Positions 1 to 64,000 of a DNA stretch of 64,000 nucleotides are shown here, one piece after another. Position 1 is the first letter of the stretch. The number at the start of each line of letters is the position of its first letter. Below the pieces are notes generated by a model. The model saw only the letters and a program-made list of their open reading frames with translations. It was not told where the DNA came from and did no database searches. Location: the NCBI RefSeq assembly GCF_014279775.1, contig NZ_CP047961.1:992001-1056000 (forward strand). Reading direction: 5' to 3'. Both the position numbers and the translations under genes were made by a program. The stretch is from Synechococcus sp. PROS-9-1 (GTDB taxonomy: Bacteria > Cyanobacteriota > Cyanobacteriia > PCC-6307 > Cyanobiaceae).

Positions 1-80
1 CCGTTGAGGATCACCCTGACAGCGTGTTCCCAAACATGAACTGACTCTTTGTTAAATTAAGGCGTCCTATTCACCCCGCA

Positions 81-167
81 CACCTGTCCGTTTCGGGTGC
101 TGGATGTTGTGCTCTGAGTTTTTGCTCACCACACGCCATACCTGACAGGTGGAGGCGAACCCGAAAC
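81..167 (+). promoter_or_regulatory. rpsB leader RNA with predicted H-type pseudoknot
   Basis: Two perfect complementary pairs interlock in the 5' leader of rpsB. CACCTGTC (81-88) pairs with GACAGGTG (144-151), and GTTTCGGGT (90-98) pairs with ACCCGAAAC (159-167). The order 5'A-5'B-3'A-3'B makes them a pseudoknot rather than nested hairpins. The purine tract GGAGG (151-155) lies at the end of the first stem and in the loop between the two 3' strands. It is about 23 bases from the ATG at 179, so folding of stem two could bring it nearer the start. Ribosomal protein S2 is known to autoregulate rpsB-tsf through a structured leader in gammaproteobacteria; a similar role here is inference. Confidence 0.6.
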
Positions 168-178
168 CCTAAACAAAC

Positions 179-895
179 ATGGCTGTCGTCACTCTCGCCG
201 AGATGATGGAAGCTGGTGCCCACTTTGGTCACCAGACCCGTCGTTGGAACCCCAAGATGTCGCGCTACATCTACTGCGCGCGCAACGGAGTTCACATTAT
301 TGATTTGGTGCAGACAGCTGTCTGCATGAACAACGCCTATAAGTGGGTGCGTTCAGCTGCGCGTAGCGGCAAGCGTTTCCTCTTCGTTGGCACCAAGAAG
401 CAGGCGTCTGAAGTTGTGGCTCAAGAAGCCCTTCGCTGCGGATCGTCCTACGTGAACCAGCGCTGGTTGGGCGGAATGCTCACCAACTGGACCACGATGA
501 AGGCCAGGATTGATCGTCTCAAAGACCTTGAGAGGATGGAATCGAGTGGTGCCATCGCGATGCGCCCCAAAAAAGAAGGTGCGGTTCTGCGTCGTGAACT
601 CGAGCGTCTGCAGAAGTACTTGGGTGGTCTCAAGAACATGCGTCGGATTCCCGATGTCGTGGTGCTTGTGGATCAGCGCCGTGAAACCAACGCAGTGCTT
701 GAGGCTCGCAAGCTCGACATCTCGTTGGTTTCGATGTTGGACACCAATTGCGACCCTGACTTATGTGAGGTGCCTATTCCTTGCAACGATGACGCGGTCC
801 GTTCGATTCAGCTGGTGTTGAGCCGTTTGGCTGATGCGATCAACGAAGGTCGTCATGGCGGCCAGGATGGCCGTGGCGATGATGGCCAGGGCTGA
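179..895 (+). CDS. rpsB: 30S ribosomal protein S2
   Basis: Component of the small ribosomal subunit, bound late on the back of the 30S particle and needed for S1 docking. The 238-residue product has the family's conserved blocks: [15 protein letters not shown] at about residues 13-27, FVGTKKQA at 69-76 and [12 protein letters not shown] at 93-104. The C-terminus is a short Gly/Asp/Gln tail after about residue 225, which is common in cyanobacterial S2. The ATG at 179 matches the family N-terminus, although no Shine-Dalgarno sits at the usual distance; the nearest is in the pseudoknot leader. It is followed by tsf, as in most bacteria. Confidence 0.98.
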
Positions 896-921
896 TCATC
901 TGCCCTAGATGCTTAGTTTTC

Positions 922-949
922 GCCGCTGCGTGCTCATAGCCGTAGCGGC
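922..949 (+). promoter_or_regulatory. hairpin between rpsB and tsf
   Basis: GCCGCTGCG (922-930) pairs with CGTAGCGGC (941-949) to make a 9-bp stem (one G-U pair) with a 10-base loop. It lies in the 85-base gap between rpsB and tsf. No run of T follows, so it is not a classical intrinsic terminator. It could be a processing or partial-attenuation site that adjusts the S2 to EF-Ts ratio; that role is inference. Confidence 0.45.
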
Positions 950-980
950 ATTCTCATAGACCCCCCACTTAATTCACCTC

Positions 981-1637
981 ATGGCGGCCGTTTCAGCCAA
1001 GCTGGTTAAAGAACTGCGCGACAAAACTGGCGCAGGGATGATGGATTGCAAGAAAGCCCTGGGAGAAACCAGCGGTGATACGACGAAAGCCATTGAATGG
1101 CTTCGTCAGAAAGGCATCGCAAGTGCCGAAAAGAAATCAAGTCGTGCAGCTGCAGAAGGAGCGATTGGCAGTTACATCCACACGGGTGCTCGCGTGGGTG
1201 TGTTGCTAGAGCTCAACTGTGAGACTGATTTCGTCGCCCGTGGTGATCTCTTCCAGGGATTGCTTCGCGACGTGTCGATGCAAGTTGCAGCTTGCCCCAA
1301 CGTGGAATACGTCAGCACCGACGACATTCCTCAAGACATCATTGATCGTGAGAAATCGATCGAAATGGGTCGCGATGATCTGGATGGCAAGCCAGATCAG
1401 ATGAAGGCCAAGATTGTCGAAGGACGCATCGGCAAACGTTTGAAGGAATTGTCCTTGTTGGATCAACCTTTCATTCGTGACAGCTCAATGTCCGTGACCG
1501 ATTTGGTCAAGGAAGTGGCTGGAAAAATTGGTGAAAACGTCAAGGTTCGTCGCTTTACCCGATACACCCTTGGTGAAGGCATTGAAATCGAGCAGGTCGA
1601 CTTTGCTACGGAAGTGGCATCGATGACAAACAGCTGA
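981..1637 (+). CDS. tsf: Elongation factor Ts
   Basis: Guanine-nucleotide exchange factor that regenerates EF-Tu-GTP in the cytoplasm. The 218-residue product starts with the UBA-like N-terminal domain ([20 protein letters not shown], about residues 7-26). It then has the TDF motif in [11 protein letters not shown] (about 77-87), whose residues contact the EF-Tu Mg/nucleotide site. The length matches short cyanobacterial EF-Ts, which has a single core repeat. It lies 85 bases downstream of rpsB, the standard pairing, and the next gene begins two bases after its stop. Confidence 0.98.
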
Positions 1638-1639
1638 TT

Positions 1640-2815
1640 TTGACGGCTGAGACTCACTCCACGAGCGGTTACGCCCCCAAGGAACAGTTGCGTCGGCTTC
1701 AAAAACGATGCCGACGTCTGGCTCCTTTGCTGTATCGAGAGCAAGCGCTTTATCTACAACTTCTCCGCAACCTCTTGTTGCCTAGCGTTCGCAATGCCCT
1801 CGGTCATCTCTTGTGTGAACGGGGACAGCGATTATCGCGGATGTCTTCGGAGCAACAGGCTGAACTTCAGCAGACTTTTGATGGACTGATACAACGCTGC
1901 TCCAGCCTGATGACTGTTGAGCAGCTCATGGATCTCGCCAGGCGTCTTCAGAAAGAAGCATCGGAGTTTCGCCAACAAGCCCAACGCGAGGTGAGCCAGT
2001 CTCTTCAGGCTGATGCTGAGAGTGAACCGCAAGAGATCAATCGTGGCGGGATTGAGTTGAGCCTTAGCCCTCCCATTGAGCATCCCGATCTTCTGGAGGG
2101 TTTGCTTCCAAGAATGGATGCTGCTGTGGTTGAGGACCCATCCATTGAGCCTGTGGAAGAACCGCCTCAGCCTGTTCAAGATCCGATTGATTCTGAGTCT
2201 TCTGCCGACGGCACGACGGCTGACTTTGATCTGTTGCGTTCCTTGTTTTTGATGGCTGGTGAGGCCATGCAGCAGGGTGATTCGACTAGCGAACCAGTGA
2301 GTTTTGAATCCGATGCCTCTCGACTTGGTGCATCCGTTGTCCCAGCAAATCAGCTGGAGGAGGAATTGCTCCCCTCGATGCCTGTTGAGTTATTGAACTG
2401 GCTTGACGGACAGGACGCTGCCTTAAGCCGCAGGATTCGAAATTTGTCCCATGCCCTCAATGTTGAGTTGCTGAGAGCAGGTTTGGTGAGCAGCCTTCTT
2501 CCCACCACGCTTCTTGATGCTGCGATCGCTGGACAGCTGCAGGCGCTTCCATCGCCCTCGAATCTTTTACGGCTCAAGCTTCCCTTGCCCATTCCCTCTC
2601 AAGATCAGTCGTTGGACATCCTCAGCGTTTTGGTGAGGTCCGCTGATCTTGAATATGACAACGGTTCGCTTCGGCATAGCCGGTACCGATTGCGCCAACA
2701 TCGCAGCAATCTGCTCACAATGGTGCAGCAGCAGCGGCATTGGCAAAGCCGTCTTACCAGTCTGGAGGTGCAGAGTCAGTGGTGGCCCAATCCGCCGACG
2801 ACAGCTCAGGACTGA
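1640..2815 (+). CDS. Conserved hypothetical protein between tsf and recG
   Basis: Not recognised. The 391-residue product has a Leu/Arg/Gln-rich N-terminal half that looks helical or coiled-coil (about residues 15-135). An acidic Pro/Glu/Ser linker follows (about 140-190), then a second helical region (about 250-380) rich in Leu and Arg. No signal peptide or membrane segment is visible. The TTG start is two bases after the tsf stop, and the 3' end overlaps the start of recG by about 34 bases, so translational coupling in a tsf-X-recG operon is likely. The position suggests a housekeeping role in picocyanobacteria, but the function cannot be read from sequence. Confidence 0.8.
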   Translation: MTAETHSTSGYAPKEQLRRLQKRCRRLAPLLYREQALYLQLLRNLLLPSVRNALGHLLCERGQRLSRMSSEQQAELQQTFDGLIQRCSSLMTVEQLMDLARRLQKEASEFRQQAQREVSQSLQADAESEPQEINRGGIELSLSPPIEHPDLLEGLLPRMDAAVVEDPSIEPVEEPPQPVQDPIDSESSADGTTADFDLLRSLFLMAGEAMQQGDSTSEPVSFESDASRLGASVVPANQLEEELLPSMPVELLNWLDGQDAALSRRIRNLSHALNVELLRAGLVSSLLPTTLLDAAIAGQLQALPSPSNLLRLKLPLPIPSQDQSLDILSVLVRSADLEYDNGSLRHSRYRLRQHRSNLLTMVQQQRHWQSRLTSLEVQSQWWPNPPTTAQD

Positions 2816-5313
2816 CCCCGGCGTTGGATCGTCAGGGCTTGGAATGTTTTCTTGTCTGGCTTCGCCCGCTGCAGCAGTCCCTCTCCTTAGAAGCGGATAA
2901 GGGATTTCTCGATCTTCAAGGTCGTCATGAACGGTTTCATACCTTCTTGAGCCGCCAATTGGCAACGCCACCCCCGGTGACTTTGCCCAATGACAGCTTG
3001 GTGCGTCTGCAGGCTTTAGCAACTGACTTTGCTGCGTATCCCGAACTCGGTGATGCCGGTCGCCGCAGGCTCGTCACTGGTACGCGGCAGTGGCTTCACG
3101 GTTTGCGCGCTCGCCTGGAGCCATCGGCACCGATGGCCGCCCCGCGGATCAGGGTCTCGCCGTCTCCAGAGGCTTCCGGTGGATCTGCTGCCTTACCTTT
3201 CACGCTCGATTTGGAGTCACCGCTTGCCAGGGTTCATGGGATTGGTCCCAAGTTGGCGGAACGTCTAGCAAGCCTGGGTCTGCTTGTCGTTCGGGATTTG
3301 ATTCAGCACTACCCGCGCGACTACGTCGATTACTCCGCCTTACGCAGAATTGAGGCGTTGGAGGCTGGAGAAACCGCAACGATTGTGGCCACGGTGCGTC
3401 GATCCCATGGATTCACCAGTCCTCGCAACCCCAATCTTTCGATTATTGAGTTGCAGCTTCAAGACCCCACCGGTCGCATCAAGGTGACGCGATTTTTGGC
3501 AGGGAAACGATTTAGTAATCCTGCGTACCTGCATGGCCAGACCCGTCAGTACCCCGCTGGCGCCACCGTGGCGGTGAGTGGTTTGGTCAAAAGTGGGCCG
3601 TATGGCGTCAGCTTTCAAGATCCCATCATTGAGGTGATGGAGAGCGCCAACGCACCGTTGCGTTCTCGCCAGATCGGCCGGTTGTTGCCTGTGTACCCCC
3701 TCACCGAAGGGCTCACTGCCGATCGTTTCCGAAGCTTGGTGGAAGCGGTTTTGCCCGCTGTTCGTCTTTGGCCTGACCCCCTGCCTGCGTCGCGCCGTGA
3801 AGCGCGAGGCTTGCTGGCTCGCGATCAAGCGTTGGTGGCCATCCATCGACCGGAAACCAGTGAGCAACTGCAGCAAGCGCGTCATCGCTTGGTGTTTGAC
3901 GAATTCCTACTCCTTCAGCTCAGCTTGATGCAACGCAGAGCCGCCCTGCGTCAGCGCTCAGCGCCTGTGCTCCTTGGGGGCTTGGAAAGCGATGGATTGG
4001 TCGGTCGCTTTCTGTCTCTTCTCCCGTTTGAACTCACGGGTGCTCAGAAGCGGGTGCTCTCGGACATTGAACAGGATCTGGAGCGCCCCGAACCGATGGC
4101 GCGGCTCGTACAAGGGGATGTGGGAAGCGGAAAAACCGTTGTGGCAATTGCTGCTCTGCTGCGTGCGGTGGAAGCTGGGTGGCAAGGAGCCTTGATGGCG
4201 CCAACAGAGGTTTTGGCCGCGCAGCACTACCGCAGTCTGTGTAGTTGGTTGCCTCCACTGCACGTCAGCGTCGAGCTGCTTACTGGTTCAACCTCACGTC
4301 GCAGCCGACGGCAAATTTTGAGCGATCTCTCCGGTGGCACCTTGCGCATTCTTGTGGGAACCCACGCCCTCTTGGAGGATCCAGTCGAGTTCGAACGTCT
4401 GGGATTGGTGGTGGTTGATGAGCAACATCGCTTTGGAGTGCGTCAACGCAACCGTCTTCTCGACAAGGGACTGCAACCCCATTTGCTCACGATGACCGCC
4501 ACACCGATTCCGCGAACCTTGGCGCTTTCGCTCCATGGTGATCTCGACGTGAGTCAGATCGATGAACTACCTCCGGGTCGAACGCCGATTCGCACCAAGG
4601 TTGTGAAGAGCTCTGAGCGTGAGGAGGCCTATCAACTCATTCGTGAACAGGTGCTTCAGGGGCAGCGCATTTATGTGGTGCTTCCCTTGGTGGAGGAATC
4701 AGAAAAGGTTGATCTGCGTTCAGCGGTTGATGTGCATCGTCAGCTCTCGGAGGAGGTGTTTCCAGAGTTCAATGTTGGTCTGCTGCATGGCCGATTAGCC
4801 AGTGCTGAGAAGCAGGCCGTGATTGCTGATTTTGCTGGCGGTGCCACGCAGATTTTGGTCTCTACAACCGTGGTGGAAGTGGGGGTGGATGTTCCTGAAG
4901 CCAGTGTGATGGTGATTGATCATGCCGATCGGTTTGGCTTGGCTCAGTTGCACCAGTTGCGGGGAAGGGTGGGCCGTGGAGCAGCTGCGTCTTACTGCTT
5001 ACTCGTGAACGACAGCCGTAATCCTTTGGCCAGACAACGCCTTGAAGTTTTAGTCCGTTCCAATGATGGATTTGAGATTGCTGAGATGGACCTTCGCTTT
5101 CGAGGTCCTGGTCAGGTGCTGGGTACCCGTCAATCGGGTTTGCCCGATTTGGCGCTCGCCAGCCTGGCGGACGATGGCTCTGTCTTGGAGGAAGCCAGGG
5201 ATGAGGCGGCGAGCATCCTGAAGGAGGATCCCGACCTCAAGTCTTACGAGCAAATGCGTGAGTTGTTGGAACAGCAACGCAAGCGAGCTGCAGCAGCTGT
5301 GCAACTCAATTAG
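2782..5313 (+). CDS. recG: ATP-dependent DNA helicase RecG
   Basis: Remodels stalled replication forks and branch-migrates Holliday junctions. The product is about 843 residues. It has an N-terminal cyanobacterial extension, the wedge OB-fold domain (around GIGPKLAERLASLGL and the following YPRDYVDY), and the helicase core. The core carries Walker A GDVGSGKT at about residue 443, motif II DEQH at about 545, and the late motif QLRGRVGRG. It is longer than E. coli RecG (693 aa) because of the extra N-terminal region, as in other cyanobacteria. I chose the GTG at 2782; a TTG at 2740 is also open. It overlaps the preceding gene, consistent with co-transcription. Confidence 0.95.
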   Translation: MAQSADDSSGLTPALDRQGLECFLVWLRPLQQSLSLEADKGFLDLQGRHERFHTFLSRQLATPPPVTLPNDSLVRLQALATDFAAYPELGDAGRRRLVTGTRQWLHGLRARLEPSAPMAAPRIRVSPSPEASGGSAALPFTLDLESPLARVHGIGPKLAERLASLGLLVVRDLIQHYPRDYVDYSALRRIEALEAGETATIVATVRRSHGFTSPRNPNLSIIELQLQDPTGRIKVTRFLAGKRFSNPAYLHGQTRQYPAGATVAVSGLVKSGPYGVSFQDPIIEVMESANAPLRSRQIGRLLPVYPLTEGLTADRFRSLVEAVLPAVRLWPDPLPASRREARGLLARDQALVAIHRPETSEQLQQARHRLVFDEFLLLQLSLMQRRAALRQRSAPVLLGGLESDGLVGRFLSLLPFELTGAQKRVLSDIEQDLERPEPMARLVQGDVGSGKTVVAIAALLRAVEAGWQGALMAPTEVLAAQHYRSLCSWLPPLHVSVELLTGSTSRRSRRQILSDLSGGTLRILVGTHALLEDPVEFERLGLVVVDEQHRFGVRQRNRLLDKGLQPHLLTMTATPIPRTLALSLHGDLDVSQIDELPPGRTPIRTKVVKSSEREEAYQLIREQVLQGQRIYVVLPLVEESEKVDLRSAVDVHRQLSEEVFPEFNVGLLHGRLASAEKQAVIADFAGGATQILVSTTVVEVGVDVPEASVMVIDHADRFGLAQLHQLRGRVGRGAAASYCLLVNDSRNPLARQRLEVLVRSNDGFEIAEMDLRFRGPGQVLGTRQSGLPDLALASLADDGSVLEEARDEAASILKEDPDLKSYEQMRELLEQQRKRAAAAVQLN

Positions 5314-5400
5314 CTATGCATTGGATCAACAGCGCATGCGCGATGCGTCGCCACTAAGAAACTGGCAATCTGCTGACAGCGTTTTCATTGTCTTTTCACC

Positions 5401-6144
5401 ATGCAGCGTCCATGGCATTCGGTCTCGATTGACGATTGCGGTGAATCCTTGCGACCGCTGCGCTCTGTGCTGACCTGCATGGAGCCACATCCCTATGTGT
5501 CATTGGGGGCGCCCTACGGGAATGGAGCAGACCCCTTTTGTCTTCGTCAAGGAGTGAGGAGCCGTTTGCTCGCTGCTCAAGTTCATCTTCAAGGAATCAC
5601 GATGGGGACTGGACTCCACCCACTTCGTTTTGGAATTTTCGATGCTTGGCGTCCTGTGTCCGTTCAAGCCTTCATGGTGAACCACGCCATTGAGCAGGAG
5701 TGTGCACGCCAAGGGATTGATCCGGAGGATTCAGAACAGCTGAATCGTTTGGAAAGCGTTCGCTCTGAGGTGGCACGGTTTTGGGCTCCACCAAGTTCTG
5801 ATTTTTTGATACCGCCGCCCCACAGCACCGGTGCTGCTGTGGATCTCACTCTCATTGATGCAAAGGGCAGCCCCTTGGATATGGGGGGGGAAATCGATGC
5901 GATCGGACCGGAGTCTTTGCCGCTTCACCATGCTGATGCAGCAGTGGAGCATCCTGATGGGACCGCTGCTTTATTTCATAGCCGTCGTTGTTTGCTGCAT
6001 CGTGTGCTGAGTCAGGCGGGATTTGTGCGTCACCCGAATGAGTGGTGGCACTTCAGTTTTGGTGATCAGCTTTGGGCTTGGACCGTTCAAGCAGATCGTG
6101 CCATCTATGGACGGGTTCCAGAGTTATTCAGCTTGGAACCTTGA
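5401..6144 (+). CDS. VanX-type D-alanyl-D-alanine dipeptidase
   Basis: Peptidase M15D family: zinc-dependent hydrolysis of D-Ala-D-Ala, or related recycling of cell-wall peptides. The zinc site is complete in the 247-residue product: H141 and D148 in PHSTGAAVDL, and E214-x-x-H217 in HPNEWWHF. The conserved active-site arginine is in FDAWRP (R84). No signal peptide is visible, so it is probably cytoplasmic. No vanH/vanA/vanR/vanS neighbours are present, so glycopeptide resistance is unlikely and dipeptide turnover is more plausible. It converges on the sulfite reductase gene, the two 3' ends overlapping by about 17 bases. Confidence 0.88.
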   Translation: MQRPWHSVSIDDCGESLRPLRSVLTCMEPHPYVSLGAPYGNGADPFCLRQGVRSRLLAAQVHLQGITMGTGLHPLRFGIFDAWRPVSVQAFMVNHAIEQECARQGIDPEDSEQLNRLESVRSEVARFWAPPSSDFLIPPPHSTGAAVDLTLIDAKGSPLDMGGEIDAIGPESLPLHHADAAVEHPDGTAALFHSRRCLLHRVLSQAGFVRHPNEWWHFSFGDQLWAWTVQADRAIYGRVPELFSLEP

Positions 6145-7885
6145 GCATCTCTTGAACGGTGGCATCACCAAGTTTGGTGATGTGTTCGCCAAAGCCACGC
6201 CGCCCTCCAGCATCTTTCCAACTCTGAAGCAAGGGTTCGATCGTTGTTTCAAGGTCTTCAAGAGGCATCTTCTGTAGGAACGGACGAGCCAGCTGCTGCA
6301 AATTGGCGCTGCCACCTAGCCAGAGCTGATATTGGTTGACGCCGCTTCCTACAAGACCAAGTTCGGCCATGTAAGGACGGGCGCATCCATTTGGGCACCC
6401 GGTCATGCGGACAAGAATGGATTTCTTGATCTCTAATTGATTGAGCTGGGAATCCAGTCTTTCAAGTACATCGGGAAGAACTCTTTCCGATTCGGTGACG
6501 GCCAGTCCGCAGGTGGGTAAGGCTGGACAGGCAAGGGCATGGCGAACAAGAGGAGGGACCTCTGCTGGCAGTTCAAACCCTAATTCGGCTAGCTCACTTT
6601 TAATGGATGATTTTTGACTGGAGCCGATGTTGCAAAGAAGTAAATCTTGATTTGGGGTGAGTCTTATTTCCAACTGATATCTTTCAACAATGGAGCGAAT
6701 TCCTGCCTTGACCTTTCCTTCAAGCCGGCCGCACATGAAGGGGAGACCCACAAACCATAGCCCTGGCTTTTGGCGGTTCCACCCCAGGTAATCCATTAGT
6801 TTTGCAGGTGGTTCATTGATCAAGCTTTTAATTTCTTTTTTGAAATAGTCTTTGATCAAGGTTTCGCAAAACCACTTAATTCCACGATTGTGCAAAAGAT
6901 ATTTCATGCGAGCATGCTTTCTAACTTCGCGATCTCCATGGTCTCTTTGCAACGCCATGATTGATTGCAGTAGGTCAAAGATATTCTCGGCTTCTACATA
7001 ACCCAAGGGATCGGCGATTCGTGCAAAAGTATCCTCTTGATTATGCGTTCTTCCTAGGCCTCCACCCACATAAACATTGCATCCGCGCATGCTTCCGTTC
7101 TTGTTTGTGAATAGAACGAGCCCGATGTCTTGCGTCAGTAGATCGACTGAGTTGTCTCCAGGTACGGTAACGGCAACTTTGAATTTTCTAGGAAGGTATG
7201 TATCGCCATAAATTGGTTCATCCTTGCTTCCCGAAAAAATACCTTCATCGAACTGTCGTTCGCGGGCTTTCTTGACAGGCTTTGCGGGCTTGAATCGATA
7301 ACTAAGGTCACCATCAACCCACATGTCTAAGTAAGAACCCTCAGCTGCTTTTGGGCTCAGTAGATCAGCAATCTCGTCAGCAAGTTTTCTGGCAGCTGGG
7401 TATCCATTATTTTCAAATGGAGCTGCTGGTGCCATAACATTTCTATTGATATCACCACAGGCAGCTAGAGTAGATCCCAGATTTTTAATGATTGTGCCAA
7501 TCACTGTTTTAAGGTCTGCCTTGGGGATGCCATGCATTTGAAAGGCTTGGCGTGTTGTGATGCGTAGTGTTCCGTTTCCGTACTGATTGGAAAGGTCATC
7601 GAGAGCCGAAAAAAGTTGTACCGGTACTCTTCCTCCTGGATTCCTAAGGCGAAGCATCATCTGCCAGCACTTAATTTTATCCGTTTTTCTTAATTCTCTA
7701 TGATTCTGTTGGTAGCTCCCATGAAATTTAAGGAGCTGAACTGCGTCCTCACTAAAGCGAATCTCTTCATTACTCAGCTCTGTTAATAAGGGTTCTCGAA
7801 GATGCCCGCTGTAGAGCTTTCGCTTTTCAGCCTTAGACAGAGCTGTGTCGATTGATTCTGTAGGTATTGAAGGGCCATCAAGCAT
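6128..7885 (-). CDS. sir: Ferredoxin-dependent assimilatory sulfite reductase
   Basis: Reduces sulfite to sulfide with six electrons from ferredoxin for cysteine synthesis. The product is about 585 residues from ATG 7885. The siroheme/4Fe-4S ligands are present: C-x5-C in ACPALPTCGLA and C-x3-C in TGCPNGCARPY. The conserved N-terminal segment is SGHLREPLLTEL, followed by the substrate-site region with TLRITTRQAFQMHG. The extended C-terminus fits Sir better than nitrite reductase. The frame stays open to a TTG at 7993, but that would leave only 20 bases to the divergent glyS start. The ATG at 7885 leaves room for promoters for both genes. Confidence 0.93.
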   Translation of the reverse strand: MLDGPSIPTESIDTALSKAEKRKLYSGHLREPLLTELSNEEIRFSEDAVQLLKFHGSYQQNHRELRKTDKIKCWQMMLRLRNPGGRVPVQLFSALDDLSNQYGNGTLRITTRQAFQMHGIPKADLKTVIGTIIKNLGSTLAACGDINRNVMAPAAPFENNGYPAARKLADEIADLLSPKAAEGSYLDMWVDGDLSYRFKPAKPVKKARERQFDEGIFSGSKDEPIYGDTYLPRKFKVAVTVPGDNSVDLLTQDIGLVLFTNKNGSMRGCNVYVGGGLGRTHNQEDTFARIADPLGYVEAENIFDLLQSIMALQRDHGDREVRKHARMKYLLHNRGIKWFCETLIKDYFKKEIKSLINEPPAKLMDYLGWNRQKPGLWFVGLPFMCGRLEGKVKAGIRSIVERYQLEIRLTPNQDLLLCNIGSSQKSSIKSELAELGFELPAEVPPLVRHALACPALPTCGLAVTESERVLPDVLERLDSQLNQLEIKKSILVRMTGCPNGCARPYMAELGLVGSGVNQYQLWLGGSANLQQLARPFLQKMPLEDLETTIEPLLQSWKDAGGRRGFGEHITKLGDATVQEMLKVPS

Positions 7886-8013
7886 CCGATCACGCCCTGC
7901 TTCTTGCGTCCCTGAGGTTGTCGTCAAACCTTCGTTCACGGAATCAAGGGATAGGTCTTTTGAAACTAGCGAAGCGGCTTCCAATACAGTCAATTCCTAC
8001 ATATCCAATCGGC

Positions 8014-10173
8014 GTGTCCTCAACATTCCTCCTTGAAATCGGTACCGAGGAACTGCCCGCAGAGTTCGTGCACTCGGCACTGAAGCAGCTTCAGCAAATG
8101 GTGGTGTCCGATTTGAAGGACCTTCGCTTAAGTCATGGCCAAGTGAGGGTGTCTGGGACGCCAAGACGCCTTGCTGTGGTGGTGGAGTCGTTGATTGATC
8201 AACAGCCTGATTTAGAGGAAGAACGCAAGGGACCTCCCGTTAAGCAGGCCCTGGTGGATGGCCAACCTGGTCCGGCTGCTTTGGGTTTTGCCAAGCGTTG
8301 CGGTGTGGATCCAGCAGAACTCCAAGCGCGTGATACTCCAAAGGGGCCTTGTTTATTTGCCAGTGTTTGCACCCCAGGTGACACCACCACAACCCTGCTC
8401 AATGAGCGCATTCCTGCCTGGATCAATGGCTTGCAAGGCAGGCGATTCATGCGCTGGAGCGATGGCGATCAGCGCTTCAGCCGTCCCGTGCGATGGCTGG
8501 TGTCGCTGTATGGATCTGAGCTGATTCCGGTTGCCCTTTCGGCGGCGCAACCACCCGTTCAAAGCGGTCGCTTGAGTCGATCCCATCGTCTCCGCGACAG
8601 CACATTGGAGATCGAGCATGCGGATGATTATTTCGATGCCTTAGCGAAGGCAGGAGTGATGGTGGATCGATCCCAACGGGAGCAATTGATTCGCTCAGCG
8701 TTGGACAAGGAGGCCACAGCGTGTTCTGCCTCTGTTGATTGTCCTGAAGGTTTGTTTGAAGAATTGGTTGATCTTGTGGAGGCACCCAGGGTGCTGAGTG
8801 GGGAGATTGCTGATTGTTATCTCGATTTGCCACCTGAGGTGATTGTCACTGTGATGCAATCCCACCAGCGCTATGTCCCGTTGAAACGGGAGAACGCTCA
8901 TTACGATCCACTGGCTCTTCAGGCTCGAGACGTCCTGCTGTCCAAGTTTTTGCTGGTGAGCAATGGCCTCGATCGTGCCGACGCAACCATCGTGCGGGGC
9001 AATGAGCGAGTGTTGGGGGCCCGCTTGGCTGATGCTGAATTTTTCCTCAATGTGGATCGGAAAAGTCCGAGCGAGGCGCGCCGCGATGCCCTGGATCGCG
9101 TCACCTTCGCGAAGGGGCTCGGAAGCCTGCGCGATCGATCTGAGCGGATGTCTTGGATGACTGAGCGATTGATCGAATCGCTCTCTATTCCTTCAGATAT
9201 TGCCATTCATGCCAAGCGAGCAGCTCACTTCTGCAAACATGATTTGGTGAGCCAGATGGTGGGCGAGTTCCCTGAGCTACAGGGTTTGATGGGTGGCAAA
9301 TATTTGTTAGAGGAGGGGGAAGATCGCCAGGTCGCCCTTGCAGTGGCTGAGCATTACCAGCCCCGTGGTGCTGGAGATGCTCTTCCCTCCAGCGATGCAG
9401 GAGCGCTGTTGGCCCTAGCGGAACGCTTGGAATTGCTACTAAGCATCTATGCCAAGGGCGACCGCCCCAGTGGTTCATCTGATCCTTATGCCCTGCGTCG
9501 GGCTGGGAATGGAATTGTTCAGATCCTTTGGGATCGCGGTTGGCGTCTTTCTTTGCAGATCCTGCTTTCCGATGCTGCCTCTTATTGGGCGGAACGATTC
9601 CCCTCTTTTGCGGTCCAACCTGAGGCCTTAGTGGCCGACCTGTCGCTGTTATTGCGCCAGCGGATGGTCTCTCAATTTGAGGAGGATGGCTTCCCTGCCG
9701 ATTTGGTTCAAGCCGTGGCCGGAGAGACCGTTGGCGATACGCGTTTGCTTAGCGATCCAGTGGATGCTCGCGAACGTCTTGTTTTGCTGCATCAGCTTCG
9801 TCGCGATGAGCGCCTACAGGCGGTCCAGGCTGTGGTGCAACGAGCTGCAAAACTTGCCGAAAAAGGAGATCTTGGCGTCGATCAGCTCACCCCTTCTGGA
9901 GTGGTGGTCTCCGATTTGTTCGAATCAGCAAGCGAAGCGTCTCTATTGCAATCGCTGAACGACCTGTCTCCGCTTGCTCAATCCCGCAATTACACCCAAC
10001 TTGCAGAAGGGTTGCAGGGTGCTGCGAAAGCGCTGGAGGCCTTCTTTGATGGTCCGCAAAGCGTGATGGTGATGGCGGACAATCTCGATGTCCGCCGCAA
10101 TCGCCTCAATCTTCTTGGTGTCTTGAAAAATCAGGCATCAGTACTGGCGCAATTTGATTGCATCCAGTCCTGA
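8014..10173 (+). CDS. glyS: Glycyl-tRNA synthetase beta subunit
   Basis: Beta chain of the alpha2-beta2 glycyl-tRNA synthetase, which charges tRNA-Gly and contributes tRNA recognition. The product is about 719 residues, as usual for the family. The hallmark start is TFLLEIGTEELPAEF, which fixes the GTG at 8014 as start; the frame is open further upstream. Family blocks RFSRPVRWLVSLYG, VIVTVMQSHQRYVP and the late DALPSSDAGALLALAERL region are present, and a DALR-like anticodon-binding region forms the C-terminus. The alpha subunit gene is not in the window. Its 3' end converges on chlP with a 15-base gap. Confidence 0.97.
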   Translation: MSSTFLLEIGTEELPAEFVHSALKQLQQMVVSDLKDLRLSHGQVRVSGTPRRLAVVVESLIDQQPDLEEERKGPPVKQALVDGQPGPAALGFAKRCGVDPAELQARDTPKGPCLFASVCTPGDTTTTLLNERIPAWINGLQGRRFMRWSDGDQRFSRPVRWLVSLYGSELIPVALSAAQPPVQSGRLSRSHRLRDSTLEIEHADDYFDALAKAGVMVDRSQREQLIRSALDKEATACSASVDCPEGLFEELVDLVEAPRVLSGEIADCYLDLPPEVIVTVMQSHQRYVPLKRENAHYDPLALQARDVLLSKFLLVSNGLDRADATIVRGNERVLGARLADAEFFLNVDRKSPSEARRDALDRVTFAKGLGSLRDRSERMSWMTERLIESLSIPSDIAIHAKRAAHFCKHDLVSQMVGEFPELQGLMGGKYLLEEGEDRQVALAVAEHYQPRGAGDALPSSDAGALLALAERLELLLSIYAKGDRPSGSSDPYALRRAGNGIVQILWDRGWRLSLQILLSDAASYWAERFPSFAVQPEALVADLSLLLRQRMVSQFEEDGFPADLVQAVAGETVGDTRLLSDPVDARERLVLLHQLRRDERLQAVQAVVQRAAKLAEKGDLGVDQLTPSGVVVSDLFESASEASLLQSLNDLSPLAQSRNYTQLAEGLQGAAKALEAFFDGPQSVMVMADNLDVRRNRLNLLGVLKNQASVLAQFDCIQS

Positions 10174-10188
10174 TGCCTCAGCAGGGTT

Positions 10189-11577
10189 TCAGCCTGCCGT
10201 GACCTTGGGGCGCTCTTCCTCAATCTCCGCCTCGCCTTTTTTGGCTGCATGACCAGAGGTCTGCGCTTTGATTGCTTGGGCGGCTTCGTCGGCAAGAAAG
10301 TCACCATCGGAGCGACCCACCGCTGAAGGAACGGAGTCGTAGGTCGAGGGGGCCAGGGCTTGACCTCGGAGAAGACTGGCAAGGGTGCGAGCGGTGAGCT
10401 TCACCTGCTGCCAGGGATTCATCATCACCACTTTTTTGTACAGATAGCTGTCGAACGTCAGCTTCTGGACGTCTTGGTCATCGCACATTTCGACGAATGC
10501 TTCACGGGCAGCATCGGTGCGATAGAAGATCCGTTGAAGAATATCGAGCACAATGTACGTTGCTCCGTACTTGCGGTCCCAACGTTTTAGGTAAGTGTTC
10601 TTGATCTCCTTTTCAGTAGGCGTCTGGGTGCCGTTTTTGGAGATTTCAACGATCGCTTCCGCACACATGCGACCACTTTTTGCCGCGAAATAGATGCCTT
10701 CTCCAGAACTTTTAGTCACGTAGCCAGCGGCATCTCCCACCAAAGCCATGCGGCCCACCACTCGGCGAGGACGGGGATGCTCTGGGATCGGATGCGCTTC
10801 AACCTTGATGACTTCGCCCTTGAACAGGCGCTTACGAGCGCGTTCGCGAATGCCTTTCTGAAGACCTTTGATCAGCGACTGATTTTCCTGCATGGTCCCT
10901 GTTCCCACGGCGACATGGTCGTATTTAGGGAACACCCAGGCATAAAAGTCGGGGGACACATCTGTGCCTACGTACATCTCGGCGAGATCTTCGTAGTAAG
11001 CCATTTCTTCTGCTGGCAGCTTGATGCGCTCTTGGAACGCAATCGCCACTTTGTAATCACCGGCATCCATCGCTTTCGCGACGCGGGAGTTAGCTCCATC
11101 GGCACCAATGATTAAATCCACATCGAGGCTTTTCAGCTCACCGGTGGGCCCGCCTGAGCTGTAGTCGGCGTAGTGAATGGTGTAGGGACCTTGGCGTTTG
11201 TCACCCGTGTCGATCTTTTGCACCAAGCCATTGATCAGAGTGGTGCCTAACTCGGCAGCCCGATTGCGCAGGAAAGAGTCGAACACCTCGCGCCGACACA
11301 TACCTATATAGGCATTGTCGTCGTACCCGAGTGGGTCCAACTTGATATCAACCTCCCGATTGGAGGGTGAAATCATCTTCATGTTCCGAACTTTGCGGTC
11401 GATGATCGAATCCGGAAGATCGAATTCTTCAACCATGCAAAGCGGAATCGCTCCCCCGCAAGGCTTGGCGTTATCGAGTTTTCTCTCGAATAACCAGGTC
11501 TTGATGCCGGCCCGTGCAAGCACTTCTGCGGCACAGGATCCGCTCGGTCCACCACCGACAACGGCAACTCTCAGCAT
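10189..11577 (-). CDS. chlP: Geranylgeranyl reductase
   Basis: NADPH-dependent flavoprotein that reduces geranylgeranyl diphosphate (or geranylgeranyl-chlorophyll) to the phytyl form for chlorophyll a and tocopherol. The 462-residue product begins with a Rossmann FAD-binding motif, VAVVGGGPSGSCAAEVL, at residues 4-20. The second FAD motif is RMALVGDAAGYVTKSSGEG. The PCGGAIPLCMVEEF block near residue 40 is typical of plant and cyanobacterial ChlP. The 3' end lies 15 bases from glyS. The 5' end is divergent from the VanY-type gene across about 100 bases. Confidence 0.96.
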   Translation of the reverse strand: MLRVAVVGGGPSGSCAAEVLARAGIKTWLFERKLDNAKPCGGAIPLCMVEEFDLPDSIIDRKVRNMKMISPSNREVDIKLDPLGYDDNAYIGMCRREVFDSFLRNRAAELGTTLINGLVQKIDTGDKRQGPYTIHYADYSSGGPTGELKSLDVDLIIGADGANSRVAKAMDAGDYKVAIAFQERIKLPAEEMAYYEDLAEMYVGTDVSPDFYAWVFPKYDHVAVGTGTMQENQSLIKGLQKGIRERARKRLFKGEVIKVEAHPIPEHPRPRRVVGRMALVGDAAGYVTKSSGEGIYFAAKSGRMCAEAIVEISKNGTQTPTEKEIKNTYLKRWDRKYGATYIVLDILQRIFYRTDAAREAFVEMCDDQDVQKLTFDSYLYKKVVMMNPWQQVKLTARTLASLLRGQALAPSTYDSVPSAVGRSDGDFLADEAAQAIKAQTSGHAAKKGEAEIEEERPKVTAG

Positions 11578-11677
11578 CTCAGCAAACTCCGCCGGGTCAT
11601 TGATTTCAAACTAATCACGCATCTTGAAAAGGGCTACTAGGCCCTAGCGGACCCCCTTACGATTGAAACAACACTGC

Positions 11678-12445
11678 ATGATTCCTCTGGGAAGGGTCGT
11701 CGCTACTCGCCGAAGCAGCAGGGATGACATTCCTGTTGCCCGTCGCTCAAAACCTGCTCCTCGTCAGCGAAGCAGAGGTTTTGGTGTGTTTTTGGCGTGT
11801 CTCCTTGTTGGGGGAGGCAGTTTGGCTGCTGTTTGGTTAGGGCCCGGTTTGCTGGCGCGTCGCTCCTTTTTGTTTTCCTCGGCTCCCGTTCCTGAGGTGG
11901 AAGGGATTGAAGCGCCGCCAGATCAAGATGGTCGTCTGCTTGGACACTTTCCTTATGACGAGGCGATTCTCAGCCAACTTGTGACTGTTGAGGCTGGAAT
12001 TGAATTGCATCAGGATGCAGCCCTTGCGTTGGATTCGATGCGCCGTGCCGCTGCTTCAGATGGCATCGATCTGCGGCTGATCAGTGGCTATCGCTCTCAT
12101 AACTTGCAGCAGGTGATTTTCTTTGATGTGAAATCTGAAAGAAATCAAACGGCTGAAGAACGGGCCAAGGTTTCTGCTCCGCCGGGCTATTCCGAACACA
12201 GCACTGGCTATGCGATTGATCTTGGCGATGGCAGCCGCCCAGATACCAATCTTTCGGTTTCGTTTGAGACGACTCCAGCATTCCGTTGGTTGCAGGATTA
12301 CGCCGCCAGTTATCACTTCACGTTGTCCTTTCCTGAAGTGAATCCACAGGGTGTGAGCTATGAGCCTTGGCATTGGCGTTTTGAAGGCTCCGCCGATGCT
12401 TTGCGTCAATTTGAACCCGCACGTCAGTTGGCTCTTGGTCGCTGA
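11678..12445 (+). CDS. VanY-type D,D-carboxypeptidase (peptidase M15B)
   Basis: Zinc peptidase that trims the terminal D-Ala of peptidoglycan stem peptides. The product is about 255 residues. A single N-terminal membrane anchor (GVFLACLLVGGGSLAAVWLG, about 36-55) follows a basic N-terminus, so the catalytic domain is periplasmic. The M15 signature is clear: SGYRS, then SEHSTGYAIDLGD carrying the zinc His and Asp, then EPWHWRF with the catalytic Glu and third His ligand. ATG 11678 was chosen; a TTG at 11663 is in frame. Together with the VanX-type gene at 5.4 kb it gives two orphan M15 peptidases within 7 kb. Confidence 0.9.
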   Translation: MIPLGRVVATRRSSRDDIPVARRSKPAPRQRSRGFGVFLACLLVGGGSLAAVWLGPGLLARRSFLFSSAPVPEVEGIEAPPDQDGRLLGHFPYDEAILSQLVTVEAGIELHQDAALALDSMRRAAASDGIDLRLISGYRSHNLQQVIFFDVKSERNQTAEERAKVSAPPGYSEHSTGYAIDLGDGSRPDTNLSVSFETTPAFRWLQDYAASYHFTLSFPEVNPQGVSYEPWHWRFEGSADALRQFEPARQLALGR

Positions 12446-13290
12446 AGGCATCATTTTCCCCAGAATTGCTTTCCCATCTGCTCTTGGCTGCAGATTCGGC
12501 TGGTGTCTTGAGTTTCTAGACGCCGACCTCGGCTCGGGTTTATTTCTTCCTATTTCTGAGCCGAACAGGATTCAGCGTTAGTGGTTGGTGATTGCTGATT
12601 GATCTCGTTTGGCGCCTGGAGCAGGTCTGTGCCCTTCAAGACATTGGGGAGGGAGCGATCACTCGGTTGTTGCCGATTTTGAGCGTCCGACGGATCTCAA
12701 CGAAGCTGTAGCGATAGGTCGTGGCGTTTGGGCAGAGGGGATTTTGTTAGCCAGGCCCTCGCCCTAGAGACTTCAGTTTGAAGGTTGCTAATCCAGTGAG
12801 CTTGCTTTGGTTCCTTGAGACCTGGGGGCTTGGCTTGGGTGCTGGATCGAGTGAGAGCTGATTTTTATTTGAACTTCAGTTAATTGCTTGACTGGTGCAG
12901 GCATCTCCACCTGAACAGATCGAAGTGGTGTGGAGCATCCGCTGAAAGTGGATTTTGGCTGTCGCAATACTCAGTTCAACGTCAAGCCCCAGATAGGGGG
13001 GGTATACGCCCTGTGGCATACAGGCATCAAACGTTTTTGCTGGGACCTTTTCGATGAAGACACCCAGATAACTCTGCGGTGGGTTCAGCCTTAAAGCGAT
13101 GCTCTTTTGGGTTGCTCCCTCTCAGCCGAAGTATGGAAGAGGGAATAAATCGATCACTAACTAGGCTTGACGCGTGGCAGTTTGCGCATCGGGCGCGAAA
13201 ATCAAGCGTTACAAGTCTCACTTTGAGATAGCATGTCGCGGCTGCGCCTGCGGGCGTTACCAAGTTTCCCTTTATAACGTTACGGACCTC
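12446..13290. other. 845-base gene-free stretch upstream of typA
   Basis: No convincing gene. Short frames exist but none has family features; a piece at about 12590-12715 reads as a plausible protein fragment (LVWRLEQVCALQDIGEGAI) and could be a gene remnant. Two stem-loops are visible: TCGGCTC/GAGCCGA at 12529-12564 and TCCCTCT/AGAGGGA at 13116-13144, the latter in the typA upstream region. A near-direct repeat GCGTTAC(C)AAGT occurs at about 13207 and 13253 just before typA. A small RNA or long typA leader is possible but not shown. Confidence 0.4.
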
Positions 13291-15093
13291 ATGAGCGCCC
13301 CGAATAAGGCGATTCGCAATATAGCGATCATCGCCCACGTGGATCACGGCAAAACCACTCTCGTGGATGCCCTGCTCAGCCAGTCCGGAATCTTTCGTGA
13401 CAACGAGGCCGTTCCAACATGCGTTCTTGACTCCAATGATTTAGAGCGGGAACGCGGAATTACTATTCTTTCTAAGAATACTGCTGTCACATATAAAGAT
13501 ACGAGAATCAATATTGTTGATACCCCTGGCCACGCCGATTTTGGTGGAGAAGTTGAGCGTGTGCTCGGCATGGTGGATGGATGTTTGCTGATCGTTGACG
13601 CCAATGAGGGGCCCATGCCCCAAACTCGTTTTGTCCTCAAAAAAGCCCTCGAACAGGGTTTGAGGCCGATTGTGTTCGTCAACAAAATTGACCGTGCGCG
13701 TGTCGATCCAGAAACGGCTGTTGATAAAGTTCTCGACCTTTTTCTAGAGCTAGGTGCTGATGACGACCAGTGTGATTTCCCCTATTTATTCGGTAGTGGT
13801 TTAGGAGGCTTTGCGAAGCCAGATATGAAAACAGAGAGTGATAATGTGCGTCCTCTTTTTGATGCGATTTTGCGTCATGTTCCACCCCCTGTTGGAGATC
13901 CTGAAAAGCCACTACAACTTCAAATCACCACCCTAGATTATTCAGATTTCTTGGGCCGGATCATCATTGGACGGGTTCATAATGGTGTTATCAGACAGGG
14001 TCAAAAAGCAACTCTTATTAAAGATGATGGCAGCGTGAAAAAAGGCCGCATTATGAAGTTATTAGGTTTTGAAGGCTTGCAAAGAGTAGATATCGAAGAA
14101 GCATCTGCAGGTGATCTTGTCGCCGTTGCTGGTTTCGACGATGTCAACATCGGCGAAACGATTGCTTGTCCTGACGAACCAAAAGCGTTACCTCTGATCA
14201 AGGTTGATGAGCCTACGCTTCAAATGACCTTTGTGGTCAATGATTCGCCTTTTGCTGGAAAAGAGGGCAAATTTGTCACGAGTCGTCAGCTTCGAGATCG
14301 TCTGCAGCGTGAATTGCTCACGAATGTTGCTCTACGGGTCGAAGATACCGATTCTCCTGATCGGTTCTCTGTTTGTGGTCGCGGTGAACTTCATCTCGGA
14401 ATTTTGATTGAAACGATGCGTCGCGAGGGATTTGAATTTCAAGTAACTCAGCCACAGGTTATTTTCCGCACCATCGACGGCACACCTTGTGAGCCTGTGG
14501 AAACACTAGTGATGGATGTTCCTGAAGCTGCTGTTGGTAGCTGCATTGAGAAGCTGGGAACGCGCAAAGGTGAGATGCAAAATATGGAAACCGGCTCTGA
14601 CAACCGCACGCAGCTTGAATTTGTGGTTCCTTCCAGGGGATTGATTGGTTTCCGTGGTGAATTCATTCGCGCTACTCGCGGAGAAGGAATCATGAGCCAT
14701 TCATTTTTTGAATATCGTCCGATGTTGGGTGATTTTGATAACCGAAGGAATGGAGTGTTGATTGCATTTGAAGAAGGCACAGCTACCTTCTATGCCCTGA
14801 AAGGAGCAGAGGATCGTGGTCAATTCTTTATCACTCCAGGCACTAAGGTTTATAAAGGGATGATTATTGGTGAGAACACTCGTCAGCAAGATATGGAAAT
14901 CAATATCTGCAAGGCCAAGCAGGTCACCAATATTCGTTCTGCTGGTGCAGATGTTTTGGATTCGCTGCAGTCACCGATTCAGATGACATTGGAACGCGCC
15001 TTGGAATACATCGGACCTGATGAAATGCTTGAAGTTACTCCTGATTCCATGCGCTTAAGAAAGTTACCTGCAAAAAAAATGGCTAAGCGTTGA
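13291..15093 (+). CDS. typA: Translational GTPase TypA/BipA
   Basis: Ribosome-associated GTPase of the EF-G/LepA class, involved in stress adaptation and ribosome assembly. The product is 600 residues from ATG 13291. The G domain has P-loop AHVDHGKTT (about 14-22), switch ERGITI, DTPGH and NKID. The domain II beta-barrel follows, with the C-terminal BipA-specific region holding [10 protein letters not shown] and LPAKKMAKR at the end. The frame is open upstream to 13174, but the conserved [20 protein letters not shown] start is typical. The stop overlaps the start of the DUF309 gene. Confidence 0.96.
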
Positions 15094-15449
15094 GCGCTCA
15101 TTTCGATCCTCGATTCCAGCAGGCCGTCGATCTTTTCAATCGACGTTCCTGGTATGAAGCACACGATGCTTTTGAGGAGATATGGCATGAAACGGCTGAA
15201 CCTGACCGCCGTTTGCTACAAGGAATTCTACAAATTGCAGTTGCTCATGTTCATTTAGAGCGGGGAAATCTCAGAGGTGCAACAATCTTGTTGGGTGAAG
15301 GTGTTGGACGTCTTTCTTCTGCAGAACGAGGCGATCTTGGTCTCGATTTGCCCTTGGTTCGAGATCAGGCTCGTTTGCGATTGGAAGCACTTCAGCGACA
15401 GACCGATCCTGTCTCACTTCCATTTCCTGAGTTACGTGACCACTCCTAA
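15090..15449 (+). CDS. DUF309 domain protein
   Basis: Small 119-residue protein of the DUF309 family, found in cyanobacteria, plants and firmicutes; function unknown. The diagnostic motif is EAHDAFEEIWHE (about residues 23-34), followed by LLQGILQIAVAHVHLERGN (about 42-60), which form the conserved helical core. The TTG start overlaps the typA stop by four bases (TTGA), indicating translational coupling. It is cytoplasmic, with no membrane segments. Paired His/Glu residues in the motif suggest a metal or ligand pocket; this is inference. Confidence 0.88.
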   Translation: MSAHFDPRFQQAVDLFNRRSWYEAHDAFEEIWHETAEPDRRLLQGILQIAVAHVHLERGNLRGATILLGEGVGRLSSAERGDLGLDLPLVRDQARLRLEALQRQTDPVSLPFPELRDHS

Positions 15450-15509
15450 GTTTCAAGTCCATTGCCTGGGATAATGAAAGTGGACTGTTTTTCCATTCCC
15501 GCGCGCACA

Positions 15510-15935
15510 ATGACCACCTGGACTGCCAAACTCTCATCCATTGCTGCCCTGTTGGTTTTTGCTGGTTGTGTTTTTCCTGTACGTGCACAGACAGCTGCAG
15601 GTGAAGACAATTTCATTACGATTGAATCGGATATGCAAAGTGCCGACAACATCACGGGTGTTGTGACAGCCATTGGGAATGTTCGGATTGTTTATCCCCC
15701 TAGGGGCATAGTCTCAACGTCGCGTCAGGCGCAATACTTCAGCAGGGAAGAGAAACTTGTTTTAAGCGGAGATGTAGATCTGGTGCGGGACGATGGAAAC
15801 AGTATTCGCGCTGAACGCTTGACGTACAACCTTGATGATGAACATGCTCTTGCGAACCCCATCCCAGGTCAGCAAGTTCAGTCCATCTTGTTGTTAAAGC
15901 AGAGTCCTGATGCGCAGACTCCCTTAACGCCATGA
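15510..15935 (+). CDS. lptA: LptA/OstA-like periplasmic LPS transport protein
   Basis: Periplasmic bridge component that carries lipopolysaccharide from the inner-membrane Lpt complex to the outer membrane. The product is about 141 residues from ATG 15510, starting with a signal peptide ending near FPVRAQ (about residue 28). The OstA/LptA beta-jellyroll pattern follows: ITIESDMQSADNITGVVTAIGNVRI, then QAQYFSREEKLVLSGDVDLV. The next gene, encoding the ATPase, overlaps it by ATGA, so the lptA-lptB-lptF run is one operon. The frame is open to 15462 but the signal peptide favours 15510. Confidence 0.88.
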   Translation: MTTWTAKLSSIAALLVFAGCVFPVRAQTAAGEDNFITIESDMQSADNITGVVTAIGNVRIVYPPRGIVSTSRQAQYFSREEKLVLSGDVDLVRDDGNSIRAERLTYNLDDEHALANPIPGQQVQSILLLKQSPDAQTPLTP

Positions 15936-16660
15936 GTTTGAGTCTTGATCAGGTCACTCTGACCCTTGGTGGCCGTACCTTGGTTCGCTCCCTTTCGCTC
16001 ACACTGAAGCCAGGTGAAGTGATTGGTTTGCTCGGACCCAATGGGGCGGGCAAGACCACCAGCTTCAATTTAGTGATTGGGTTATTGCGGCCTGATCGTG
16101 GTCAAATCCTTTTGGATGGACATCCCGTCGCGGACCTGTCGATGCCCCAAAGGGCTCGTCTTGGAATTGGCTACTTACCGCAGGAACCTAGTGTCTTTCG
16201 TCACTTGACTGTTCAAGAAAATCTTGAACTTGTGTTGGTTCAAAGCGGACTTTCCAAGGTTGATAGTCATCACCGACTCCATCAATTAATCGAGGATTTT
16301 CATCTCGAGCCTTTCATTCATCGTTGTGGTTATCAGCTCTCGGGTGGTGAACGCAGACGCTGCGAAGTGGCCCGAGCCCTTGCCGTTGGTTTAGAGGGTC
16401 CTCGCTATCTACTCCTCGATGAACCCTTCGCTGGGGTGGACCCATTGGCTGTGGCGGATCTTCAGCAAATGATCCATGGATTACGCGAGCGAGGAATGGG
16501 CATCCTTATCACCGACCACAACGTTCGAGAAACCCTTGCCATTACTGATCGGGCTTACATCTTGACCGATGGCAGCATCCTCGCTTCTGGTCGTTCCGAT
16601 GAAGTAGCCCATGACCCACTCGTTCGACGTCATTATCTTGGGGAGGGTTTCCAGCTGTGA
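15932..16660 (+). CDS. lptB: LPS export ABC transporter ATP-binding protein LptB
   Basis: Cytoplasmic ATPase that powers LPS extraction by the LptFG permease. The 242-residue protein has Walker A GPNGAGKTT (about 35-43), a Q-loop YLPQEPSVF, signature LSGGERRR and Walker B LLLDEPFAGVDP, with the switch His in ITDHNVRETL. The YLPQEPSVFRHLTVQEN and DHNVRETL blocks are characteristic of LptB rather than other importer ATPases. It overlaps lptA at its start and the permease gene at its end (GTGA). Confidence 0.96.
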   Translation: MSLSLDQVTLTLGGRTLVRSLSLTLKPGEVIGLLGPNGAGKTTSFNLVIGLLRPDRGQILLDGHPVADLSMPQRARLGIGYLPQEPSVFRHLTVQENLELVLVQSGLSKVDSHHRLHQLIEDFHLEPFIHRCGYQLSGGERRRCEVARALAVGLEGPRYLLLDEPFAGVDPLAVADLQQMIHGLRERGMGILITDHNVRETLAITDRAYILTDGSILASGRSDEVAHDPLVRRHYLGEGFQL

Positions 16661-17835
16661 TCAATGATCTTTGGATTGAAGCTCAATGTCAGCTTCGTAG
16701 GCTTGTTCATCGAATTCCATTAATTGATCGTTGGCTTCTTGGTGAACTGATCGGCCCATTGTTGTTTGCCCTTACAGCATTCACTGTGGTGTCCCTATCG
16801 GTAGGGGTGATGTTTGATCTGGTTCGCAAGATTGTTGAATCGAATCTTCCTTGGACGATCGCCATTCAAGTGCTGTTGTTGAAGTTGCCAAGCTTTTTGG
16901 TGATTTCTTTCCCAATGGCCACTTTGATGGCATCTCTGCTTGCCTATAGCCGTCTTTCTGCCAATAGTGAACTGACTGCGCTACGAAGCGTTGGCGTGAC
17001 CGCGAGACGGATGGTTGCACCCGCGATCGCCTTGGCATTGTTGATGACAAGTCTTTCGTTCCTTTTTAACGACGTGATCGTGCCACGAACAAATCGTTCT
17101 GCGGAATTCACATTACAACGTGCTCTTGGTAAAGCTATTGCAGCTGAAAAGGGTGACAATATTGTTTATTCTCGCTTTGGCCGAGTGTCCCGTCCTGATG
17201 GACGTTCTCGAAAGGGTTTAACCCAATTATTCTATGCACGAGAGTTCAACGAAGGAACAATGATTGGTGTAACTGTTTTAGACTTTTCTCGGTTTGGTTT
17301 TACGCAGATGCTTGTTGCTGATAAGGCCAATTGGAATGAGTCTCAGGCCAAGTGGGAGTTTAATGATGGAAAAATTCTTACTTTAACTCCATCAGGAAGT
17401 ACAACTTCAGCTGACTTTGATCGATACCTCTATCCGCTGAGTCCTTCACCATTACGTATCGCAAAATTACCAAAGGATGCCAACAATATGACCGTATCTG
17501 AAGCCATTGAGGCTGAACAACTTTTATCTGATGCTGGTGACCGCAAAGAAGCTCGCAGGCTCAGAGTTCGAATTCAAGAGAAATTCACCGTCCCGATGGC
17601 TTGTTTGGTGTTTGGTTTGATCGGATCGAGCCTTGGAGCAAAGCCCAACAGCAGAACGAGCCGTAGTCAGGGTTTTGGTATCAGCGTGGTGCTTATTTTT
17701 GCTTACTACGTGTTGAGTTTTAGTTTTAGTTCCCTCGGTGTTAAAGGCACCTTGGCTCCCCTTTTGGCGGCTTGGGGGCCTGTATTGATTTCTCTTGCAG
17801 GAGGTGGAGTGTTGTTGCGGCAGGCCAGCCGGTAA
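16657..17835 (+). CDS. lptF: LptF/LptG-type LPS export permease
   Basis: Inner-membrane permease of the YjgP/YjgQ family that passes LPS from the membrane to the LptC/A bridge. The 392-residue product has N-terminal membrane helices (about residues 30-55, 70-95 and 110-130). A periplasmic jellyroll region follows (about 150-290), then C-terminal helices (about 310-390). The motif FPMATLMASLLAYSRLSANSEL is typical of LptF/G. Only one permease gene is present here, as is usual in cyanobacteria, so it may form a homodimer. The GTG start overlaps the lptB stop. Confidence 0.92.
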   Translation: MINDLWIEAQCQLRRLVHRIPLIDRWLLGELIGPLLFALTAFTVVSLSVGVMFDLVRKIVESNLPWTIAIQVLLLKLPSFLVISFPMATLMASLLAYSRLSANSELTALRSVGVTARRMVAPAIALALLMTSLSFLFNDVIVPRTNRSAEFTLQRALGKAIAAEKGDNIVYSRFGRVSRPDGRSRKGLTQLFYAREFNEGTMIGVTVLDFSRFGFTQMLVADKANWNESQAKWEFNDGKILTLTPSGSTTSADFDRYLYPLSPSPLRIAKLPKDANNMTVSEAIEAEQLLSDAGDRKEARRLRVRIQEKFTVPMACLVFGLIGSSLGAKPNSRTSRSQGFGISVVLIFAYYVLSFSFSSLGVKGTLAPLLAAWGPVLISLAGGGVLLRQASR

Positions 17836-17865
17836 CCAAACGCGTCAGAATCAAGTTGTTTAACG

Positions 17866-18810
17866 GTGAAGTGGTTCATGGAGTTGGCTGGGATGGATCC
17901 GGTTCTTGGGCTCGGATTGTTTGCTTTCGCCCTTTTGCTGTTGGCCTTACCGCTCTCCTTCTGGAAAGTGAGCTCAGAAAAGACGTCTGGCCTTGTGACG
18001 CTGTTGATTGCAACGGCCAATCTGGCCTTGACGGCTCAACTCGTTCTTCGTTGGTGGCAGTCGGGGCATTTCCCGATCAGCAACCTCTATGAATCGCTGT
18101 GTTTCCTGGCTTGGGCATGCACGCTCACTCAGCTTTTAGTGGAGAGATCCTGGCCAACACCGATTGTTGCGGCGGCGGCGACCCCGATGGGCTTGGGTTG
18201 TATTGCTTTTGCGAGCTTTGCGCTTCCTGACCAGTTGCAAGAAGCATCCCCGCTTGTTCCAGCGCTGCGTTCTAGCTGGCTTGTGATGCATGTGAGCGTG
18301 ATCATGGTGAGTTACGCCGCCCTTTTAGTGGGCTCTTTGTTGTCAGTGGCTGTCTTGGTCACGGATCGTGGTCATGCCTTGGAACTGCGCAGCAGTTCGA
18401 TTGGAAGTGGAGGGTATCGGCGTGCTGCGCTAGCGACTCCACTAGGCAATGTGGGAAATTCTGAGGTTCAGTTGTCTTCCGTGCAGTTCACTCGGAATGA
18501 ACTATTGGACAGCCTTAGCTACCGCACGATTACGGTTGGCTTTCTGTTGCTCACCGTTGGGATCATTAGCGGCGCCGTGTGGGCGAATGAGGCCTGGGGT
18601 AGCTACTGGAGCTGGGATCCCAAAGAAACCTGGGCACTGATTTGCTGGTTGGTTTATGCGGCGTATTTGCATACACGTTTAAGCAGAGGTTGGCAGGGCA
18701 GGCGTCCTGCCCTGGTGGCTAGCGCAGGCTTAATTGTGATCGGTGTTTGTTATATCGGTGTGAATCTTCTTGGTATTGGTCTTCATAGCTATGGATGGTT
18801 CTTTGGTTGA
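17866..18810 (+). CDS. ccsA: Cytochrome c biogenesis protein CcsA
   Basis: System II haem-handling membrane protein that, with CcsB/Ccs1, attaches haem to c-type cytochromes in the thylakoid lumen and periplasm. The 314-residue product has about eight membrane helices. The haem-binding tryptophan-rich WWD motif is [13 protein letters not shown] at about residue 244. Conserved histidines flank it in LVMHVSVIM and [10 protein letters not shown]. The GTG at 17866 or the ATG at 17878 may start translation. It lies 30 bases after lptF in the same direction and ends a compact 5.5-kb gene run. Confidence 0.95.
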
Positions 18811-19249
18811 TTGACTTACCTTTGTAAGCCCTCTATTAAGTTGGCTCCTGTCTTTATTCTAAATCCCCTTATTGTTTTAATAGGCTTAACAGCTAGCCTG
18901 GCCAATAGTTCTTGCTAGATATATATTTATTGATGAAATTTGTTTGATAATCTCTTGTTTCTATTTTTACTTTTTAGGGCGTTTGGTTGTTGGTTTAATG
19001 TTTTTGTACTGATTTGAGCATGGGAATTGCAAATGGTTTTTCGCGTGACTTGGCTTGACGTCCAGTTTTCTACGTTGTCGCTCAAAGGATATGGGAATGG
19101 TGTCAACTAAATAGTATGAAATACTGACATCTTCAGACCCGCACTCAATTCAACCGTGCTAGTTGATACCAGGTCGCTTGATCGACATATTCATTTAATC
19201 AATTGGACGCCAACTCTTGTTAAGATGACTATGTTCTTATTTGCTCATC
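18811..19249. other. AT-rich intergenic stretch after ccsA
   Basis: No supported gene in about 440 bases. The sequence is visibly richer in A and T than its neighbours and has stops in all frames. It marks the left edge of a gene-poor accessory patch that continues to about 21.6 kb. No clear intrinsic terminator for the lpt-ccsA run was found. Confidence 0.5.
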
Positions 19250-19444
19250 ATGACAGACATCACCGATAAGTACGAAAAGTTCAAAGTTCCTTACAGCACA
19301 AATGAAAAGCACTCATCTGATGAGTTTGATCCTAAGGAGAATGGTGGATTAGACAATCCAGCAAACCGTCACAATGACAAAGTTCTGGATGATATCTGTG
19401 ACACCCATCCTGGCTCCCCCATGTGCAAAGTCTTTGATTGCTGA
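19250..19444 (+). CDS. Small protein ending in a CP12-like C-terminal motif
   Basis: 64-residue acidic, Asn/Asp/Lys-rich protein with a probably disordered N-terminus. The C-terminus reads ICDTHPGSPMCKVFDC: C-x8-C with Pro four residues after the first Cys, then a basic residue and an aromatic. That is the spacing and pattern of the C-terminal GAPDH-binding loop of CP12 (compare the typical form C-x3-P-x4-C-R-x-Y). The N-terminal PRK-binding AWD-VEEL element of full CP12 is absent. A role in redox-dependent binding of GAPDH or another Calvin-cycle enzyme is inference. ATG 19250 was chosen; a TTG at 19241 is in frame. No strong Shine-Dalgarno is visible. Confidence 0.7.
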   Translation: MTDITDKYEKFKVPYSTNEKHSSDEFDPKENGGLDNPANRHNDKVLDDICDTHPGSPMCKVFDC

Positions 19445-19968
19445 TCTGAATCAGTTGATCAGGCAGGCATAGAGAAAGTGCTGCGAGTGGGTCAATGAAA
19501 GAGGAGTTCTCACTCGCAGCCTGCTACATCATCCATATTGAGGTTCCAGTGAGGCATTCATAACTTGAATGTCCACTCGTTCTTTCAGGCTATGATACTT
19601 TTTGAGGTGATCCTCGATTAATATAGATTGTTTGCCTTTTGATATTAAATCCAATGGTAATTGATGATTCAAAGAGATATTGAGTGATTGACCCCCTCCC
19701 TTTTTAAGATACTTATTTTCTTTGTTTCTTTCTTGGGATTGATTGAATTCTGCGTGTTGGTTTTGGGCTCAAGAGCTAGGTGATGTTCTCGTCACTCGTC
19801 CCATCTTCTGCATCAGTCGTTACCAATAGGGTTTGCCTTCACCATGATGCGATCTGGCCGAAGCAATGCTCTTCAGGATCTTGGCTTTAGGTTTCCTTTA
19901 CATTTCGCTATCCAAAGTGGCATTCCCTTGTTGTGTGGGTTAGATCTGTAGAAGAAAGGGCAGAAGTC
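19445..19968. other. Gene-free stretch with one long hairpin
   Basis: About 520 bases without a supported gene. It holds a 9-bp stem, CTGCGAGTG (19481-19489) with CACTCGCAG (19511-19519), and a 21-base loop, 37 bases after the preceding stop. There is no T-run, so it is not a textbook terminator. The rest is AT-rich with stops in every frame. Confidence 0.45.
19481..19519 (+). terminator. Stem-loop after the CP12-tail gene
   Basis: A perfect 9-bp inverted repeat, CTGCGAGTG and CACTCGCAG, with a 21-base loop, shortly downstream of the small gene ending at 19444. It could stabilise that mRNA's 3' end or be a factor-assisted terminator. Absence of a U-tract makes intrinsic termination weak. Confidence 0.35.
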
Positions 19969-20271
19969 ATGAGTTATGAAGCTAAGGAGCGAATGCCATT
20001 TCCGTATGGACAGGTGGCTTATCCAGCCTTTCTGGGTGTAAAGCCCGGTGATTACATCATTGTTAAAGGGGAAAACCAAGTAACTCTCAAGAAAGACCAC
20101 AGTTGGTGGATGGGACAGGTTATTTCTTGCAAGAAAGAAGCCAGAGATCCTAGTGGTCATCATGTGATTCAAGTTGTTGATGTTGATGATGAGAAGATTA
20201 GTTGGGTCAATGTAGATGAAATATCACATGTACTATATGGACTCGATGGATTGTCAAATGATCAATTTTAA
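19969..20271 (+). CDS. DUF3104-family protein
   Basis: About 100 residues. The core VKPGDYIIVKGE, SWWMGQVISCKKEARDP and VVDVDDEKISWVNVDEI matches the small DUF3104 family seen in marine Synechococcus and Prochlorococcus, often in genomic islands. The fold looks like a small beta-barrel of SH3 or Tudor type, judging from the 'valid path, WWxGxV' pattern; that is inference. ATG 19969 is preceded by AAAGGG at a usable distance; a GTG at 19933 is in frame. Function is unknown, and the neighbours are unrelated small genes. Confidence 0.75.
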   Translation: MSYEAKERMPFPYGQVAYPAFLGVKPGDYIIVKGENQVTLKKDHSWWMGQVISCKKEARDPSGHHVIQVVDVDDEKISWVNVDEISHVLYGLDGLSNDQF

Positions 20272-20420
20272 TTCTACTTTAGTAGATAAAAAAGTTATTG
20301 TTTAGAGTATCCTATGGCTTTACTTGACAGGTTTGTAAACGCCTGGGAGGCTAGTTCTTTGCTTGTTTAAGCATCTCTATTCAGTTCATTGATATATTTA
20401 TTTCTAGTCTAAAGGCTTGC

Positions 20421-20654
20421 CTATACATAGCGTTCCATGAATTCAGATAGTGTTAGACCTTCTTTTTTGGCGGTATTGCAGCAATCCTTAAAAAGCTCAT
20501 CATCAGTTTCTGTACGCGCTAAGTCTCGAAATTGTTCGGAAGTGAGCTGCTCAGAATGATTATCTCTGTCGCGCATCAAATCCCATTTGTTACAGAGTGA
20601 ATCCACCATCTCTTTCCTAGAATAGGGAAGGTTGATTTCGTTCTGCTTTGCCAA
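20421..20654 (-). CDS. Small hypothetical protein
   Basis: 77 residues, charged and helical, with no recognised family. It starts with TTG at 20654, preceded on the minus strand by GGAG nine bases upstream, which supports real translation. Two adjacent cysteines (KDCCNTAKKEGLTLSEF) near residue 58 precede a C-terminal helix resembling the small Nif11-type helical leaders in general style (EGLTLSEFMERY), but the match is too short to assign. It lies in the AT-rich accessory patch. Confidence 0.5.
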   Translation of the reverse strand: MAKQNEINLPYSRKEMVDSLCNKWDLMRDRDNHSEQLTSEQFRDLARTETDDELFKDCCNTAKKEGLTLSEFMERYV

Positions 20655-20921
20655 ATGAAACGACTCCAGTTCATATCCAAATACTAGAGACTAAATGCTT
20701 GTTTGGCAGTCATCCCCAGTGTTTTCATTGTTTGGCATGTACTATCTACATGCAGAATGTAAAATAATCTTGTAAGTTATTCTAGATCTACGAGATTATC
20801 TAATTTAGGTTATAGCTAAATCTCTGTACAGTCTGCTGATGCGAGTTTCTATAGCGTTGAATTTGAGTTTTCAAATTATTTTCTTTTGTTGTTTGCTAAC
20901 CAATCATTAATGACGCAATCA

Positions 20922-21128
20922 CTAACTAGCAAGTGTGTCGCAACAATTCATGTCACCGTTCATGCGTGATCTCCATCTTCTTCGTTCATGGTGATCAAGC
21001 ATGGTACGACGAGATTTTTCAGCCTTAGCAAGGCGTTTGATCAATGCATCGGTGTCATGGGTTGAAAGCTCGCCATCTGAATCCCACTTCATGCAGAGCA
21101 CACCTTTCTTGGGAGTGTTGTTGTCCAT
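20922..21128 (-). CDS. Small hypothetical protein
   Basis: 68 residues from the ATG at 21128, which has GAGG seven bases upstream; an ATG at 21146 is also in frame. It is hydrophilic and strongly basic in the second half (SRRTMLDHHERRRWRSRM), ending in a double cysteine CCDTLAS. No family recognised and no membrane segment. The basic tail suggests nucleic-acid contact, which is inference only. Flanks are gene-poor. Confidence 0.45.
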   Translation of the reverse strand: MDNNTPKKGVLCMKWDSDGELSTHDTDALIKRLAKAEKSRRTMLDHHERRRWRSRMNGDMNCCDTLAS

Positions 21129-21607
21129 TGAATTTGCCTCATCCATTCAGTCACGGTATGCGCACACAAATCCTTTGCCATGGAGCAAACCTTAAGAAGT
21201 CTCGCTTGCGACACTTGCGACGGTTAACAATTTTGGATCCCGTGTCATGTACTTCAGGTTTGAGCTTTTCAGGGTTAGGGGTGGGTTCATGGCAGCCCTA
21301 CTTTTGGCTCCATTCTTGTGATCGGTTTTGCCACTTGCTTTTGCAATTCCAGTTCGGCTTAACCGCTGATGGAGGAGTTTTAGCCTGTGGGTTTATTTCA
21401 CTCTAGAACGAGTTCTAGCACTGGCGATGTACAGCAGCTTTGTAGATTATGGGATTAATTATTTAATAGAAGGAGTACTTGCAGCTCCCCCTCGCGCTCA
21501 CAATCTCCAACCAATCTCCGCCGATAGACCCCAAAAGTTAATCCATTAGCGGCTATTTAAATTCCTCAACGGCTTTCATATACTACATTTCTAGCCTGAA
21601 ATCCTAG
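21129..21607. other. Gene-poor stretch with a short perfect inverted repeat
   Basis: About 480 bases with open frames on the plus strand but no family features or start signals that I trust. It contains CTAGAAC-GA-GTTCTAG (21403-21418), a 7-bp inverted repeat with a two-base centre that could be an operator. The region marks the right edge of the AT-rich patch. Confidence 0.4.
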
Positions 21608-22366
21608 TCAGGAAGTTGCTGCCATTAGCTGCTCTTCTAACAGCATATTGAACTCAAACAATTGTTCGTCACTGAGTTGTTGTCTTGATGTTGCCCCTAG
21701 TTTTGATTGCAGGAATGTCTTTGCGCTTTCTTGATCCCATTTCAGTGTCGTGAGCATTTCGTCGCCTTGAGTGATCAAGTCGCTTCTGCGTAGAGGAGTT
21801 GGCACTGAAACTGCTTCAGCACCAATTTCGAAACTTTTAAGTTTATTCAGAAAGGAAACTAGATCGCTATATCTCGTTAATTTGTGCCTGCTTCCATGGC
21901 CATATGCGCGCTCTAAATACATTTGCTCATGTTCGCGGCTCCAACCGATGCGCTTGAGTTGTAGATCGATAGCTGTGAGCTCTTCGCTCCAATCATCTGG
22001 GTCTGTGGGTGCTTCGCTTGGTTCTGCGATTTCTTTTGGTTGTGATGCCTGATCTTGAGGTGGGGCCGATGGCGATGGTTCTGATTTGCTCTGCTCGTTT
22101 TTGCCCGCAGCTTGTTGTTCTCTTAGCTGTTTGGCATCGCCCATCTCTTGTCTTTTTATAGGCCTCTCCGCTGGTGGCTTTTGCTCAGGGGCTGCCTCTG
22201 CCTTCATGAGACGATCCATTAAGCGCTCTCGAGCACGGTCTTCTGCTTGCTCTGCATCAGCAGCCTCTCCTAATGAGCTGCCGAATTCCTGTTCGCCTTC
22301 GAAGCAGCTGACACGTACTACACATCGGTTGCTATCGATGTGGCAAATCTCGACCTTTGTCTTCAT
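21608..22366 (-). CDS. Hypothetical protein with two annealing-protein-type helical repeats
   Basis: 252 residues. An N-terminal mixed alpha/beta domain (residues 1-55, KVEICHIDSNRCVVRVSCFEG) leads into a low-complexity Glu/Pro/Gln/Lys linker (56-125). Two related helical modules follow at about 129-178 and 196-246. Each has the pattern LxxIGW/LKW...(Y/F)L...(G)xxSRxxLtxxxLxxFxxxLE, for example RIGWSREHEQMYLERAYG. This resembles the small helix-turn-helix tail found at the C-terminus of many phage and plasmid DNA-annealing or recombination proteins. Function is unknown; DNA binding is inference. It is divergently transcribed from the terC-like gene. Confidence 0.75.
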   Translation of the reverse strand: MKTKVEICHIDSNRCVVRVSCFEGEQEFGSSLGEAADAEQAEDRARERLMDRLMKAEAAPEQKPPAERPIKRQEMGDAKQLREQQAAGKNEQSKSEPSPSAPPQDQASQPKEIAEPSEAPTDPDDWSEELTAIDLQLKRIGWSREHEQMYLERAYGHGSRHKLTRYSDLVSFLNKLKSFEIGAEAVSVPTPLRRSDLITQGDEMLTTLKWDQESAKTFLQSKLGATSRQQLSDEQLFEFNMLLEEQLMAATS

Positions 22367-22403
22367 GCCTCTGGAGGGGGTTAACCATTTCTAAGCTGTT
22401 GGG

Positions 22404-23126
22404 ATGGATTCAGCAGCCTTACCATCTCTAACGCCTTTTCTCGATGGTGTTGATCGATGGGCTGAGCTCTTACCTCTCCTTCCAGTGCTTGTGGCTTTGG
22501 AGTTGGTGCTCTCTGCCGACAATGCTATTGCCTTAGCTGCTGTTGCTCGAAAGCAAAAAGACCCGGTTAAGGAAAAGAGAGCTCTCGACTATGGAATTGC
22601 AATTGCTTTTTTTCTCAGAGTTGCCTTGATTTTATTGGCCCAGTGGGTGTTGGCATTCAAACCATTGCAATTACTTGCTGGTGTTTATCTGCTGTGGCTC
22701 TTCTTGTCTCATATCTGGTTCAAGCCATCAGTCTCCCAAACTTCCACCGGATCCCCAGGGCATTCTTCATCGATCTCCTTCATACGAACGATCGTGGCAT
22801 TGGCCCTAACCGATTTGGCCTTTTCAGTGGATAGTGTTGCTGCTGCTGTTGCGATTAGTGACCAACTTATTCTTGTTATTACGGGGGCCTTTATTGGTGT
22901 TGTTGCATTACGCTTTACCTCGGGGTTATTCATTCGTTGGCTTGACGTTTACACACGTTTAGAAACTGCTGGTTACCTGGCGGTTGCTTTAGTGGGCATC
23001 AAGCTTATTTTTACGTTGATCTTTTCGGATTTGCAACCCCCCGAATGGTGGACGCTGTTGACAGTTGCGCTATTGATGATTTGGGGCTTTTCTCAACGGA
23101 AAGAGCCGTTGTCACACGAAGTTTGA
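22404..23126 (+). CDS. TerC-family integral membrane protein
   Basis: Membrane protein of the TerC/Alx family, linked to metal (Mn) export and, in plants, to insertion of thylakoid membrane proteins. 240 residues with about seven helices. The family signature ELVLSADNAIALAAVARK (about 32-49) and its second-half counterpart LTDLAFSVDSVAAAVAI (about 136-152) are both present. These acidic residues in membrane helices are the presumed metal site. It heads a short run with the DUF6464 and riboflavin-kinase-like genes. Confidence 0.92.
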   Translation: MDSAALPSLTPFLDGVDRWAELLPLLPVLVALELVLSADNAIALAAVARKQKDPVKEKRALDYGIAIAFFLRVALILLAQWVLAFKPLQLLAGVYLLWLFLSHIWFKPSVSQTSTGSPGHSSSISFIRTIVALALTDLAFSVDSVAAAVAISDQLILVITGAFIGVVALRFTSGLFIRWLDVYTRLETAGYLAVALVGIKLIFTLIFSDLQPPEWWTLLTVALLMIWGFSQRKEPLSHEV

Positions 23127-23130
23127 TCTG

Positions 23131-23469
23131 ATGCTTGTTGAATTACGTCAGTCCATCAATCTCGTTTTGCTCGACCGCATGGAGATGATTGATCCTCCAA
23201 TGCCAGGGCAATGGTTTCTTCATGATCAGGCCAGTTATCTCGTGATGCAACGACGGCATCGATATAAATTACGTTCAGGTCGCTATGAACTCTCTTCGAT
23301 TGTTCTACTTGTTAAAGCTCAAAAGCAGCCTGCCGATGCACACTTTGTTGGTCATGGTTGGGTGATTGGAGATTCTGATTGCCGCTTCAATGCTTTGACC
23401 CCACTGCTTCGTTGCGCCGTGTTGCCAGATGGACCCTGCGATCGCTGTGCGCATAGAGAAGCGCGCTGA
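23131..23469 (+). CDS. DUF6464-family protein
   Basis: 112 residues. A central basic segment (RRHRYKLRSGRYELSSIVLLV) precedes a Cys-containing C-terminus (GDSDCRFNALTPLLRCAV, then GPCDRCAHREAR). This combination matches the cyanobacterial DUF6464 family; the four cysteines could bind metal. Function unknown. It starts four bases after terC and shares its last base with the next start, so the three genes are likely co-transcribed. Confidence 0.75.
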   Translation: MLVELRQSINLVLLDRMEMIDPPMPGQWFLHDQASYLVMQRRHRYKLRSGRYELSSIVLLVKAQKQPADAHFVGHGWVIGDSDCRFNALTPLLRCAVLPDGPCDRCAHREAR

Positions 23470-23954
23470 TGTCCTCCCTTCTCTGGCATCCTGCTGTTCT
23501 TCTTGAGGGACACGGAGTTGCATCTGGTCAAGCTTTGAACGCAGGCCAATTAAAGACCTCTCCCTACCCCAAGGGCACGATTGCGATGCAAGCACCATTT
23601 TTTGCGGCGTTAGGACTTGATCTTTCTCCGTTTTGGCCTGGCACCTTAAATCTTTCTTTTTCTCCTGCTGAACTACAACTGAAGAATCCAGATTATTTAT
23701 TTCGCGATCTTCAATGGACCCATTTGCATCCGCCTGAAACCTTTTCGTTTTGGAAGATTCGTTTGCGTTCAGTTGGTGTTCATGATTTTAATGTTCCAGG
23801 TTTAGTCTATCGTCCTCATCCAGAAACCAAGGCAAGGCATTGGCAAAATTCATCAGTCTTGGAAATTCTAGTTCCCTATATCGATCATATTCGTTTGAGT
23901 GAATGGTTTGAACTTGGAGTGAATCCTGAGACCATTCAAGTCTTACATCCCTAA
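23469..23954 (+). CDS. Riboflavin-kinase-like (DUF120-type) barrel protein
   Basis: 161 residues, no signal peptide. The order of elements resembles the archaeal CTP-dependent riboflavin kinase RbkR (DUF120). An early GHGVASGQ segment (about 14-21) is followed by YPKGTIAMQAPFFAALGLDL and the strong PGTLNLSF motif (about 57-64). A late RPHPETKARHW plus SVLEILVPYI block corresponds to the family's RPxxTxH and LEIIAP elements. This is remote-homology inference; bacteria normally use RibF for this reaction, so the real substrate may differ. It sits in the terC-DUF6464 run. Confidence 0.6.
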   Translation: MSSLLWHPAVLLEGHGVASGQALNAGQLKTSPYPKGTIAMQAPFFAALGLDLSPFWPGTLNLSFSPAELQLKNPDYLFRDLQWTHLHPPETFSFWKIRLRSVGVHDFNVPGLVYRPHPETKARHWQNSSVLEILVPYIDHIRLSEWFELGVNPETIQVLHP

Positions 23955-23971
23955 TCACAGGAGACGAACTA

Positions 23972-24079
23972 TTGTTCATGGCTTGGTCTTGTGTAGGCCG
24001 CCTTGTCCTTTGGCGTTTAGTCATGGGTGTGATCTGTTCTGGTTTTTATTCTGGTCCTTTGTTAGATGTTTCTGTTTAA
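23972..24079 (+). CDS. Possible small membrane peptide
   Basis: 35-residue candidate beginning at TTG 23972 with AGGAG eight bases upstream (23959-23963), or at ATG 23978. The sequence has one hydrophobic stretch (VLWRLVMGVICSGFY). It lies 18 bases after the riboflavin-kinase-like gene in the same direction. No family known; it may be chance. Confidence 0.25.
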   Translation: MFMAWSCVGRLVLWRLVMGVICSGFYSGPLLDVSV

Positions 24080-24208
24080 TCTGACAATTTCCCTTCTTGA
24101 GTTTTTACTGTTTGTTTGTTTTTTTACAATTTCTGATCATGCCTAGACCATTGCTCTTCTATGAGCAACACTTTGTGAGTGATTCTAAATCTTGGTGGTT
24201 CAATCTTG

Positions 24209-24421
24209 ATGAAGGATGCAGAACGCATTAAAACTCGCTCAGTTCTGCTTGAATTTTTGAAATTCAGGGTGTTAGCAGCGGGTGAAGAGTTTTTTGATGG
24301 CACGGGCTTGGAGAACCGACGTCAGTGGTTGGGGATGGTGCATTCGCAAGCGCTTGCCCTGTCGGATGAGGACCTTGACCAGATTTGGAATCAGGCTCGC
24401 ATCCTTTATACGGAGTGTTGA
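24209..24421 (+). CDS. Small conserved-looking hypothetical protein
   Basis: About 70 residues from ATG 24209 (in-frame GTG at 24179). Helical and soluble: RSVLLEFLKFRVLAAGEEFFDG, then SQALALSDEDLDQIWNQAR. The even codon use and the helix-rich pattern look like a true gene, but no family is recognised. It precedes the DEAD-box helicase by roughly 15-95 bases depending on where that gene starts. Confidence 0.55.
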   Translation: MKDAERIKTRSVLLEFLKFRVLAAGEEFFDGTGLENRRQWLGMVHSQALALSDEDLDQIWNQARILYTEC

Positions 24422-24459
24422 AGGTGTGGATCTAGGCTGAATCTTTCGCCCTCCCGGCC

Positions 24460-25734
24460 ATTCCCGCTTCCCCTCTCGCATCGGAGTCCGCAACCTCTGG
24501 TTTTGATTCCCTTGGTTTGAGTCAGCCGTTGCTGAAGGCTCTGCAGGAGAAGGGATACTCCGCTCCGTCGCCGATTCAGTTGCAGGCCATTCCCGCTGTG
24601 ATCTCTGGCCGGGATGTGATGGCTGCTGCCCAAACAGGCACGGGTAAAACCGCAGGCTTCACGCTTCCGATGTTGGAACGCCTCAACCATGGGGCTCGTC
24701 CAGGGCGAAGTCAAATTCGGGCCTTGGTGCTGACCCCGACTCGCGAGCTTGCCGCCCAGGTGCTGGCAAGTGTTCGTGACTACAGCAAGCATCTTCCGCT
24801 CACCAGCGAAGTGGTGTTTGGGGGTGTGAAGATCAACCCTCAAATTCAGCGTCTGCAAAAGGGTGTTGATGTGTTGGTTGCCACTCCAGGCCGTTTGTTA
24901 GATCTGCTTCAGCAGGGTGCTGTGCGTTTCGATCGGGTTGAATTTTTGGTGCTTGATGAAGCCGATCGAATGTTGGACATGGGCTTCATTCATGACATCC
25001 GAAGGGTGATTTCTCGTCTTCCTGATCGTCGTCAGACCCTGATGTTTTCGGCCACTTTCAGTGCGCCAATTCGAAAGTTAGCGACGGGTTTGCTTGACCA
25101 TCCCGTACAAATTCAGGTTGCACCTGCCAATCAAACCGTGCGCTCTGTGGAGCAGGTTGTTCATCCATGCGACATGGCCCGCAAAATTGATCTGCTCAGT
25201 CATCTGATTCGCAGTGGTGAGTGGATGCAGGTGTTGGTCTTCTCCCGCACAAAACATGGAGCGAATCGCGTCGTGGAACGTTTGAGTCAGCAGGGGCTCT
25301 TAGCGGCTGCTATTCATGGCAACAAAAGCCAGGGGGCACGAACCCGGGCTTTGCAGGGATTCAAGGATGGTTCTGTGCGCGTTCTTGTTGCCACTGATAT
25401 CGCTGCTAGGGGGATTGATATTCAGCAGCTCCCTCATGTGGTGAATCTCGACCTCCCAAACGTTGCCGAAGACTATGTACATCGCATTGGGCGTACAGGT
25501 CGTGCTGGAGAAACCGGCCACGCTATTTCTTTGGTTGCTGCTGAGGAGGCATTGCTCTTGAAGGCGATTGAGCGCGTTACGGGTGAGTCTCTACGTCGAG
25601 AAAATGTTCCAGGGTTTGAGCCCACCGTTCTCAGTGCTACCCCCCTCGACCTAAGCGGTGGACGGGGTCGTCGTTCAGGAAGTTCATCGCGACGACGACA
25701 GGACACCCGTAGCACTAGGACGTATCGTCGTTAA
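24460..25734 (+). CDS. DEAD-box RNA helicase (RhlE type)
   Basis: ATP-dependent RNA helicase for ribosome assembly, mRNA turnover or cold response. Core motifs counted from the TTG at 24517: Q-motif GYSAPSPIQ (13-21), AQTGTGKT (38-45), PTRELA, DEAD at about 148, SAT, and [10 protein letters not shown] near 322. A short basic Arg/Ser tail ends the protein. The first conventional start is that TTG, but the Q-motif's conserved upstream Phe (GFDSLGLS) is encoded before it, in a frame open from 24436. The only start-like codon there is ATT 24460, which I used provisionally. The cold-shock homologue in cyanobacteria is CrhR; assignment here stays at family level. Confidence 0.9.
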
Positions 25735-25744
25735 CACTTATGCG

Positions 25745-26773
25745 TCACGTAAACGTGCCGAATTGCTGTTGAGGTTGAGCGTTTAATTGTTGAAGAAGGG
25801 AATCGCTTTGGCTCCGCCCTTTCCCCTCGAGCTGTGCTGCACGAACCAGGATCGGACAGCCGCTCGTGCTGACGACGATGCCGAGTCCCTTCTCAGTTCC
25901 CAACACGATTCCAGGAGGATGACCTCCTGTAGGCCAGCGCCCGATGAGGGGATGTATCTCGGCCGGGAGCTCCTCTCTCAGTCGCTTGATAAGCGGTTCG
26001 CAATGCAAGAGTTTGAGGCGTTTGTCATTCCAAATCGTCACTGCATTGGGATAGAGCGCCATCACTTTGCGGTGAATGGTGAGTGCCGAGGCTGACCAGT
26101 CGATCTGATGGTCTTGTTTGCTGAGCATGCGGGCGTAACTCGCTTCTCCAGGGCGATCGGCCTGGTCGATCAGCTTGAGTCGTGCTCTACGTTCGGGCTC
26201 GGATCCGTGTCCTGCTGATTCAATCAATGGCATGGCTTCCACCATGAGATCAGCGGTGAGAGCGCTCAGACGTTCGGCCAGGGTGTGGTGGTTATCGAGC
26301 AACCCAATCGACAGATTTCGCTCAATCAGAACAGGTCCAGTGTCGAGTCCTTCTTCCATCGCCATCACACCCACGCCAGTTTCGGCATCCCCTTCAAGCA
26401 GCGACCACTGAATGGGTCCAGCACCTCGCCATCGGGGCAGCAGAGATCCATGGCCGTTCCAGCACCCCAGTGGTGGTTGATTCAGCACACTCTTTGGCAA
26501 AATTTGCCCGAAGGCCACCACCACGGATAGGTCTGCTTTGAGCTCAGCGAGCTGCTCTTGGCAGTTTTCGTCCTGCTTGATGCGTTGTGGCGTGAACACC
26601 GTCAACCCCATCTCAAGGGCTTTGGCCTTTACGGGCGATGGAATCAAGGATTTCCCGCGTCCCCTGCGTCGATCCGGTTGGGTGACCACTCCCACCAGCG
26701 TATGGCCGGCTTGATGCAGTGCCACCAGAGTTGGCACCGCATAGTCGGGCGTGCCCCAGAACAAAATGTTCAT
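25745..26773 (-). CDS. fmt: Methionyl-tRNA formyltransferase
   Basis: Formylates initiator Met-tRNA using 10-formyltetrahydrofolate. 342 residues. The N-terminal Rossmann domain begins MNILFWGTPDYAVPTL. The catalytic block is NGHGSLLPRWRGAGPIQ (Asn and His) with the later DTGPVLIE Asp region. A C-terminal OB-like domain follows. It stops ten bases from the DEAD-box gene, which is convergent, and is followed upstream by pmbA and tldD on the same strand. Confidence 0.96.
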   Translation of the reverse strand: MNILFWGTPDYAVPTLVALHQAGHTLVGVVTQPDRRRGRGKSLIPSPVKAKALEMGLTVFTPQRIKQDENCQEQLAELKADLSVVVAFGQILPKSVLNQPPLGCWNGHGSLLPRWRGAGPIQWSLLEGDAETGVGVMAMEEGLDTGPVLIERNLSIGLLDNHHTLAERLSALTADLMVEAMPLIESAGHGSEPERRARLKLIDQADRPGEASYARMLSKQDHQIDWSASALTIHRKVMALYPNAVTIWNDKRLKLLHCEPLIKRLREELPAEIHPLIGRWPTGGHPPGIVLGTEKGLGIVVSTSGCPILVRAAQLEGKGRSQSDSLLQQLNAQPQQQFGTFT

Positions 26774-26783
26774 CTTGGGGAGC

Positions 26784-28151
26784 TCAGGCCTCGCCTGTAA
26801 TCGCTAAGCCATCCACCCAGACATGTGGTGAAACGCCTTGATGGGTCACCACTTCGTTGGGCTCTAAGTGAACGATTCCTTTCAGAACATCGCGGATGTC
26901 GCCAGCGATCGTGGCTGCTTCCACAGAGATTCGCTCACCATCTTTGACGAGCCAGCCATCAAACGGCAGTGAAAAGGCACCTTGGCTGGCCTTCACACCT
27001 GCATGAAGTGCGTTCAAACTCTCGATCAACACAAAAGTATCCCCGGCGTTGCGATGGTCGAGATGGCTCGCCGCACCGCTGACTCCTTTGCTTGAACTCA
27101 CCTCAAACCAATCTGGTCCCACCGAAACCTTGGCTCCGAGTCCAGCGTGACCGGTGGGATGCACACCAAATTGACGTGCCGTTGCCTCGGAATGAAGCAG
27201 ATTCTCCAAGGTGCCGTTGCCAATCAGGCAGAGACGTTTGGTTGGTGTTCCTTCTCCATCAAAGGCAGCTGCTCCCACATGAGCGGGGTGCAAACCATTG
27301 TCGTGCAAATTGAAAAATGGCACGGCGAGTTGATGGCCAAGCGATTCCTTGCTGCTCAGGCTGACGCCATCCAGAATGGATCTGGCATTCATCATGCTGC
27401 TAAAGGCACCGAGCAAGTCCAGGAACGCCTCCGGTGTGAAACAGACCAAATAACGACCGGTATCGATCGGTTGGTAATTGAGATGGCTGATGGTGCGTTC
27501 GGCGGCTTCCTGAATGCAGCCACCCAAATCAAGATCAGCACTGCCGAGCGCCACGCGTACGGCCCCACCGCTGCGTGGTTTTCTGCCACTTTCTTCGGCA
27601 CGGGCATAAAGGTAGAGGCTGGCCTGCGTGCGTTGCATGTGGCGGAGTGCCCCCTCGCTGTTGAGGTAAATCCTTTCGCTATTGCCTTCGCTTAAGCCGT
27701 TGTAGGGGACGGTTTCGATCGCAGGGTGTTTGGCAAGCAGCTCGCCTTCTACATCTTTCAGAGTGCTGAGCAACGTCTGAATGCTTTGAGAGGGTTTCAG
27801 CGGCCGATCAAGCTCGGGGATCGGTGCCGTTGCCAATGGAGAAAAGCCTGGGATGTCTTCTGTATTGCCAAAGGAACTGGCCTGATATGCGCCCTTGAGG
27901 GCTTTGTCGAGCCCTCCTGGTGAGAGGTCAGAGGTGCTTGTCACACCAACCAGTCCTTGCTCATTCCAAACGCGCACTGTGATCGAGCTGCGTTGAGCCG
28001 CCTTCATTTGCTTGGCTTCTCCCCGGTCCACTTGGACCGAAGCATTCATTCCTCGACTGGCTCCTAGATCCCAATGACGGATTCCGTCTCTGGTTGCTAA
28101 TGCATGGAGCTGATCCCGCAGCTCTTTCACATTGAGAGGTGTATGGGTCAT
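26784..28151 (-). CDS. pmbA: TldD/PmbA-family protein, PmbA (TldE) type
   Basis: Partner subunit of the TldD-TldE metalloprotease, which in other bacteria matures microcins and degrades unfolded peptides. 455 residues. It has the family's C-terminal barrel with HPTGHAGLGAKVSVGPDWFEV and GVSGAASHLDHRNAGDTF. It lacks the HExxxH zinc motif seen in the neighbouring TldD, as expected for the non-catalytic partner. It sits two bases after tldD, so the two are co-expressed. Confidence 0.93.
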   Translation of the reverse strand: MTHTPLNVKELRDQLHALATRDGIRHWDLGASRGMNASVQVDRGEAKQMKAAQRSSITVRVWNEQGLVGVTSTSDLSPGGLDKALKGAYQASSFGNTEDIPGFSPLATAPIPELDRPLKPSQSIQTLLSTLKDVEGELLAKHPAIETVPYNGLSEGNSERIYLNSEGALRHMQRTQASLYLYARAEESGRKPRSGGAVRVALGSADLDLGGCIQEAAERTISHLNYQPIDTGRYLVCFTPEAFLDLLGAFSSMMNARSILDGVSLSSKESLGHQLAVPFFNLHDNGLHPAHVGAAAFDGEGTPTKRLCLIGNGTLENLLHSEATARQFGVHPTGHAGLGAKVSVGPDWFEVSSSKGVSGAASHLDHRNAGDTFVLIESLNALHAGVKASQGAFSLPFDGWLVKDGERISVEAATIAGDIRDVLKGIVHLEPNEVVTHQGVSPHVWVDGLAITGEA

Positions 28152-28153
28152 GG

Positions 28154-29617
28154 TCAGCGGCCTCCCACCGTGATCGAATCAACCTTGATGTGGGGTTGCC
28201 CCACCGTGACAAAAATGCTGCCGCTCACCGATCCGCAGTAGCCAGCTGCTAAGTCGAGATCGTTGGCGCACATGGAAATTCTTGGCATGACTTCCTTGGC
28301 TTCACCGATCAGCGTGGCTCCCTTCACTGGACGGCCGAGTTGGCCATTTTCGATGATGTAGCCCTCCTCCACAGAGAAATTGAATTGACCGGTTGGTCCC
28401 ACACTTCCACCGCCCATGGACTTGCAATACAAGCCACGGTCGACCGATTGGATCAGTTCGTCGGTGCTGTGGGGACCTGCAGCGATATAGGTGTTGCGCA
28501 TGCGGCTCGCAGCTGCGAAGCCATGGCTTTGTCGCCTACCGCTCCCGGTCCGAGCATGACCGGTGCGTAGTTCTCCTGCGCGATCACTCAGGAATCCTTT
28601 CAAGACGCCCTTCTCGATTAAGACCGTGCGCTCTGATTCCATCCCCTCATCGTCCATGGATAAAGACCCAAAGGCACCGGTACTGAGACCTTCATCAATT
28701 GCGGTCACAGCAGGGTTGGCGATCGTTTGTACAACTTGATCTGCAAACGGGGTTGTGCCGCGTTCCACCTGGGTGGTTTCGAGCAGATGGCCGCAGGCTT
28801 CATGGAAAATGACGCCTCCAAAACGATTGGCAAGGACCACGGGCATCTGTCCTCCATCCACGTAATCGGCATGAAGCATGGTTGCTGCACTACTGCACAC
28901 TTCATTGGCCGCTGCATCCACATCCCATTCCCGTAAATCATCCGGGCGATCGCTGGATCCAAATCGGCGAGCGATGCTGGCGCGATGTTCACCATCTGCG
29001 GCCAACACACTGAGGCCACTGGACTGATGCAAGCGGATGTCGCGGGCATAGGTTCCATCACTGGCAGCGACAAGGACCTCTTGCCAGTCGCGTGAAAAGC
29101 TGCCACGACGCACCTCAAGGTGCTGTCCGATCTGATCGAGTCGGGCCGTTCCTTCCAGCAGTCGTTGTGTGATTTCACTGAGCTCAGGTGACTGAGCGAG
29201 CCATGCGTCCTTATTGACTCCAAAATCTCTGAGCTGAAGGAGTCCTTCAAAGCCTCTCTGATGCTGAAGAGCGTTGTGCTCCAATTCGAGCATTGCCAAG
29301 GCTTGGTCAAGGGCTTGGGCGAGGCCGGATTCACTGAGATCGTTCGTGCTAACGAAACCGTCTCGATGTCCGAGGAAGACGCGGATTCCAGCCCCCATTC
29401 CGAAGGATGGAGACACACTTGTGATGCGTTCCTGTTCGGCGAGAACACCTAAGTGATCCGTGCGTTCTAGGAACACTTCAACCAGATCAGCACCAGCACG
29501 AACCCCTGTCTGCAGAAGCGTTTCCAGGCGATCTTTCCAGGGAGTGTGGCTCGGATCCAGAGTGAAGGTCTGGTTAAGAGCGGGATGGGTTTCGACCAAG
29601 CCCCTCGTCTGCGTCAA
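28154..29617 (-). CDS. tldD: Metalloprotease TldD
   Basis: Catalytic subunit of the TldD/TldE peptidase. 487 residues. The zinc-binding motif HEACGH is in GGVIFHEACGHLLETTQVERG (about residue 270). The later GGGSVGPTGQFNFSVEEGYIIENG and DLAAGYCGSVSGSIFVTVGQP segments are typical of the barrel. The start is TTG at 29617; shorter starts are possible. In other systems TldD/E processes RiPP leaders; whether that applies here is unknown. Confidence 0.94.
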   Translation of the reverse strand: MTQTRGLVETHPALNQTFTLDPSHTPWKDRLETLLQTGVRAGADLVEVFLERTDHLGVLAEQERITSVSPSFGMGAGIRVFLGHRDGFVSTNDLSESGLAQALDQALAMLELEHNALQHQRGFEGLLQLRDFGVNKDAWLAQSPELSEITQRLLEGTARLDQIGQHLEVRRGSFSRDWQEVLVAASDGTYARDIRLHQSSGLSVLAADGEHRASIARRFGSSDRPDDLREWDVDAAANEVCSSAATMLHADYVDGGQMPVVLANRFGGVIFHEACGHLLETTQVERGTTPFADQVVQTIANPAVTAIDEGLSTGAFGSLSMDDEGMESERTVLIEKGVLKGFLSDRAGELRTGHARTGSGRRQSHGFAAASRMRNTYIAAGPHSTDELIQSVDRGLYCKSMGGGSVGPTGQFNFSVEEGYIIENGQLGRPVKGATLIGEAKEVMPRISMCANDLDLAAGYCGSVSGSIFVTVGQPHIKVDSITVGGR

Positions 29618-29678
29618 CCTTGATTATGGAGAATCGCGGTAGAAATCGGAGACAGAGGCTCTGGTCGGTTGCCAGCTC

Positions 29679-30779
29679 TCAACGAATGCTTGGGTGGTAT
29701 CGCTCGCTGCGGATCGGTGCCATCAAGAAGAGAGATGCCATCTGAGCGCCGTTGGCCACCCAATGGGGAAGTTTGCGCAGCAGTTTGATAGGTGCAGGGG
29801 CTTGCGTTGCATCCACGGCGCTGAGCGCAGCGTTGTTGTTCACCAAGCGTTCGAGACCGTTGAAAAAGCGGGGATTCTTGACATCGAGAACCACTGGGAA
29901 AACCCGTGCAGTGTTTTCGTTCGTCTTGTCGATGACCAAGCGGTCGTATTCCCGAGCATCAAGACCCAAGGATTCGTAAAACTCCTTGCGAGCCACATCA
30001 CGCACATACATGGTGGCGAACACCGCAAGCAGAAAGAAACGGCACCACAGTCGTGCGCGCAATCCCCTCACAGTGTCTGGCTGAGCTTTCATCAACGCGT
30101 CAAAGAAATCACCGTGGCGATTTTCGTCCTGACACCAATTCTCGAAGAAGTTGAAGATCGGGAAAATCTTGCAATCGGGATTTTGCTCAAGATGGCGAAA
30201 TATGGTGATGTAACGCCAGTAACCAATTTTTTCAGACAGATATGTGGCGTAAAAGATAAATTTTGGTTTGAAAAATGTATAGCTTTTGCTGGCTGTTAAG
30301 AAGCCAAGATCTAGCTGCAGTCCAAAATCGCTCATCGACTTGTTGAGGAAGCCGGCATGGCGCGCTTCATCACGGGCCATATGCGAGAAGCATTCAGCCA
30401 GAAGGGGGTTTTTGGTTTTGATCCGACGGCTGAGTTCTTTGTAAAGCAAAAATCCGGAAAATTCAGACGTGCAACTTTGCTCAAGAAATTCAACGAATAC
30501 TTTGCGGGTTTCTGGATCGAGCTGCTCTGCAGCTCCATCAAATTCGCCATTGCGTACAAAGTGATGGCGGTTGTAATCCTTTCGAAATTCTTCGCAGATG
30601 GCCTCTAGTTCTGCCTCATTCGGACGTAGATCCATCGCGGCCATCGCCTCGAAATCTGTCGTATAAAAACGAGGGGTCAGGATCGTGTCCTTCTCCGGAT
30701 CTTTCGCCGTTACGTTGGATCCTGGTGCTGCTGTGGCTTCCGTCACGGCTGTTGGAGGCACCATCGGTTGCGTCGTCAC
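29679..30779 (-). CDS. acsF: Mg-protoporphyrin IX monomethyl ester oxidative cyclase
   Basis: Oxygen-dependent di-iron enzyme that forms the isocyclic ring of chlorophyll. 366 residues. The two carboxylate-bridged iron motifs are [14 protein letters not shown] with [10 protein letters not shown], and then the DENRHGDF block. The region after [17 protein letters not shown] (about residue 36 on) is the standard start of the conserved domain. GTG 30779 is the track start; an ATG 15 bases in (30764) is an alternative. It heads the minus-strand group with DUF2996, ubiX and the RNB-like gene behind it. Confidence 0.96.
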
Positions 30780-30838
30780 TACGTCTCATCGTAGGTCGCC
30801 CTCTGGTAACCACGCAGCCCACTGTTACGAGCGCTCAG

Positions 30839-31276
30839 TTAATTTCCGCCCAGCCATTTCTGGCCATTCAGACGCTGCAGCAATCGGGACTGGAGAAGAG
30901 CCAGGTTGATGCGTTTCTCATCGATCAAAAAGGATTCCAGCAGGCTTGGCTCCGTTCCGGATTCTGCAAGTGCAATGGTTTTCCCGGATGTGATCGAATC
31001 CGATTCAAAACAGACCCAGAACCGCCGATCGCCTGGTAACTCACCGGCGACCATCCAGCATTGGCCTCCTACAACAGGACGATCGCCTTCGATGAGATCG
31101 ATCGAAGCGGTGATCTGATGATTGCCGCTCAGCGCTTTGCTGAGGGATGGGATGAGATCGTCCTTAATGAACGCCTGAAAGGGCTTGTCCTCCAGCTTCG
31201 GCTTCGGAGCAGGTTTTGCTGCCGGTTTGGCCGCTGGTTGGGCAGCTGCTTTGGGTGTTTCGGGAGTTTCGCTCAC
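30839..31276 (-). CDS. DUF2996-family protein
   Basis: 145 residues. An Ala/Pro/Lys-rich N-terminal linker (about 1-30) precedes the conserved domain KPFQAFIKDDLIPSLSKAL to the C-terminal LLQSRLLQRLNGQKWLGGN. This fits DUF2996, a cyanobacterial and plant family with a reported chloroplast counterpart involved in photosynthetic complex assembly; the exact role is not settled. It lies 60 bases upstream of acsF on the same strand. Confidence 0.8.
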   Translation of the reverse strand: MSETPETPKAAAQPAAKPAAKPAPKPKLEDKPFQAFIKDDLIPSLSKALSGNHQITASIDLIEGDRPVVGGQCWMVAGELPGDRRFWVCFESDSITSGKTIALAESGTEPSLLESFLIDEKRINLALLQSRLLQRLNGQKWLGGN

Positions 31277-31321
31277 CGGACTTTGATTGCTGCGCGAACT
31301 GTAGACAGCCCAGTGCTCCCT

Positions 31322-31858
31322 CTACCAATCATCGCCAATCTGTCGATTCCAATCGTCTGCATCAGATCCAGCTCCTCCCCCTGCAGCGGCAGTAGATGGA
31401 TTGGCCTGCTGTTCTCTTGCCTGGATTGGGTTGGTGTTTTTGGATTGGGTTGCTGTTGTGTTGGCCGGGCTGCCTCGATGCACCACCCTGAAGGGCACTG
31501 AGACGGTTGGGGCTGGATCGCGCACGTCACGTTCAGGCCAGGGCGTGGGTTGAGCTGCTCTTGCCTGATGTGGTTGCTCACGAGGCAAGGGCTCTTGAAG
31601 ATCGGGCCCTGTTGCCGGACGTCGAACCTTTCGGTGCAGCACAGGTCTCGAAGTCACCATCGCCAATCCACCTACAGCGCTGACGCCCGACCCCAGGACC
31701 GTTACGACGGCGATCCAGGCCCCAATGGGCATTGGGGGCAAACTCCATGTGAGCACCCGCAACGATGACGCTTTTCCGAGATTGAGTGAGGCAATTAACA
31801 GCATCAACACCACCGGACTCAGACATGGAATCAGCAGCAAGCGTTGAAAGGCTGTCAT
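31322..31858 (-). CDS. Small membrane protein with Pro/Gln/Thr-rich tail
   Basis: 178 residues from ATG 31858, which overlaps the ubiX stop by ATGA. Two membrane segments (about residues 5-25, LLLIPCLSPVVLMLLIA, and about 40-65, IGAWIAVVTVLGSGVSAVG) are followed by a long hydrophilic tail rich in Pro, Gln, Arg and Ala. The tail has low-complexity character and is probably disordered. The pattern suits an assembly or anchor factor, but no family is recognised. It is co-transcribed with ubiX. Confidence 0.7.
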   Translation of the reverse strand: MTAFQRLLLIPCLSPVVLMLLIASLNLGKASSLRVLTWSLPPMPIGAWIAVVTVLGSGVSAVGGLAMVTSRPVLHRKVRRPATGPDLQEPLPREQPHQARAAQPTPWPERDVRDPAPTVSVPFRVVHRGSPANTTATQSKNTNPIQAREQQANPSTAAAGGGAGSDADDWNRQIGDDW

Positions 31859-32499
31859 GGCTGGCGACCCTGCCAACGTTTCAGAGGACTCAAATCCTCG
31901 CCAAGGGAATCGAAGAGTCTCACCACTAAGAAATCAACCATCTCATTGAGATTTTGGGGCTGGCTATACCAGGCAGGGATAGGTGGTGCAATTCTTGCTC
32001 CCGCTTCAGCCAGAGTTGTGAGATTGCGGAGATGAATCAGGCTCCATGGCATTTCTCTAGGAGCCAGCACTAGTGGTCGTCCTTCTTTGAGATGAACATC
32101 GGCACAACGTTCAAGAAGATCACTGGCCACTCCGGCGGCGATACGTCCCACGGTGCCCATTGAGCAAGGAACAATCACCATGCCTCGGGTTGCCACACTT
32201 CCGCTGGCAATGGTGGCGGCTTGATCTCCCCAGCGATGGCAAATCAACGATCCAGTTTCAACCTTCAGCCGCGATCTCCAAAAGCGTTCCTGAAGCTCTG
32301 GATCGACGGGAACCTGGATGGATTGTTCGGCGAGCCAAACCTCATGAGCCCCACGACTCATGATCAGGTGAACGCTGCGTTCCTGTTGAAGCAACAATTG
32401 GAGGGCCCGCTCGGCAAGCGGTTGGGCTGAGGCACCGCTCACCCCTATGACATATGGACGTTCAGATTGCTCCACGAAGGACACGTCCCTAACCCTCAC
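31855..32499 (-). CDS. ubiX: Flavin prenyltransferase UbiX
   Basis: Makes prenylated FMN, the cofactor of UbiD-type decarboxylases, from FMN and dimethylallyl phosphate. 214 residues. It has the N-terminal GVSGASAQPLAERALQLL nucleotide-binding loop. The active-site block VIVPCSMGTVGRIAAGVASDLLERCADVHLKEGRPLVLAPREMPWS is the family hallmark. Downstream product genes of the plastoquinone pathway are not nearby. It overlaps the preceding RNB-like gene by 11 bases. Confidence 0.94.
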   Translation of the reverse strand: MRVRDVSFVEQSERPYVIGVSGASAQPLAERALQLLLQQERSVHLIMSRGAHEVWLAEQSIQVPVDPELQERFWRSRLKVETGSLICHRWGDQAATIASGSVATRGMVIVPCSMGTVGRIAAGVASDLLERCADVHLKEGRPLVLAPREMPWSLIHLRNLTTLAEAGARIAPPIPAWYSQPQNLNEMVDFLVVRLFDSLGEDLSPLKRWQGRQP

Positions 32500-34870
32500 T
32501 CAGGGCCACAGGCATCGGAGACTCGTCCTCTACTTCTTCCGAGGACAACACGATGTCCAGGTCGATCTGATTGCGCAGGACGTCCACCTTGGTGACACGA
32601 ACCGTGACGGGATCTCCAAGTTTGTAAACGCGGCGATTACGACGACCCACAAGTCGATTTTGGCGCGAACGATATTCGTACCAATCGTCGTTCAAGGAGC
32701 TGACATGCACCAGACCTTCCACCATGGAGGGGGCAATTTCCACGAAGAATCCATAACTCTGAACGCCACTAATGACGCCTTGCTGCTCCTGATCGAGCAT
32801 GGGTTCGGCGCTGCGTGCTTGAGCCATCGCAATCACATCTCTGCGAAGCTCTGACTGCTGGCGGCGCCGAGCATTGAGCCGTTGAAGTTGGCGTTCTTGG
32901 AGAAGCTCCTGTAATCGTTGTTGGAGCGACCCGCTAAAGAGCGGCCAAGTCATCTTTGAAGCGGCACCTTTGTTGCCCAGGTTGACCGTTTCTTTCTGGC
33001 GAACGCTGGGACGATCTTTGCCGTCGTTGAGGAGCTGACACAACACCTGCTGGTTCAATAAATCGGCGTAATGCAGGCTGGGACAGCACCAAGGAGCCAA
33101 TAAGGGAGACGATCCATCCTGGGCAGGACTAGACATCACATCAGAGTCGTTTGCAGGGTCAACGTCCTCAAGACATTCCTCCGTTTCAGTCGCTGATGCA
33201 TCGTCTTCACTGGCGAGTGCGATGTGCTTGGCCTTCGACTGGATCAGGCGGTACTGGGGATCCGGGAGGGTGTGTCGCAACTGCAGATTGAGCACCCGTC
33301 TCGATGGGCTTGCGATCAAGGCTTGAGCGAGTTCCGACGCCGAGGTGGTGCCCTCTTCATCCAGGGAGAGAGGCAGTTCTAAGGCAATGGCTGCTTTGGC
33401 GACATCGTTTAGCGGTCCACTTTCGGGATCATTGGCTTGCAGCACCAGAGCTGGAAGATTGAAATCCAGGCAATGCTGAGTCCAGGTGGCATGAGCCGCT
33501 CGCAGTAACACAGCCAAGATTGAAAAGGGATCCTCTTCCCTCAGCGGCTCAATCCACTGCCGATTCCCACCATCAGGTTCGGTGGCTCGCAGGTCTCCCA
33601 GAGTTTCTAAACCGGGTGTTGGGAGATCCAATTCGATTTGTCCCTGTCTTAACTCTGCTTCATGAAGAGCTTTGGCACAAAAGATCAAAGTCTCCAGTTG
33701 TCCGATGTGATCTTTAATCGATTTCAGTGCTGCTGGGATGGCACGAGATCGAGGCTTTCGCCCCGCCAAAGCAGCCAAAGCCTCCGATGTCACTTCAGCG
33801 ACAGGTCGAATCTGAGTCAGACAGAATTCCCAGTCGCGAGCTTCGCCTTCAGCATCAAGATCAACACGAAGACTCACCGCAGCTTGTGATTCGCCAACTT
33901 TGAAAGCTGCCGCCTTGGAGAGGTTGGTGCTTAGCAGCGGGATCCACTTATTGCCCAAACAAAGCGCTTCGCTTTGTTCGCACAACCATTGATCAAGACT
34001 GTTGCCAGGGTTGATGCGTTCAGCGACAGCAGGAGCATGAATCCACAGTTGGGTTCCACCGTCATGGGGGATGACATGGGCTGCAGGTAGGTGGGGAGCA
34101 CCATCAATCACCCAGTTGTTCAGCAGCAAACAGGGCTGATCCGTGAGGTCTTTGCGTCGTTTATCTGCTGGAGCCTTAATCGTTGTTCTTGGGGCACTAG
34201 CCCGGGAGTGCAAATGGGCCTTGGTGAGCAGGAGATCGCGATCAGCATCGACACCGCCGTTGAGTGGCAGCGAACGGGCCACATGGCCGCGGGCTGGGTG
34301 TTGAGCGATCGGGTATCGATCCAGCTGCACTTCCACCACTGATGTGGCTGGTCCCTCGAGTTGGTAGTTGCTATCTCCCTCGGGTAGCTCGATGGAGGCG
34401 AGAAGACGATCATCGAGGGGAACGGCGAGCAGTCGTTCATCCTGTTGCTCCACTTGGGCCAAAAGGCTCGTGGTTGCTCTTTGCAAAATGCATTGCACCC
34501 CTCCCTCTGGAGATCGACGACGGCCCGCATCACGGATGATGCGCACCAACACGCGGTCACCATTCCAAGCGTGATTCAACTGATGGTCACGGATGTAGAT
34601 GTCTTCGCCGCCGTCATCACGAATGGCAAAACAGAATCCTTTGCTGCTGCAGCGCAAACGGGCTTCAATCCAGCCGATGTCATCGCCTCGGGAGACCGAA
34701 CTCTCCTCTTCAAGGCTCAGAACACCAAGGCGGTCTAGGCCCTTTAGCGCAATGCTGAGTGACTGTTTGTCGGCTCGATTGGTTAGACGGAGAATCTTCT
34801 CGAGTTTGCTGACCTCAAGCGAGCCGTCTTGGGGGACCTGGTCGAGAAGGTCGGCGACCGTAAATTTCAT
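32489..34870 (-). CDS. RNase II/R-family protein with degenerate catalytic site
   Basis: About 793 residues from ATG 34870 (MKFTVADLL). The architecture is that of RNase R/II. A winged-helix N-terminus (about 1-55) is followed by a cold-shock domain (GFCFAIRDDGGEDIYIRD, about 80-97), an RNB-like core and a C-terminal S1 domain (GVISGVQSYGFFVEI near 695). The RNB catalytic acidic cluster (family pattern DxxxxDxDD) is absent: the aligned stretch reads WVIDGAPHLPAAHVIPHDGG before WIHAPA. The usual TSPIRRY block is replaced by WCCPSLHYADLL, losing the Arg pair. So it looks like an inactive RNA-binding pseudoenzyme. Compare the intact paralogue at 59.2 kb. Confidence 0.8.
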   Translation of the reverse strand: MKFTVADLLDQVPQDGSLEVSKLEKILRLTNRADKQSLSIALKGLDRLGVLSLEEESSVSRGDDIGWIEARLRCSSKGFCFAIRDDGGEDIYIRDHQLNHAWNGDRVLVRIIRDAGRRRSPEGGVQCILQRATTSLLAQVEQQDERLLAVPLDDRLLASIELPEGDSNYQLEGPATSVVEVQLDRYPIAQHPARGHVARSLPLNGGVDADRDLLLTKAHLHSRASAPRTTIKAPADKRRKDLTDQPCLLLNNWVIDGAPHLPAAHVIPHDGGTQLWIHAPAVAERINPGNSLDQWLCEQSEALCLGNKWIPLLSTNLSKAAAFKVGESQAAVSLRVDLDAEGEARDWEFCLTQIRPVAEVTSEALAALAGRKPRSRAIPAALKSIKDHIGQLETLIFCAKALHEAELRQGQIELDLPTPGLETLGDLRATEPDGGNRQWIEPLREEDPFSILAVLLRAAHATWTQHCLDFNLPALVLQANDPESGPLNDVAKAAIALELPLSLDEEGTTSASELAQALIASPSRRVLNLQLRHTLPDPQYRLIQSKAKHIALASEDDASATETEECLEDVDPANDSDVMSSPAQDGSSPLLAPWCCPSLHYADLLNQQVLCQLLNDGKDRPSVRQKETVNLGNKGAASKMTWPLFSGSLQQRLQELLQERQLQRLNARRRQQSELRRDVIAMAQARSAEPMLDQEQQGVISGVQSYGFFVEIAPSMVEGLVHVSSLNDDWYEYRSRQNRLVGRRNRRVYKLGDPVTVRVTKVDVLRNQIDLDIVLSSEEVEDESPMPVALSEG

Positions 34871-34996
34871 CGGAGCGTGAAAGAAGCCGGCCTTCAGGAC
34901 CGGGAGTTGAATCAAAACCGTTGCACTCGAGGAGTGGGTAGTGCAATCAATGAATGACAATGCAACTCTAATCGCCGACTGTGCGCAATCCCCCTC

Positions 34997-35302
34997 TTAG
35001 TCCTCGGTCTGGCTGGATCCCAGTCCGGCTTGGAGCATGGGCATGAGCAAGCGACCTCCGATCACCAAGAATCCAGTGGAAGCAACCAGTTGCAGCCAGT
35101 CGGCTGGAATGACAGCGGATAATGACCCTCCAGCGACAGCACCAATCAAGCTGGCGAGCACTAAAGCGCTGGAGGATCCGAGAAACACCGCCAGTGGTCG
35201 ATTGGATGTGCCGCTGATGGCCACTGTTGCCAACTGTGTTTTGTCACCGAGCTCTGCCAAGAACACGGTCACAAACGTGGAGAAGAGAAGGGTGAAGTAC
35301 AT
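34997..35302 (-). CDS. Half-size UPF0016/Gdt1-family membrane protein (A)
   Basis: 101 residues, three predicted membrane helices. The signature AELGDKTQLAT (about 16-26) is the conserved metal-binding motif of the Gdt1/TMEM165/Mnx family, which exports Mn2+ or Ca2+ in thylakoid and plasma membranes. Full-length members have two such motifs in one protein; here each gene carries one. It is seven bases downstream of its partner on the same strand. Confidence 0.88.
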   Translation of the reverse strand: MYFTLLFSTFVTVFLAELGDKTQLATVAISGTSNRPLAVFLGSSSALVLASLIGAVAGGSLSAVIPADWLQLVASTGFLVIGGRLLMPMLQAGLGSSQTED

Positions 35303-35309
35303 AACAATT

Positions 35310-35639
35310 TCAGAGTGATTGGGTCTCTATTAGTGACTTCAAGGCCTGACTTCCCAGCCATAGACCCAGTCCAACCATCAGCAAACCTGCCATTTGTTCC
35401 AGGCGCTCTGGGGGAAGGATGGTGGAGAGCCAACGTCCCACCAGAACTCCCACCAGGCTTGAACAGATCAACGCCAGCGCTGCCCCGATAAACACCACCC
35501 ATGGCTCGCCGGATTGGGCGGAAAGGAGAAGCGTGGCTAATTGGGTTTTGTCACCCAATTCAGCGAGGAATACGGTGGTAAAGGTACTAAGCAGAACGGC
35601 ATTAAAACCAAGCTTGCTGTCGCTACCTGCTTCAGTCAT
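35310..35639 (-). CDS. Half-size UPF0016/Gdt1-family membrane protein (B)
   Basis: 109 residues, three predicted membrane helices, with its own AELGDKTQLAT motif (about 24-34). It pairs with the following gene to rebuild the usual two-domain Gdt1 arrangement as a heterodimer. The homologous Synechocystis Mnx protein exports manganese to protect photosystem II; function here is by homology. It overlaps the YkgJ-type gene by eight bases. Confidence 0.88.
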   Translation of the reverse strand: MTEAGSDSKLGFNAVLLSTFTTVFLAELGDKTQLATLLLSAQSGEPWVVFIGAALALICSSLVGVLVGRWLSTILPPERLEQMAGLLMVGLGLWLGSQALKSLIETQSL

Positions 35640-36006
35640 CGGAATTCTGAGGTGAGCGAATCAACCGCTCGAACTTACGCAGTTCCAGGCTTCTTCCGCC
35701 ATGAACAGATCGAATTTGCTGCCTACAGCAATCAATGGCGAAGTCATTGACCTCCTCCGTAGCTACCGCAAATAAATCGGCTAAACCACTCACCCTGCAA
35801 AAGTCTGGGCGCTGCTCATAAATCTTGCAGCGCCTGCCTCCCTGGTCAAAATGTCGACACCATCCGTCCTCTCCCACCATCTCCAGATAGATCGTTTGCT
35901 GTTCATCGGATAAAGCTTGAAGAGCTTCCTGTCGTTCAGCCGGAGCAAGCCTGCAACAAGCACCGCAGTGATTCAGGCAAGACCAGTGAAGGGGTGGGCG
36001 GCTCAT
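35632..36006 (-). CDS. YkgJ-family Cys-cluster protein
   Basis: 124 residues. Cysteines cluster as CLNHCGACCRLAP (near 9-21), then WCRHFDQGGRRCKIYEQRPDFCR, then DCCRQQ, which matches the YkgJ (UPF0153) zinc/iron-cluster family. These are widespread and thought to bind metal; the substrate is unknown. It starts with ATG 36006 and overlaps the Gdt1-type gene by eight bases, so the three genes are likely one transcript. Confidence 0.85.
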   Translation of the reverse strand: MSRPPLHWSCLNHCGACCRLAPAERQEALQALSDEQQTIYLEMVGEDGWCRHFDQGGRRCKIYEQRPDFCRVSGLADLFAVATEEVNDFAIDCCRQQIRSVHGGRSLELRKFERLIRSPQNSDD

Positions 36007-36124
36007 GGCTCAATTCAGATCTAGCTGTGACAAGGCATCACAGTGATACCTCTCGATGAGGGCAATGCGGTGGAACGCCCCGTACCCTTTTGGAGGCATC
36101 ATGCTGATCAACTGCTTTCCTTCC

Positions 36125-36232
36125 ATGGGATTTGATATCCACCTGATTGCAAATTTTGGGGCTCTTGCTCTTATCACGCTTGCTGGCCCAGCAGTGATCT
36201 TCATCCTCTTCTATAGGCGCGGAGCTCTCTGA
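36125..36232 (+). CDS. psb30: Photosystem II reaction center protein Psb30 (Ycf12)
   Basis: One-helix subunit of photosystem II, near the cytochrome b559 side. 35 residues: [16 protein letters not shown] followed by [19 protein letters not shown]. The GPAVIF helix and the RRGAL end are characteristic. An in-frame ATG at 36101 has GGAGG four bases upstream and would add eight residues, so the true start may be 36101. Its 3' end overlaps the convergent CLC gene end by 22 bases. It is the sole plus-strand gene inside a long minus-strand run. Confidence 0.85.
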
Positions 36233-37572
36233 AGCTTTGCGAGTGCGTGATAAACCGGTGTTCGGGAGACCAGCCGGCCGGTGTATGCGGCGATGACGGC
36301 CGTGAGACAAGCGCCTGCAAATAATTGTTGATCGCCCACGAGTCTCCAGGAAAAAATCAAGGAGACCAGAGGCAATTGGGTGGCTCCAGCAAGTCCTGCT
36401 GCTAAGCCAAGACCTACACCCACCTGGGTGCTGAATCCAATCACTGCACAGACCGTATAGCCAAGAACGGCACCGAACGTCAGCGATGGGTCGATCAATC
36501 CACCTGGTACGCCTGGTGCAAGCGCGAGCATGGGACCGATCACCCGCACAACGGTGATCCAAATGCTCACGATCCCCGAGCGCAAATCGTTGTGCTCAGA
36601 GCCAAGTCCCGGCAAGCCACGCTCGAGAAGTTGTTTCACGAGGGCTTCACCATCCGCAGTGCTTGTACCCCAGCTCAACAGGGCGAGCAAACTGAGTGAG
36701 GCACCAAGGCATAGTCCAGTGCGCAGGGGACGCTGCCGGACCATTGGAGCCAAACGTGCTGTGGTCCAGACGAGTCCTCGATTGAAGAATCCACCCACAA
36801 GACCAGCGGCAATTCCGATCGGAATTGCCAAAAAGAGTTGTTCTTTTTCCGGCGCGAACACATTGATCAGACCTAACCCGAAGATCGGTTCTCCTCCAAG
36901 GTTTGAAAATCCAGCCGCGGCGACGCAGACCAGCAAAGCTGGCCAGATCGTGACGATTGAATATTCAGCTGTGAGCTCCTCAAGCATGAACACAACGCCA
37001 AGCAGAGGGGTGTTAAAACCACCAGCTAGACCGGCACCTCCCCCAATGGCGACCATCTGTCGTTCGGTGAGAGCTGGCATCCAATTGGGCCAACGCTTTT
37101 GAGTGGCTCGTGCCACTGCTGAGCCAAATTGCACCACCGGACCCTCCCGTCCCAGGGGAAACATGGCTGCTGTCGCCACAGACCAAAGGATTCCTCTGTG
37201 CAGAGTGCTGCCTGCTTCCATTGCATCTGGCATCAACGATGGATCTTCCAGAGCGTTCATCGTTGAAGGAATTCCTGATCCAGCGCCGCCCCGCCACGGT
37301 CCCCGTTGAAGAATCAACAGGATTGGCATCACCACGACGGGAGCAAGGGCAATCAGCAGACCAATGGAGGTCCAGCGTGTTTGGCCAGTTGTGGGCAAGA
37401 ACTCGAAGAACCACTCCTGAATGCGATCGACGAGATTCAGGGGGAGGCAAGCCAATCCGATCAAGACGCCAACAATGAGCAAGCCAATGCAATGGCGCCC
37501 AAGTCGAAGGATCTCGTTCAAGACCGACGCTGGTCCACGGAACAGTGAGCTGGTGGTTTTAGCAGAGGTCAT
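36211..37572 (-). CDS. CLC-family chloride channel/transporter
   Basis: 453 residues from ATG 37572, which overlaps the recJ stop by ATGA. About ten membrane helices. All three filter motifs are present: [15 protein letters not shown] (with the gating Glu), and [11 protein letters not shown]. The C-terminal regulatory CBS domains are absent. It is probably a Cl-/H+ antiporter or channel of the plasma or thylakoid membrane. The frame is open further upstream (to 37902), but that would overlap recJ. Confidence 0.92.
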
Positions 37573-39479
37573 GGAAGCAGGCCGAGGCCAATGCAAGCGT
37601 CTTGAATGAGGCGAGCAACATAAGGGTGTCTTGCCCTGTTGTCTTTGCTTTCGAAGACTCCTTTGCTGTTGATCAGCCCAGCCAGGCTCTCTCCAGACTG
37701 ATTCCGAATCTCTACGGTTGATTTGTTGGGGCTTGTGCAGCGATAAACGACTAGCCCGCGCTGCAGATCCAAGCAGGCGTGATGTTCTCGTAAAGCCTGG
37801 ATTTCGAGCTGCAGTTTTGCTTCTCCTTGCCAGCGGTTGAGGCTGATCCGAAACGCCACATCCACGCTGGTTGGAAGTGGTTGGGTTTGTTGCCAACGCC
37901 AAGCGATGGCTTCCCGCTCACAGTCATCTTGAGTCAAAGTGAGTTTCAGGTGACCGCCGCGGAGCAATCGTTGTGATGTCACCTTGCAACCCCTCGACCA
38001 AAACAGTGGCGCTGGATGGCCGATTCCAAAGGGTTCAAGAGTGAGCAACGCCGACCAGAGTTCGTGATTGATTGCTGCTAGCGACAACAGGGCTTCTGGT
38101 TCCACCAAAAGGCCTTCTCCACGCGCTTCGATCCAGTCCATTGCCAAGGCATTGAGCTGCTCATGCAGTCGATGAACCTGCTCGGGCTTCACTGTGAACC
38201 CTCCTGCGGCGGGGTGCCCGCCATGGCGTTCAAGAAGGGCTGTGCAGTGGTCGAGAGCGCTGTCGACAGCGAACCCTTCTGGAGCCCGCACCGAGGCCCG
38301 CATCAGGCCATCGCCATCAGCAGCCAGAAGGGCGGTTGGACGTTGAAATCGTTCCATCAGACGTGCAGCAACGATGCCAATCACTCCGTGATGCCAGTGG
38401 CCTTGAGCGAGCAGAAGGAATGGTGGCAAGGGATCACGGTCAGACTCCAATAAGGCCAATGCTTCGGCCTCAATGGCATCACAGAGTTCTCGCCGCTGTC
38501 GGTTGAGACTGTCGCATTGCCGGCCGAGCTCAATCGCGCTGTTTTGGTCGTCTGCGGTGAGTAAATCCACCACCAACTGGGGATCGCCGATCCTCCCCAC
38601 CGCGTTGATTCTGGGAGCCAGTTGAAAACCGATGTCATCGGCGCGCAGGGGGCGATCACCGAGTCCTGCGAGTTGCTGGAGGGCGCGCACTCCTGGACAG
38701 TTGCTTCGATGGAGATGAAGCAACCCTTCTCTAAGGAGTGTCCTGTTGGCACCTGTCAGCGGTGCCATGTCGGCCACCGTTCCAATGCAAAACAAATCAC
38801 GAGCACTGGAGATGGCTGCTGGTTGGCGCATCTGTTCTGCGAGTTCTCTCGCCAGGACATAGGCGAGTCCAACGCCTGCTAACCCCCGATAGGGAGAGTG
38901 GTCCGGCGTCGTGGCCGGATGAATTAAAGCGAGAGCTTTTGGGGGTGTTTTTGGGAGCGTGTGGTGATCGGTGAGCACCACCTCCATGCCCAGATCTTCA
39001 GCTCTGCTCAGGGCTTCGTGAGCAGCCACTCCGTTATCGACCGTGACAATGAGCCGAACTCCACTGTCATGGAGTTCATTCACCATTGAACAGTTCAAGC
39101 CGTAGCCATCAGCCATACGGCTTGGGATCGCTGCCTGGGGTTCCGCCCCCAAGGTGCGCAAGGTGCGCAGCAACAACGCCGTACTCGTCATCCCATCGGC
39201 GTCGTAGTCGCCACAGATTGCAACGCGTTCTGCCTTTAAACAGGCCTGACGCAAGCGATGGACGGCCGTTTCCAAGTCAGGGAAGTGGCCATCAGGCTTG
39301 GGTAAGGGGGAATCACTCAGCAGTGCATTCACCTCATCTGGTTCTGTCAGACCGCGGCGGAACAGCAGTGCACGGAGGGGCAGAGGAAGGGGAACCCCAT
39401 CCAAAGCAGTGAGGTCAATGCCCCGCGGTAGTTGCCATTGCTGAATCGAGGCGGCAGACGGCAACGGGCAGGAGCTCAA
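37569..39479 (-). CDS. recJ: Single-stranded-DNA-specific exonuclease RecJ
   Basis: 5'-to-3' ssDNA exonuclease of the DHH superfamily, for recombination and mismatch repair. 636 residues. The DYDADG motif (91-96) and LTDHHTLP (about 168) are the manganese-binding catalytic motifs, with HHGVIGIVAARL and a GGHPAAGGFTV block in the DHHA1 domain. A C-terminal OB-type domain follows. It is co-transcribed with the CLC gene. Its start is near the divergent HAD gene. Confidence 0.95.
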   Translation of the reverse strand: MSSCPLPSAASIQQWQLPRGIDLTALDGVPLPLPLRALLFRRGLTEPDEVNALLSDSPLPKPDGHFPDLETAVHRLRQACLKAERVAICGDYDADGMTSTALLLRTLRTLGAEPQAAIPSRMADGYGLNCSMVNELHDSGVRLIVTVDNGVAAHEALSRAEDLGMEVVLTDHHTLPKTPPKALALIHPATTPDHSPYRGLAGVGLAYVLARELAEQMRQPAAISSARDLFCIGTVADMAPLTGANRTLLREGLLHLHRSNCPGVRALQQLAGLGDRPLRADDIGFQLAPRINAVGRIGDPQLVVDLLTADDQNSAIELGRQCDSLNRQRRELCDAIEAEALALLESDRDPLPPFLLLAQGHWHHGVIGIVAARLMERFQRPTALLAADGDGLMRASVRAPEGFAVDSALDHCTALLERHGGHPAAGGFTVKPEQVHRLHEQLNALAMDWIEARGEGLLVEPEALLSLAAINHELWSALLTLEPFGIGHPAPLFWSRGCKVTSQRLLRGGHLKLTLTQDDCEREAIAWRWQQTQPLPTSVDVAFRISLNRWQGEAKLQLEIQALREHHACLDLQRGLVVYRCTSPNKSTVEIRNQSGESLAGLINSKGVFESKDNRARHPYVARLIQDACIGLGLLP

Positions 39480-39525
39480 GCAGCCTGCATTGTGCTTCGT
39501 CCTTCAAGCTGTTGCCATCAATTGC

Positions 39526-40290
39526 ATGGCCGTCATGCCTGTCTTGAAGACCGTGTTCTGGGATGTGGATGGCACCCTTGCGGACACAGAAATGGATGGG
39601 CATCGACCAGCCTTCAACCGAGCTTTTGTTGAACAGGGTTTGAATTGGACCTGGGACCCAGAGACCTATAAGCGTTTGCTGAACATTCCTGGTGGAAGCC
39701 TTCGCATGAAAACCTTTGCGCAGCAGCAGGGTGACGTTTTGAGTGATGCGCAGATTGCTCAGCTGCGCACTTCCAAGCAGCGTCACTATCTCGATGCAGT
39801 GCGTGCCGGAGCTGTGTCTCTGCGCCCAGGTGTAGATCGTCTTCTTGGTGAGCTTCAGGAGCGTGGGATTGCTCAATGGATTGTGACCAGCAGCGGTGCT
39901 CTTTCCGTATCCGCGCTGTTAGACACCCTGTTTCCCGGTGACGTCCATCCGTTTGCTGGGGTGATTAGTGCCGATGATGTGTCGAGCCATAAACCCTGTC
40001 CTGATCCCTATTTGAAGGCGCTTGAATGCAGCAACACCGATCCAGATGCGGCTTTGGCATTTGAGGATTCAACGCCCGGCCTTCTCTCTGCCAAAGCGGC
40101 TGGACTTCGTTGTCTCCTGATGCCTTCCCCATGGGATCAGGAGCTCTATCGGTATCAAGCTCGAGCCGAGGCGGTGCTGGATCATCTTGGAAATACCCAG
40201 CTTCCATGCCGTGTTTCGAGCGGCCCCCCTTGTGTGGATGGGCTTGTCACGCTGGAGTACTTGCAGATGCTTCTCGTCTTACCTGATTGA
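39526..40290 (+). CDS. HAD-family hydrolase (CbbY-type)
   Basis: About 254 residues from ATG 39526 (in-frame 39490). Motif I is FWDVDGTLADTE (Asp nucleophile), motif II is VTSSGAL, and motif III/IV is DPDAALAFEDSTPGLLSAKAAG. This fits the CbbY/phosphoglycolate-type phosphatase group, which in autotrophs dephosphorylates sugar bisphosphates such as xylulose-1,5-bisphosphate. The substrate is inferred. The stop overlaps the next ATG by one base. Confidence 0.88.
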   Translation: MAVMPVLKTVFWDVDGTLADTEMDGHRPAFNRAFVEQGLNWTWDPETYKRLLNIPGGSLRMKTFAQQQGDVLSDAQIAQLRTSKQRHYLDAVRAGAVSLRPGVDRLLGELQERGIAQWIVTSSGALSVSALLDTLFPGDVHPFAGVISADDVSSHKPCPDPYLKALECSNTDPDAALAFEDSTPGLLSAKAAGLRCLLMPSPWDQELYRYQARAEAVLDHLGNTQLPCRVSSGPPCVDGLVTLEYLQMLLVLPD

Positions 40291-40628
40291 TGACGACCCA
40301 TCTCACCCGCTATGAACAGTTTCAGCGACGGATTGGTGTTCAACTCACGCGATCGCTAACCGGATCGTGGCGTCGCCGCAGCCTGGGTGTTCTTTCCCTG
40401 CTGCTCGGGTTCCTTTTGGGCAGCAATTTCACCATGTATTGGTTTCAACAGGTCGATCAACAACGCCCTTTTGTTGTGCTCTCGATGGTGTTCGTGATTG
40501 AGCTGTTGGTGAGGGCTAGGACGTATGTCAAACGCGAACCCTGGCCCATTGGTTGGCTGGCGATCGACAACATCCGTATCGGGGCTGTGTTTTCAGTCGT
40601 CTTTGAGGCCTTCAAGCTTGGCTCCTGA
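40290..40628 (+). CDS. Ycf20-like protein (DUF565)
   Basis: 112 residues from ATG 40290. It has a basic N-terminus (RIGVQLTRSLTGSWRRRS) followed by two membrane helices (about 30-50 and 65-82) and a short C-terminal IRIGAVFSVVFEAFKLG. This matches the DUF565/Ycf20 family, which is associated with thylakoid membranes and non-photochemical quenching in algae. It is tightly coupled to the HAD gene and lies ten bases before glycerate kinase. Confidence 0.88.
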   Translation: MTTHLTRYEQFQRRIGVQLTRSLTGSWRRRSLGVLSLLLGFLLGSNFTMYWFQQVDQQRPFVVLSMVFVIELLVRARTYVKREPWPIGWLAIDNIRIGAVFSVVFEAFKLGS

Positions 40629-40638
40629 TCCGTCTCCA

Positions 40639-41559
40639 ATGGCTCCCAAAGGTTTGCCTTTGCTCCTTGAAGCCTTGGGTTGGTCCGATCCCGAGCGCTG
40701 GTGGAGCCTTTGGCAGCAACGCGGTGGTTTTGAGCTTGCGCGTCGCGTTTGGCCCGCAGACGTAAAAGATGAATGGCTGCTGGGTGTGGCGTTGCCATTG
40801 CTCTCGCAGGCAGAGAGTCTCTTGGAGATGGGTGGTCGTCCCCTGCTCGGACTGAGTGCTCTCCCTGGATGCGGAAAATCCACCCTTTGCGATTGGCTTG
40901 TGCAAGCCAGCTCCGAGTTGGGATGGTCGATCGCGTTTGTTTCGATCGATGATTTTTATTGGCCTGGCCCGGAGCTTGATCGACGGATGGCAGGAAATCC
41001 CTGGGGAGTGCCCAGGGCCATACCGGGTAGTCACGATCTTGAGTTGATGGCCACGGCCCTCGATCAGTGGCGAGAGACGGGTGTGTTGAACGCCCCTCGT
41101 TTTGATAAATCCCTACGTCAAGGTCGAGGGGATCGCAGTGAATGGGTTCGTTCCACTCCTGATTTAGTCGTTCTGGAGGGATGGTTCGTGGGCGTTCTCG
41201 TTTCCGATGAGCTTTCTTGCACACAGAACACCCATTCGCTTGAGCTCACGACGGAAGAGTTGCTGTATCGCGAGCAGCTCTTCCGGCTCTTGCCTGACTA
41301 TGAACCGATTTGGAATCGAATCGATAAGCTTTGGCACCTCAAATCCCAAAGCGGCACATCAAGCCGGCTTTGGAAGCGACAGCAGGTGGAGACCCAAGCC
41401 AAGACAACCGGTGTTCAAGTGCCTCAATCCGCTGTCCAAGATTTTGTTCGGATGATTGAAACTGCATTTCCAGCACCTTGGCTGCAGGATCTGCATCAAT
41501 CCGATGTTGTGATTGATCTCACGAACCAACGCGCTGTTCGAGAGATCACCTTGAAATGA
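40639..41559 (+). CDS. glyK: D-glycerate 3-kinase
   Basis: Final step of the photorespiratory glycolate pathway: glycerate to 3-phosphoglycerate. 306 residues from ATG 40639. P-loop LPGCGKST (about 75-82), the conserved SIDDFYWPG block, the GVPRAIPGSHDLEL segment, the DFDKSLR-like FDKSLRQGRGDR region and VVLEGWFVG identify the plant-type GLYK family. The frame is open to 40525 inside the upstream gene. It ends two bases from the convergent rpmF. Confidence 0.93.
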   Translation: MAPKGLPLLLEALGWSDPERWWSLWQQRGGFELARRVWPADVKDEWLLGVALPLLSQAESLLEMGGRPLLGLSALPGCGKSTLCDWLVQASSELGWSIAFVSIDDFYWPGPELDRRMAGNPWGVPRAIPGSHDLELMATALDQWRETGVLNAPRFDKSLRQGRGDRSEWVRSTPDLVVLEGWFVGVLVSDELSCTQNTHSLELTTEELLYREQLFRLLPDYEPIWNRIDKLWHLKSQSGTSSRLWKRQQVETQAKTTGVQVPQSAVQDFVRMIETAFPAPWLQDLHQSDVVIDLTNQRAVREITLK

Positions 41560-41561
41560 AT

Positions 41562-41738
41562 TCAGTCCTCGCTGTCATCAGCATCAGCAACGGGGTACAC
41601 AAAACCTTGAGCGCGGCCACTCAACACTGATTTGCCGATTGACATGGCACGTTGTGCAGCAGTGGCTGCTTTTGCCTTCCAAACAGCATGGCGTTGATTG
41701 CGCTTGCCTTTAGAGGTTTTCTTCTTCGGTACAGCCAT
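41562..41738 (-). CDS. rpmF: 50S ribosomal protein L32
   Basis: 58-residue large-subunit ribosomal protein. [20 protein letters not shown] is the universal L32 N-terminus, followed by [22 protein letters not shown]. The acidic DADDSED C-terminus is a cyanobacterial feature. It is on the minus strand, stop only two bases from glyK and its promoter facing ftsH. Confidence 0.97.
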
Positions 41739-41825
41739 TGCAGCCGGAACTCATCCAATCGCCCATAATCTACTTTAGAGAGTCCGCTCGTCAAATCGCT
41801 ACTCTTAATACATCGCAGGAACGGT

Positions 41826-43688
41826 GTGAGTTCAGGTCAGGAAGATCGTGAAATCATCGTCTCCCAGGCATCTGGGACCGATGCCAAGGAAAGGCCCACC
41901 AATGTGTTTGCTCGTTTCGAATCGGATCCACCGCCGAGTTACAGCGAATTATTGACGCAAATTTCAGCGGGAAAAGTCAAAGATCTGCAATTGGTTCCTG
42001 CTCGCCGGGAAGTGATCGTGGAATACGACGACGGCCGCAACGCCGTTGTGTCCACGCTGGCGAACGATCAACAGATCTTGCGCACAGCTGAATCAGCTGG
42101 CGTTCCCCTGACGGTGAAAGATGTTCGTCAGGAACAAGCTTTGGCTGGATTGGCAGGAAATTTGGCCTTGATCGCTTTGATTGTGATCGGTCTTTCCTTT
42201 CTTCTTCGTCGCTCAGCTCAGGCCGCAAACAAGGCCATGGGCTTTGGTCGCAGTCAAGCGCGGATTCGCCCTCAAGATGAAATCACCGTTCGATTTGAGG
42301 ACGTTGCCGGGATCAGCGAAGCCAAGGAGGAACTTCAGGAGGTCGTGACCTTTCTGAAGCAGCCGGAGAGTTTTATCCGTCTTGGAGCGCGGATCCCTCG
42401 GGGGGTTCTGTTGGTGGGACCACCTGGAACGGGAAAAACATTGCTTGCCAAAGCCATTGCTGGGGAGGCTGGGGTTCCGTTTTTTTCGATTGCGGCATCT
42501 GAGTTTGTAGAGCTGTTTGTGGGCGTTGGTGCCAGTCGCGTTCGCGACCTGTTTCGCAAGGCCAAGGAGAAATCGCCATGCATCATTTTTATCGATGAAA
42601 TTGATGCCGTTGGCCGTCAACGCGGTGCAGGAATTGGGGGAGGGAATGATGAGCGCGAGCAGACCCTGAATCAGTTGCTGACAGAAATGGACGGTTTTGC
42701 TGATAATTCAGGTGTGATCCTGCTTGCCGCCACCAACAGGGCTGACGTGCTCGATACGGCATTAATGCGTCCAGGACGTTTCGATCGTCGTATCCAGGTC
42801 GACCTGCCTGACCGCAAGGGGCGTGAGGCGATTCTTGCGGTCCATGCCCGAAGCCGGCCTCTTTCAGACGAGGTGTCTCTGGCTGATTGGGCCTTAAGAA
42901 CTCCAGGATTTTCAGGTGCTGACCTGGCCAATCTCATTAATGAGGCCGCGATCCTTACGGCGCGGAATGACCGATCATTTGTTGGCAGCTCAGAATTAGA
43001 GGCAGCCCTCGAACGCATCACGATGGGCTTATCCGCGTCTCCACTGCAAGACAGTGCGAAGAAACGGCTGATCGCCTATCACGAAATAGGCCACGCCCTG
43101 GTGGCAGCCCATACTCCTCATGCCGATCCCGTGGACAAGGTGACCTTGCTTCCACGCAGTGGCGGTGTGGGCGGATTTACCCGATTCTTCCCTGATGAGG
43201 AGGTGATTGATTCCGGCCTGGTCAGCAAGGCTTATTTGCGGGCCCGTCTTGTGATGGCACTCGGCGGTCGTGCAGCAGAGATGGTGGTGTTTGGGCCTGG
43301 TGAGATTACCCAGGGGGCGAGTGGAGACCTGCAAATGGTGTCTCAGCTCGCCAGAGAAATGGTGACTCGCTTTGGATTTTCTTCTCTGGGGCCTGTTGCG
43401 CTTGAAGGTGGAGATCAGCAGGTGTTTCTAGGCAGAGACTTGATCCATACCCGTCCCTCTTATGCGGAGAGCACAGGTAAAGCGATTGATGCTTGTGTCC
43501 GCCAACTGGCAATCCAAGCTCTCAATGAAGCGATCGCCTTGTTAGAGACCCGTCGCGAGGTGATGGATCGTCTTGTTGAAGCCTTGATTACAGAAGAAAC
43601 GCTATCGAGTTCGCGTTTTCATGATTTGGCCGGTCTTGATGCACCTCTCAACAAAACTGTCCTGGCCCAAAGGCCAGTTGCGACTTGA
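41826..43688 (+). CDS. ftsH: ATP-dependent zinc metalloprotease FtsH
   Basis: Membrane-anchored AAA protease that removes damaged photosystem II D1 and other membrane proteins. 620 residues from GTG 41826. One N-terminal membrane segment is near [20 protein letters not shown] (about 107-125). Walker A GPPGTGKT is at about 198-205, followed by [10 protein letters not shown] and the second region of homology GRFDRR. The zinc motif HEIGH is at about 419-423. The stop overlaps the following UPF0182 start by TTGA, a stable association in cyanobacteria. Which paralogue (1-4) it is cannot be told from sequence here. Confidence 0.96.
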
Positions 43689-46507
43689 TTCGCTCCACTC
43701 CAGTGGCAAAAATCATCCCGACGATGGGGCGTTTTGGGATCTTGTTGATCCCATTGATTGTGATTCTCTCCAGGCTGCAGGTGGAGTGGTATTGGTTCGA
43801 TCAATTTGAACTCGGGTCTGTTTACGGCAAACGCTTATTTCTTCAATTAGCAGGCGCACTTTTTGCTTTTTTGTTTGTTGGTAGTTGTGCGCTTTGGCGT
43901 CAATCTTGGCTGCGCTCACCTGAATTAGAAAAGGTTGAGCGCAGACCTGTCCTGACTGGCTATCGCTACGGCTTCTGTCTGTTGACATCTCTCCTGGTGC
44001 TGCTCTCCGTTCTCGCCATTGATACACGACTGGCTTGGCTGGCCTGGAGCGAACCTTTTTCATTGTCGTATTGGTGGAGTCTTCCCTTTTCGACAGGTTG
44101 GCCGCTGCTGAGCTTGTCCATTCTGGTGCTGATTTTGATCATGTTCGGCCTCACCCGCAGCCGACGTTTAGGTCTCGCACAGGTTTATGGAAGTGTGTGC
44201 ATTTGTTTGATCGTTGCGCGCAGCTGGGGGCTCTGGAGCCTTGCTCTTTCGATTCCAGATCTTGGCCGCATTGAACCCATGCTCGGGTCTGATGTGAGCT
44301 TTGGGTTGGGTCGTTTTTCTGCGATTGCGCTTGGCCTTGAGTTAGTGCTTTTGCAACTTTCACTCACGCTGAGTACAGCTTTATGGAGTCAATTAACACG
44401 TTCAACTTGCCTTAGTGATTGGACCTTTCCAGGATTAACTGTGCGCCAGCGACATGGTTTGAGGCCTGGTTTTGCTTTGGTTCTGATCACATGCTCCGGG
44501 TTGATGTGGCTCTCAAGGCACCAGTTGCTTTGGACTCAGGATGGAATCGTTGCAGGCGCTGGTTGGCTCGATGTTCATCTGCTGCTTCCTCTGCGATCGG
44601 TGGGTTCGATTGCCCTGCTCGTGTTGGCGTTTGTTGTCTTGCCATCACCCTTTTCCAGTCTTCGTCGCCGTCAGTTAAGGCTGATCCTTGCCTGTATTGC
44701 TGTGGCGTCCTTTGGATTGGAGATGGTTTTGTTTCCTTTGATGCATTGGCTTGTGGTGCGTCCGCGGGAATTACAGCTCGAGAGCCCTTACATCAGTCGT
44801 GCGATTGAGGCCACGCGTCATGCCTATCAATTGGATCGAATTACCACCCGACAAGTTGATCCTTCTCCTCGCTTAAGTCCCAGGGATCTCCAAGACGGTG
44901 CCAGTACGTTGCGCAATATTCGTTTGTGGGATAGCCAACCTCTTCTTGCTACGAATCGACAGCTTCAGCAGCTCAGGGTTTACTACCGCTTTACGAATGC
45001 AGCTGTTGATCGCTATCAGTTGCGTCCTGATTTACTGGAACGCCAGCAGGTGATCCTTGCTGCGCGTGAACTCGACCAGGCGGCCCTCCCCAAGCGATCA
45101 CGTACTTGGCAAAATCGTCACTTTGTCTTTACACATGGTTTTGGATTCACATTGAGTCCAGTGAATTCAAGCGCTGCAGATGGACTGCCTGATTATTTTA
45201 TAAGCGATATTGGTCGTTCAGCGAGTATTAATGGCAACGAATTTCTTGATATTAGTCGTGACGATGTAAAGAAGAATGTGCCGATTGGACGAGCTGCGCT
45301 CTATTTCGGAATGCTTCCATCTCCCTATGCCGTTGCTCCAACACAAATTGAGGAATTTAATCATCCAGAAGGAGACGAAAATACCTACAACCATTATTCA
45401 GGTGGAGCTGGCATCCCACTGGCGTCTTTAGGACAGCGGATTGCTGCATCGATCTACATCCGTGATCCAAGGTTGCTTAATACGGGCGTCCTTCAACCTG
45501 ATTCACGCCTATTACTTCGACGTGATGTCAAAAAGCGTGTGAAGGCTTTAGCACCCTTTTTGCAGTTGAAAGGTGATCCCTATCTTGTATCAGTTCCTAT
45601 GGAGTCTGGTCTTGATCAGTATCAAGACGATCAACACCAGTACTGGATTGTTGATGGATACACCAGCTCAAACACTTATCCCTATGCATCAACACTTCCA
45701 GATGGACAAGAGATGCGTTATGTACGCAATTCAGTGAAAGCTGTCGTTGATGCTTATAACGGCACAGTTCATCTGTATGTGAGTGAACCTGACGATCCGA
45801 TGATTCGTGGTTGGCAGAAGGTTTTCCCCGCATTATTTCAGCCCTTAGAGTCAATGCCTACATCTTTGCGTCAGCATCTGATGGTTCCTGGTTCTTTGTT
45901 TGAATTACAGGTACAGCAATTGCTCCGCTATCATGTTACAAATCCACGCATTTTCTATAGTGGAGATGACGTTTGGCAAGTACCAAAAGAGCTGTATGGA
46001 AAGACGCAGATTCCAGTAGCTCCATATCATATTACTGCGCAAGTAAAACCGAGTGTTGACTCTGAGTTTTTACTTTTACAACCGCTTACTCCGCTAGCAC
46101 GTCCCAATCTTTCCGGTTGGTTAGCGGCTAGAAACGATTCTGAGCATTATGGAGAACTGATTCTGTTGCGATTTCCTAGTGATGTTCCGATCTTTGGCCC
46201 TGAGCAGATCCAGGCTTTGATCAATCAGAATCCGGTGATTAGCCAGCAGTTTGGTCTTTGGGACCGTGCGGGCTCTCAAGTGGTCCAAGGCAACCTTTTG
46301 GTAGTGCCACTTGGGAATGCTCTTCTCTATGTTGAGCCGATTTATTTAAGAGCACGTCGCGGTGGTTTGCCGACGTTAACGCGTGTTGTAGTCAGCGATG
46401 GCAGCCGTGTTGCGATGGCCAAAGATTTACGCACGGGCCTTGATGCTCTTCTTCAGGGGAGTGGAACCAAGGATGTTGTTGTGCAGGAGCTTGATAAGGA
46501 TTTATAG
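43685..46507 (+). CDS. UPF0182 large membrane protein
   Basis: 940 residues. The N-terminal third has about seven membrane helices (to about residue 350). A large extracytoplasmic domain follows, with RELQLESPYISRAIEATRHAY, DYFISDIGRSA and QYWIVDGYTSSNTYPYAS typical of UPF0182. The family is widespread in cyanobacteria and actinobacteria; function unknown. The TTG start overlaps the ftsH stop; an ATG 36 bases in (43721) is an alternative. Translational coupling with ftsH suggests a membrane quality-control link. Confidence 0.93.
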   Translation: MIRSTPVAKIIPTMGRFGILLIPLIVILSRLQVEWYWFDQFELGSVYGKRLFLQLAGALFAFLFVGSCALWRQSWLRSPELEKVERRPVLTGYRYGFCLLTSLLVLLSVLAIDTRLAWLAWSEPFSLSYWWSLPFSTGWPLLSLSILVLILIMFGLTRSRRLGLAQVYGSVCICLIVARSWGLWSLALSIPDLGRIEPMLGSDVSFGLGRFSAIALGLELVLLQLSLTLSTALWSQLTRSTCLSDWTFPGLTVRQRHGLRPGFALVLITCSGLMWLSRHQLLWTQDGIVAGAGWLDVHLLLPLRSVGSIALLVLAFVVLPSPFSSLRRRQLRLILACIAVASFGLEMVLFPLMHWLVVRPRELQLESPYISRAIEATRHAYQLDRITTRQVDPSPRLSPRDLQDGASTLRNIRLWDSQPLLATNRQLQQLRVYYRFTNAAVDRYQLRPDLLERQQVILAARELDQAALPKRSRTWQNRHFVFTHGFGFTLSPVNSSAADGLPDYFISDIGRSASINGNEFLDISRDDVKKNVPIGRAALYFGMLPSPYAVAPTQIEEFNHPEGDENTYNHYSGGAGIPLASLGQRIAASIYIRDPRLLNTGVLQPDSRLLLRRDVKKRVKALAPFLQLKGDPYLVSVPMESGLDQYQDDQHQYWIVDGYTSSNTYPYASTLPDGQEMRYVRNSVKAVVDAYNGTVHLYVSEPDDPMIRGWQKVFPALFQPLESMPTSLRQHLMVPGSLFELQVQQLLRYHVTNPRIFYSGDDVWQVPKELYGKTQIPVAPYHITAQVKPSVDSEFLLLQPLTPLARPNLSGWLAARNDSEHYGELILLRFPSDVPIFGPEQIQALINQNPVISQQFGLWDRAGSQVVQGNLLVVPLGNALLYVEPIYLRARRGGLPTLTRVVVSDGSRVAMAKDLRTGLDALLQGSGTKDVVVQELDKDL

Positions 46508-46987
46508 CCCTATTATTTTGTAGTGGCTTTGGGATTAAATTATTCCAGTTCCGGAAGCAATATGCAAACCTACTAATAAGCACAGGCTAATATCGATAGC
46601 AGGGATCAATAAATGAATAACTAATTATTTGACGATATCTTTTGAACCATCAATTCGTCCAAGCTCCCCTTCCCCTCTCCAGCCTTGGATCACTCACTCT
46701 CCTTTCACAGCAGAAGACGGTGATGCCAGCCTAACCAGCCACAGCCTGCAGGAACGGCAACGAGGGGACCTCTGATTGAAGACGTGTGGGATGCTCCAGA
46801 CGATATCGAGTCAGGCGATGCGTCCGCGCATGCGTGACAAGCAGGACTAGTGAAGCGCGCAATCACAGACAGACAAGACATAAAAAATCGGGATAGATCA
46901 GTGACCTATCCCGTGACCTCAATCATTTGGCCATTCGACTTAAAGTGCCTGCAAGGGCTGATCCTTAAAGCCTTATGACGGTGTCGA
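46508..46987. other. 480-base gene-free stretch between UPF0182 and peroxiredoxin
   Basis: No frame with family features. The right part holds the peroxiredoxin terminator (46889-46913). The remainder is unremarkable, with stops in all frames. I see no tRNA or other structured RNA in it. Confidence 0.45.
46882..46913 (-). terminator. Intrinsic terminator of the peroxiredoxin gene
   Basis: A perfect 8-bp stem, CGGGATAG with CTATCCCG (46889-46896 and 46906-46913), with a nine-base loop. Read on the minus strand the stem is followed by ATTTTTTA, giving a standard rho-independent terminator about 75 bases downstream of the peroxiredoxin stop. Confidence 0.8.
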
Positions 46988-47590
46988 TCAGCCGATCGCA
47001 GCAAAAAACTCTTTGCTGCCCTTGGGATCAGGCTTCATGGTCTTCTCGCCTGGTGTCCAGTTAGCTGGACAGACTTCATCTGGATTGGACTGCACGTACT
47101 GGAATGCTTGAAGTACGCGCAGGGTCTCGTCAACATTCCGGCCAACAGGCAAGTTGTTGATCGTGGCGTGCATGATCACACCCTCTGGGTCGATGATGAA
47201 CAAACCACGCAGAGCCACGCCTTCAGCGTCATCGAGAACGTTGTAAGCAGTGGAAATTTCCTTCTTCAGATCTGAAACGAGCGGATAGTTGATATCTCCG
47301 ATGCCGCCTTGATTGCGTGCGGTTTGGATCCAAGCCAGGTGACTGAATTGGCTATCCACTGAGATACCCAGCACTTCGGTGTTTTTGCTGGAGAAATCAG
47401 AGTAGCGATCGCTGAACGCTGTGATTTCAGTTGGGCAAACGAAGGTGAAGTCCAGTGGGTAGAAAAACAGCACCACGTACTTGCCGCGGTACTGAGACAA
47501 GCTGATCTCTTTGAACTCCTGATCAACTACAGCGGTAGCTGTGAAATCAGGGGCCTGTTGGCCCACGCGCAGGCAACCGTTGTCGGTCAT
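46988..47590 (-). CDS. Typical 2-Cys peroxiredoxin
   Basis: Thiol peroxidase reducing H2O2 and organic peroxides, recycled by thioredoxin. 200 residues. The peroxidatic Cys is C52 in DFTFVCPTE and the resolving Cys is C174 in DEVCPANW. The [13 protein letters not shown] insert and [17 protein letters not shown] form match chloroplast/cyanobacterial 2-CysPrx. It is monocistronic with its own terminator. Confidence 0.95.
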
Positions 47591-47765
47591 GATGAAAGGT
47601 CGATGGGTACGTGACGGAAGCAGCAGACCAGACTCAATCCAAAGTCGGTCCGACTTCTAGTTACATCGCTTAATTTATCACGCCCTACCCTTGCCTGCAG
47701 TTGGCGGAATCGCGCATAGCTTGCTGCTGATGGAGTCCTAAAATAAATAGATGATTGATCAACCC

Positions 47766-48044
47766 ATGGCTTGGGATCAGGCCTTATTACGCAAATTCAG
47801 CAGTACAGGTCACTTCCGACTCTTAAATCAAGTCCGCAGCGAGCTCAAAAGTCAGCCACTGAATCGTGATGCCCAGACCAGAAAGCTCGTGCTTCAGGCA
47901 AGGCCTCATCACGGACAATCTGTACGACAACAGCGGCGCCCCAATCCTGTTCCAGAAGATCAACCAATTTTAACGCTTGAAGAAACGACGAAGGACAGCC
48001 CAACATCATTCAGAGAGCGACTTAACGCCATCGAAATGCGATGA
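47766..48044 (+). CDS. Conserved cyanobacterial hypothetical protein
   Basis: About 92 residues from ATG 47766 (in-frame ATG 47751). The N-terminus MAWDQALLRKFSSTGHFRLLNQVRSEL is followed by a basic, Gln/Arg/Pro-rich mid-part and a helical SFRERLNAIEM end. The 'lRKFsstGHFRLLnQvrsELk' segment looks conserved in picocyanobacteria; function unknown. The tRNA-Met gene lies just downstream on the opposite strand. Confidence 0.65.
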   Translation: MAWDQALLRKFSSTGHFRLLNQVRSELKSQPLNRDAQTRKLVLQARPHHGQSVRQQRRPNPVPEDQPILTLEETTKDSPTSFRERLNAIEMR

Positions 48045-48081
48045 GATTCATTCGAATTAAAACAATTTAATTAATAAAAAA

Positions 48082-48155
48082 TGGCTCGGGGGAGACTTGA
48101 ACTCCCGACCTTGGGGTTATGAATCCCACGCTCTAACCAGCTGAGCTACCGAGCC
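48082..48155 (-). tRNA. tRNA-Met (CAT)
   Basis: A 74-base cloverleaf read from the minus strand. The acceptor stem is GGCTCGG with CCGAGCC. The D arm is GCTCAGCTGGTTAGAGC. The anticodon loop is ATTCATAA within GGGATTCATAACCCC, and the T arm is GTCGGGAGTTCAAGTCTCCC. The paired G1-C72 excludes the initiator. An Ile-CAT (lysidine-modified) identity cannot be fully excluded, but elongator Met is favoured. No CCA is encoded. Confidence 0.9.
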
Positions 48156-48190
48156 GTAACCTCTAAATTTTAGACGATCGTCAGGACCTC

Positions 48191-49198
48191 TTAGGCCCGA
48201 CGACGTGTTGGAAGCTTTGCCATTGGATCTAATGCTGAACCACCGTATTGGCGTATTTCAAAATGTAGATGAGGTCCAGTGCTTCTCCCAGTACTGCCCA
48301 TGAGTGAGATTCTCACTCCCTGGGGAATGATTTGTCCTTTGCGGACCAAAAGGCGACTGTTGTGGGCGTAACGGGTGGATGATCCGTCGGAGTGAGTCAA
48401 CTCAACCAAATAACCGTAGCCACTCCTCCAACCTGAAAATTTCACAACCCCATCTCTGGCAGCAACGATTGGGGTTCCGACGTTGTTTGCAATATCAATG
48501 CCCTTATGCATACGGCCCCAACGCCATCCAAAGCCAGAGGTGAAGACCCCTTTTGTAGGCCACACGAAGGTTTGATTCCCAACCGAATCATCCTCTTCCT
48601 CTACTCCAGGCAATGGCGGCAGATCTGGGAAGCTTGCACCACCTGAACGTATAGGGCGAATCGCTAACAGAGCCAGCGGTGAAGCTTTGGCAACACGCAC
48701 TTCGCTACCAATGGTCATACGAGCTAGATCCAGACCGGGATTCAGCGAGCGCAATTCACTCAGGCTGACGCCTTGATCTCGAGAAAACGTTGAAAGTGAT
48801 TCGTTCGCTTTGATGCGAACAACGGGTGGCGGAACAGGAGGAGATTGGAGCGGTGCGCTGTGGAGAACGGTTGTTGCGTCAAGGCGAGATGCGTTTTCAA
48901 GTCCTTCCTCAGCGTCAGAAGGGAGAGCTACCCAAGAGCCAGCCTGGATCGACTCAAAGGATGACTGGTCGTTAAGAGCGATGAGATCAGAGGAGGAATA
49001 TCCCAGATCCTCCGCTATACCTTTAAGAGTGCTCTGAGTCGAGACCTTCACCCAAATTCTGCTTTGGGTTGCTGGTGCCGATGCCAGAAGAAAGGGTGCT
49101 TGTACGCGGCCAGCATCGGCAAAACCTGGATGCTGCGCCAAAACAGATAAAGACGTTCCTGATGCGATTGCCGTAACGAGAACGAGAAGGGGCTTCAT
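48191..49198 (-). CDS. LysM and peptidase M23 domain protein (cell-wall hydrolase)
   Basis: 335 residues from ATG 49198, with a signal peptide (MKPLLVLVTAIASGTSLSVLA). Two LysM-type regions (about 50-95 and 150-195) include WVKVSTQSTLKGIAEDLGYS and IKANESLSTFSRDQGVS. The C-terminal lysostaphin-like M23 domain has GFGWRWGRMHKGIDIANNVG (HxxxD zinc site) and the HLHFEIR motif. It trims peptidoglycan at the cell wall or septum. The frame is open upstream into trmL. Confidence 0.9.
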   Translation of the reverse strand: MKPLLVLVTAIASGTSLSVLAQHPGFADAGRVQAPFLLASAPATQSRIWVKVSTQSTLKGIAEDLGYSSSDLIALNDQSSFESIQAGSWVALPSDAEEGLENASRLDATTVLHSAPLQSPPVPPPVVRIKANESLSTFSRDQGVSLSELRSLNPGLDLARMTIGSEVRVAKASPLALLAIRPIRSGGASFPDLPPLPGVEEEDDSVGNQTFVWPTKGVFTSGFGWRWGRMHKGIDIANNVGTPIVAARDGVVKFSGWRSGYGYLVELTHSDGSSTRYAHNSRLLVRKGQIIPQGVRISLMGSTGRSTGPHLHFEIRQYGGSALDPMAKLPTRRRA

Positions 49199-49307
49199 CT
49201 GAATCAGCGATTGGTACCGCTCCTGGAGAAGCCGCCACAGCTCAGGAACGGCCTGAAAGTAACGGGTGTAGGAGATTGGCGCAAGGGCTGAAGTGTCAGC
49301 TTGCCAA

Positions 49308-49868
49308 TTACCACAACTGCAGCTGCGAGCCTGCTTGGTGGCTGACGATGGCACAAGCCACAGAAAGATTGAGGCTTCGTACGCCCCCTAGGCCATCTTC
49401 TCCGGCGCTACATGGCATCGAAATGGTTGTGATCTGGGTGCATCGGCTGCGTGTTGCTTCCGATAGGCCGGTGTCTTCCCTGCCGAATAACAAAATATCT
49501 CCCCGTTGGAACTGCATGTCTTGAAGAGGCACCCCTCCTCGACGGCTACAGCCAATCACCCTTGAGACTTGGGCAAGGGACTCAAAAAATGCGTCGACAT
49601 TCTTGTGGATGGTGATGTCTACGTGAGGCCAATAATCAAGACCAGCCCTTTTTAAATAACGATCTTCAAGACTGAACCCAAGAGGTTCAATTAAATCCAA
49701 CGGCAAACCAAAAGCTGCACAAGTACGGGCAATATTTCCTGTATTTGGAGGAATTCGAGGTTCATATAGCGCCACCCTCAAGGGTTTTTGGATCAAAGGC
49801 TTCTCATCCGAAGATTGTTTGCCAGATGATTGATTAATTAAGGATTGATTGATTGAGGCTTTCTTCAC
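49308..49868 (-). CDS. trmL: tRNA (cytidine(34)-2'-O)-methyltransferase TrmL
   Basis: SPOUT-fold methyltransferase for wobble position 34 of tRNA-Leu. 186 residues. A Ser/Gln/Asn-rich leader (about 1-28) precedes the conserved RVALYEPRIPPNTGNIARTC, then FGREDTGLSE and ISMPCSAGEDGLGGVRSLNLSVA. The GTG start overlaps the cobU stop by GTGA, so it is coupled. Leader length suggests an optional later start near residue 29. Confidence 0.93.
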   Translation of the reverse strand: MKKASINQSLINQSSGKQSSDEKPLIQKPLRVALYEPRIPPNTGNIARTCAAFGLPLDLIEPLGFSLEDRYLKRAGLDYWPHVDITIHKNVDAFFESLAQVSRVIGCSRRGGVPLQDMQFQRGDILLFGREDTGLSEATRSRCTQITTISMPCSAGEDGLGGVRSLNLSVACAIVSHQAGSQLQLW

Positions 49869-50431
49869 GGAACGAGCATGCCTAATTGAGTGAGATTCAA
49901 AGCTCTGCCTTGAACAACGAGCCAGCTGTCTGCCGCGTGTTGTTCTAATCGTTGGGCTAGCCAGCCTTGGCGGTCACGAAACAATCCGCCAATCATTGTG
50001 GAGGGGACGACACCCCAGCCTGTTTCTTCAATGACGATCACGGTGGGGCGTCTTCGAGTGAGAAGACTTTGAACCAGATCTTCCGCCTCTTGCTCCCACT
50101 GAAGATCATTGCGATCGAGGTGCACGGCCGTAAAGCCTCCAAGGGCATCGATCAGCAAGGGTTGATTGGCATCTTCTCTGCGTATGCATTCAGCAAGCTT
50201 TGATCCCGGTTCGCGTAGTTGCCAGTGCAACGGTCGTCTTTCTCGATGTAGTCGCATCCGTTCATCCCAGCTTGGATCATTCGAACGATGGGCAGAGGTC
50301 GCTACGTAGGTGACCGTCTCTTGAGAGCTGAGCAAATGTTCAGCCCATCTGCTTTTCCCTCCACGGCTTGGTCCGCTAACAACAATGAGCCCGTTGGGAA
50401 GCTCTGGGCTTTTTGTGTTTGGATGAGCCAA
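49865..50431 (-). CDS. cobU: Adenosylcobinamide kinase/guanylyltransferase CobU
   Basis: Activates adenosylcobinamide to GDP-cobinamide in the late cobalamin pathway. 188 residues. P-loop VSGPSRGGKSRWAEHL (about 18-33), with YVATSAHRSNDPSWDERMRLHRERR as the GTP and His-nucleotidylation region. The EETGWGVVPSTMIGGLFRD block is characteristic. Other cobalamin genes are not in the window. The start is TTG 50431, four bases from the pxcA stop. Confidence 0.92.
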   Translation of the reverse strand: MAHPNTKSPELPNGLIVVSGPSRGGKSRWAEHLLSSQETVTYVATSAHRSNDPSWDERMRLHRERRPLHWQLREPGSKLAECIRREDANQPLLIDALGGFTAVHLDRNDLQWEQEAEDLVQSLLTRRRPTVIVIEETGWGVVPSTMIGGLFRDRQGWLAQRLEQHAADSWLVVQGRALNLTQLGMLVP

Positions 50432-50435
50432 AGCG

Positions 50436-51584
50436 TTATCCGCCTCCGTTCATGCCTCGCAATGTGGCGACTGAGGATGGACTGACACGGTTGAGATAGC
50501 GGAAGATCCAATATTTGAATATTGTCGCCAAAATCACAGGGAATGTAGCGATGAAAAGCAGGATAAAGTTTTCACGTGCTGGAAATCCAAAGTGATTTGC
50601 AATGCCATCAAGAAGCACAGTCCAGCCTTCTGGGCTATGAAATCCAACAAAGATGTCGGTGAAGAGAATAATCGCAAAGGCTTTGGCTGAGTCGCTTAAT
50701 CCGTATACAGCCTCATCAAAAAATCCGCGAAGAACCCTAAGCTCCTCGCGACTGAACAAGCAAACCATGACGAAGGCAAGCGTGGCTGAAATGTCTGCTA
50801 AAACATTTTTCACAGCATGGGTGCTTTCAGTGTCAGCCTCTTCTTTGAGCTCAGCAGCCTTCTTGCCTAATTGTTGTTGTAGTTCTTCTTGGCTTGGGAT
50901 TGAGTCGCCGCGAAGAAGGGCATCGAATTCAATTTCTGCCTTATAAACTCTCAACTTTTCAACAGCTTGTTCTTCAAGTTGTGGCTTTGGGTAACTCAAG
51001 AAGGGCAGGTCTGGAGCAAAGCGGTCTACAGCAGGACTGATGATGTAGGTGCGGCCGACCTGTTGAACTAACAGAGGTACCAGAATCAGTAGTAAAAGAA
51101 CCTTCAACGAGATCAGGGTTGAATCCCTGCGTCTTCTAAAGCCTGCAACTAATGTCGCTTCTCCGGCAGGATTGAGCTGCCTGCGCACCTTGTCGAAGAC
51201 CCCGAGCAGTGAGCGCGGCAGCGGATCTGGAGCGCGAGTCATGGTTGGAGCCCCCGCAGCCCGTTTAGGGCTATACCGATTTACGACACTTTCAATCAGC
51301 TGAAGTTGACGTAATTCCTGGGGATCCAGCTGGGCTCGCTGGTACTCCAGTTGATCTAGCGACAAACGACAAACATTGATCGCAACTCGAAACTTGCGCA
51401 GAACTGTCGCCTGCACTGATTTCGGAACAGAGAGCTCAAGTTCGGGACGAATGGGTCGGTCGCCGTAATACTCCAGTTCCAAGCTCTGGATTAATAAGGC
51501 CGCTTCATAGCCCCGATCGAGGTCAGAGTTGAAATCAAGTGCGTTGGCTTTGCCGAAGGCTCCTATCCAATTGCGAAATGCCAT
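50436..51584 (-). CDS. pxcA: Proton extrusion protein PxcA (CemA-like)
   Basis: Light-dependent H+ extrusion at the cytoplasmic membrane, needed for CO2/HCO3- balance. 382 residues. A long hydrophilic N-terminal half (about 1-165) precedes four membrane segments: about 170-190 (LISLKVLLLLILVPLL), then two near 265-320 and the last near 340-365 (ENFILLFIATFPVILATIF). This matches the CemA/PcxA family, here of the larger cyanobacterial type. It sits between cobU and the TPM gene on the minus strand. Confidence 0.93.
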   Translation of the reverse strand: MAFRNWIGAFGKANALDFNSDLDRGYEAALLIQSLELEYYGDRPIRPELELSVPKSVQATVLRKFRVAINVCRLSLDQLEYQRAQLDPQELRQLQLIESVVNRYSPKRAAGAPTMTRAPDPLPRSLLGVFDKVRRQLNPAGEATLVAGFRRRRDSTLISLKVLLLLILVPLLVQQVGRTYIISPAVDRFAPDLPFLSYPKPQLEEQAVEKLRVYKAEIEFDALLRGDSIPSQEELQQQLGKKAAELKEEADTESTHAVKNVLADISATLAFVMVCLFSREELRVLRGFFDEAVYGLSDSAKAFAIILFTDIFVGFHSPEGWTVLLDGIANHFGFPARENFILLFIATFPVILATIFKYWIFRYLNRVSPSSVATLRGMNGGG

Positions 51585-51590
51585 AGCTGA

Positions 51591-52271
51591 TCAGCGTGAG
51601 AAGACCCACCAGGTGGCCATCGGCACAATGGTTCCGACCACCAGCAGCACAATGACCCAAGTGAAGGCATTGCTTTCACGTGTTTCCTCAACAGTGGGAA
51701 CGTTTGTGGGAATCGTGGTGCGTTCAATTTCAATCGGTGGGCCTGGATCTTCGCCCCCATCAAGAACGACTGCAATTCGATCAATTCCATCCATGGATGC
51801 CTGTCGGAATCTCTCGCCATCACGCATCGGCTGACTCATCGTGGTTCGAGCAGTACTGCGGAGCAACGCGTCTGGTAGTTGATCGCTCAGCTCTGCTGAG
51901 ATCACAACCGCAGCTTGTTTGTTCTGAGTTTCTTCAAGGAAAAGAAGCAGAGGACGCTCACTCCTGTTGTCGTTATTTGACCAACGTTCCACCAATTCTT
52001 CTCCGAATCCCGTGAGACTCAGCCCGTAGTCCAGTTTCCGTAGGGTGATCACCCTGGCGTCCACCTTGGAAGACTCCAGTTGATTCAGTCGCGTTTCGAT
52101 TTCATTCTTTCCAGCCCGACTCAACACGTCAGCTGAATCCAGGACGGCTTCATCCGGCGGCTGAGCTGGTAAGTCTTGGGGAGATAAGGCAAAACCCGCT
52201 GGCACTGCCAAAAAGAAACAGAGACTTGCGGCGATGAGCAGCTGCAGAGACTTGAAGAGGCTAGGCATCAT
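51591..52271 (-). CDS. TPM-domain protein (Psb32-like)
   Basis: 226 residues. It has a signal peptide (about 1-29) and then a TPM domain with LDSADVLSRAGKNEIETRL and SVLTLRK-like VDARVITLRKLDYG. A C-terminal membrane anchor follows at about 202-222 (AFTWVIVLLVVGTIVPMATWWVF). The lumenal TPM with a C-terminal anchor fits cyanobacterial Psb32, linked to photosystem II repair. Naming as Psb32 is by homology. It is adjacent to pxcA with a six-base gap. Confidence 0.87.
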   Translation of the reverse strand: MMPSLFKSLQLLIAASLCFFLAVPAGFALSPQDLPAQPPDEAVLDSADVLSRAGKNEIETRLNQLESSKVDARVITLRKLDYGLSLTGFGEELVERWSNNDNRSERPLLLFLEETQNKQAAVVISAELSDQLPDALLRSTARTTMSQPMRDGERFRQASMDGIDRIAVVLDGGEDPGPPIEIERTTIPTNVPTVEETRESNAFTWVIVLLVVGTIVPMATWWVFSR

Positions 52272-52298
52272 GAGGCGTTCGATTGGTGGAGTCTGCCG

Positions 52299-52706
52299 TC
52301 AGTTGGCAAGGCTGTCGTGATTCAAGGCCATGATCGCGTCCATCACTGCTTGAGCTTTGCCTTGAGGTAGTTCGACGCTTTGAGCGAGCTCGTCGAGAAA
52401 GGTTTGTTCCTCAGTGGTCACGGTCCTATCAGCGTGAACCAGCTGCACGGCCACAGCAAGTGCTGTTTCCTGTTGCGATTGTTTGAGTTGGGGTAGGGCG
52501 TCTTTGATCAATTGACTTGATCCTTTCTCGCGAAGGCGTTTGAGTAGATGGTCAAACAACATTGCCATCTCACTCTCGCTTCGATCCTTGTAAGGGGTTC
52601 GATATTCCAGTTGAAGCCTTAAAGCATGCGCTTCATCTTTGCCCAGAACTCCATCACAAGCCACTGTGGCCAGCGCGATCGCGGCAAAGGCTTCGGATTC
52701 GGTCAT
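52299..52706 (-). CDS. TerB-family (tellurite resistance) protein
   Basis: 135 residues, helical. The TerB pattern is FAAIALATVACDGVLGKDEAHAL and LAVAVQLVHADRTVTTEEQTFLDELA, with the paired acidic residues that bind metal in TerB. Not tied to tellurite resistance in cyanobacteria. It is separated from the TPM gene by 27 bases and divergent from the CCB-type gene. Confidence 0.85.
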   Translation of the reverse strand: MTESEAFAAIALATVACDGVLGKDEAHALRLQLEYRTPYKDRSESEMAMLFDHLLKRLREKGSSQLIKDALPQLKQSQQETALAVAVQLVHADRTVTTEEQTFLDELAQSVELPQGKAQAVMDAIMALNHDSLAN

Positions 52707-52774
52707 CAGCTTTGAAGGGTTGACTTCTATTTCAGCAAAAGTGCATTGATCTGACTGCTCATGAGTTGCAAAAA

Positions 52775-53416
52775 ATGTTGAGATCCAACCAATGGTGTTT
52801 GCTCGCAGGTGTTCTTGTTTTGGGTCTTTCCATCCTTAACGCCAGCACCGCTGAAACCATTACTCCAAGCCTGGAGCGAGCCGATGTTCTTGCCGGGATG
52901 GCAGGCGTTGGCTTGATGCTGGTTTCCATCCTGTGGACGAGGGCCTCTCCACGCAGTCCGGAAGCAGTTGAACTGGAGGGTGAGCAGGGTTTTGTGCTTT
53001 CCTCTGATTTGGCCGATGAGGTTCGGGCTGAACTGGCATGGGGTAGCCATCAGTTCCTGACCGCGACCTCTGCTGCCACGATCCTTGTGTTTTGGAAGGA
53101 CTCGGTCCTGCTTCGCCGGGGCCTTTTAGGTGCTGGTGATTTTGAACCTGGCGAGATCTGTCAACGATCGCGGCAAAAGCAAGAACTGATTTCTCTTGTA
53201 AAAACAGCCCTCTACCCAGGGAAAGCTGAATTTGACCCCGTCTTACCCGGCTTGCCTTCCGTGATGGTGCAGCCCCTGGGACAAAGCGGCTGGGTTGTGA
53301 TTGGTGGTTGGTCAGAACGATGCTTCAGTCGCTCCGATGAACGTTGGCTGAGCGGTTGGGCTGAACGTCTTCAAACAACACTGAGTTCTGCAGAGGCTGA
53401 AGAGGAAACCCTGTAA
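52775..53416 (+). CDS. Cofactor assembly of complex C protein (CCB2/CCB4-like)
   Basis: About 213 residues from ATG 52775. It has two N-terminal membrane segments (about 6-24 and 39-56) followed by a soluble domain: DEVRAELAWGSHQFLTAT, ILVFWKDSVLLRRGLLG, and WVVIGGWSERCFSRSDERWLSGWAERL. This matches the DUF2930/CCB2-CCB4 family needed to attach haem ci to cytochrome b6. The domain lies on the stromal or cytoplasmic side by homology. It fits the neighbouring photosynthetic-assembly genes. Confidence 0.82.
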   Translation: MLRSNQWCLLAGVLVLGLSILNASTAETITPSLERADVLAGMAGVGLMLVSILWTRASPRSPEAVELEGEQGFVLSSDLADEVRAELAWGSHQFLTATSAATILVFWKDSVLLRRGLLGAGDFEPGEICQRSRQKQELISLVKTALYPGKAEFDPVLPGLPSVMVQPLGQSGWVVIGGWSERCFSRSDERWLSGWAERLQTTLSSAEAEEETL

Positions 53417-53521
53417 TCGCAGTAATTCGAAGTTTTTCTCGTTTGGTTGCCCGATTATTATTGGCCACGGATTCGGAAACTAGGGCAGAGATTATTGCCG
53501 TGATCCTGGGGACCCACGTGG

Positions 53522-53614
53522 TCAAGCGTTTGCCAGGTTTGCAAAAGCTGCCATAACCATGATGGCGATGATCACAGTGCCGCCAAAGAAAGCGATGTTT
53601 GGGGAGTGGTTCAT
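53522..53614 (-). CDS. Possible 30-residue membrane peptide
   Basis: MNHSPNIAFFGGTVIIAIMV followed by MAAFANLANA; a short N-terminus and one hydrophobic helix, of the size of one-helix photosystem or cytochrome subunits. ATG 53614, TGA at 53522. No Shine-Dalgarno is clear, and no named family matches with certainty. It lies antisense and downstream of the CCB-type gene. Confidence 0.4.
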   Translation of the reverse strand: MNHSPNIAFFGGTVIIAIMVMAAFANLANA

Positions 53615-53714
53615 ATCTGGAGGTCAGGATGAAAAGATCTTAGTCAAAGACCTTTACAAACCGTTACCAAAACATTAAGTTCCTCGAGGCGACCTTTGAA
53701 CGGGATCCGCAAAA

Positions 53715-53744
53715 AAAAAGGTCCTCGCGAAAGGGGGCTTTTTT
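53715..53744. terminator. Bidirectional intrinsic terminator
   Basis: A 12-bp stem with three or four G-U pairs: A-rich side AAAAAGGTCCTC (53715-53726) pairs with GGGGGCTTTTTT (53733-53744), loop GCGAAA. It ends in six T on plus, and the opposite side gives nine T on minus. It can serve the CCB-type gene on plus and the minus-strand gene at 54.1-54.3 kb. Confidence 0.75.
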
Positions 53745-53871
53745 ATGCCAATTCCTTATTGGCTCGGCTGGGCAGCGACTTGGTTGCTGGCAAGAGCTGG
53801 CGAGGTCTGTGGCAATTCTTAGATTGGTCTCAAATGAGACAGACGACAGGTATCTCCAGGAGAAATGATTA

Positions 53872-53967
53872 ATGCATGTTCGAATCCTTCTCATGAGCAT
53901 CCTTGCTGTCGCTGGTTTCTTGGCTCTTGCAGCTGTTGTTTCTAATGCGCTAATCGAGCACATCTGA
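53872..53967 (+). CDS. Possible 31-residue membrane peptide
   Basis: MHVRILLMSILAVAGFLALA and then AVVSNALIEHI; a single hydrophobic helix. ATG 53872 has AGGAG upstream (CCAGGAGAAATGATTA). The good ribosome-binding site and hydrophobic helix favour a real small membrane protein, though no family is known. It begins about 130 bases after a strong terminator, so it would need its own promoter. Confidence 0.45.
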   Translation: MHVRILLMSILAVAGFLALAAVVSNALIEHI

Positions 53968-54112
53968 TCGCTCTCTTGATTACCGTTTGATGGCTGATAT
54001 CTATTGATTCATTCATCTCTACCTCTTTGCGAGAAGTCTATGCATGCTTCTCGAGAATGATTGGCGGTTTTGGGGATGTATTTTTTGCGAAAGTTGTGTG
54101 CTTGTTCGGCGC

Positions 54113-54328
54113 TTATTTACGCTCTAATCTAGATCGATAATGTGTAACATATGCAGACAGATTAGCCTTAATCCTAAACCCAAGAATAGCTTGAGGTGTA
54201 AGTAGCTCAGTGTCGGCTTGTGTTGCTTTAAGTCTAAAGACGCGGCCATTCTCGATTAAGTCTTGAAGTTCCTTTGAAACGAACTGTTCTAGGCGAACTG
54301 ACTGCGTATCACTTGAGCAACATGCCAT
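54113..54328 (-). CDS. Small hypothetical protein
   Basis: 71 residues, soluble, with a Cys pair at the start (MACCSSDTQSVRLEQFVSKEL) and a basic end (YRSRLERK). It looks like a compact helix-strand protein but no family is recognised, and no strong Shine-Dalgarno is visible. It ends about 370 bases from the bidirectional terminator. Confidence 0.5.
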   Translation of the reverse strand: MACCSSDTQSVRLEQFVSKELQDLIENGRVFRLKATQADTELLTPQAILGFRIKANLSAYVTHYRSRLERK

Positions 54329-54390
54329 AAGCAGAGATGGCAGTTGCTAATGCATCCGGTCGTAAGAATGATTCAGGGAATGAATATCAG

Positions 54391-55608
54391 TTAAAACAAT
54401 ACTGGAGGTTTGGAACGTTGTGGCTGTTGATCTTGATTGTTTGTTTGCTCCTCAATGCTGAGTTGAGACCGGACTTTGTTACCTGGAGCAGAAAAGATTA
54501 GTGCCCCCTCGTCTCCCACAGATCCGCTCAGTGTTTGTGCCTCCGTAATTTGATTGTTGTCATCGCGTTCCAAGCGAACCCCTCCAGTTGCCAACACGTC
54601 GTCCGTTTTCCAATTCCAGCGACATTTGCGAGCTTCTAGCAGTTCACCAGGTTGTTGGATTCGACATCCTTCAGGGATCACCACAGCGCTTTGATCCAGT
54701 TCAGCAAGGAAACGTTCACCATTGATCTGGGTTTCATTGATCAAGCCTTGAAATGGGTCATTGCTGCTGAGCGTTTGTTGACGGAAATTCCAGCTGGTGT
54801 CTTTGGCACGGAGCAGGCCTTTATTTCTTGGCATGGTCACAATTACGGGAGATTTCACCGTGATCACTCCTTTCTGCGTATTTCCGATCAATCCCCGTCC
54901 TTCTAGTTGCTCGAGGACAACGCCCTCTTGATCACGACGTTGGCCAAGAACTGGTCCATTCGCTTTAAGTGAGCCACTTTCAAGGTTCCAGAATGCTTTC
55001 CCTGTTCTGACAGCTGTATCTGGTTTGACAGTGAGCGCGAGCTTGCCTTTCCAGTGATCCAGTTGAACGGGACCGCTGAGTGTGAGGTCACTTGTATCTT
55101 GCCGAAGGACTGCAAAGGTTGCGGTGATTCTCGAACGATCATCAAAAGCCCTTGGCTGTTGTTCCATCACAAGGCGAGAAAGTTGTGGTTGCCAACGCAA
55201 TCTTTCTCCTTTAATCAATATTTGTTGCCCGTTGATTTGCTGAAGCTTAACATCTCCTTCAAGTATAACTTGTTCTCCATCATTGACGACTACAGCAATG
55301 TCAGCCCTAATTTCAAAAGAAGGTTTGTTGTTGTTATAGAGAATCCCAACGGGTTTCTTGGCCCTTACTAATCTGCGAGAGAGTTCATAGCGTGCTTCAG
55401 GACTCGAGAGTTTCCAGTCGATATCTCCACTTGTTTTTTTCTGTTCAAGCTCAAGCTTTCGAAACACAAATGGTGGTGGTGCCACTGTTTTCGAACGGTT
55501 TCCTGTTGAGGAGCCGCAGCCCAGCATGAAGGTACTGAGAAGCACTGGAGTGATCCAGCTGGTGCTTTTTTGCAAGCTGCCGGAGTGGAATCGCTGAGCG
55601 AGAGTCAC
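54391..55608 (-). CDS. lptC: LptC-like LPS export lipoprotein
   Basis: 405 residues from GTG 55608, which overlaps the metG stop by GTGA. A signal peptide ends in a lipobox, LLSTFMLGCGSST (Cys about residue 31), so it is lipid-anchored. The rest is beta-rich with repeated LSSPEARYELSRR, ILEGDVKLQQING, and later GLINETQINGERFLAEL patterns resembling the OstA/LptC jellyroll, but with about twice the usual LptC length. The lptA/B/F genes are 36 kb away. A candidate overlapping plus-strand frame lies under its 3' end. Confidence 0.78.
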   Translation of the reverse strand: MTLAQRFHSGSLQKSTSWITPVLLSTFMLGCGSSTGNRSKTVAPPPFVFRKLELEQKKTSGDIDWKLSSPEARYELSRRLVRAKKPVGILYNNNKPSFEIRADIAVVVNDGEQVILEGDVKLQQINGQQILIKGERLRWQPQLSRLVMEQQPRAFDDRSRITATFAVLRQDTSDLTLSGPVQLDHWKGKLALTVKPDTAVRTGKAFWNLESGSLKANGPVLGQRRDQEGVVLEQLEGRGLIGNTQKGVITVKSPVIVTMPRNKGLLRAKDTSWNFRQQTLSSNDPFQGLINETQINGERFLAELDQSAVVIPEGCRIQQPGELLEARKCRWNWKTDDVLATGGVRLERDDNNQITEAQTLSGSVGDEGALIFSAPGNKVRSQLSIEEQTNNQDQQPQRSKPPVLF

Positions 55609-57149
55609 AGTGCTTCTTCGAGTTCCAGCCGTAGCATCACAGGCTGTGGCGGGGGGAGGGGATGGCCTGATTCGAGGCCTCCCCACACCAGTTGTCCGGA
55701 CCAGTGTGCCGTATTTGACGGTTGGTTGAGTTGGCTCAGAATCCGTTCGCTCAAATCAGGGACGAGAGGTTGCAGAAGCCATCCCACCAGTCGAGCGCTT
55801 TCTAAAACTCCGTATAAGTCCACTGCGACTTGAGCATCCTGGCCACCCTTCTTCATTTTGCTCCAAGGTGCTTGGTCGTTGAGGTATCCGTTCGCTTGAA
55901 TGGCAAGCTGAAGAATGGCCTCAGCCGCTTTCTGAAAGGCCATTAAGGGCATGGCCTCGCGGACGCAAGCGATTGCCGTTTCGGCAGCTTGGCGTAACGC
56001 ATGACTATCACTGTCTTTGGACTCAACGATGGGTGCGGACTCGTTAAACCATTTACGAGACATCGAAGAGGTTCGGTTCAGCAAATTACCAATGGTGTTG
56101 GCGAGGTCATTGTTGACAAGATCAACAAAACGCTGTTGTTGGAAATCACCATCATCACCAAATTGAATATCGCGTAAGAGATACCAGCGCACGGCATCTT
56201 TGCCGCAGCGATTCAAGAGCACATTTGGATCAAGAACATTGCCAATTGATTTGCCCATTTTTTGGCCTTCTCTGGTCAGAAAACCATGCCCGAATACTTT
56301 TTTTGGTAGTGGTAAACCGGCTGACATCAACATTGCTGGCCAATACACAGCATGAAAACGCAGGATATCTTTGCCAATCACGTGGTGATCTGCTGGCCAG
56401 CCAACAGCTTTTAAGCGCTCAAGGTCAATACTTCCACCGTCATCTAATAGAGCCGTGAGGTAGCCAAGTAAGGCATCGAACCACACATAAAAGGTATGGC
56501 CTTGATGCCCTGGTACCGGTAATCCCCAGTCCACATTGACCCTTGAAATGGAAAAGTCGCGCAATCCGCCCGCTACAAAGTTTTGAATCTCTTTGCGACG
56601 ACTCGCTGGTGCAATGAAATCAGACTGGTTGAGCAGGGTTTCAATTTTTTCTTGGTAGTGAGATAAACAAAAGAAAAGGTTCTCTTCATCTCTCCACTCC
56701 AATGTTTTCTGGTGGATGGAACAAGTTGGGTTGACCGCTTCGGCAGGATCATCTTTGAACTCCTCGCAGCCAACGCAATACCAACCGGTTTGACGGCCAC
56801 TGCGGATATCTCCTGCCTCTTCACAACGTTGAAAAAACTGTTGGACAAGCGGCAAATGGCGTGGTGACGTGGTGCGGACAAATCGATCGTTGCTGATCTC
56901 CCATTCGTTCCAAGCCTTTTCGTAGCTCGCTGTTACTCGATTGCAGTGATCGATGGGACTGATTCCTTGTGCAGCGGCTGTGCGTTCAATTTTTTGACCG
57001 TGTTCGTCTACACCAGTGACAAACACCACTTCATGACCTTCAAGTCTCTGAAAGCGAGCCAGTGCATCACAGGCAATGGTGGTGTACGTGCTTCCTAAAT
57101 GAGGTTTGTCGTTGACGTAGTAAAGAGGGGTTGTAAGGGTATAAATCAT
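55605..57149 (-). CDS. metG: Methionyl-tRNA synthetase
   Basis: Charges tRNA-Met and initiator tRNA. 514 residues, the short form without the C-terminal dimerisation domain. Motif HIGH is PHLGS in LYYVNDKPHLGSTY (about 14), and KMSKS is QKMGKS in REGQKMGKSIGN. The knuckle has CVGCEEF and NPTCSIHQK cysteines for zinc. Start ATG 57149. The stop overlaps the LptC-like gene start. Confidence 0.97.
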   Translation of the reverse strand: MIYTLTTPLYYVNDKPHLGSTYTTIACDALARFQRLEGHEVVFVTGVDEHGQKIERTAAAQGISPIDHCNRVTASYEKAWNEWEISNDRFVRTTSPRHLPLVQQFFQRCEEAGDIRSGRQTGWYCVGCEEFKDDPAEAVNPTCSIHQKTLEWRDEENLFFCLSHYQEKIETLLNQSDFIAPASRRKEIQNFVAGGLRDFSISRVNVDWGLPVPGHQGHTFYVWFDALLGYLTALLDDGGSIDLERLKAVGWPADHHVIGKDILRFHAVYWPAMLMSAGLPLPKKVFGHGFLTREGQKMGKSIGNVLDPNVLLNRCGKDAVRWYLLRDIQFGDDGDFQQQRFVDLVNNDLANTIGNLLNRTSSMSRKWFNESAPIVESKDSDSHALRQAAETAIACVREAMPLMAFQKAAEAILQLAIQANGYLNDQAPWSKMKKGGQDAQVAVDLYGVLESARLVGWLLQPLVPDLSERILSQLNQPSNTAHWSGQLVWGGLESGHPLPPPQPVMLRLELEEAL

Positions 57150-57209
57150 GGTCGTCTCGGGGTGATCCCCTTCCGGCCTTGGATCCTAACGACCTCCCTT
57201 CGCTTCGTC

Positions 57210-57380
57210 ATGCCACTTCCCAACGTTGCGTTCGTCGATGGAGACTTCGATCCTGAGGAACAGAGGCAGCTGACTGAGCAGCTCAGCCAACCTGAACTTG
57301 ATTTATTCCGGATCTGGGCCGAGGCGCTTCGCCTCAATTGCGATCTGATGAACAGCAGTCGCGATTCGGCTCAGGGATGA
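57210..57380 (+). CDS. Small hypothetical protein
   Basis: 56 residues from ATG 57210 (MPLPNVAFVDGDFDPEEQRQ), acidic and helical, with a short RIWAEALRLNCDLMNSS second half. Its stop TGA overlaps the next gene's ATG (ATGA), so the pair is co-translated. No family recognised. The frame is open upstream across the metG promoter, but the ATG at 57210 is the first credible start. Confidence 0.55.
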   Translation: MPLPNVAFVDGDFDPEEQRQLTEQLSQPELDLFRIWAEALRLNCDLMNSSRDSAQG

Positions 57381-59203
57381 GCGCGCAAACTTGCCATAGC
57401 CCAGTGGTGGTCTGGGGTGGTGGCACTGGAGGTGTTGCCGCTTCACTCCAGGCTGCTCGATCCGGCGCCAGCACGCTTCTGCTGACCCCTGGTCGCTGGC
57501 TAGGGGGAATGGTCAGCACGGCCGGAGTGTGTTGTCCTGATGGAAATGAACTCGCCCCTTGGCAGACCGGATTGTGGGGTGCATTCCTTAGGGCTTTGTA
57601 TCAAAACGAGCCAGAAGGCCTCGATCAAAACTGGGTGAGTTGCTTTGGCTATCGGCCAACGACGGCTGAGCGGATTCTTCAAAACTGGGTGCAGGCACTC
57701 CCGAATCTTCAGTGGTGGGCGGATTGTCAGCTGCTGGATGTGGAACGTTCTGGATCATCTGTACAAGCAGTGCTGATTCAATGCGCTGGCGATGTCTATC
57801 GCATTGGCTGTGACGTGGTGATAGATGGTAGTGATCGCGGAGATTTGTTGCCCTTGGCTGAGGCACCCTTTCGTTTTGGTTGGGAGGCTCAAGAGTTGTG
57901 GGGGGAGCCGAGCGCTCCTAGTGAGCAGCGGCTTAAGACAGAACGATTTTTTCGTGAGCAGCCAGTGCAATCCCCCACCTGGGTGGTGATGGCTCAGCTT
58001 CAGAGCAATCGACTTTTGGCTGATCCCGCTTCAGGGTTTGATCCAAACGGAGCACCGTTGCTGTTACCCGAGCCGTTTGAACAGGCCTGTGCAGCCTTTG
58101 GTTTGGAGCGCACCATCAATTATGGCCGCTTGCCTGGGGGATTGGTGATGCTGAATTGGCCCCTGCATGGCAACGATTGGCATCGGGGATTGGAGAGAGC
58201 CTTCAACGCGGATCCCAAGGCGGAACAGGAGCTCATGGCTGAGATGCAAGCTCACAGCCTGCATTTTGCGGATGAGCTTCAGCGATGTAGCTCCGGTTGG
58301 TTAACGCGGGGAGAGGCGTTCCCCCAGGAGGCAGGAAGCCCAGCTCCCTGGTTGGCTGGAATGCCCTATTGGCGTGAGGGGCGCCGGATGGTCGGTCTCA
58401 AGACGGTGATTGAACAGGATCTTCTGCCTCAGACGACCGGTCAATCCATCGCTGCGCTTCCCTTAAATGACGCTGGTGCGTTGGAATCGATTGCTGTTGG
58501 CAATTACGCCAACGACCATCACTATCCCGGACCTGATTGGCCACTTGCCCCAAAAAGCTGTCGTTGGGGTGGCCGCTGGTCAGGGACTCCTTTTTGCATT
58601 CCTTATCAAGCGCTGGTGAGTGCTGACCTGGATAATTTGCTGACTGCTGATAAGGCTTTCAGTACGAGCCATATGGCCAATGGGGCGACCAGGCTCCAAC
58701 CTCTTGTCTTTAATGTGGGACAGGCTTCTGGCGCAGCGGCTGCCCTGTCGATTCGGCTCCAATGTCCACTCGCAACTCTGCCCGTTCGTCTCCTTCAAGA
58801 GCTCCTAATCGAGGAGCCCACGGCTCCCTCTGGAATTGTTCCGCTCTGGGACACACCTTGGCATCATCCACACTGGCAAAAAAGACAGCGTGCCTGTCTT
58901 GAAACCCCTGAGCTCCTCGGCGGTGATGGGTGTTGGCTCGGTTCTGATGCGCAGTCTGAGATGGCACCTCCTCCCCAGCCTCAACAGGCCGTTTGGTCAG
59001 GAATGCTGCTGCCTGATGGCCAAGGTGGATACGAATTGGAACTTGTGAGCGGCCGTCGTTGGCCCTTGATTACCTTGGAGCCGGAGCTGAGCGATTGGCT
59101 GGCGAATCAGCAACGCCCTAAGGCCATTGAGTTACTCGCAGTCGCCAACCCCTGGGGGCCCTGGTTACGGGGCATCAGCCTGCATGGCTCAAGGGGGAGT
59201 TAG
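57377..59203 (+). CDS. FAD-dependent oxidoreductase (FAD_oxidored family)
   Basis: 608 residues from ATG 57377. The N-terminal dinucleotide motif is VVVWGGGTGGVAASLQAARSG, followed by PGRWLGGMVSTAGVCC, which matches the PF12831-type FAD-dependent oxidoreductases also found with xanthan lyases. A later KAFSTSHMANGATRLQPLVFNVGQASGAAAALS block forms the second FAD contact. The substrate cannot be told from sequence. It overlaps the small gene before it and ends one base into the convergent RNase II gene. Confidence 0.85.
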   Translation: MSAQTCHSPVVVWGGGTGGVAASLQAARSGASTLLLTPGRWLGGMVSTAGVCCPDGNELAPWQTGLWGAFLRALYQNEPEGLDQNWVSCFGYRPTTAERILQNWVQALPNLQWWADCQLLDVERSGSSVQAVLIQCAGDVYRIGCDVVIDGSDRGDLLPLAEAPFRFGWEAQELWGEPSAPSEQRLKTERFFREQPVQSPTWVVMAQLQSNRLLADPASGFDPNGAPLLLPEPFEQACAAFGLERTINYGRLPGGLVMLNWPLHGNDWHRGLERAFNADPKAEQELMAEMQAHSLHFADELQRCSSGWLTRGEAFPQEAGSPAPWLAGMPYWREGRRMVGLKTVIEQDLLPQTTGQSIAALPLNDAGALESIAVGNYANDHHYPGPDWPLAPKSCRWGGRWSGTPFCIPYQALVSADLDNLLTADKAFSTSHMANGATRLQPLVFNVGQASGAAAALSIRLQCPLATLPVRLLQELLIEEPTAPSGIVPLWDTPWHHPHWQKRQRACLETPELLGGDGCWLGSDAQSEMAPPPQPQQAVWSGMLLPDGQGGYELELVSGRRWPLITLEPELSDWLANQQRPKAIELLAVANPWGPWLRGISLHGSRGS

Positions 59204-61302
59204 TGAGCCGAAGCCACCAGCCTGAGTTGATCGCGCACCGAGTCCACATGCTGCACGTTGATCAATAGGCCCTCGCCCGGTTCTGAATCTCTAGGGCATT
59301 CAGCTGCCACATCCATGGCGAGGTCGTCAATGCGCACCAGTCCAAGCTGATCCTGAGGACGCAACCAGCGCAAGAACTGTGCAGCCCACTGCTCCTTGCA
59401 ATGGTGTTCAAACCACACCTGCTGCCAGTGTCTTTGGTCTTCTCGGGAAATACCAATGCCTTCTCGCACCGCTGCATCGAAGTCACTCAAGAGGGCTTGA
59501 AGTGCATCGCGGTCGAGCGGTTCCTCGCCACTGTCACCGTCACTGAGTTGGGCTTGGAATTGCCGCTGTACAACGAGATCCCCGTAGCGACGAATGGGGG
59601 ATGTGGCTTGGGCATAGGAGGCAAGTCCCAAGCTGAAATGTGCTGCAGGTTGGGTTCCCATCAGTCCGCGACTGAGACAACGCTTGATGGCGGCGAAACG
59701 TACGGCTCCATCGGGCAGTGCCTCCAATTCGGAGCTGGGGGGGAGGTCAGCTGGGAGTTGGCTGCGGAAGGGCAAGGCCAGGTCATGCACCTCCGCAATT
59801 CTGGCCACCACGGCACCGGCCAAAATCATCGCTTCAGCCACCATTTGCCTTGATCGACCAGGTTCACTGACTTCGAGAGATGGCTGACCATTTCGACAAC
59901 GAATCCGGCCTTCTGGAAGGTCCATGAGAAGGGCTCCATTGCGTACTCGGCAGCCTCGCCTTCGACTGAGGAGCGCATCCAATTCTGCTAAATCGGTGTC
60001 TTCTGGAGGTGCCAATTCGATCAACTCATCGGCGTCTTCGTAGCTGAGGCGATAGGTCGGTTGAACCCAGCTGCGCTGGATCCCGTGATCTCCGAGTTCA
60101 CCGTCGCTGCTGAGTTCAGCCCAGATGCTCCAGGCAGCCGTTCGCATCCGTGCTCGCAAACTGAAAGGCCCCGTTGACAAGCATTCTGGAAACATCGGCA
60201 GATTGCCTTTCGCTAAATAGAGGCTGCTACCGCGGCGTCTGGCTTCGAGGTCGAGGGCTGAGTCTTGATCGATGAGTCGCCCTGGGTCAGCGATATGAAT
60301 CCAGACTCTTTGAGTGCCATCCTCGCAACGTTCCAGCGCGATCCCGTCATCAATATCTCGAGTGTCTTCATCGTCGATCGTGACGCAGCGCTGATCGCAA
60401 AGATCGATGCGCTCGGAGTCACCGGGGCGTTCGCTCGTGTTGAGCTCCACCAAGCGTTCAGCCTCCTCGAGCAGAGCTGAGCTAAATCCTGAAGACCAGG
60501 GAGTGCCGGCCATTGATACAAGTTGATGGGGGTCCCAAAGGCCGAGGTCCACCAACAGAAGGCGAACGTCTGCCCTGTCTTGATCTAGGCGCAGCCCCAC
60601 CAGGCTTTGCTGAACCACCCGGTCAAGTTGTGCGAATTCGAGGGACCCTGAAACCATGTCCTTGAGCTGTTCAAACCTGGCACCAAGAACTGGGGGGAGG
60701 CCTTGCAGATCAAGCGGTTGTCGAGCGGTTAATAGCTTTTTCCAATGCTGCTCGATTTGCTGTTCAAGAGTCTTGAGCCGCTGTTGTCGGCGCAGCGGTT
60801 TGAGTTCGGCTGCCGAGCGTGCCTTGATCTGATCTTGCTTATAACGGAACCAAAATTGTGGCCCCATTAAGGCCAACCAACACAGGGCCAATTGGCTTGG
60901 ATTGCTTCCTCCGCAGACCAGATCACTGAAAAAATCAATCTCAACGGTCTCATCCGATTCCAGCAATAGGAGCCATGCTGCGCCCCAGCTGCGACGATCG
61001 AGACAAGATGGGTGGACCTGCTCGGATTTGAGATGCCATGGAGAAGCCCCCAGGCCATCGGGAAGCTCAGCTCCGGATGGCAGGGGGCAAATGAGATCCA
61101 ATTGCCGCTGAGGTAAGACAACGGATTTGCGATCAAATCCAAGCTTCAAGCGCGCTTTGCTGCCTTGAAGAGATTCGACGACAGCAAGTTGGTTCCCCTT
61201 CGACTCTTGGACGCCGACAAGATCTCCTGGTTGGAGAGAGGACGAAGCCAGTGGATCAGCCTTCGGGGTTGACGAAGGGCAGCAACGCCACGATGCGAGC
61301 AC
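59200..61302 (-). CDS. rnb: Ribonuclease II (RNB domain, intact)
   Basis: 3'-to-5' exoribonuclease that degrades structured and decayed mRNA. 700 residues. The catalytic aspartates are in [16 protein letters not shown] (about 300-315), the WIHIADPG block follows, and the C-terminal [15 protein letters not shown] carries the conserved Arg pair. An S1-type region ends the protein. It starts at GTG 61302, about 47 bases inside rpsR; no other start exists in the region. It is the functional counterpart of the degenerate gene at 32.5-34.9 kb. Confidence 0.93.
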
Positions 61303-61477
61303 GCTTTACCGCATTGGTCAGGTCGCGCTGCTGCTTAGCAGTCAGCCCAGTCAGACGACGAGGAAGAATCTTTCCTCGCTCGGTGATGAATTTTTTAAGT
61401 AGATCCACATCTTTGTAATCAATGGGATCTCCAGGTTTGATCGGAGAAAGACGCTTCTTAAAGAAGGAACTAGACAT
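61256..61477 (-). CDS. rpsR: 30S ribosomal protein S18
   Basis: 73 residues. The conserved [20 protein letters not shown] and [24 protein letters not shown] are the S18 signature. It is 38 bases after rpmG, as in most cyanobacteria, and its end overlaps the RNase II start. Confidence 0.97.
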
Positions 61478-61515
61478 AACTCAGGAAAGCTGTTGAACGA
61501 TGAACACCTGCAAAA

Positions 61516-61716
61516 TCACTTGATTTCCTTGTGGAGAGTCATTTTGTTGAGCTGGGGACAGAATTTCATGATCTCCAGCCGCTCAGTGGTGTTCCGTCGG
61601 TTCTTCTCCGTCGTGTACCTAGACACACCGGGAGAACGCTTTTCGGAGGCGGAGGCGGACCGGCATTCAGTGCACTCGAGAGTGATCACGATCCGGACGC
61701 CCTTGTTTTTAGCCAT
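61516..61716 (-). CDS. rpmG: 50S ribosomal protein L33
   Basis: 66 residues from ATG 61716. [18 protein letters not shown] is the L33 start, with C16 and C19, a CxxC half-zinc ribbon whose second pair is not evident. Then [20 protein letters not shown] and [13 protein letters not shown] follow. It is the first of the rpmG-rpsR pair, divergent from pheT. Confidence 0.95.
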
Positions 61717-61844
61717 AAAGGACGTTGCGCCGCAGAAGCGAAGCGTAGTAACAAACAACGAGTTTACATCTTCAACTGACACTAGAAAGAGTTTTGATGA
61801 TGGCTCGGAGCTTCGTAGGATCGCCATTCGATTGAATCGTTGAC

Positions 61845-64000
61845 GTGCGGGTCTCCCTTTCCTGGTTGCAGGATCTCGTCCAGGTAACTGAAGCCGCGGA
61901 TCAACTCGGCGAACGCCTCTCCATGGCTGGCTTTGAGGTCGAGGAGATCGATGATTTGAGTCGCTTGGCCCAAGGCGTCGTAGTGGGCCATGTTCTGGAG
62001 CGTGACAAACATCCCAATGCCGACAAACTCAGTGTTTGTGTTGTGGATATTGGGGCGGAGAAAACGGTTCAGATCGTTTGTGGTGCCAGCAATGTACGGG
62101 CAGGAATTCATGTTGCTGTAGCGACCATTGGCGCCGTTCTTCCTGCGGTCAATCTCACGATTAAGGCTGGTGAGCTGAGGGGGGTCGCGAGTCAAGGAAT
62201 GATTTGTTCGCTGGCCGAGCTCGGGCAACCCACCGACGTTGACGGCATTGCTGTCTTAGACGATCTGCTTGAAGGCCTGCCAGCACCTGGTACGGCAGTG
62301 GCATCTTGCCTCGGTTTGGATGACACCGTTCTGGAATTGGCAATCACCGCGAATCGGCCAGATGGCCTTTCGATGACAGGAATTGCAAGGGAAGTGGCGG
62401 CACTGACAGGTGCCGCCCTGCAGTTGCCAAAGCCAGTTGCTCCGCAGTCGATAGCTGATTTGAACCCCTCAGCCGACCATGCTGCCGCCATGAAAGAGGG
62501 GGGTGTGTACGCCTTGACCGAAGTGAGTGGTCTCGATGGTGGGAAAGATGCTCCTGTCTGGCTCCAACAAAGACTTCTCCGCGCCGGGGTGAAACCCGTT
62601 AACGCGATTGTGGACATCACCAATCTGGTGATGTTGGAACAAGGTCAACCTCTTCATGCTTTTGATCTCGATGCCTTGGAGCGGCTATGTGGCAGCGACC
62701 TGAAGCCAGCTGATTTTGGCCTTAGGCAAGGGCGGGACAAGGAACTCTTTACGGGATTGGATGGCCGCACCATCGAGGTTGACGAACGCGTTCAGTTGGT
62801 TACCTGTCGTGATCGACCGGTTGCGATTGCGGGGGTGATCGGTAGTGCTGAGAGCGGAGTGACGGCCACGACCACCAAAATCTGGTTGGAGTCAGCCCTG
62901 TTCACTCCCGCCTCGATTCGCAGCAGCAGTCGTGCAACAGGGTTGCGCACGGATGCCAGTTCTCGTTACGAAAAGGGGTTACCGCGTCAGATCACCTTGC
63001 CTGCAGCGGGTCGTGCACTCGAACTGATGGAACAGCTCCTAGGCGGAGTGGCAGGCCGCAGTTGGCAGTGCTGTGCCGAAGAAGGCCCGGAACCCGTGGT
63101 GACGCTTCGCCGTCATGCTCTTCATCAACTTCTAGGTCCTTTGGCTTCTGAAGACGAGGAGGGATCCGATGTGAGTGATCAACAGGTAGAGGATTGTCTT
63201 TCCGCACTCGGCTGCCACCTCAGCACTACTGAGGATGGCTGGACGGTGGTTGTACCTCCCTCCCGTCGGATGGATCTTCTTCGCGAGGTGGATCTGATCG
63301 AGGAGGTGGCTCGTCTTGTTGGTTTCGACTGTTTTGGGGCCCACTTGCCCGATCCCCTGGCTCCTGGTGGTCTTACGGACATGCAGCAGGCGGAGCGTCG
63401 GTTGCGTCGCCGCCTTTGCAGTGCTGGCCTCCAAGAGATCACTTGCTTATCGCTTACAGGGGCGGACGCCGATGATCCGAATCGGATTCCAATCAGTAAT
63501 CCTCTATTGGCGGAAACCAGCCATCTCAGAACCGCGCTCTGGCAGGAGCATCTCCAGATTTGCCAACGCAACCTTCAGGCTTCTCAACCCGGTTGTTGGC
63601 TGTTTGAAATTGGTCATGTTTTCCATCCCCAGGACAGAGAGATAGTGCAGACAGCACGTCTTGGCGGCGTGATTTGCGGAGAACGGCGTGTTTCACGCTG
63701 GGCGACCAGCGGCAAGGCACTCGCTCCGGATTACTTCATGGCTCGCGGAGCACTCGCCACTGTTTTGAACTCCATGGGTCTTGAAACCCAAGACCGGCCC
63801 TTATCTGACGACTCGCGTCTTCATCCGGGGCGGGCTGCAGCGGTGGTGGTGGAAGGCCGAACCCTTGGTTGCTTTGGTCAGCTCCATCCGGTGTTGTGTG
63901 CTCAGTACGAGCTCCCCGACGCCACCTACCTGTTTGATCTTGATCTTCACCGTCTTCTTGAAGCGGTGACGCGTCGCAATCGCTGGGTGCCTTCCTTTAA
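61845..64000 (+). CDS. pheT: Phenylalanyl-tRNA synthetase beta subunit (partial, runs off the end)
   Basis: Beta chain of the alpha2-beta2 PheRS. Start GTG 61845 ([13 protein letters not shown]), with the tRNA-binding EMAP-like domain [19 protein letters not shown] at about 46-64 and CGASNVRAG following. The B5 and catalytic-core-like domains continue; [10 protein letters not shown] is at about 117. Frame stays open to the last base, so about 718 of roughly 800 residues are present and the C-terminal anticodon domain is missing. A ribosome-binding site is not evident. It is divergent from rpmG over about 130 bases. Confidence 0.95.

Follow-up and report, generated by a model that had tools for sequence, protein, structure and literature searches.

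The window analysed here, a 64,000-nucleotide stretch of the genome of Synechococcus sp. PROS-9-1, contains a forward-strand ORF (Table 1) whose conceptual translation is MTDITDKYEKFKVPYSTNEKHSSDEFDPKENGGLDNPANRHNDKVLDDICDTHPGSPMCKVFDC*. The ATG start is supported because homologues align from this codon while the DNA 5' of it diverges; the alternative TTG start in the ORF list adds only MLI. The protein ends in C-x3-P-x4-C-K-V-F-D-C, with C50 and C59 eight residues apart, a Pro at +4 (P54), and K, V, F, and D after the second Cys. It is acidic, with a pI of 4.7 and 14 D/E against 8 K/R residues. The window has 884 open segments that are 40 codons or longer, and only this ORF ends in the tail pattern, for which the chance expectation in the window, calculated from composition, is 1.6e-4. 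A reading of the DNA made from the letters alone (the sequence-only reading) had proposed a 64-residue acidic protein ending in a Cys pair with a Pro at +4 and a basic and an aromatic residue, and the translation, together with the conservation described below, confirmed it in each of these points.

The gene is flanked by a cytochrome c assembly gene (17866-18810) and a DUF3104 gene, and its DNA stretch occurs as a single copy in the genome. No Rfam match was found near the gene and no terminator-like site at it. The candidate promoter in Table 1 is a consensus match, and the number of such matches in the region is not above that in shuffled sequences. Downstream of the gene, three proteins have no Pfam match (20421-20654, 20922-21146, and 21608-22366, all on the minus strand); the families of at least the first and the third are kept across the six Synechococcus loci with shared synteny that were compared.

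Table 1. Features of the 64-residue protein gene (window coordinates)
Feature	Position	Strand	Basis
Candidate promoter TTGATA-17-CATATT, overlapping ACATATTCATTTAA (19185-19198)	19163..19191	+	Consensus match only
CDS, 64 aa, phage-type CP12-tail mini-protein (phrog_2603 / T4-GC 63 family)	19250..19444	+	Translation, homologues, dN/dS
Residues 7-28, conserved N-terminal module (K7, V13, N18-E19-x-H21, E25, D27-P28), absent from canonical CP12	19268..19333	+	(Nearly) invariant columns, host and phage
Residues 39-64, CP12-homologous tail, R40-H41 ... C50-x3-P54-x4-C59-K-V-F-D63-C64	19364..19441	+	Pfam profile 46-70; hhalign; PDB profile matches
Codon of C64, third cysteine, host subgroup A only; D/E here in phages and host subgroup B	19439..19441	+	Tally of terminal residues

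The HMM search that the sequence-only reading had proposed returned CP12 (PF02672) as the sole Pfam match, at profile positions 46-70. The score of 13.2 bits is under the gathering cut-off of 22.7 bits, which was passed by the phage relatives P-SSM2_066 (28.9 bits) and RB11-B (22.9 bits), while others scored 19-21 bits; in all, 22 of 26 family members matched CP12, with a best E value of 9.8e-7. NCBIfam gave no match to the protein. Profile-profile comparison with marine CP12 gave E values of 7e-11 with the P-SSM2 bridge sequence and 1e-9 without it, in an alignment reaching the C terminus (hhalign 96-97%). In a profile search of the PDB, four of the five matches, at ranks 1-4, were CP12 chains, the top one being the 23-residue "CP12 polypeptide" of 3zdf; the single sequence retrieved nothing from the PDB. 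The CP12 feature CxxxPxxxxC with the following basic and aromatic residues is thus present in the window protein, which has no Cys before C50, and hence lacks the N-terminal Cys pair of CP12, and has no motif like the AWD_VEE core. The 88-aa phage protein P-SSM2_066 (L133:2875-3141) joins a phage-family N-terminus and a family-type middle to a CP12-like tail (LEIYCDNHPDADECKVYDD) that falls between the two tail types, so that it bridges the family and canonical CP12; this composite speaks for a common origin of the tails rather than convergence. Judged by sequence comparison, the tail of the 64-aa protein is homologous to the GAPDH-binding tail of CP12. It also contains conserved changes (HPGSPMCKVF) absent from the CP12s compared, and these suggest some shift in specificity.

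Relatives were found in 22 of the 31 genomes of the window's genus and in five genomes of a second genus; among the genera sampled, no others carried them (2 of 59 in the family and 2 of 160 in the class). The host proteins form two subgroups, A, which includes the window protein and ends in FDC, and B, which ends in FDE or FDD and is about 62-72% identical to the window protein. The subgroups occupy different chromosomal loci, and none of the genomes examined carries both. The subgroup A site is common to five genomes of the window's genus, and a sixth shares the right flank only. In the second genus, subgroup A lies elsewhere, with much the same upstream element; indeed, ACATATTCATTTAA is largely retained 5' of subgroup A copies even at different chromosomal sites. 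Subgroup B (L161-L169, L172, and L173) has another neighbourhood, in several genomes including genes that look from their sequences like a short-chain dehydrogenase, a DoxX-like protein, and a glycosyltransferase, and one genome (G005) has two copies. In an incomplete genome, one contig carries a divergent 62-aa member with the tail CDTHPGSVECKVFDD (L153, G322:C26), which clusters with a phage sequence and could itself be phage DNA.

Outside these two genera, the nearest relatives are found in T4-like cyanophages and not in the organism's own CP12. The search of phages and other Synechococcus that had been suggested thus found homologues in both. By tblastn, 110 phage isolate records were matched, 72 of them over most of the length, and the weakest of the 110 were canonical CP12s aligned via the tail; in IMG/VR, at least 135 contigs carried relatives. 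PHROGs separates the 64-aa family (phrog_2603) from canonical CP12 (phrog_627), both being listed there as "unknown function". The window protein matched phrog_2603 over its full length (1.5e-26, residues 2-63 on profile positions 14-75 of 76), while phrog_627 / T4-GC 337 was matched in the tail only (0.043), with no full-length match. Thus, the cyanophage proteins of T4-GC 63 / phrog_2603 (Syn1_235, S-CAM1 SXBG_00058, ACG-2014f Syn7803C7_32, and, more distantly, P-SSM2_066) are of the same family over the full length and have both the tail and the N-terminal module of the window protein, with 57-67% identity for environmental phage contigs. Their length is often 76 aa, with additional residues at the N-terminus, and their last two residues are DD or DE; the window protein, encoded on the chromosome, has DC there. 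In the tally of terminal pairs, host proteins had DC (10), DE (11), or DD (3), and phage proteins DD (34) or DE (23).

Gene neighbours vary among the phages and host loci. The tail gene is the sole CP12-like gene in eight isolate phages. On five IMG/VR contigs (L124, L121, L096, L076, and L094), the tail gene is followed after about 1-1.8 kb by a canonical CP12 gene on the same strand, and therefore some phages hold two CP12-type genes; the idea that the tail protein is a simple substitute for canonical CP12 in phages was ruled out by these contigs. In Syn1, S-RIM44, and Sf-FP1 (L126:3965-4195, L127:2965-3195, and L130:2965-3195), the tail gene and the start of a thymidylate synthase gene share 8 bp, or 47 bp as annotated in Syn1. 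Functional coupling to thymidylate synthase was rejected, because only 18 of the 84 phage loci have a member of that enzyme family after the tail gene.

Of the distinct family members, 80 have a CKVF tail, and every one of these ends in C-x3-P-x4-C-K-V-F-D-x. The spacing of the two Cys residues, on which the sequence-only reading had in part staked its proposal, was therefore invariant. Columns invariant in both host and phage alignments include N18, E19, H21, E25, R40, H41, D43, C50, D51, H53, P54, C59, K60, V61, and D63. Conservation from host to phage extends to residues 7-28 and 40-47, where the motifs NExHxxDE[FW]DP and RHxDK are kept beyond the tail. The description of the protein as carrying only the CP12 tail holds in that Pfam, profile-profile, and PDB comparisons all make the tail CP12-homologous; it does not hold in the sense of a bare tail. 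The median dN/dS was 0.07 in host subgroup B, 0.11 in phages, and 0.02 in the window's subgroup A, the last being a rough value with many synonymous sites near saturation. The 64-aa protein is under strong purifying selection. Its phage kinship and its relocation among chromosomal sites would fit a relic left by transfer, with no function in the host, but such an origin is scarcely credible: it is contradicted by the purifying selection in both host subgroups, the upstream element is conserved, and the gene is intact in every copy that is not interrupted by a contig end.

AlphaFold predicted no fold for the 64-aa protein (pLDDT 54, pTM 0.18), in keeping with its description as disordered, and this confidence is too low for a fold search or for judging the loop. 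In contrast, the CP12 of the same genome was predicted as a confident helical hairpin (pLDDT 91); a structure search with this CP12 as a control gave a weak top match to the GAPDH-CP12 complex 6ghr (E 0.07). On these models, the helical hairpin of CP12 is absent from the 64-aa protein. Because CP12 is predicted as a confident hairpin and the 64-aa protein as disordered, the N-terminal half of the latter is not CP12. No known motif in Pfam, NCBIfam, or PHROGs matched the N-terminal module. This module could make the protein an adaptor, in which the tail sits on GAPDH and NExHxxDE[FW]DP on another partner, so that GAPDH would be linked or placed and not simply inhibited. While a passive linker would not need the strong conservation of the module in host and phage, no known motif matches it and the varying gene neighbours suggest no partner, and we regard an adaptor, although it is the foremost alternative to the reading proposed below, as unlikely.

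A further alternative is that the protein is a full equivalent of CP12, bridging GAPDH and phosphoribulokinase (PRK) in spite of its short N-terminus, like the CP12 of S. elongatus without the N-terminal Cys pair. In some species, the ternary complex still forms with a CP12 that has no N-terminal Cys (PMC9406205), and the eight isolate phages mentioned above have no other CP12-like gene. However, the predicted absence of the hairpin speaks against it, canonical CP12 is also present in the organism's own genome and on several environmental phage contigs, and most related carriers likewise show tail-only matches to CP12. We therefore consider full equivalence improbable.

In the phylogenetic tree, all 23 host sequences formed one clade (support 99-100), which lay inside the phages in the full tree; the AU test, however, did not reject a single phage clade (p 0.49), and the tree has a very long root branch. 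The tree is compatible with transfer in either direction, and the distribution favours phage-to-host transfer over the reverse because the family is narrowly present in bacteria and widely present in phages. Since the nearest relatives outside the own genera lie in cyanophages, host and virus may, as this kinship suggests, have a small Calvin-cycle brake in common. One might instead suppose a rivalry for GAPDH between the chromosomal copy and the CP12-type proteins of phages, by which the takeover of carbon metabolism would be blunted. Membership of one family with the phage proteins and the patchy occurrence in the genus (22 of 31 genomes) would suit such an anti-phage use, but a protein whose tail is intact would be expected to inhibit GAPDH just as the phage proteins do, and thus to help the phage, and none of the neighbouring genes inspected was recognised as a defence gene. 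An anti-phage role is very improbable.

The genome encodes a Gap2-type GAPDH with a DRNP motif, which we take to correspond to R77, and, separately, its own CP12 (G000:C1, about 1817654-1817869). It has three GAPDH-family genes; the third (L191, G000:C1:1211684-1212154, minus strand) in which the motifs of the first two are missing, might be an additional target or serve a different purpose as a paralogue.

We propose that the 64-aa protein is a second, minimal CP12-like regulator of marine Synechococcus of the T4-like cyanophage type, and that it probably acts as a redox-gated, GAPDH-only brake on Gap2. In the oxidised state, a C50-C59 disulfide would close a CP12-type C-terminal loop, and this loop and the penultimate acid D63 would enter the coenzyme/catalytic cleft of the NADP-dependent Gap2, lowering its NADPH activity and saving NADPH. 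Because the N-terminal helical hairpin is absent, phosphoribulokinase would most likely not be recruited and the brake would act on GAPDH only; the N-terminal module may supply a second contact. We infer the formation of the disulfide, the binding and inhibition of Gap2, the non-binding of PRK, and the physiological timing. The roles envisaged in the sequence-only reading, in which the protein could sequester GAPDH or serve as a decoy or redox regulator, are likewise putative. A tail-only inhibitor of GAPDH is plausible because of precedents in the literature: the C-terminal extension of GapB inhibits GAPDH by closing its NADPH site, with the same disulfide and with a Glu at its terminus close to R77; in algal CP12, the penultimate Glu touches the equivalent Arg (PMC4436894). 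The tail of ADK3 interacts with GAPDH as well (PMC9406205). In Synechocystis CP12, the GAPDH-binding Cys pair matters more than the PRK pair, and PRK docks via the N-terminal part of CP12 (PMC9623430).

Several points count against the proposed brake: the Pfam score of the window protein under the CP12 cut-off, the conserved tail changes absent from the CP12s compared, the low confidence of the structure model, and, in subgroup A, a Cys in place of the final acidic residue. This last replacement is central to a further reading, a phage-derived Calvin-cycle brake of virus and host in one Synechococcus lineage, altered in subgroup A by C64 to a redox set point unlike that of CP12. Acquisition by one lineage would fit the single host clade with its several chromosomal sites. 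The terminal acid, which in CP12-type tails is near the NADP-binding Arg of GAPDH, would have given way to a third cysteine that forms either an alternative disulfide (C59-C64 or C50-C64) or a mixed disulfide with GAPDH. We hold this version to be doubtful.

Several known systems resemble the window protein in part. Its own marine picocyanobacterial CP12 and the phage CP12 of T4-GC 337 / phrog_627 are alike in the C-terminal ~25 residues with the Cys pair, and the former also misses the N-terminal Cys pair; in place of the predicted helical hairpin of CP12, the window protein has a different conserved, disordered module. The GapB extension and the ADK3 tail are cases of a CP12 tail that functions apart from the remainder of CP12 (PMC4436894, PMC9406205), but they are fused to enzymes, whereas the window protein is free and small with an N-terminal module of its own. 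By its description, Synpcc7942_0252 of S. elongatus is comparable, a second CP12-like protein beside CP12 that was recovered with Gap2 and Prk by AP-MS (PMC11804935). A review (PMC3906501) says that phage CP12s resemble the C-terminal part of CP12 only, and cites the cyanobacterial classes CP12-C and CP12-C(M) (Stanley et al. 2013), which have, like the window protein, the C-terminal Cys pair only. A 2010 study refers to "transaldolase and CP12" as T4-GCs 63 and 337 (PMC3037559). Because Syn1 talC is labelled T4-GC 239, Syn19 CP12 337, and both Syn1_235 and PSSM2_066 63, clusters 63 and 337 both appear to be CP12 clusters, and the phage members appear to have been filed as CP12 in that year; the family copy in one recent phage record, RB11-B, is annotated "carbon metabolic regulator". 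CP12 membership on the phage side is therefore not new, and the sequence-only reading, which had called such stand-alone forms little described, was too sweeping there. For the bacterial counterpart it stands, in that no description was found in the part of the literature that was searched.

Cyanophages are believed to use CP12 to switch off carbon fixation. If the phage-type, tail-only version is a normal, conserved gene of marine Synechococcus, uninfected cells would have a GAPDH-only brake apart from CP12, and the phage gene, labelled "hypothetical protein" in most of the records examined, would gain a testable function. Furthermore, the 64-aa protein would be a natural minimal construct for splitting GAPDH inhibition from PRK sequestration, for which Cys mutants are the usual approach.
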